Of a stretch of DNA of 21,794 nt, positions 1 through 21,794 are shown one piece after another; position 1 is the first letter of the stretch; every line of letters begins with the position of its first letter. This stretch comes from a virus, in IMG/VR virus record IMGVR_UViG_3300027754_000494, positions 1-21,794 of that record; one strand, written 5' to 3'. A model generated the notes under the pieces. The model saw only the letters and a program-made list of their open reading frames with translations, ran no database searches and was not told where the DNA came from. Made by a program: the position numbers and the translations under genes.

Positions 1-42
1 ATTCTAGCTATTATGTTGGCTATAACCGTCACAAATCTTGGC

Positions 43-84
43 AAAAAAATAACCCCCTACCAAACTAACCAAAGATATAGGGGG
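43..84 (-). terminator. Rho-independent terminator at the end of the minus-strand array
   Basis: On the minus strand a perfect 7-bp stem (CCCCCTA at 78-84 pairing with TAGGGGG at 53-59) with an 18-nt loop is followed after TTA by seven T residues (43-49). It lies about 45 bases past the stop of the metallophosphoesterase gene and is placed to end the long leftward transcript. The long loop is unusual but the stem and T-run are clear. Confidence 0.75.
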
Positions 85-90
85 CTATGA

Positions 91-106
91 GTCTCTAATA
101 CGAGAC
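91..106 (-). other. Small hairpin before the terminator
   Basis: GTCTC and GAGAC form a perfect 5-bp stem with a 6-nt loop. It lies between the last minus-strand stop codon (130-132) and the terminator at 43-84, so it would be in the 3' untranslated end of the transcript. It may protect the mRNA end; no other role is visible. The rest of 1-129 shows no gene. Confidence 0.4.
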
Positions 107-129
107 CTGATGCAAATATATGTAAAAAA

Positions 130-999
130 TTACAAATTAAACTTATGAGAGTCAATATATTTTGTCACTAATCTATCACCTGTAGTGGCCCTCAATAATT
201 TTATGGTAAGTATCCTACCTCCTAATGGCTTAATGGGAGCTCCACGTTCAACGTGCCACCCCTGAGAACCATCTCCATACTCTTCTTTATAGGTACCTGT
301 GAGCATGAGGTGTAACTGCTTCTGTTTGAGTACATAACCTCCTACACTATGATGCTCTATAGTATCTCTTACATCATTCCTACAGCTGTTCTCATGTATA
401 TGGCCCATTGTAAACACATCAAAGTTCTCATAGGTTTCTAATGCTCTGGTTAAATTGATAGCACCCTTTGTAACTATACCACCACCACCTGAACCATGGA
501 AGTACTTTACCTTAGTAGAGTATTTAGATCCCCATCCTGAATTTTGCTTAACTACTAACCATCCACCATAACCACCTGTTTGAATGTTAGATCCTGCTTT
601 ATAGTTTAGAAGGTCCACAAATCTTTGTAGGATGTCAGTTTCTTGAAATTTGATTATAGCAGTTTCGTGGTTACCGTATCCTACAAGCTTAATGATGTGT
701 GCATAGGGGAGAAACCAATCTACAGCAGTTTCAACTATAGAGTCTAAGTATTTAGCGTTATTGTGTTCAGGTCTTATGTCTGACTTGTTACGTCTGTTAT
801 CTCCTCTACCTTGCATAAGACAAAACATATCACCATTTATCATAACAGGTATATCCTCTTCTAAGCAATAGTCTAGGTGTCTCTTGAGCATCTCCCTATC
901 ACAGTGAGGATTATCCCAGTGTAGATCAGATAGCATAGCAATACGTGCATAAAGATTATCAATGATAAGCTCATGCACATTTTTTGAATGTTTGATCAT
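130..999 (-). CDS. Metallophosphoesterase (calcineurin-like)
   Basis: A 289-aa protein with the full set of calcineurin-like metallophosphoesterase motifs in order: D25-x-H27 (SDLHWD), G56-D57 (NGD), G109-N-H-E112 (GNHE), H168 before a glycine run (HGSGGGG), and G199-H-I-H202 (GHIH). These residues hold the two-metal centre, so the enzyme should hydrolyse a phosphomono- or diester. The substrate cannot be read from the sequence; phage relatives may act on nucleic acid ends or nucleotides. No signal peptide is seen, so it should be cytoplasmic. It is the last gene of the leftward array and its start overlaps the stop of the spanin-like gene by 4 bases, so it is probably co-transcribed with the lysis genes, although nothing ties it to lysis. 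The family call is firm and the role is open. Confidence 0.88.
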   Translation of the reverse strand: MIKHSKNVHELIIDNLYARIAMLSDLHWDNPHCDREMLKRHLDYCLEEDIPVMINGDMFCLMQGRGDNRRNKSDIRPEHNNAKYLDSIVETAVDWFLPYAHIIKLVGYGNHETAIIKFQETDILQRFVDLLNYKAGSNIQTGGYGGWLVVKQNSGWGSKYSTKVKYFHGSGGGGIVTKGAINLTRALETYENFDVFTMGHIHENSCRNDVRDTIEHHSVGGYVLKQKQLHLMLTGTYKEEYGDGSQGWHVERGAPIKPLGGRILTIKLLRATTGDRLVTKYIDSHKFNL

Positions 1000-1442
1000 A
1001 AATAAAGTTTAAGTAATAGTCTAGTAACGAATGACAGGAGTACTCCTATAATAAAGCCCCATACTAGGAGCATCCAATTAGTTTTGGATTTAGTTATCTG
1101 CACAGCTTTACGCTGCTGTTTAGCTTCTCTATATATGTACTTGTATTTCAGCACATCTTGTTTTAGTATCTGAGTTTTGTATCTATATTCTATCCTGGTC
1201 TGATACCTGGTCTTAGGCATCTCTAATATCTGTATAATAGTGTCTTTAGTTGTTATGAATTTTTCGTATATAAGCGTATCATTACGTATCACTGCAAAGC
1301 TATCTATAGTATTAATCTTAATTGTATCATTTGCTATGCTTAACCCAAACTTAACCGCCTTCTTATAGTGGTATTGTGCTTTCTTAGCGTCTGAACAGCT
1401 AAATAGTAGGGATAGTATCAGAATGGGTAGTAAGTGTCTCAT
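996..1442 (-). CDS. Probable unimolecular spanin (u-spanin)
   Basis: A 148-aa protein that starts with a lipoprotein signal (charged MRH, hydrophobic stretch, then LLFSC with Cys16 as the likely lipidated residue). It ends with one strong membrane segment (about residues 123-140) followed by a short basic tail. Between them lie about 100 mostly polar residues, rich in beta-forming Thr/Ile/Tyr pairs and then in charged residues around 90-118. This is the layout of u-spanins such as T1 gp11, which link the outer membrane (lipid anchor) to the inner membrane and fuse them in the last step of lysis of diderm hosts. The context agrees: it directly follows the amidase (4-base overlap) and holin genes. 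The phenylalanine at -2 of the lipobox is not typical but fits loosely defined Bacteroidota lipoboxes. The call rests on topology and position, not on sequence similarity. Confidence 0.75.
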   Translation of the reverse strand: MRHLLPILILSLLFSCSDAKKAQYHYKKAVKFGLSIANDTIKINTIDSFAVIRNDTLIYEKFITTKDTIIQILEMPKTRYQTRIEYRYKTQILKQDVLKYKYIYREAKQQRKAVQITKSKTNWMLLVWGFIIGVLLSFVTRLLLKLYL

Positions 1443-2086
1443 AAGCTCTCTAACATTGTTATCATTCTAGGGCAGGGATAGATGTCACTCTTATCCTTTC
1501 GCACTGAATTGTGGGTAAATATACCACTTTCTCCTTTCAAAGCACGTTTGTCAATATCAAAGATGGTAGCAAAGTAATCTCTAGGGATATTATACTGATC
1601 ACAAAGGTAGACTAGAAGCTGTCTAGTGCTCTCTATTTGTGCATCTGTATACTTCTGCCAATAGATATAGCCTTTGTACTTTTGATCTAGTATAGTAACC
1701 TCAGTATAGTCTACTTTGCCACCTACATAATTATAGTAATATCCGTTCTTTTTGGTTAATGGTCCATAGTTACAGATCTCAATGCCTACAGATATCTTAT
1801 CTAAGCTCTTATAGGCCACCCCTGACTCAGTGAATATCTCTTGTTTAAGGCCCAAGTGGTAAGCCCAATTTTTAGAGCTAAAGCATTGCACTATAGTACC
1901 TCTATTGCCTATAATAAAAGCTGTTGCAACTCTCTCAGGCTTAGTATCAAAATACTTAGCTACTGATAGTGCATCAGGGCCTCCTGCTGTATGGTGTAGG
2001 TATATCTGCTTTTTGTCAGTAAGCTCATCTACGTATTGATCCTTAGATAATCGGTGTTGTATTATCTTGCTTATATCTAACTCCAT
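1439..2086 (-). CDS. Endolysin: N-acetylmuramoyl-L-alanine amidase (Amidase_2 type)
   Basis: A 215-aa protein of the Amidase_2/T7 lysozyme type, which cleaves the amide bond between muramic acid and the stem peptide. The first zinc ligand is in LHHTAGG (His31 or 32). AYHLG (His77), VGIEICNYG (99-107) and THNSVRKDKSDIYPCPRM (191-208) complete the fold signature. The second ligand is His192; the third is either Asp201 (as in KxDP-type amidases) or Cys205 (as in T7 lysozyme). Lys199 matches the usual catalytic lysine. No signal peptide is present, so it should need the holin encoded just upstream to reach the wall. Its first 44 bases overlap the end of the holin gene in another frame, which suggests coupled translation. 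Confidence 0.9.
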   Translation of the reverse strand: MELDISKIIQHRLSKDQYVDELTDKKQIYLHHTAGGPDALSVAKYFDTKPERVATAFIIGNRGTIVQCFSSKNWAYHLGLKQEIFTESGVAYKSLDKISVGIEICNYGPLTKKNGYYYNYVGGKVDYTEVTILDQKYKGYIYWQKYTDAQIESTRQLLVYLCDQYNIPRDYFATIFDIDKRALKGESGIFTHNSVRKDKSDIYPCPRMITMLESL

Positions 2087-2534
2087 CTATATCGTTTTTT
2101 ATTTCTTTTGAACGCTGTAATAAATTCTTAAATGCTGACCATATATCTATGCCTTTTACAGCCTTGTAATTTTCTGAGATTGATATAACTTCTATACTAC
2201 AAAGTACTAGAGATAGAATTTTGGTGAGCATCAAAGGCACACTAAAAAATATTAAAATAATATCATTCAGAATAAACTTATCTATTAGGTAAAAACCAAT
2301 AACAGCCACCTCATATAAAAACAACTTAGATACAATGGCTGATAGTTTGCGAGATGTGATTGGGATGCCTAATTTCTTAGACTTCCATATACCTGTTAGC
2401 GTATCTACTAAGATAGCAAAACCAATTAAAAATAATATACCTGAGATAGGTAAAAAGAAAGAGCCTACCACTGCGAAAAGTTGAATAATGTATTTTTGAA
2501 TTGAGGATAAAAGAATGGCTAACTGTACTTTCAT
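2043..2534 (-). CDS. Holin
   Basis: A 163-aa membrane protein with about three hydrophobic segments (roughly 17-45, 67-85 and 90-116) and a charged, cytoplasm-like C-terminal tail (123-163). The middle part (DTLTGIWKSKK, then SRKLSAIVSKLFLYEV) resembles the holin family 4 (phage_holin_4 type) found next to amidases in phages of Bacteroidota and Firmicutes. Its role would be to form the timed inner-membrane lesion that releases the amidase. The gene begins in a TAATG overlap with the connector gene upstream and ends 44 bases inside the amidase gene. The name depends on topology, the family-like motif and the position next to the endolysin. Confidence 0.82.
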   Translation of the reverse strand: MKVQLAILLSSIQKYIIQLFAVVGSFFLPISGILFLIGFAILVDTLTGIWKSKKLGIPITSRKLSAIVSKLFLYEVAVIGFYLIDKFILNDIILIFFSVPLMLTKILSLVLCSIEVISISENYKAVKGIDIWSAFKNLLQRSKEIKNDIDGVRYKQDNTTPII

Positions 2535-3100
2535 TAGAGAATAAGAATAGAGTTATTATATCCGTTCTCCCTGAAAGTGCCACAGGTGCCTAAGCAAGTT
2601 GTTTGGTATTGGTTAATGCAGCTGCAGTTATTGAACATAGGCCTTAGATCAGTATCCTGATTAGTGGTAGAGATAAACTGAGGGAATAGGTTTCTATTAA
2701 CTAGCAGCCATCTGATTAATCTCTGCTCAAAGAATGATGCCTTTTGAGCGTAGTGTTCCATACCAAAGGCCACCTCATTACGTGATACACTTGCAGAGTA
2801 GTCACCTGATTGTGTTTGTAAACCTTTATTTTTAAGTTGGTAAGTTAATCCGAAAACAGCATCCTCTGCAGATCTCCAAGCTATCACAGGCTGTATGAAC
2901 TCAACTAAGTCTACCTCATCAGGATTAAGTGTCTGAGCATTATACTGAGTTAGCATATAGTTATAGAAAGTAGTGCCTAAAATAGGCTGTACTCTTAGTG
3001 CTGCCTGAGTAGCTATGTATGGTGTTACATCTGTAACATCCACATTGGCTGTAATAGGTGTATTAACTTTTAGATAAGTTTCAGTGATAAAATATAGCAT
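2534..3100 (-). CDS. Putative head-tail connector protein
   Basis: A 188-aa protein directly downstream of the portal gene (the stop and start share TGATG). It resembles the DUF6712-like proteins that sit next to the portal in Bacteroidota phages, and I infer a connector/neck role (head completion). The N-terminal half looks helical, with an aromatic segment (VIAWRSAEDAVFGL, 72-85) typical of gp6/gp15-like connectors. A second helical part spans about 117-140. The C-terminus is unusual: Cys159, Cys161, Cys169 and Cys173 form a CxC-x7-CxxxC pattern that might bind a metal ion or form disulfides. There is no membrane segment. The family assignment is from memory of similar proteins and is moderate only. 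Confidence 0.55.
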   Translation of the reverse strand: MLYFITETYLKVNTPITANVDVTDVTPYIATQAALRVQPILGTTFYNYMLTQYNAQTLNPDEVDLVEFIQPVIAWRSAEDAVFGLTYQLKNKGLQTQSGDYSASVSRNEVAFGMEHYAQKASFFEQRLIRWLLVNRNLFPQFISTTNQDTDLRPMFNNCSCINQYQTTCLGTCGTFRENGYNNSILIL

Positions 3101-4401
3101 CAGACAGTAGGTGTTATTGTTGGGGTTGTTTCAATGGCAGGTAAATCAGCTAGAGCTCTTATCTCGTTTGGTGTCATGTTGTCAAGTATCTTCTGAGCAA
3201 CAGTAGGATGCATAGCACTGATAAGATTGTTTATTCTTGAAGCATCACCCTCTAGCTCTACTATAGACTCATCTATGACCTGGAAGTTATTGATAGTGAA
3301 ATCTGCAGGTATCTTAGAGATTGTTAATAACTCGTTAAAAATATGCTCAACACATCCCCTTAGCTCCATTACTACATTCTTTTCAAAAATAACATAAGCC
3401 TGCTTAATATCTGCACCACCTCCAAGGCTTCCTGTAGTACGTACTCCCATTAAGATAGGATCTATTGTGTGAGCAAAACATATCTGCTCAGTGTTAAGTT
3501 GTGAAGCTTCTTGAAATAGGCTATCATTACCATTAGTTGGCATGGCTTCTATCTTAGGTAACTGATCCTGGCTATTAGCAAAGAATGCCACAGCTTTCCC
3601 TGCATTAGCAGCCCCTTTCATACGATCTATAGTCTCTTTGATCATGTGCTTCTCCTCCTCTGATTGTGGCCTCTTAGGAAACATCATAGCAAATGAAGGG
3701 AAAATTGAGTTTTGAATATTAGACTTAGCAAAGTAGCTTAGCTCACCTGATAAGAAAGCAAAGTTAAGACAGCTAGTATATTGTGGTAGAGAATAGTGGT
3801 CCTGGCCTATAGACTTAATCTCATAACAATATAACTGCTCATAGTCAGTATTGGCTATGTGGTATGGCTTAATCTCTTGAATGCCTATCCTACGTGACCA
3901 ATCATCACAAATAAAATACATTCTCTTATCTGCACTTACTCGCACCTTCTCAGGTGATACATTCTCTATCCTGCTAATCTTTTTACCTTGACCATAACAA
4001 ATCTTAAAATACACCCTGTTGTGGATGATGAGCTGCTTAGTGACAGCCTTTACTATATGCTTTAAGTTAATCTTTCTTTCAAAAGTATAAAGCTCTAATT
4101 TTTCAACAGTAGTAAGCAAATCAGTCTTAAGGGCAAAGCCACCACCTATCACTGCATTAGTTTTGAAGTCCACAATAGCACCATGCAAAGGTGATGAGTA
4201 GTACATCTGATTGAGTATACTAGGGTAGAGATTATCATCCCCAAAATTAATCCACATGTTAGCAGAATATCTACTATCTACATAAGGTAGTGTAAGATTG
4301 CCAGGGCCAACAGGCATAAATGGGGTGCTAAAGGATTGGTATCCTTCCACCACTTCTGGAGCTGTGCTCTCTTTCTTAAAAAAGTTATTATACCATGCCA
4401 T
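3100..4401 (-). CDS. Portal protein
   Basis: A 433-aa protein that forms the dodecameric ring at the head vertex through which DNA enters and leaves. Portal-type features include the N-terminal region with FGDDNLYPSILNQMYYSSPLHGAI (split here by reading: FGDDNLYPS at about 53-61, then SPLHGAIVDFKTNAVIGGG), a clip/stem-like central part, and a C-terminal glycine-rich TGSLGGGADIKQAY segment typical of Bacteroidota phage portals. A long C-terminal helix and a Pro/Thr-rich tail end the protein. The length is normal for the HK97/SPP1-like portal group. It is preceded by the 116-aa structural gene (2-base gap) and followed by the connector. In the usual phage order portal follows terminase; here it lies about 13 kb further on. 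Confidence 0.82.
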   Translation of the reverse strand: MAWYNNFFKKESTAPEVVEGYQSFSTPFMPVGPGNLTLPYVDSRYSANMWINFGDDNLYPSILNQMYYSSPLHGAIVDFKTNAVIGGGFALKTDLLTTVEKLELYTFERKINLKHIVKAVTKQLIIHNRVYFKICYGQGKKISRIENVSPEKVRVSADKRMYFICDDWSRRIGIQEIKPYHIANTDYEQLYCYEIKSIGQDHYSLPQYTSCLNFAFLSGELSYFAKSNIQNSIFPSFAMMFPKRPQSEEEKHMIKETIDRMKGAANAGKAVAFFANSQDQLPKIEAMPTNGNDSLFQEASQLNTEQICFAHTIDPILMGVRTTGSLGGGADIKQAYVIFEKNVVMELRGCVEHIFNELLTISKIPADFTINNFQVIDESIVELEGDASRINNLISAMHPTVAQKILDNMTPNEIRALADLPAIETTPTITPTV

Positions 4402-4403
4402 AA

Positions 4404-4754
4404 TTAATCGTATATTGAAGTCCCTACAGGCCCACTTACCACCATTCTACCCTCTTCTATCACTACTCCTGTGGATTGTGCAATAGTTAAAGGTAGTACA
4501 TAGGGTACTGAGCTCTGATAAACTTGGTAAATAAATTGCCCTTGTAATAATGTGATATCTACAGGCTCATTAAGTACAAAAAGATTGTATCTTTCAGGGT
4601 ATGAGCTAGTATCAGCAGTAGTAAATAGCTGAGTGCTACTAGTAGTATTCATTTCATTAGTAAAAGCGAATAGATAGTGAGGGGTGGGTACAGTTGTGAC
4701 CTCTGTTAAGGTTAGCACAATTTGATTAATCACACCTTGTTCAATGTATATCAT
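4404..4754 (-). CDS. Small structural protein of unknown role
   Basis: A 116-aa protein predicted to be almost all beta strand (for example INQIVLTLTEV near the N-terminus, then HYLFAFTNEM, and YQVYQSSV in the middle). I have the impression of similar short proteins next to capsid, tail-tube and portal genes of other Bacteroidota phages, where they may be decoration, head-completion or tail-tip-like beta-sandwich proteins; I do not know a proven function. There is no signal peptide or membrane segment. It is the first gene after the terminator at 4792-4818 and its start carries the motif TAATATAGGTATG, so it may head a new unit with portal, connector and lysis genes. Confidence 0.6.
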   Translation of the reverse strand: MIYIEQGVINQIVLTLTEVTTVPTPHYLFAFTNEMNTTSSTQLFTTADTSSYPERYNLFVLNEPVDITLLQGQFIYQVYQSSVPYVLPLTIAQSTGVVIEEGRMVVSGPVGTSIYD

Positions 4755-4764
4755 ACCTATATTA
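4752..4764 (-). promoter_or_regulatory. Start-site motif TAATATAGGTATG (copy 1)
   Basis: This copy lies at the start of the 116-aa structural gene and is the first recognisable signal downstream of the terminator at 4792-4818, so here it might mark restarted transcription as well as translation. The AGG is only one base from the ATG, which is too close for a standard Shine-Dalgarno site. Confidence 0.4.
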
Positions 4765-4791
4765 GATGTTCACTTCAAAATGTTTAGAAAT

Positions 4792-4818
4792 AAAAAAAGC
4801 CCCACAAATTGCAGGGCT
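4792..4818 (-). terminator. Rho-independent terminator after the tail-tube gene
   Basis: On the minus strand AGCCCTGC and GTGGGGCT form an 8-bp stem (two G-T pairs) with an AATTT loop, followed directly by a run of six to seven T residues. It lies 21 bases past the stop of the tail-tube-like gene. It would end or thin the transcript that carries the capsid and tube genes before the portal-lysis group. Confidence 0.85.
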
Positions 4819-4838
4819 GATTTTAGAAAGGCAATAGA

Positions 4839-5381
4839 TTAAATCAAGCCTAAAGCAGTGTAAGCTGCAGGTCCACCTGCTAACTGTACCTCTAGTGCTA
4901 AAGACTCATTCTCAGCTACCAAAGTAACTGTGTACTTAGAACCATCAGCTCTAGCAGTTCCTGATCCTTCTCCTGTAGCTGTAAGCTGCAAGTATGGGAA
5001 GTACCAATATCTACCATTAGCATCTAATACTACACCTGCAAGGTATTGTTGACCTGAAGCAAGTATCTTAAGTGCATTAGACTTAGCAGCTTCACGTCTG
5101 TGGAATACTAAATTGATAGTCTGAGTTACAAAAGTAGAGCCATTGATTAAATCAGCAGCCTGCTCTTCTGTATAGTTTGATGTGTTTCTGCGAATGAAGT
5201 AATTATCAAACACTGTTAAAGCAGGTGTAACTGTAATAGCTGTTACCTCATAGCTAGGGTATGTAGTGTTTGCAGTAACTACGTTAATGTTATCCTGAGG
5301 GATAAACCATACTTGATAGATACCACCACTGTTATTATCGCAACTTTTTTGAATGCCCTCGAGGGCTGTACATGTTGGCAT
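4839..5381 (-). CDS. Putative major tail tube protein
   Basis: A 180-aa protein with an N-terminus (KSCDNNSGGIYQVWFI, residues 12-27) and a later segment (LASGQQYLAGVVLDANGRYWYFP, 106-128) of the kind seen in abundant tail tube proteins of Bacteroidota siphophages. The rest is beta-rich, and a Gly-rich turn (TGEGSGTARADGSKY) precedes the last strands. Such proteins stack as hexameric rings around the tape measure. The gene stands directly after the major capsid gene, has its own downstream terminator and begins behind a strong hairpin, all of which fit a highly expressed structural gene. A capsid decoration protein is the main alternative. A 12-bp palindrome lies in its first codons (5355-5366). 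Confidence 0.62.
   Translation of the reverse strand: MPTCTALEGIQKSCDNNSGGIYQVWFIPQDNINVVTANTTYPSYEVTAITVTPALTVFDNYFIRRNTSNYTEEQAADLINGSTFVTQTINLVFHRREAAKSNALKILASGQQYLAGVVLDANGRYWYFPYLQLTATGEGSGTARADGSKYTVTLVAENESLALEVQLAGGPAAYTALGLI
5355..5366. repeat. 12-bp perfect palindrome in the start of the tail-tube gene
   Basis: GCCCTCGAGGGC is perfectly self-complementary and covers about codons 6 to 9 of the tail-tube-like gene. It is GC-rich in an AT-rich genome. It could be an operator or simply coding sequence; with no loop it is not a good RNA hairpin. Confidence 0.4.
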
Positions 5382-5401
5382 GTTTTTTAAGTTTTATATA
5401 A

Positions 5402-5417
5402 AGGGGGTTGCCCCCCT
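5402..5417 (-). other. Strong hairpin with a GCAA tetraloop between capsid and tail-tube genes
   Basis: On the minus strand AGGGGG and CCCCCT form a 6-bp stem closed by the loop GCAA, a GNRA tetraloop. It stands about 15 bases after the capsid stop codon and about 20 bases before the next start. The bases after it (TTTATATAAAAC) are not a T-run, so it is a poor terminator. An mRNA 3'-end stabiliser or processing site that lets capsid mRNA outlast the rest is a better guess. Confidence 0.6.
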
Positions 5418-5431
5418 CTATGAATTAATAA

Positions 5432-6352
5432 TTAAGATCCAAAAACGATATCAGTTGGATTAACATAGTTAAATCCTACCTTCATGTTAGCACGAGTTCT
5501 GATGTAAGGCTCAGCAACTGTATCTGCTAAGTTCACTGCACGTAGATCTGATGGATCACCTTCACCATCAAACAAGTATACTAAATTATCCTTCAAAGTA
5601 ATTACTAAAGTGTCATTACTCATACCTGGACAAAGAACTATTTTGATACCTAAGTAAGTCAAAGATAGATCTTGAGTGATATAAGCATTAGTGTTACCTG
5701 AAGCTACTCCTAATCGGTAGATGTTTACTAATTGAGTTGGTAAGTAGATGCGTAAATCAGCAGTACGTGATGCAATGTTAGCAGGTACTAAAGAAAATGC
5801 AGCCTCTAAGTCAGTTAATAACTGAGCAAAAGTAGGTGTAGCAGTCATATGGTAAGGGATAACATCGACATCTGCTGCAAGTTGTACTTCGTAACCATCA
5901 CATAAAGAAAGTGGGCCACTTGGTAGAGCAGCATCACCTTGCCATCTCAATGATTCAATAGATCCATTAATAGAGTTAGCCATCTCAGACCAGTAAAAAT
6001 TCATAAAGTTAGCTACAGAGAAATCTCCGTTTGAACCTTGAGCCATTTGCAAAGAAACAAAAGACTGCTCTAAGTCAAACTGACAAATTTGAGCCATGCT
6101 AGATAAAGCACAAACACTCATTAATTTAGCTGTAAGCTCATCAGTTGGTGCAGTGAAAGCACATGTAGATGGTTGTAAAATATCACCAAAAGTTACAGTA
6201 CCGATTTTAACCTCAAACTTTACACCTGGTAAAGTACGAAAGTTGTCTACGATATCTGATGATCCTAGGTAAGCCTGAGAGTAAAAGCTCTCTGCATTGG
6301 GTGTAAGTGTAGCACCTGCACCATTGTTTAAGTCAAATCTTAGTTTTCTCAT
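5432..6352 (-). CDS. Major capsid protein (HK97-like fold expected)
   Basis: A 306-aa protein that should build the icosahedral head. It follows directly on the protease-scaffold gene (10-base gap), the standard neighbour of a major capsid gene. The C-terminal part reads like the A and P domains of HK97-type capsid proteins: LRIYLPTQLVNIYRLG (about 202-217), TYLGIKIVLCPGMSNDTLVIT (about 233-253), then NLVYLFDGEGD and a closing segment with YIRTRANMKVGFNYVNPTDIVF. The N-terminal ~50 residues may be the flexible arm or a cleaved delta-like part. The start is preceded by an A-rich stretch without a Shine-Dalgarno site, as is usual for highly expressed Bacteroidota genes. The strong hairpin after the stop fits a very abundant mRNA. 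Confidence 0.78.
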   Translation of the reverse strand: MRKLRFDLNNGAGATLTPNAESFYSQAYLGSSDIVDNFRTLPGVKFEVKIGTVTFGDILQPSTCAFTAPTDELTAKLMSVCALSSMAQICQFDLEQSFVSLQMAQGSNGDFSVANFMNFYWSEMANSINGSIESLRWQGDAALPSGPLSLCDGYEVQLAADVDVIPYHMTATPTFAQLLTDLEAAFSLVPANIASRTADLRIYLPTQLVNIYRLGVASGNTNAYITQDLSLTYLGIKIVLCPGMSNDTLVITLKDNLVYLFDGEGDPSDLRAVNLADTVAEPYIRTRANMKVGFNYVNPTDIVFGS

Positions 6353-6362
6353 TTTGTTTTTT

Positions 6363-7325
6363 TTATTTGTTATTGTTAAATTTATTAAAGTTACTTAATC
6401 TTTGCTGCACGCTCAACGCTACAGCCTCCTCAACTACCACTTCTTCACCATCAACAGCCATAGCCTCTTCTAATTGGGCTTTAAGATCTGCTATCATAGC
6501 TACTAAATTATTTACTTCTGCATCTAGTGCAGGCTTAACTATTGCTAGTATTGCCTCAGCATCTAATACAGGATCTACAGCCATAGTCTCTTCTACTACT
6601 TCCTCCTCTTCTACTACTGTATCTTCTAGGGCTACCTCTTCTGGGGCTGCCACTACTTCAGCATCACGTATCTCAGTAATCTCACCGTCTACTACGACAT
6701 AGATTTTACCCTCGATAGTGTGCTCTCCATCAGGTAATTTGTTCATATTTATTTTGGTTTTTAATTGTGTTTCTGCTTTTAATTTCATACCTAAATATCC
6801 CTCTATTGAGAAGCCTACCTGGTCATTATCTACCAAATGGTTATAGTACTCAACATCAGTTACCTGAGCTGTTACCATTAAGGTACCGGTAGGTACCTCT
6901 ATACCGAATGATGAGTATGCCTTATCTTTAAGGGGGCTATCTACAATCCATGCTTCCAAAATATATGCTGGTACAGTCTCAGTAGTATCATGCTCTAAAT
7001 TAAACAGGTCCTTATTAGACATGTCCTTCATAAACTTAGAATGTATTCTTTCGATTTCTTCTACTGAAAATGAAACGTAATATTCTTTACCATCTTCGTC
7101 ATCCTTTCTATAGATCTCCATAGGGATAAGAGCAGGTGCTACAATACGATACTTAACATTATCTTTAAATATCATTTGCTTAGCCTGAGAATTGAAAGCC
7201 ATACCCATTACTTTGATAGCAGGAGTGGATGTAAAAGCTATTTGTTCTATGCCTAAATCTTCTCCGTTTTCAGAGTATTCAGGATCAATCGTAATTTTGT
7301 AAATAGGTAAATTATCTTTAGCCAT
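6363..7325 (-). CDS. Prohead protease fused to scaffold (XkdF/S78-like)
   Basis: A 320-aa protein with two parts. Residues ~1-185 look like the XkdF/Peptidase_S78_2 type of prohead protease: LEHD with His112, then YILEAWIVDS (121-130), SSFGIEVPTGTLMV (138-151) and GFSIEGYL (171-178) with Ser173. His112 and Ser173 are the candidate catalytic residues. Residues ~215-320 are very acidic and of low complexity (runs of E and V around 225-250), followed by a helical, coiled-coil-prone segment (DAEAILAIVKPALDAEVNNL and on) and a basic Asn-rich end. This second part should act as scaffold for capsid assembly and be degraded on maturation. The fusion explains why no separate scaffold gene stands before the capsid gene. 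The gene starts with the TAATATAGGTATG motif. Confidence 0.75.
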   Translation of the reverse strand: MAKDNLPIYKITIDPEYSENGEDLGIEQIAFTSTPAIKVMGMAFNSQAKQMIFKDNVKYRIVAPALIPMEIYRKDDEDGKEYYVSFSVEEIERIHSKFMKDMSNKDLFNLEHDTTETVPAYILEAWIVDSPLKDKAYSSFGIEVPTGTLMVTAQVTDVEYYNHLVDNDQVGFSIEGYLGMKLKAETQLKTKINMNKLPDGEHTIEGKIYVVVDGEITEIRDAEVVAAPEEVALEDTVVEEEEVVEETMAVDPVLDAEAILAIVKPALDAEVNNLVAMIADLKAQLEEAMAVDGEEVVVEEAVALSVQQRLSNFNKFNNNK

Positions 7326-7335
7326 ACCTATATTA
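7323..7335 (-). promoter_or_regulatory. Start-site motif TAATATAGGTATG (copy 2)
   Basis: This copy is at the start of the protease-scaffold gene, in the 43-base space between the divergent protease and chaperone genes. No TTTG/TAnnTTTG pair is seen for the minus strand here, although the head gene transcript cannot have come through a co-directional neighbour within the last 1.3 kb. Confidence 0.4.
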
Positions 7336-7344
7336 TATTATTTG

Positions 7345-7352
7345 TATATTTG
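7345..7352 (+). promoter_or_regulatory. Possible Bacteroidota -7 element for the chaperone genes
   Basis: TATATTTG matches the TAnnTTTG -7 consensus and lies 16 bases before the ATG at 7369. I see no TTG/TTTG at the proper distance upstream (around 7320-7327), so it is half a promoter at best. It overlaps the divergent start region of the protease gene. Confidence 0.4.
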
Positions 7353-7368
7353 TAAAAAAATTAAAACT

Positions 7369-7905
7369 ATGATAACTATTTTAGGAAGGGATATCCCTAA
7401 CCACCTTGACGAGCTGACTATAGAGCAGTTTGAAGTAATAACAGAGCTTAGCAACAATAAGGAATTGGATGCTGTAGATAAGCACTTACAAATCTTTGCT
7501 AGCCTAGGATTAGCTGAAAGTGAGTTCTATGATGTAGACGTGGCTGACTTTATTGAGTACACCAATGCATTCAATACTATCCCTGAGGTAGACTACCCTA
7601 CCATCTCAAAAATTGAGTTAGCAGGATACAGCTACACAGCTGAGCTTAAAATGACAGTAAGAGATACTAAGCTTATTGAGAAGATAGCCATAGCTAAACC
7701 TAAAGGATATATCTCAGATGTCCTAGCAGTTTTCTTTAAGAGGGATGATCTTACACCTGCTGAGCATTATGCTGAGGCTCACCTTAAACTTAAGGCAAAA
7801 TTGATTAAAGAGCTTAAGGCTAACATAGCTATCCCTTACTTACTCTTTATCACTAACAAGCTAGCTAAACAAGTTGAAGATGTACCTTCCGAAGAAGTGG
7901 AGTAA
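7369..7905 (+). CDS. Putative tail assembly chaperone, first of a pair
   Basis: A 178-aa acidic, helical protein starting at the ATG at 7369. An in-frame TTG at 7342 would overlap the -7-like element and the divergent gene's leader, so I did not use it. Near the N-terminus it has ELTIEQFEVI (about 15-24), which matches SVEQFIEI in the next gene; this motif is common in short proteins before phage tape measure genes. I infer a gpG-like role: binding the tape measure protein and guiding tube assembly. It is on the plus strand, opposite to every other gene but its partner. Its last 26 bases overlap the second gene in the +1 frame. The function is inferred from general character and from a place between head and tail genes. 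Confidence 0.5.
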   Translation: MITILGRDIPNHLDELTIEQFEVITELSNNKELDAVDKHLQIFASLGLAESEFYDVDVADFIEYTNAFNTIPEVDYPTISKIELAGYSYTAELKMTVRDTKLIEKIAIAKPKGYISDVLAVFFKRDDLTPAEHYAEAHLKLKAKLIKELKANIAIPYLLFITNKLAKQVEDVPSEEVE

Positions 7906-8614
7906 TATCTCAGTTGAGCAGTTTATTGAGATAAGCCAAATAGACAAAGACCAGGGAGCCAATGGTTACAATAGTGAATTGATTTCTATAGTTACTGACA
8001 TGACCTATGAAGAGGTAGATGAGCTAGATCTAGATGATATGGTGCAGATGGTAAATGATATGAAGTGGTCAAACACTCAACCATCTAAACAATATAAGCA
8101 TGAGCTCTTAGGTATGAGAATAAAGCCATTGTCTAAGCTGTGCTTGTTTGAGTACATTGACCTGGACTATTACTTCAATGATAATTACCACACTAACCTA
8201 GATAAGATATGTGCTATCCTATACAGGCAAACTAAAGTAAATGAGTGGGGTGAGGTAGTACTGGAGACTTATGATTATGATATAAAAGTAAGAGCTGAGA
8301 AGTTTCTAGATCTACCAATTACTGATGTGTATGGTATAGTAGCTGAGTTTCTAAAGTTTAGGGAGAATTTTCTAGATGTGTATAAGAATTTGTTTGGCGA
8401 AGCTGAAGAGGAGCTAACAGCAGATGATAAGGCAGCCATGGAGCCTGAAGAGATAAAAGAGGTAGAGAAAGAAGTAAAAGAGAACAAATGGTCATGGGAG
8501 CGTATGATCTATGGCCTAACTGATGGTGACATCACAAAAAGTGAAGCTGTAGGAGCTCTACCACTTACCTATGTATTTAATATGTTGGGAATGAAAAAAG
8601 AGTTAGACATTTAA
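7880..8614 (+). CDS. Putative tail assembly chaperone, second of a pair
   Basis: A 244-aa protein; I chose the ATG at 7880 rather than the TTG at 7874. The N-terminus (WSNISVEQFIEISQ, 7-20) echoes the first gene. A long Glu/Lys-rich linker (about 168-203) leads to a compact C-terminal part (WSWERMIYGLTDGDITKSE, then LPLTYVFNML) of a type I associate with gpGT-like partners in Bacteroidota phages. It overlaps the first gene by 26 bases in another frame, so it could be made by re-initiation or as a +1 frameshift fusion; no slippery sequence is evident. Its end converges with the 156-aa minus-strand gene, overlapping by 12 bases with no terminator between. The call rests on resemblance and context. 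Confidence 0.5.
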   Translation: MYLPKKWSNISVEQFIEISQIDKDQGANGYNSELISIVTDMTYEEVDELDLDDMVQMVNDMKWSNTQPSKQYKHELLGMRIKPLSKLCLFEYIDLDYYFNDNYHTNLDKICAILYRQTKVNEWGEVVLETYDYDIKVRAEKFLDLPITDVYGIVAEFLKFRENFLDVYKNLFGEAEEELTADDKAAMEPEEIKEVEKEVKENKWSWERMIYGLTDGDITKSEAVGALPLTYVFNMLGMKKELDI

Positions 8615-9073
8615 CGGATACCCCTCAACGAAATCAGCAGGAGGATCTAATGCATAGAAAGTGTATACTAGCTTTTGATTTTCTTTGATAACAGGCACCC
8701 ATTGGTTCATAGGATAATTTTTACTAAGCCAATCAAAGTACTGTTGATATATTTCAGCAGTGATACCTGAGCTCTCCATTTCCTGAGTAAATTTATCTAC
8801 AAATTCTCTAGGAGCTATCTGACCACTATTAGGTCCATAAGCATTAGAAGTTTGTGGTACCCCATTATTCAAAAAGATAAAATAATACATAGCTATTATC
8901 TCTATCTCTAATCTTTCCATGTTTACTATCTGAGCATTAATTCTGATGCTATCTACTAGTGTACTGCCTGTAGGATTAGAGATATCATCTCTTACAATCC
9001 TCTTAAGAATAGTAGCCATCTTCCTACGAGTAGGATAGAGCACATTGAATATACCATTTTTTGCGTATGCCAT
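8603..9073 (-). CDS. Putative HK97 gp10-like connector/tail completion protein
   Basis: A 156-aa protein. The middle part (TLVDSIRINAQIV at about 38-50, then LEIEIIAMYYFIFLNNG at about 55-71, and APREFVDKFTQ at about 87-97) follows the layout of HK97 gp10/neck-type proteins: a helix ending in LVDSI, strands, an aromatic YY..FLNNG loop, and a 'proline, aromatic' segment before a helix. These proteins join head and tail or complete the tail. It has a real Shine-Dalgarno site (GGAGGA five bases before the ATG), unlike most genes here. It starts at the last base of the BspA-like gene's stop region and ends in a 12-base convergent overlap with the chaperone gene. Confidence 0.5.
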   Translation of the reverse strand: MAYAKNGIFNVLYPTRRKMATILKRIVRDDISNPTGSTLVDSIRINAQIVNMERLEIEIIAMYYFIFLNNGVPQTSNAYGPNSGQIAPREFVDKFTQEMESSGITAEIYQQYFDWLSKNYPMNQWVPVIKENQKLVYTFYALDPPADFVEGYPLNV

Positions 9074-10266
9074 TACAATCCTCCATCATTAATATTCCAT
9101 AAAAACACATTTGTAAGCCTTGCCCTGCCTACTATACCTGCAGGTGAATATTTTGCTGTGCCAAAATCAACAGGGCTTAACCCTAATATAACATCATATT
9201 CGCTCCATCCATTGTAGATAGCATCAAGGTTAGCAGTAGAGAAAGTGGCAGGTGTTTTACTAGCCATGAAATCTTGAAAATCATTGACAATAGATACATC
9301 CCAAGCTCCTATGTTTTGATTAAAATTAGTTGCACCATAAAACATAGCATTCATATTTACAACTTGCTCGGTAACAAAAGCCAATGGTTGATTAAAAGAA
9401 GATGCATTATAGAACATATTACCCATATCAGTAACTGATCCTGTACTAAGACTTAATATACCATTGAAAGAAGATGCATTAGCAAACATACTATTCATAT
9501 CATTAACATTCTCTGTATTAAAACTTAACGCTTGATTAAAATTAGTTGCACCATTAAACATACTACTCATACTAGTGACCTGTCCTGTATCCCATAGATT
9601 AATATTATTTATCGTAATTGTATTTGAATTGGCAAACATTTGAGAAAGATTAGTTATATTTTGTAAATTAAGGATATCAGATACTAATGATAAATCTAAG
9701 TTAGTGCAACTATTAAAATACCCTGCATTATTAGCACCTAACTCAAGCTGCCCCCAATGTACTACCGATGTAATATAAGTTGCACTTCCATAGGAACCAA
9801 AATTCCACCCGATACAATCCCCAATTATCTCAACAGTATAAGTGCCTGCTAAGGCATAAGTATGAGAACTGTTAGCAAAACTATTTACATCTGTACTGTT
9901 ATCTCCCCAATCTATAGTTCCTGAATAAGTACCTGCTGGATCATAGGGTAGAGTGATAGTTTCGTTTGGAATTGTAGTAGTCCATGTAGTAGTGAAATAT
10001 ACAGGAGGTCCTGCTGTTATAGTTTCCCATTCTTCTATTACATTAAGGCTATTAGCAGTTCCTGATAAAGTTACGACTAAATCCTCCATATAATTTACAG
10101 AGTTAGCAGCATCACCACCCTGAGCTTCTAAGATATCAAACATTAGACACTTAGATTGATTAGGATTAACACCATAGTATTCAGCTATGCCAATGAGTAA
10201 GCTAGTATCATCATAACCTGTTACTCCTAAATTTGTTGCTATTTGTTGTAGTGTATTATTCGCCAT
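9073..10266 (-). CDS. PKD plus BspA-like repeat protein (putative tail adhesin)
   Basis: A 397-aa protein with three parts. Residues 1-80 are a helical N-terminal part of unknown type that may attach to the virion. Residues ~95-150 look like a PKD domain (IDWGDNSTD, then HTYALAGTYTVEI). Residues ~180-336 hold about five or six ~23-residue BspA-like leucine-rich repeats (DUF285 type): VTSMSSMFNGATNFNQ, VNDMNSMFANASSFNG, VTDMGNMFYNASSFNQ, VVNMNAMFYGATNFNQ, with WDVSIVNDFQDFM as a closing unit. BspA repeats occur in bacterial surface proteins that bind host proteins or glycans. No signal peptide is present, as expected of a virion protein. I infer surface display, perhaps for host adhesion. Its start carries the variant motif TAATATAGTTATG. 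Confidence 0.75.
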   Translation of the reverse strand: MANNTLQQIATNLGVTGYDDTSLLIGIAEYYGVNPNQSKCLMFDILEAQGGDAANSVNYMEDLVVTLSGTANSLNVIEEWETITAGPPVYFTTTWTTTIPNETITLPYDPAGTYSGTIDWGDNSTDVNSFANSSHTYALAGTYTVEIIGDCIGWNFGSYGSATYITSVVHWGQLELGANNAGYFNSCTNLDLSLVSDILNLQNITNLSQMFANSNTITINNINLWDTGQVTSMSSMFNGATNFNQALSFNTENVNDMNSMFANASSFNGILSLSTGSVTDMGNMFYNASSFNQPLAFVTEQVVNMNAMFYGATNFNQNIGAWDVSIVNDFQDFMASKTPATFSTANLDAIYNGWSEYDVILGLSPVDFGTAKYSPAGIVGRARLTNVFLWNINDGGL

Positions 10267-10276
10267 AACTATATTA
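10264..10276 (-). promoter_or_regulatory. Start-site motif, variant TAATATAGTTATG (copy 3)
   Basis: This copy differs by one base (T for G at -3) and so lacks AGG altogether. It stands at the start of the PKD/BspA-like gene in a 29-base gap. ACAAAT is seen 15 to 20 bases further upstream, as at three of the other four copies. Confidence 0.35.
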
Positions 10277-10295
10277 GTTTAGTAAAGTGATTTGT

Positions 10296-10730
10296 TTAGA
10301 TCGGTACTGCACAATCAGTCCAGTCATTGACAGTAAGTGTGATACTCATCTGATACCCTGCAGCGTAATCTAGCAAGTCATTGTTGAGGGGAGTAAAGGT
10401 AGGCACACCTACCACATCAAAGCTATAGTCAGTGCTATCCATATAGTAGATGTACAAATCATTAAGTATCTGCTGAGTGTCACTTAAAATGGTGATGATG
10501 TTAGCTCTATCTTTTTGTATTATATCATAGCAGTAAATATCAAAGGTGAACTCAGTAGTATTTTCTGTAGGTATTACCCCACTAGGTACTATATACACCA
10601 GGGGGTACTTCTCATTTTGAGTAGCAAAGTTATACAGCTGTTCTTTGAAGTCGCTGCCTACCTTAAAGACTTGCTTATGGGCTGTATAGAATGCTGTGAT
10701 GTGGTTAATTATTGCTTGTAAGGAATTCAT
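10296..10730 (-). CDS. Putative tail terminator/completion protein
   Basis: A 144-aa protein with an N-terminal helix, then YPLVYIVPSGVIP (about 38-50), EFTFDIYCYDIIQKDRANIITILSDTQQIL (about 60-89, given here only as a range with the core DIYCYDIIQKDR), and a final strand pair (YQMSITLTVNDW). This strand-helix-strand pattern, with the aromatic and charged core, is that of tail terminator proteins that cap the tube and meet the connector. It lies just downstream of the tape measure gene (4-base ATGA overlap). The position next to the gp10-like gene at 8603-9073 also fits head-tail joining. Similarity to a named family is not certain. Confidence 0.5.
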   Translation of the reverse strand: MNSLQAIINHITAFYTAHKQVFKVGSDFKEQLYNFATQNEKYPLVYIVPSGVIPTENTTEFTFDIYCYDIIQKDRANIITILSDTQQILNDLYIYYMDSTDYSFDVVGVPTFTPLNNDLLDYAAGYQMSITLTVNDWTDCAVPI

Positions 10731-12916
10731 AGCTCTGAGTTTTTATTTATCATGTTTATTTTCTTTTGCACGTTTGTTATCTGAGTCTCTGATACCACAG
10801 CTGTAACCATCATATTAGTACCACCACCTGAACTATCACCTCCTGCACTCATAGTGTTAGCATTGTTAGATGAGCCAAACAGCTGAGCTGCCTGAGGTAT
10901 CATAGTGGCTGTATTGCTACCACCACCAGTATCTCCACCTCCAGTGTCTCCTCCACCTGCTGTTACAGGTGTAGATGGTGATGTGAGTAACTGCTTAGCC
11001 TTAGCTATATTAGTAGCTATCTGAATAATACCTGAAGCGAATTGTGCTATACCTGCACCTCCTCCTGTTACAGCATTCAATGGGTTAGTATTAGCAGCTG
11101 CTACTAATGCAGAGATAGCCTTAGCAGTATCAATACCTATTTGAATGAGAGCAGATGCCTTGTTAAATTTCTCAAGTTTCTTTTGGTCTTTGATTAGCAT
11201 CCCTCCTAAGTTGGTAAGCCCATCTACTGTATCCTTAGCAAAACCTAGCTTAGCGTCTCTTACTTGTTTCTCTTTTTCTATTCTTTCAATAGCAGCATCA
11301 TTCTCAACTTTTTCAATATCTGCTTTATGCTTATTCTCCAAGGCTAGCAAAGTCTCAGCATTACCATTAGCAAGCTCTTGCTCTTTAATATACTGAGCTT
11401 CAATGGCCATTATTTTACGTTGGTCATCAGTTAAGTTTAATTCATTAAGTGAGTTCAATAGAGCTTGTTGGTCAGCTATTTTTTTATCTGAGCGAGCCTT
11501 AGTAGTAGCTGCATCTGCTTTTGCTAATTCATCTTGAATTTCAATAAATATTGCAGACTCTGCTCCATACTTTTCTTTGGCTGCATTAATAGATTGGTTA
11601 TAGGCTACCTTTTGCTGTTCTACTATCTTAGCTTCACCCTCAACCATGTTAGCTATCTTCAATGCATTGAGTGCTTGATAGCCTTCGTTTTCTTTTTTCT
11701 TTGCAGCTGCTAGTGCAGTTTCAGTTATTTTATCCTGCTCATTTTTTTCTGCTAAATCAAAGGCTTCTTTTAATGCTTTTCTTTCTTTGTCAGTCTTAGT
11801 AGCATCTGTAAGCAAATCAGCACGTAGCCTGTCATACTTTTCAGTTAATATCTCTTGTTCTCTTTTTGCATCATCTTTTATCGCAGCTATCCTTAAATCT
11901 TCAATTTGTCTTTGAGCAGCTAGCCTATTTGCAGCTAAAGTCTTGGCAACAGACCTAGCATTATCTGCTACCTTCTTTGCATTATCTGCTACCTTCTTTT
12001 CATTGGAAGCAACCATCTCTTCTCTTGAGTAGGCACCAGCCTGTATAATATCATTCTCTGCTTTAATATCTTCCTTTAATTTTATTCTCTTTTTGACGGA
12101 CTCTTCATCATCCATGTGCCTCATGGCATTGTAAGTTTTTTGATTATACCTTATCCTAGCCTGTGCCTCGTATTGCAGTTTAACCGATTTTTCCTGTTCT
12201 AGTTTAACAGTATCTTTGCCTGCTAATTTAGCCATTGCTATTTCATGATCATAAGATTTCCCTATTTGTTCACTTCTTAGTTTACTAGCTGCTGATGCCT
12301 GTTCCATAGCTGCTGATACTTTAGCAGCGTTCTCATCTGCAGCATGGGTAGTTAAGCCTAGCCAATCAGTTAAGTCTTTGAATAATTGTATAACAATATT
12401 AATAGGTATCATTAACATATCAAAGGCTTTTTGTAAGACACCAATCTTATTAAGGAAGAGCAAAAATCCTGCTACTATTAAAACAATTACAGCCACTAAT
12501 AAGAACAAGGGGTTGGCTAATAATTGTATCCCCATTTTTACAAAGGTCATACCGAGTTGAGCTACAGACTTAGTCAAAGCTCCTAAGCCCTTAGTTAAAT
12601 CACCTACTTTGAACTTGCTAACCGTAGCTGTGAAAGCAGTTACCTGAGTCGCTGCCTTAGAAAAGTCCATGTTCATTAGACTATCCTTAATACCACTTAT
12701 CTGATTGCCTACCTGTTGTACAGTAGATCCTGTACTAAAGTTCTTAATAGTTTTATTAGTTTCCTTAAGCTTCTGATTAAGTTCACCTGCCCTGGAGGAT
12801 AATCTTTCTATCTCAGCAGGATCAGTAGCAGTTACTAAGTCATTTTTAATCTGCTTCAGCTCAGCCTTCATCTCACCGAGGCCTGCTAATTTTATTGGTA
12901 TAGTTACTTCATTCAT
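10727..12916 (-). CDS. Tape measure protein
   Basis: A 729-aa protein, the usual long helical protein that sets tail length. The N-terminus (to ~60) is coiled coil with LSSRAGELNQKL-like heptads. A strong hydrophobic segment spans about 130-156 (PLFLLVAVIVLIVAGFLLFL), with a weaker one to ~178. Residues ~190-590 are almost continuous Ala/Lys/Glu coiled coil. A second amphipathic part (KASALIQIGIDTAKAISALV) leads into a Gly/Asp/Thr-rich linker with GGGDTGGGDTGGG near residue 655. By the rule of about 0.15 nm per residue the tail would be at most about 110 nm, so a siphovirus-like tail is likely. A 21-bp tandem repeat duplicates KVADNAK near residue 310. The start overlaps the preceding stop (TAATG). 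Confidence 0.88.
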   Translation of the reverse strand: MNEVTIPIKLAGLGEMKAELKQIKNDLVTATDPAEIERLSSRAGELNQKLKETNKTIKNFSTGSTVQQVGNQISGIKDSLMNMDFSKAATQVTAFTATVSKFKVGDLTKGLGALTKSVAQLGMTFVKMGIQLLANPLFLLVAVIVLIVAGFLLFLNKIGVLQKAFDMLMIPINIVIQLFKDLTDWLGLTTHAADENAAKVSAAMEQASAASKLRSEQIGKSYDHEIAMAKLAGKDTVKLEQEKSVKLQYEAQARIRYNQKTYNAMRHMDDEESVKKRIKLKEDIKAENDIIQAGAYSREEMVASNEKKVADNAKKVADNARSVAKTLAANRLAAQRQIEDLRIAAIKDDAKREQEILTEKYDRLRADLLTDATKTDKERKALKEAFDLAEKNEQDKITETALAAAKKKENEGYQALNALKIANMVEGEAKIVEQQKVAYNQSINAAKEKYGAESAIFIEIQDELAKADAATTKARSDKKIADQQALLNSLNELNLTDDQRKIMAIEAQYIKEQELANGNAETLLALENKHKADIEKVENDAAIERIEKEKQVRDAKLGFAKDTVDGLTNLGGMLIKDQKKLEKFNKASALIQIGIDTAKAISALVAAANTNPLNAVTGGGAGIAQFASGIIQIATNIAKAKQLLTSPSTPVTAGGGDTGGGDTGGGSNTATMIPQAAQLFGSSNNANTMSAGGDSSGGGTNMMVTAVVSETQITNVQKKINMINKNSEL
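11958..11999. repeat. Two tandem 21-bp repeats inside the tape measure gene
   Basis: Two perfect adjacent copies of a 21-bp unit (11958-11978 and 11979-11999) encode two copies of a seven-residue coiled-coil heptad, KVADNAK-like. Perfect identity suggests a recent duplication. Since the unit is a whole number of codons and one heptad, it keeps both frame and coil register and adds about 1 nm of length. Confidence 0.8.
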
Positions 12917-15777
12917 TATCCGTAGTATTTAATTTCGATTGTTGTATTTAATAAGTAACCATCTATGTATCCTGTGCCTATTTGTGAGGTAGTAATATAT
13001 ACTTCGTTAGATGCACCTAAGTAAGTGGTAGATACTATACCATCATAGAATACGTTATTAATCATGACGGTAAAAAATGGCACTATTATATCGCCTATGT
13101 TATACCCATCTAAATATCCTACGTACTCACCTACGTTTGAGCGTGTCCAAGTGATGCCTCCTATTGTATCATTAATTACCTGAGCTATAGGATCACCTAT
13201 CCCTACCTGAGTTAAGGTAGCAGTGTATACCAATGGTGTGATGCCTACAGCTACACCGTTAAAAGAGTTACTTCTTAGGTTATCACCTACTAATTCATTC
13301 TCACCTATTACATAGTTATCTCCTACCACTACTGATCTAGTGCCTCCTACTATTACGTTACCCTTACCCATTACCATAGCATTAGCCTGATTGCCAAACA
13401 CATTAGTGGTAATCATTCTAGTAGTATTGATATTACTCATGGCTAGCATCTGCATAGGGCCTATACTTGCAGGAGGGGTAGGTATTACTGGGCCACCTGG
13501 GCCCATAAACTTTGTAAAATTAATCTCGTTATCTATGCTAATCAGCTCTACCCTTGTAAGCTTGCGAGCATTGGCATCATAATCAATAACCTTGTTAATG
13601 TTCCACCATGAGTTATCTATCCTTATCTTATCATTGAGCTTAAGAGCTTGGATATCATTCTCCTTCAAATCAAAGTTAGCTATGAGCATCTTACCATTGT
13701 TAATCTGCCCCATTGTACGCCTCCAATATCTGTTATATAGATTGTTATCTGTTAGGCTAGTAGGTTGGTAATAGTAGAAGTCACAGATAGCGAAGTTAAT
13801 ATCAAAGCTAGGATTAAGAGGATCATCAAAGTGACCTACTAATGGATAGCTAGTTAAGTTGCTTTGCCCTACAGATGCATAGTCTAAAATAGAGTACGGT
13901 CCACAGGTAGCTAATGGTACACCTGTAAGTGTCTTATCATATAAGATACGTATATTAGTCTCAGGTGCTGCTCCTGCTATCATAGGCACAAATGCTCCAA
14001 ACAAAGTTTTGATAACAGGAGTAGGGCTAAATAGTATAGGCTTAGTGTCTACCTCCTTAACATACTCATTATCGAAGATAACCTCAGCTTGACCATAGAT
14101 ATCACTAGTGGCATTTGTGTAGGTTACATTGGGTGCATCCTTATCTTCAGCATAGGTTAGTATTAATTTCTTAGCTGTTAGCTCAGGTAAAAAAGATAAC
14201 TCCTGCTCCTGGTCTTTAGCAAGCTTCTCAGTCCAGTCTACCTCCACACCACTATCATAGAAATCATCTCTATTCTGCAGTAGTAGTTTGTTTGGTTGTA
14301 CGCTATCTACCTGAGCATATAGGTTATACATATTAAAGATGCCCTTAATGAAGTCTGACTGCTTTATCTTTTTAGGCACGTAATCATTGACATCTATTGT
14401 ACCACCTATTGCATATACTGTACTACTAGGTACTATGCTTAGTTGTATGTTTGTTATCACAGCCTGTATGCTAACTTGACCTGATGGACAAGCAGGGCCA
14501 CCTACACCACCTGTAGCCCATCCTTGAACAAAGCCATTATTAGGAAACTGAATAACGGTTAGCCCTAAACTTACTGGAACACCACTATTAATGAATGGAG
14601 CAGAAAATGGAAGGTCAACCTGTGCAGTTTGTGTAAGAATGGTAGTGACACCATTAGGTATAGTCAAAGGGGCTGCTACTGAATTAACAACAGTTGCGTT
14701 TGGTGGGTTATTATCTAAGTATAGATTAGCTGAAACGATAGGGATAGTTGGTGCTACCACCCCAATACTTGGCTTATAGTAAACAGCATCTGCTATCATA
14801 GCTGGAGCTCTCCTAGCAAATAAGATACCACCTGAAGTATTATTTAATCTAAGCTCATAAGTTATGACTACATTGTAATTATAGTGCTGAGCATTAAGTG
14901 AGCTTATGATAAAGGGTGTAGTGTATACACCTGTTACAGGGTTAAAGATATTTTGTAGATCTTCTAGCTCAGTGTATGGACCAGGTATAGCTACTAAAGT
15001 AAGTGGAGTAGTAATGTTAGCTGTACCTATATTGGTAAATCCTGCCCAGTTGTGATTAGAATTAATAGTAGCAGTCACTGTTTTCTCTGCTTTAACCAAA
15101 TAGTCATTATAGTCAAAGTTATCTACCCCTCCATTGTAAGGGATAAAGAGCTTGTCAAATCTATCATAGGCAATGGTAGGCCAATCATAAGTAAAGCCAG
15201 CATCAGCGAAAATTCTATCAAAATAAACCTTAGCAAAGATAGCAGGCTTAAACTCCTGAGTGTTATAGATGTAGGCTGAGTTAGATGGTAGAAAATACTT
15301 GAAGCCATCTACTATCGTGTTACTAAATCTAGACACTACATTAAGAGCATCATAGGTATGGTTAAAATCACTGAAGTCTATATCAGTTAGTTCCTTGTTA
15401 GCTATGGCTGTAAATAAATCTGCTTTACTATCCTTAATCAATACCTCATACTCCACGTGCTCCTCATAGCCATCAGTCATCTGAGCCTTCTTAACTGAGG
15501 TGAGCTGTATAGATACATCCTCCATAATTGGTATACCATCCTGAATAACTGATCCTGTAGTAACAGCATTGATGTTGAACGTGCCCTCCACTATATTCAC
15601 ATCATAGTAGTGGTTGAGTAGGTTGTTGTTATTCTTGCTACCGGTAAGAGTGATGGTCTTAGAGTAGTTACCTTGTCTCTTAGATATATCCCTAATATCT
15701 CCCACCTGAAAATTCAAAGGGAAGGCTGTGCCCTCCTTAACATCTAAGTAGCCTGTTGCTAATTGTATCCTTACCAT
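12916..15777 (-). CDS. Large distal tail protein with a repeat-rich C-terminus
   Basis: A 953-aa protein. The N-terminal part (LNFQVGDIRDISKRQGNYSKTITLTGSK begins about residue 21; key core DIRDISKRQGNYSKT) is a signature I know from large tail proteins of Bacteroidota phages, with a following strand pattern ('FNINA', 'GIPIMEDVSI'). It is likely part of the tail hub, tip or fibre base. Residues ~785-835 hold short repeats with G-N/V spacing (MGKGNVIVGG, SVVVGDNYVIG, ENELVGDN) that look like a small left-handed beta-helix or fibre-like segment. The last ~100 residues are a beta-rich end domain that may contact the host. It is one base after the 486-aa gene and shares TAATG with the tape measure gene. 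The tail role is likely; the exact role is not known. Confidence 0.65.
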   Translation of the reverse strand: MVRIQLATGYLDVKEGTAFPLNFQVGDIRDISKRQGNYSKTITLTGSKNNNNLLNHYYDVNIVEGTFNINAVTTGSVIQDGIPIMEDVSIQLTSVKKAQMTDGYEEHVEYEVLIKDSKADLFTAIANKELTDIDFSDFNHTYDALNVVSRFSNTIVDGFKYFLPSNSAYIYNTQEFKPAIFAKVYFDRIFADAGFTYDWPTIAYDRFDKLFIPYNGGVDNFDYNDYLVKAEKTVTATINSNHNWAGFTNIGTANITTPLTLVAIPGPYTELEDLQNIFNPVTGVYTTPFIISSLNAQHYNYNVVITYELRLNNTSGGILFARRAPAMIADAVYYKPSIGVVAPTIPIVSANLYLDNNPPNATVVNSVAAPLTIPNGVTTILTQTAQVDLPFSAPFINSGVPVSLGLTVIQFPNNGFVQGWATGGVGGPACPSGQVSIQAVITNIQLSIVPSSTVYAIGGTIDVNDYVPKKIKQSDFIKGIFNMYNLYAQVDSVQPNKLLLQNRDDFYDSGVEVDWTEKLAKDQEQELSFLPELTAKKLILTYAEDKDAPNVTYTNATSDIYGQAEVIFDNEYVKEVDTKPILFSPTPVIKTLFGAFVPMIAGAAPETNIRILYDKTLTGVPLATCGPYSILDYASVGQSNLTSYPLVGHFDDPLNPSFDINFAICDFYYYQPTSLTDNNLYNRYWRRTMGQINNGKMLIANFDLKENDIQALKLNDKIRIDNSWWNINKVIDYDANARKLTRVELISIDNEINFTKFMGPGGPVIPTPPASIGPMQMLAMSNINTTRMITTNVFGNQANAMVMGKGNVIVGGTRSVVVGDNYVIGENELVGDNLRSNSFNGVAVGITPLVYTATLTQVGIGDPIAQVINDTIGGITWTRSNVGEYVGYLDGYNIGDIIVPFFTVMINNVFYDGIVSTTYLGASNEVYITTSQIGTGYIDGYLLNTTIEIKYYG

Positions 15778-15778
15778 C

Positions 15779-17239
15779 TTAAGAGTTTACTATATTGTTG
15801 TTAGCCAACTTAACTACTATGCTCTGCTTTATTAAATTCTTATTACGTTGCTTAAACTCTTCAAAGGTAGAAGTGACTATAGTGCAGCTTACATACTCTT
15901 CACTCTCAGGCAGCTCACAATCTGCATCATAGTTGCTAATCTTAATGTAGGTGTTAGGTGAGCTGATTAACTCAGTGAAGTATAGAGCCATGTCTTGGTT
16001 CATCCAATCAGTATTGAGTGCTATGGTAGTATCAGTAGAGATATAAGTGTTAGTCATACCTGTCTCAGTAGTTTCATACAACCATCTATCTATACCTGCA
16101 GTCTCAACGTATCCTGGCACATCCTTGTTGAATTGCTCACGTGTCACGTTGCCTGTAGTGTATGCCCTTCCAGTGAAAGCAAAGCTACCCCATGAGCCCA
16201 TACGATCTAAGAATAAGATAGAGTGCTCTACTGTTCTTACCCTCCTATCTAAGTTCACCTTGTATTGCTTAGAGCTTGGAAAGCCATTCCTCTCATAGCG
16301 TACTGTGTACCATTCAGTGGTAGGCTTAATCATTGGGAGGGCACCTGATACTACAGATAGTACACCATAGTTGTTAGGGCCTATTGAGATACCACTAACA
16401 TGCTCTGTAGCTGTTACATTTTTCTCGAAGGTGTCACCATCACTAGTTTGAAAGAACATAGTGTCAGGGGAAGTGGGTGAGTTATTAGCTACAGCATTAA
16501 CCCATAGATCCTGGGATAGTGTAGCATAGAAGTTAGAAGGTGGTAGGTTGGTTAAAAATCTATCCTGAAAATTGTTGAGCATAAAATCATCATAGTCATA
16601 TACAGGCCACTCTACCCATCTGATGGCTCCGTTGAATACAAAGTTTTTAATAGCTGTGATGATATCCCTAGTTACTGTCTTTCTACCATCTGCATAAGTG
16701 ATAGCTCCATTGATAGTTATATCAGTTACAGCTGCAAATGGTGAGCTAACTACTAGGAAGCCTACCCCTACAGATAGAACTGTGAACAGCCCCTCTAAGT
16801 TTGGATTGGCTACACCTAAATCAGCCTGAGTAATATTAACCTGGTCACCTGCTACAAATGTATTAACCACGTTTATCTGTACGTTGCCTGCATTGTTAGT
16901 TAAGTTAGCAATATATAAGGTGGTAGTAAGATACTCTTCCCCTACCTTTACATCATACTGATAGTGGCTGTTAGTTGCGTTGTATACTGAGGTGTTAGTC
17001 AAGTTAAGGTCATAGCTTACCTGAGCCTGTAAGAGCTTCGACAAATCTACCTCACCATACCCTGTGCCATATACTGGCATCACCCTGTACTCAGCTATCT
17101 TATTAAGCGTGCCACTCTGATAGATATCAAAGATATACTTAAACCCTTGTAGGTTGTTGTTTGAGCTATCATAGATGAACTTGATAGGGTTGTATGCAGG
17201 CATCAGAGGTTGTGCCCTTGCTATGTTAATTATTGCCAT
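15779..17239 (-). CDS. Distal tail protein, Bacteroidota phage type
   Basis: A 486-aa beta-rich protein encoded between the terminase block and the 953-aa tail protein. Recognisable parts are the N-terminal PAYNPIKFIYDSS, the middle IRWVEWPVYDYDDFML, and the C-terminal half with ILFLDRMGSWGSFAFTGRA (about 347-365) and CTIVTSTFEEFKQRNKNLIKQ near the end. I recall similar 'FLDRxGSW' proteins as tail components in Bacteroidota phages, always beside a homologue of the 953-aa protein. It could be a distal tail, baseplate or hub protein. There is no signal peptide or membrane segment. It begins with the TAATATAGGTATG motif in the space after the 59-aa gene, so a new unit may start here. Confidence 0.6.
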   Translation of the reverse strand: MAIINIARAQPLMPAYNPIKFIYDSSNNNLQGFKYIFDIYQSGTLNKIAEYRVMPVYGTGYGEVDLSKLLQAQVSYDLNLTNTSVYNATNSHYQYDVKVGEEYLTTTLYIANLTNNAGNVQINVVNTFVAGDQVNITQADLGVANPNLEGLFTVLSVGVGFLVVSSPFAAVTDITINGAITYADGRKTVTRDIITAIKNFVFNGAIRWVEWPVYDYDDFMLNNFQDRFLTNLPPSNFYATLSQDLWVNAVANNSPTSPDTMFFQTSDGDTFEKNVTATEHVSGISIGPNNYGVLSVVSGALPMIKPTTEWYTVRYERNGFPSSKQYKVNLDRRVRTVEHSILFLDRMGSWGSFAFTGRAYTTGNVTREQFNKDVPGYVETAGIDRWLYETTETGMTNTYISTDTTIALNTDWMNQDMALYFTELISSPNTYIKISNYDADCELPESEEYVSCTIVTSTFEEFKQRNKNLIKQSIVVKLANNNIVNS

Positions 17240-17249
17240 ACCTATATTA
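17237..17249 (-). promoter_or_regulatory. Start-site motif TAATATAGGTATG (copy 4)
   Basis: This copy marks the start of the 486-aa tail gene. Upstream, the 21-base spacer to the stop of the 59-aa gene contains TCAAATCTAAA; ACAAAT overlaps that stop codon. No host-type -33/-7 pair is seen. Confidence 0.4.
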
Positions 17250-17260
17250 TTTAGATTTGA

Positions 17261-17440
17261 TTATTTGTTTTTGAACTCAGCCATAGCCACAGCATAAGCT
17301 TGATCTAGTAGCTGAAGGTGCAGCTGCATCCTATCAGGTCTATTGAATACTATCCTAACATTCTTGCCTGTCTTATGGTGGATGTATGCCTGCACCACTT
17401 GTATCTTATGTAGTATATCAGAATGCATAGTATGAATCAT
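17261..17440 (-). CDS. Small protein overlapping the end of the large terminase gene
   Basis: A 59-aa frame starting at ATG 17440, 23 bases inside the end of the large terminase gene in another frame (an internal ATG at 17428 is the alternative). The protein is basic and helical: MIHTMHSDILHKIQ, then YIHHKTGKNVRIVFNRPDR, then a helical LHLQLLDQAYAVAMAEFKNK. It fills the otherwise empty space between terL and the tail gene, and the coupled overlap suggests a true gene. I do not recognise the family. The basic middle part could bind nucleic acid, or it could be a small packaging or tail helper. Confidence 0.6.
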   Translation of the reverse strand: MIHTMHSDILHKIQVVQAYIHHKTGKNVRIVFNRPDRMQLHLQLLDQAYAVAMAEFKNK

Positions 17441-18566
17441 CAGTGTAGTACTCCTGCCTTATGTGAGTAGTGGCATAACGGATGGCATCCATTGCATCAT
17501 CAAATAGCTTGACTGGTTCGTCAGTTATAAAATCTCCTATCTTCTTCCACTTGTAATTCTCATACTCTCGCCTTATGGCCTTATCATCCTGGCAAAATAC
17601 TCCGAAGGTCTTAAGGTTGTCTATGCCTTTCTTAACTACTTTGTTTGCATTCTGCACATCATACCCTGCTATGTTCATCTCCTGTATTATTTCAGGTCTA
17701 GAGTAATCTGCTAAGATGGTTACCGTTTGTTCTATGTTGAGGGTTGCTAGCTTCTCAATGAGCATGGTAGTGGTTAGGTAGCTTTCATATATCACAGGCT
17801 CTATGTAGATATCATTGTCGCAGTAGTACACCCTCATCAAAGCTGTGGGGTGATTGTATCCAAAGTCTAATCCATATACATACTTAACAAACCTTGAGGG
17901 CCTATGAGCTACAAAGGTCCATTGACTATAGATGTTACTCTTACTGATAGCCTTCTCACCTAGGGCATAGATCTGATACAGTGCCTCATCTGTTCTAGCT
18001 AAATCCTCTATCTGAGCCTTGATACTATCAGGTAGGAATGGGTTATCTTTGTAGGTGCTCTTTATCTTTATGCTTTCCTCAGCAGGTAGCTCATATAACC
18101 AGGATGCACTATCACTAGGGTTATAGTCAAAGATAAGCTTGTCCTCAGTTCTCATATTGAGCTGAGTGAAGTCATCGAAGTACAGCTCATTGGCTTCATT
18201 ACACCAGGCTATGTCTCTCTTCCTACCCCTTATCTTTTGCTCATCATCTACACTAAAGAACTCTACCATAGATCCATTAGCAAAGGTATAGATGTGCTCA
18301 CTCTTGTTATGCATCTCCTGCTTATACAGCCCTATATCTTTTAGTATCTCTATAAAGTCTCTGAGCACTGTAGCACGTAGGGCAGGGAAGGTCTTACGTA
18401 TCACTGACACCACCTTATTGTTATTCTGCAGGCAGTAGATGATCATGAGCTGACAAAGGCTGTAAGTCTTAGAGCTTCTACTACCACCCTCATTAATTAT
18501 GAAGCGTTTATCTCCTGCTATGGCATCATAGTTCTTTTCAAAGATTGCAGTCGCTTTTATATCCAT
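17418..18566 (-). CDS. terL: Terminase large subunit
   Basis: A 382-aa packaging motor. The ATPase part has Walker A GGSRSSKT (27-34), a Walker B-like RDIAWCNEANE (117-127) with Glu124 as the likely catalytic residue, and FDYNPSD (146-152) as the coupling segment typical of this family. The nuclease part has YGLDFGYNHP with Asp234, LADYSRPE with Asp287, and LFDDAMDAIRYA with Asp356/357 and Asp360, the RNase H-like acidic set. It cuts concatemers and pumps DNA into the prohead through the portal. The length is on the short side but all motifs are present. An AG-rich, six-G stretch precedes the start. The PBSX/Terminase_3-like group fits best. Confidence 0.95.
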   Translation of the reverse strand: MDIKATAIFEKNYDAIAGDKRFIINEGGSRSSKTYSLCQLMIIYCLQNNNKVVSVIRKTFPALRATVLRDFIEILKDIGLYKQEMHNKSEHIYTFANGSMVEFFSVDDEQKIRGRKRDIAWCNEANELYFDDFTQLNMRTEDKLIFDYNPSDSASWLYELPAEESIKIKSTYKDNPFLPDSIKAQIEDLARTDEALYQIYALGEKAISKSNIYSQWTFVAHRPSRFVKYVYGLDFGYNHPTALMRVYYCDNDIYIEPVIYESYLTTTMLIEKLATLNIEQTVTILADYSRPEIIQEMNIAGYDVQNANKVVKKGIDNLKTFGVFCQDDKAIRREYENYKWKKIGDFITDEPVKLFDDAMDAIRYATTHIRQEYYTDDSYYAF

Positions 18567-18598
18567 AGCAAAGCTACCCCCCTCTCAGAGAGTATATT

Positions 18599-18628
18599 GT
18601 TATTATTATTATTATACTACTACTACTA
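18599..18628 (-). repeat. Stop-codon microsatellite between terS and terL
   Basis: On the minus strand the small terminase stop is followed by further copies in frame: four TAG units in a row (18617-18628), then TAT and four AAT units, then AAC (that is, a TAA/AAT repeat). The strand continues with CTCTCTGAGAG (a near-palindrome) and a G-run. The spacer runs from 18567 to 18625 and contains no gene. It may be slippage-prone; any link to packaging-site recognition is conjecture. Confidence 0.75.
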
Positions 18629-19039
18629 CTTAACTATAGTAACAGTGATAGCTGATATCTTCTCATCACCACTGGTTACATCTGTATGCTCTTTTAATGC
18701 ATTGAGACGTTGAGTTATGGATGGGTTAAACTGTCCTACCATTCCTCCTGTGATCTGATCGTTACGGATCTCTTTCTTTATGTGCGAACAGACTGTCCTA
18801 TATTCAGAATATCTGTTATCAGTATTATCAAAATAATGGTGCACATCACTGTAGTTATTATAGCAAAATATCTCAAAGCCCTCATTAGTCAAAGGTACCC
18901 TTAATGGTTCTGCTACCATCTCAGCAGTCTTTTGAGACAGCACCCATTTAGTCCTGGGGTTAGCAGCACAATGATCCTTGTAAGCCTCAAATATCTCCAT
19001 TAACTTCTCAGGAGTTTCTATCAGTTTAGGCTTAGGCAT
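18626..19039 (-). CDS. terS: Terminase small subunit
   Basis: A 137-aa protein directly upstream of terL. It has the features of the DNA-packaging small subunit seen in Bacteroidota phages: TPEKLMEIFEAYKDHC at the start, LTNEGFEIFCYNN (about 51-63), and a helical core YRTVCSHIKKEIRNDQITGG with GQFNPSITQRLN (about 102-113). It should recognise the packaging site and load the large subunit. The C-terminus ends in a short beta-like AITVTIVK and a run of four in-frame TAG stops. Its first 8 bases overlap the 63-aa gene. The adjacency to terL makes the call firm even though I cannot name the Pfam family with certainty. Confidence 0.85.
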   Translation of the reverse strand: MPKPKLIETPEKLMEIFEAYKDHCAANPRTKWVLSQKTAEMVAEPLRVPLTNEGFEIFCYNNYSDVHHYFDNTDNRYSEYRTVCSHIKKEIRNDQITGGMVGQFNPSITQRLNALKEHTDVTSGDEKISAITVTIVK

Positions 19040-19223
19040 CTTTATCGTTCTCTACCCCTTTATACTTTACCTTAGGAGTGCTCTCTTCAAATAAGTAACC
19101 TAACCCAATCGAGGTATAGTACTTATGCTCATTAGCCATCTCTTCTGTGACCTCTATTGTGGTCTCATAGTTGCCATTGTAGGTAGTAATGTACGTACCT
19201 AGGTGTTCATTCTTTGTCTTCAT
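19032..19223 (-). CDS. Hypothetical 63-aa protein before terS
   Basis: A 63-aa acidic protein (MKTKNEHLGTYITTY at the start, two or three short strands with YETTIEVTEEM, then YYTSIGLGYLFEES and a charged end). No family is recognised. It overlaps the preceding 54-aa membrane protein gene by 17 bases and the small terminase gene by 8 bases, so it looks like part of a translationally coupled string. A role in packaging is suggested only by place. Confidence 0.6.
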   Translation of the reverse strand: MKTKNEHLGTYITTYNGNYETTIEVTEEMANEHKYYTSIGLGYLFEESTPKVKYKGVENDKDA

Positions 19224-19371
19224 ACTGTGTTAAAATTAAAAATGTATAATAAAAAGCTATCCATAACCCTGCAGCTCTACTGGCCCACTCATAGTCTAAA
19301 CAAAACAAAGCAAGTCCACAGCTCAGAGCTATTAACAGGCTAAAGATACTAATAACTTGGCTCGGTTTCAT
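19207..19371 (-). CDS. Small membrane protein, 54 aa
   Basis: A 54-codon frame from the ATG at 19371 to a TGA at 19207-19209. The sequence is strongly hydrophobic in two parts: VISIFSLLIALSCGLALFCL (6-25) and AGLWIAFYYTFLIL (34-47), with DYEWASR between and a charged QYEDKE end. That is a helical hairpin in the membrane. It starts with a variant of the TAATATAGGTATG motif and overlaps the end of the sigma-like gene by 23 bases and the 63-aa gene by 17. Its function is unknown; many phages encode such small inner-membrane proteins. A second holin or antiholin is possible but has no support beyond topology. Confidence 0.65.
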   Translation of the reverse strand: MKPSQVISIFSLLIALSCGLALFCLDYEWASRAAGLWIAFYYTFLILTQYEDKE

Positions 19372-19882
19372 ACCTATATTGTAATTTGTTTATGTTTTGT
19401 TTCAATTCCTTTATTAGGTAGTAAGCTGAGGTATGAGTAATACCGAAATAAATAGCCATAGCTCTACTAGTAATATACCCCTTATCAATGTAAGCTTCAA
19501 ATACTATTAGCTGTATCTTATCTGTTATCTCATTCCTATAGATCTCTATTAACCCCTTATTAAAAGAGTAGGCTTTATCCTCCCTAAGCTTATGCACCAA
19601 ATCATCATCATCTACAGGCTCAGTATTGGGGTGCTCAATGGCTGTTATCTTATCATCCCGGTGACTCTTTGATGTACTCCACAGGATCTGATACTTAATT
19701 GTGTTTAGTAGATAACCTTTCACCTTATCAGGATCACCATCTATATTAACTACGTGAAGGTAGGAGTTGTTTATGACAGTATCAGCGTCTATGTAGCTCC
19801 CCATCTTAGATAGGAAGTAGGCAGTGTATGCCCTCACCTCAGCATAGTTGCTGCTAATGTACTTGTCTAAGGCTTTTTTCAT
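19349..19882 (-). CDS. RNA polymerase sigma-factor-like protein
   Basis: A 177-aa protein starting at ATG 19882 (the longer open frame to 20014 would lie inside the 71-aa gene, so I rejected it). The N-terminal part has a sigma-70 region 2-like pattern (TVINNSYLHVV, about 35-45, then VKGYLLNTIKYQILWS, about 54-69). An acidic linker with DDDD (91-94) follows. The C-terminal part, about 120-168, has a region 4-like helix-turn-helix (LIVFEAYIDKGYITSRAMAIYFGITHTSAYYLIKEL, core GITHTSAYYLIKEL). The whole has the layout of ECF-type sigma factors. It could redirect host RNA polymerase to late genes; it stands just before the packaging and structural genes. A host-type promoter lies 0.4 kb upstream at 20301-20331. 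A plain HTH regulator is the alternative. Confidence 0.65.
   Translation of the reverse strand: MKKALDKYISSNYAEVRAYTAYFLSKMGSYIDADTVINNSYLHVVNIDGDPDKVKGYLLNTIKYQILWSTSKSHRDDKITAIEHPNTEPVDDDDLVHKLREDKAYSFNKGLIEIYRNEITDKIQLIVFEAYIDKGYITSRAMAIYFGITHTSAYYLIKELKQNINKLQYRYETEPSY
19369..19381 (-). promoter_or_regulatory. Start-site motif, variant CAATATAGGTATG (copy 5)
   Basis: This copy is at the start of the 54-aa membrane protein gene, inside the coding end of the sigma-like gene. The motif is kept although it must also code there, except for a C in place of the first T. ACAAAT stands directly before it. Confidence 0.35.
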
Positions 19883-20069
19883 ACCATTGCATAAAGTCCT
19901 TGGACCATATCCTCCTCCTAACTGATGCACAAAAGCATTCCCTAGGCTGTCTACCTTCGTATTTCTCTTTAATTTTGTAGAGTTTAATACAGCTGTACTT
20001 AGTATACCTTTCACTATCAGGCATCTTAGCTATATTATCAATTAGTTCTATCTCAGCTTCTGTAAACAT
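19854..20069 (-). CDS. Small basic protein, 71 aa, before the sigma-like gene
   Basis: A 71-aa protein (MFTEAEIELIDNIAKMPDSE at the start, then LYKIKEKYEGRQPRECFCAS and VRRRIWSKDFMQWYEK). I recall similar short proteins with a PRECFC-SSVRR-like core in other Bacteroidota phages, usually near sigma-like genes. The basic region with two Cys and an Arg-rich helix suggests nucleic acid or RNA polymerase binding, but no function is known to me. It overlaps the 82-aa gene by 22 bases and the sigma-like gene by 29 bases. Confidence 0.65.
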   Translation of the reverse strand: MFTEAEIELIDNIAKMPDSERYTKYSCIKLYKIKEKYEGRQPRECFCASVRRRIWSKDFMQWYEKSLRQVH

Positions 20070-20296
20070 TCATCTAGTATATAAGCAAGCAGTGCAGCCT
20101 GACAAGCCAGGATAAAATCAAAGGTACAAAATATAGTAAGCCAAAAAGCCACACATTTAATACATCCTAAAGCAGAGTGTATATGTATGGCTAATGGGTA
20201 CCTGGTGTTATACTTGAATAAGTAGTTAAAAGTTGCTTGCAGTGGCTCAAAAGTAACAAACCACCAAGCTAAAGGTATAAGGGCTAGTAATATCAT
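20048..20296 (-). CDS. Small membrane protein with a CxxC motif, 82 aa
   Basis: An 82-aa protein with a hydrophobic N-terminus (ILLALIPLAWWFV, 2-14) and a second hydrophobic part (about 42-75) that opens with LGCIKCVAFWLTIF, a CxxC followed by FW. That C-x2-C-x3-W pattern is seen in short phage membrane proteins and in DUF1360-like proteins. The function is not known. The gene lies directly behind a consensus-type promoter whose start point falls at or next to its ATG, so it may be read from a leaderless mRNA. Confidence 0.6.
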   Translation of the reverse strand: MILLALIPLAWWFVTFEPLQATFNYLFKYNTRYPLAIHIHSALGCIKCVAFWLTIFCTFDFILACQAALLAYILDECLQKLR

Positions 20297-20300
20297 GGCC

Positions 20301-20331
20301 CAAATATAGTAATATTATTTAGAATGGCAAA
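20301..20331 (-). promoter_or_regulatory. Bacteroidota-type promoter (TTTG-N19-TATATTTG)
   Basis: On the minus strand TTTG (20328-20331), a 19-base spacer and TATATTTG (20301-20308) match the -33/-7 consensus of Bacteroidota primary sigma factor promoters. The start point would fall near 20294-20297, that is on the ATG of the 82-aa gene (20296). It would drive the 82-aa, 71-aa and sigma-like genes. The -33 box lies in the stop region of the DUF736-like gene upstream. Confidence 0.7.
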
Positions 20332-20552
20332 TCATCATCCTGCTCATCAGTTACTACTCTAGCTTCAGGTTTCACATAAGGCTCTTGGAAAGTAGCACTA
20401 AAGTACTTTGTACCTGCTTTACTTTCTTTTAACCATAGAGCTACCTCCATATCTTTACCGTTTACATTTACCTTCCCTTTGTAGTCAGGGTGAGTTTCGC
20501 TTGTCTTTTTGTCGTTCTTAAAGATAGCACCTGTGTTAATTTTAGTTTCCAT
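20319..20552 (-). CDS. DUF736-like protein with an SSB-type acidic tail
   Basis: A 77-aa protein. The main part (GAIFKNDKK, 8-16, then HPDYKGKVNVNGKDMEVALWLKES; core HPDYKGKVNVNG at 21-32, and GTKYFSATFQEPYV, 47-60) is an OB-like beta pattern that matches DUF736-type proteins. It ends with DEQDDDLPF, which is very close to the C-terminal tail of bacterial SSB (DDDxPF) that recruits repair and replication proteins. I infer a small single-strand DNA or recombination accessory protein. The setting fits: it stands between a YqaJ-like nuclease with an ERF gene on one side and regulatory genes on the other. Known DUF736 proteins lack a firm function, so the role is inferred. Confidence 0.72.
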   Translation of the reverse strand: METKINTGAIFKNDKKTSETHPDYKGKVNVNGKDMEVALWLKESKAGTKYFSATFQEPYVKPEARVVTDEQDDDLPF

Positions 20553-20576
20553 TGTTTTACTTGTTTTTAGTTATTA

Positions 20577-20675
20577 TTAATCATCAAATCCAAAATAGTC
20601 TTGTACCCATAAAATAGTTACTGCCCATCCCCAAACGACTGCTGGAGCTAGTAGTATTGATAGTAAAATTATCAT
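20577..20675 (-). CDS. Tiny membrane protein, 32 aa
   Basis: A 32-codon frame from ATG at 20675, overlapping the stop of the exonuclease gene by four bases (ATGA), to TAA at 20577-20579. It is hydrophobic from the second residue to about 24 (IILLSILLAPAVVWGWAVTI), with a charged end QDYFGFDD. That is one membrane segment. The ATGA overlap and the good fit into the space make a true gene likely. Its function is unknown. Confidence 0.5.
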   Translation of the reverse strand: MIILLSILLAPAVVWGWAVTILWVQDYFGFDD

Positions 20676-21343
20676 AGTTGTTTTATTAGTTCGTTAAAAT
20701 AATCCCTGCACTGTTCTACCCTCACCTTAATTTGCTCTATCACCTCATCATCTCTTTGTATTACAAAGGTCTTTACTCTTTTAGCATCAGGGATATGATT
20801 AAAGCTGTGCTGTTTCTGCACCTGGTCTCTAAGATCTAAACTCTCCTCCATTAGCCCTAACTTATAGTGAGCACTCTTTACCTCCTGCTCTACGATAGCA
20901 TGTGGTGTATTGGTTAGGCAGTAGCATAGTAGTGCTTCCTGCTTATCAGTTAGCCACATATACCCTTGGAGCTGATAGTAGTACTCTTTGTTAGGGCATT
21001 CAGTATCAAACCAAGGGAACGTGCTGCCACTCCATGAGTTCTTTACATCTACTAGCACCTGATCAGTAACCACATCAGGAGTACCTGTTAGCCACTCATT
21101 AGTGAAGTGCTCTTCATTCTTAAATATAAAGCCCTTGTCTATCTGCTCCATTACAAAGCTGAGGCACATATCCTCGCACTCATTACCCTTATCAGTATAC
21201 TTACTAGTAAACTCTTTTCTGATACCATAAACGTGTGCCAGGGCTAAGCCCTGGATATACGTTTTAGTTGTTTGTGATAGTACCTCCCCTTTAGTTTTGG
21301 ATGAGGTCATTATCTTACCTATAGCACTGCATCTAATTTTCAT
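20672..21343 (-). CDS. YqaJ-like PD-(D/E)XK exonuclease
   Basis: A 223-aa nuclease of the YqaJ/lambda Exo-like group. The active-site set is visible: KGNECEDM (Glu57, in the helix before the core), TGTPD (Asp90), VDVKNSW (Asp99, Lys101), and YYYQLQGYMWLT with Gln124, the conserved QLQGY helix. It would resect double-stranded DNA ends to give 3' tails for the ERF annealing protein, whose gene overlaps it by four bases (ATGA). Together they form a two-protein recombination system like Red or RecET. The length is as expected for the family. There is no membrane segment. Confidence 0.88.
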   Translation of the reverse strand: MKIRCSAIGKIMTSSKTKGEVLSQTTKTYIQGLALAHVYGIRKEFTSKYTDKGNECEDMCLSFVMEQIDKGFIFKNEEHFTNEWLTGTPDVVTDQVLVDVKNSWSGSTFPWFDTECPNKEYYYQLQGYMWLTDKQEALLCYCLTNTPHAIVEQEVKSAHYKLGLMEESLDLRDQVQKQHSFNHIPDAKRVKTFVIQRDDEVIEQIKVRVEQCRDYFNELIKQL

Positions 21344-21794
21344 ATTACAGGTATTAATAGTAATGCTTTCTCTTGCGTTTCTGTAAGGTCAAAGCTATCC
21401 TTTAACTTCTCTATGGTAAACTTACCATCTGATATAGTCTTAATAGCCTCAGTAAATCTCTTTGCATCTATCTTAGGCTTTGCAGTAGATGCTACGTGGC
21501 CATCATCATCTGTGGCTTGCAAAGTTAGCAAGCTTTGGATGGTGTACCTTCTGAAGTAAGAAATTTGACTACCCTGCTTCTGAGCATCTAGATTTAAGTC
21601 AAGTGCCATACAGCTACTGATAGAAAAGCCAGTATAAATACAAACAAGCTGAGTACAAACACTACCACCATCTATAGGCTGTAGCAAAAGTAGATCATGC
21701 TGTAATAAGATAGGCTCAACAGTCTCTAGGATACTATTGATATCTGCATAAGATTTCTTGAAATGGGGGTTAGTAGCATTCTTATGTACTTTAC
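21340..21794 (-). CDS. erf: ERF-family single-strand annealing protein (5' part outside the window)
   Basis: The visible 150 codons are open to the right edge. A TTG at 21687 is not the true start: the frame goes on upstream with KVHKNATNPHFKKSYADINS and then ILETVEPILLQHDL, the standard N-terminal region of ERF proteins. Downstream come SCMALDLNLDAQKQGSQISY (core GSQISYFRRYTIQSLL) and ATDDDGH, the ERF signature for folding and DNA binding. The C-terminal 50 residues form a separate charged helix with KLKDSF. ERF proteins anneal complementary single strands for recombination or genome circularisation. It stops in an ATGA overlap with the exonuclease gene, so the two are co-translated. Confidence 0.9.
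   Translation of the reverse strand, partial: KVHKNATNPHFKKSYADINSILETVEPILLQHDLLLLQPIDGGSVCTQLVCIYTGFSISSCMALDLNLDAQKQGSQISYFRRYTIQSLLTLQATDDDGHVASTAKPKIDAKRFTEAIKTISDGKFTIEKLKDSFDLTETQEKALLLIPVI

Follow-up and report, generated by a model that had tools for sequence, protein, structure and literature searches.

The phage analysed here very probably follows a two-class transcription scheme, in which a diverged sigma factor redirects the host RNA polymerase to phage-specific late promoters. The window, comprising all 21,794 nucleotides (positions 1-21,794) of IMG/VR record IMGVR_UViG_3300027754_000494, is a single virus record without host genome. It encodes a 177-residue sigma-like protein and contains a two-box motif, AAACA-N17-AATATAG, in front of its packaging and structural genes (Table 1). 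In the proposed mechanism, the host polymerase transcribes both classes. The host primary sigma factor, which recognizes TAHHTTTG -7 boxes, would read the early genes as well as the p82-p71-sigma operon, whose mRNA is predicted to start at the AUG. The 177-residue protein would bind the host core polymerase and direct the holoenzyme to the two-box motif, which heads each of the p54/terminase, g17239/tail, g10266, g7325/capsid (as a variant) and g4754/portal/lysis blocks. The resulting late mRNAs would usually be leaderless or near-leaderless. We infer the polymerase binding, the recognition of the motif by this protein, the exact start points, the timing and the Bacteroidota host.

Table 1. 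Coordinates of the features of the window that are discussed in the text.
Feature	Position	Strand	Remarks
SSB gene, 77 aa	20319-20552		ssDNA-binding protein; phrog_18154, 1.4e-11; acidic SSB-like DDDLPF tail
TTTG read earlier as -33 element	20328..20331	-	SSB DDDLPF tail codons, not conserved
Host-type (sigma-A) -7 box TATATTTG	20301..20308	-	4 nt before p82 ATG (20296)
p82	20048..20296	-	First operon gene; small membrane-like protein, GCxKCxxFW-type motif conserved
p71, 71 aa	19854..20069	-	CFC...R...W..DF..WYE-type signature; overlaps both neighbours at fixed offsets
Sigma-like protein, 177 aa	19349..19882	-	ATG 19882; all-helical, two domains, C-terminal HTH
PL1, late promoter AAACA-N17-AATATAG	19374..19402	-	Within 3' end of sigma gene; p54-p63-terS-terL-g17440 predicted
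p54	19207..19371	-	First gene of late block 1; predicted (near-)leaderless from PL1
Terminase small subunit (terS)	18626..19039	-	phrog_606
Terminase large subunit (terL)	17418..18566	-	Terminase_3
PL2, late promoter	17242..17270	-	Before g17239, then g15777, g12916, g10730
PL3, late promoter	10269..10297	-	Before g10266
Host-type box TATATTTG	7345..7352	+	For two + strand genes, 7369-8614; on PL4 -35
PL4, variant late promoter	7328..7353	-	-35 ACAAAT, shorter spacer, -10 AATATAG; before g7325
PL5, late promoter	4757..4785	-	Before g4754, portal, holin-like, amidase, further genes

The phage group and its genome

The best terminase matches, about 32% identical, are to phages of Parabacteroides, Bacteroides and Flavobacterium and point to Bacteroidota as the host phylum. 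The group is a widespread, uncultured freshwater one, probably with Bacteroidota hosts. One of its IMG/VR records (G030; L492, L493), 37,405 bases long, begins to repeat itself after 27,842 bases, suggesting that it spans an entire, circularly permuted genome of some 27.8 kb. The window has a recombination module ahead of the sigma operon, in which a RecE-like exonuclease adjoins an Erf-type annealing protein (20672-21792). The interior of g10266 bears four direct repeats with a spacing of 72 bases (9316-9571).

A two-box motif heads the late blocks

Four copies of AAACA-N17-AATATAG are present in the window, where 0.02 are expected, and 0 of 100 shuffles gave this number. All four are located on the minus strand at gene starts and end 2 nt short of the ATG (p54, g17239, g10266 and g4754). 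A variant precedes g7325. In the upstream sequences of all genes, these five share the ending AATATAGGT (once AATATAGTT) directly followed by the ATG. The AAC of the upstream box is typical of ECF -35 elements. Downstream of PL4, the protease-like g7325 is followed by a virion structural protein and g5381; g12916, in the PL2 block, is tape-measure-like by size and place. PL5 is preceded by a terminator-like hairpin and a T run. Such hairpins part the late blocks at 4786-4838 (AGCCC...GGGGCTTTTTTT, before PL5) and at 5382-5431 (GGGGGGCAACCCCC, before g5381).

The motif recurs throughout the relatives. In 87 non-redundant loci (1.0 Mb) we found 150 copies, compared with 0-3 in Markov simulations; all are in the sense orientation, and a spacer of 17 dominates. 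The wider set of 265 sigma-bearing loci contains about 228 late-motif sites 2-14 nt before a gene start, with 195 at 2 nt from the ATG, 9 at 3-4 nt and 24 at 13-14 nt, counts slightly inflated by contigs that are present as two overlapping stretches (the sites at 2 nt include 121 distinct sequences). No copy was detected upstream of the sigma-like gene (~1.27 Mb) or in antisense in the 265 loci. In the copies with the ATG 13 nt away (GTAAAGAGAAGTAATG), it is the distance between the two boxes that stays constant, not that from the upstream box to the ATG. The 33 sites with the ATG 3-14 nt away thus indicate a promoter, not a start-codon context. One clade (L396) carries AACATAG in place of the usual second box, and the sigma clades L407 and L435 have only 3 and 4 late sites, respectively.

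The position of the motif is gene-specific. Among relatives, it precedes p54 in 65 of 65 cases, g10266 in 8 of 8, g4754 in 16 of 19 and g17239 in 57 of 107, and its -10 part is found at g7325 in 26 of 27. The comparison covered 26 window genes; at the remaining 21, the count of the full motif is zero. The motif-bearing genes are the heads of the terminase, tail, capsid and portal/lysis blocks, named from PHROG matches except for the tail, which is assigned by size and place. The sequence-only reading had described the packaging and structural genes as devoid of host-type promoters, and host boxes are indeed nearly absent ahead of the late blocks, the exception being the plus-strand pair at 7369-8614. 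Raw matches ending in GATGTG or GATGTATC (L208, L453, L390, L396) were not counted as promoters because they are located in p63-like coding sequence (GNMTVVVDNIDVSKY). Matches with spacers of 12, 16 or 20 were likewise set aside, since they arise from overlapping AAACA copies within sites already counted or from the coding sequence of the sigma gene.

The motif is associated with the sigma-like gene. When IMG/VR was scanned with AAACA-N17-AATATAGGTATG, 116 of the 118 testable loci among the matches listed carried two or more homologues of proteins encoded in the window; the remaining two among these matches sit in records of 126 and 135 kb. Whole-record searches of 43 motif records gave 18 matches to the sigma-like profile, and nearly all others are fragments under 18 kb. 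Among phage-group records of 20-40 kb searched whole, the sigma-like gene is present in 11 of 12, including G037, whose contig ends after the first residues of the gene. It was not found in the whole-record search of G015, a 25.8-kb record of uncertain completeness.

A putative late promoter nested in the sigma-like gene and an overlapping promoter pair

PL1 is embedded in the 3'-terminal codons of the sigma-like gene, which encode KQN...QYRYE. Codon choice there is AAA, CAA and TAT in 479 of 480 instances, compared with 36% for these residues in the remainder of the same genes; the counts are inflated by sequence relatedness, but adjacent codons of these genes are variable. Judged by codon usage, this freezing of synonymous codons is a DNA-level constraint. 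The clades without QYRYE (L208, L396, L407, L435, L453) have no late-motif copy at that place.

At g7325, a host-type and a late promoter point in opposite directions. The host box of the plus-strand pair is kept in 31 of 31 relatives and lies on the -35 element of PL4 (7326-7369), so mutual exclusion of the host and late holoenzymes is predicted. On balance, and with some reserve, we favour a still broader reading: an unrecognised late sigma family, hidden from sequence profiles, in a large clade of small freshwater Bacteroidota phages, with a mostly leaderless regulon, one promoter inside the sigma gene and an early/late exclusion switch at the 7326-7369 overlap.

A conserved host-type box precedes the sigma operon

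Nearly all close relatives have the genes in the order p82-p71-sigma-p54-p63-terS, with constant overlaps. In most clades the p82 and p71 ATGs are located at -414 and -187 relative to the sigma ATG. The conserved sigma start is the ATG at 19882 (MK start); a GTG at 20014 was considered as the start and rejected. The CFC...R...W..DF..WYE signature of p71 is maintained in nearly all sigma clades and matches no known family. The linkage of p71 is as strict as that of the sigma-like gene, and p71 is a candidate partner of the sigma-like protein.

A promoter of the form TTTG-N19-TATATTTG had been proposed for p82 at 20301-20331. The sequence TTTGCCATTCTAAATAATATTACTATATTTG is present at 20331..20301 on the minus strand, exactly as described, and is the window's single exact match to TTTG-N19-TATATTTG. 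Relaxed to TTTG-N17..21-TANNTTTG, the pattern matches twice where 0.61 matches are expected. Since 12 of 100 shuffles equal that, the lone host-type match is not significant by itself.

Comparison of relatives separates the two elements of this promoter. The -7 box is kept 3-5 nt before the p82 ATG across 62 distinct upstream sequences, as TATATTTG, TACATTTG or TATCTTTG in most relatives and with TTTA in a few. It is retained even where the upstream gene is other than SSB, which unrelated genes of 70-odd residues replace in other clades. The -33 TTTG of the window falls within the codons GAT TTG CCA, which encode part of the DDDLPF tail of SSB; relatives have TCTA, TTTA or other sequences there, and we rejected it as a conserved promoter element. 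The host-type promoter of p82 thus stands in its -7 box and falls in its -33 element.

Promoters of Flavobacterium johnsoniae have their -7 element at -12..-5 relative to the start point and lack a clear -33 element (PMC6847099). By this spacing, the first base of the p82 transcript would be the A of its ATG. A leaderless p82-p71-sigma transcript, as the sequence-only reading had suggested, is supported by this conserved box-to-ATG geometry. Boxes 3-7 nt from an ATG cluster at the operon head (63/76 in L125, 55/56 in L208), and other early-side genes (in G030, G033 and G038) have host-type boxes about 20-36 nt from the ATG, corresponding to ordinary leaders. Leaderless mRNAs are uncommon, accounting for 5.5% in F. 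psychrophilum (PMC9723704), and leaders under 10 nt make up about 3.7% in B. thetaiotaomicron (PMC7366714). For the late transcripts the term leaderless is less firm than for p82, because a host-like spacing from the upstream element would put the start a few bases inside the gene. A further candidate, TAGCTTTG before terL, was rejected as a host promoter. It has a G at -10, which is virtually absent in F. johnsoniae promoters (PMC6847099), and a box is found in only 26 of 143 relatives.

The 177-residue protein resembles sigma factors in fold

A tblastn search of 50,697 INPHARED phage records yielded no relative of the 177-residue protein, and none was found in the GTDB genomes scanned. The number of matching IMG/VR stretches grew from 233 to 465 and 510 as the query profile was widened. 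Our set of 265 non-redundant sigma-bearing loci contains 190 distinct proteins in 13 clusters at 70% identity; they are 41-100% identical to the window protein.

Sequence searches with single members and profiles against Pfam, PHROG, NCBIfam and the PDB did not find sigma. The Sigma70_r2 and Sigma70_r4 profiles do match control genomes and gave no match in the window even at an E value of 10. The sequence-only reading had named a profile search for sigma regions 2 and 4 as a check and counted missing hits against itself; no profile match was obtained. We judge that the evidence from the fold and the promoters outweighs this.

The AlphaFold2 model of the protein with 27 relatives has a pLDDT of 82.7 and a pTM of 0.40. 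In a Foldseek comparison with the PDB, first place (E 1.8e-3) goes to chain C of an RNA-guided transcription complex, followed by M. tuberculosis SigL at rank 2 (0.012). Ranks 2-34 are all sigma-factor entries, one being a sigma-like PhyR domain, and include the groups SigL, SigH, SigW, AlgU, RpoE, SigK, WhiG, sigma32, FliA and SigB. The matches extend across the full length of the model, beyond the HTH. The C-terminal HTH domain alone aligns with the -35-binding sigma4 domain of 3hug (TM 0.63, rmsd 3.1). An earlier, weaker AlphaFold2 model matches viral proteins named sigma-70 region 2 (E 3.8e-4).

The packing of the domains is unsure, since the whole-chain TM to sigma entries is low (~0.3) and the pTM is about 0.4 in both models; the low TM may reflect uncertain packing of the two domains. 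Profile-profile alignment to seven ECF sigma factors is colinear (11-160 to 19-158), with a weak E of 0.15, and the region 2.2-like helix is altered (VINNSY, compared with VQEAF in the ECF alignment). The best explanation from the modelled fold is that the 177-residue product is a highly diverged, ECF-like subunit of the sigma-70 family, containing regions 2 and 4.

Alternative explanations

The late motif could be real and yet be read by an alternative host sigma factor or another phage activator such as p71, the 177-residue protein being a sigma-fold DNA-binding regulator of the ArpU/RinA/Ltr type rather than a sigma subunit. The silence of the sigma profiles, the changed region 2.2-like helix and the equally strict linkage of p71 are all compatible with such a reader. 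It is nevertheless an unlikely one: the model matches sigma entries over its full length and not in the HTH only, the two boxes with a fixed spacer have the form of a sigma promoter, and among the IMG/VR matches listed the motif is confined to the phage group, which is not expected of a promoter for a host sigma factor.

Most copies stop precisely 2 nt short of the ATG, which would also fit an RNA-level signal, such as a start-codon context, a ribosome site or a processing site, in place of a promoter. The 24 copies at 13-14 nt and the 9 others at 3-4 nt, the fixing of the upstream box to the second box and not to the ATG, and the restriction to the first genes of blocks make this highly improbable. 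We consider it slightly less probable still that a helical phage protein merely resembles sigma and the motifs are unrelated chance matches. The host-type match in the single window is within chance; the late motifs, with four against 0.02 expected in the window and 150 against 0-3 in relatives, and the frozen synonymous codons, are not. A sigma relative with matching late signals makes it very likely that the virus redirects the host transcription machinery to its late genes. The earlier suggestion that the sigma-like protein could switch the host polymerase to these genes gains from the fold match and, above all, from the dedicated late promoter.

Comparison with known systems

Our searches of the open-licence literature turned up no late sigma factor of a Bacteroidota phage for which the cognate promoter has been identified. 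Our analysis provides a concrete candidate pair of factor and promoter that hundreds of environmental phages share, with protein identities of 41-100%. With it, the early and late parts of such genomes could be told apart from sequence alone, and the pair might serve as an orthogonal promoter system in Bacteroidota. It also illustrates that sigma-like regulators can escape profile annotation.

T4 gp55 is a late sigma factor whose TATAAATA late promoters consist of a single box and need the sliding clamp and gp33. It is likewise a phage sigma dedicated to late genes, whereas the promoters in the window have two boxes. The late regulators of the ArpU/RinA/Ltr/Xpf type are encoded near terS in Firmicutes phages, some with a sigma region 4-like domain. 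They share with our protein the gene position shortly before the terminase and the control of late genes, which for our protein is predicted; in contrast to them, the full-length model of the window protein is sigma-like and two-box promoters stand at every late block. The p82 box fits the -12..-5 position of the host sigma-A promoters known from Flavobacteriia and Bacteroides (TTTG / TAHHTTTG); in the hosts, leaderless transcripts and very short leaders are rare.

SaPh711_gp47 of phage 7-11 and gp36 of phiEco32 are phage sigma factors that make the host polymerase transcribe late genes (PMC8948821, PMC4331800), and the 7-11 factor uses bipartite late promoters, GTAAtg-(16)-aCTA (PMC8948821). 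A tblastn search of the 50,697 phage records gave no sequence relationship of our protein to gp36 or gp47. The traits of a late-sigma system are nonetheless apparent in the sequence: phage-specific promoters at late genes only, and a sigma gene behind a putative host-type promoter. As in both phages, a small sigma-like phage protein is combined with early genes under host sigma promoters. As in 7-11, bipartite promoters with a fixed spacer precede the late genes, and gp47 is the closest characterised analogue. Unlike the window phage, 7-11 and phiEco32 infect Salmonella and E. coli and have other promoter boxes; the window protein escapes the profiles, and its putative promoters mostly abut the start codon, with one inside the sigma gene itself.
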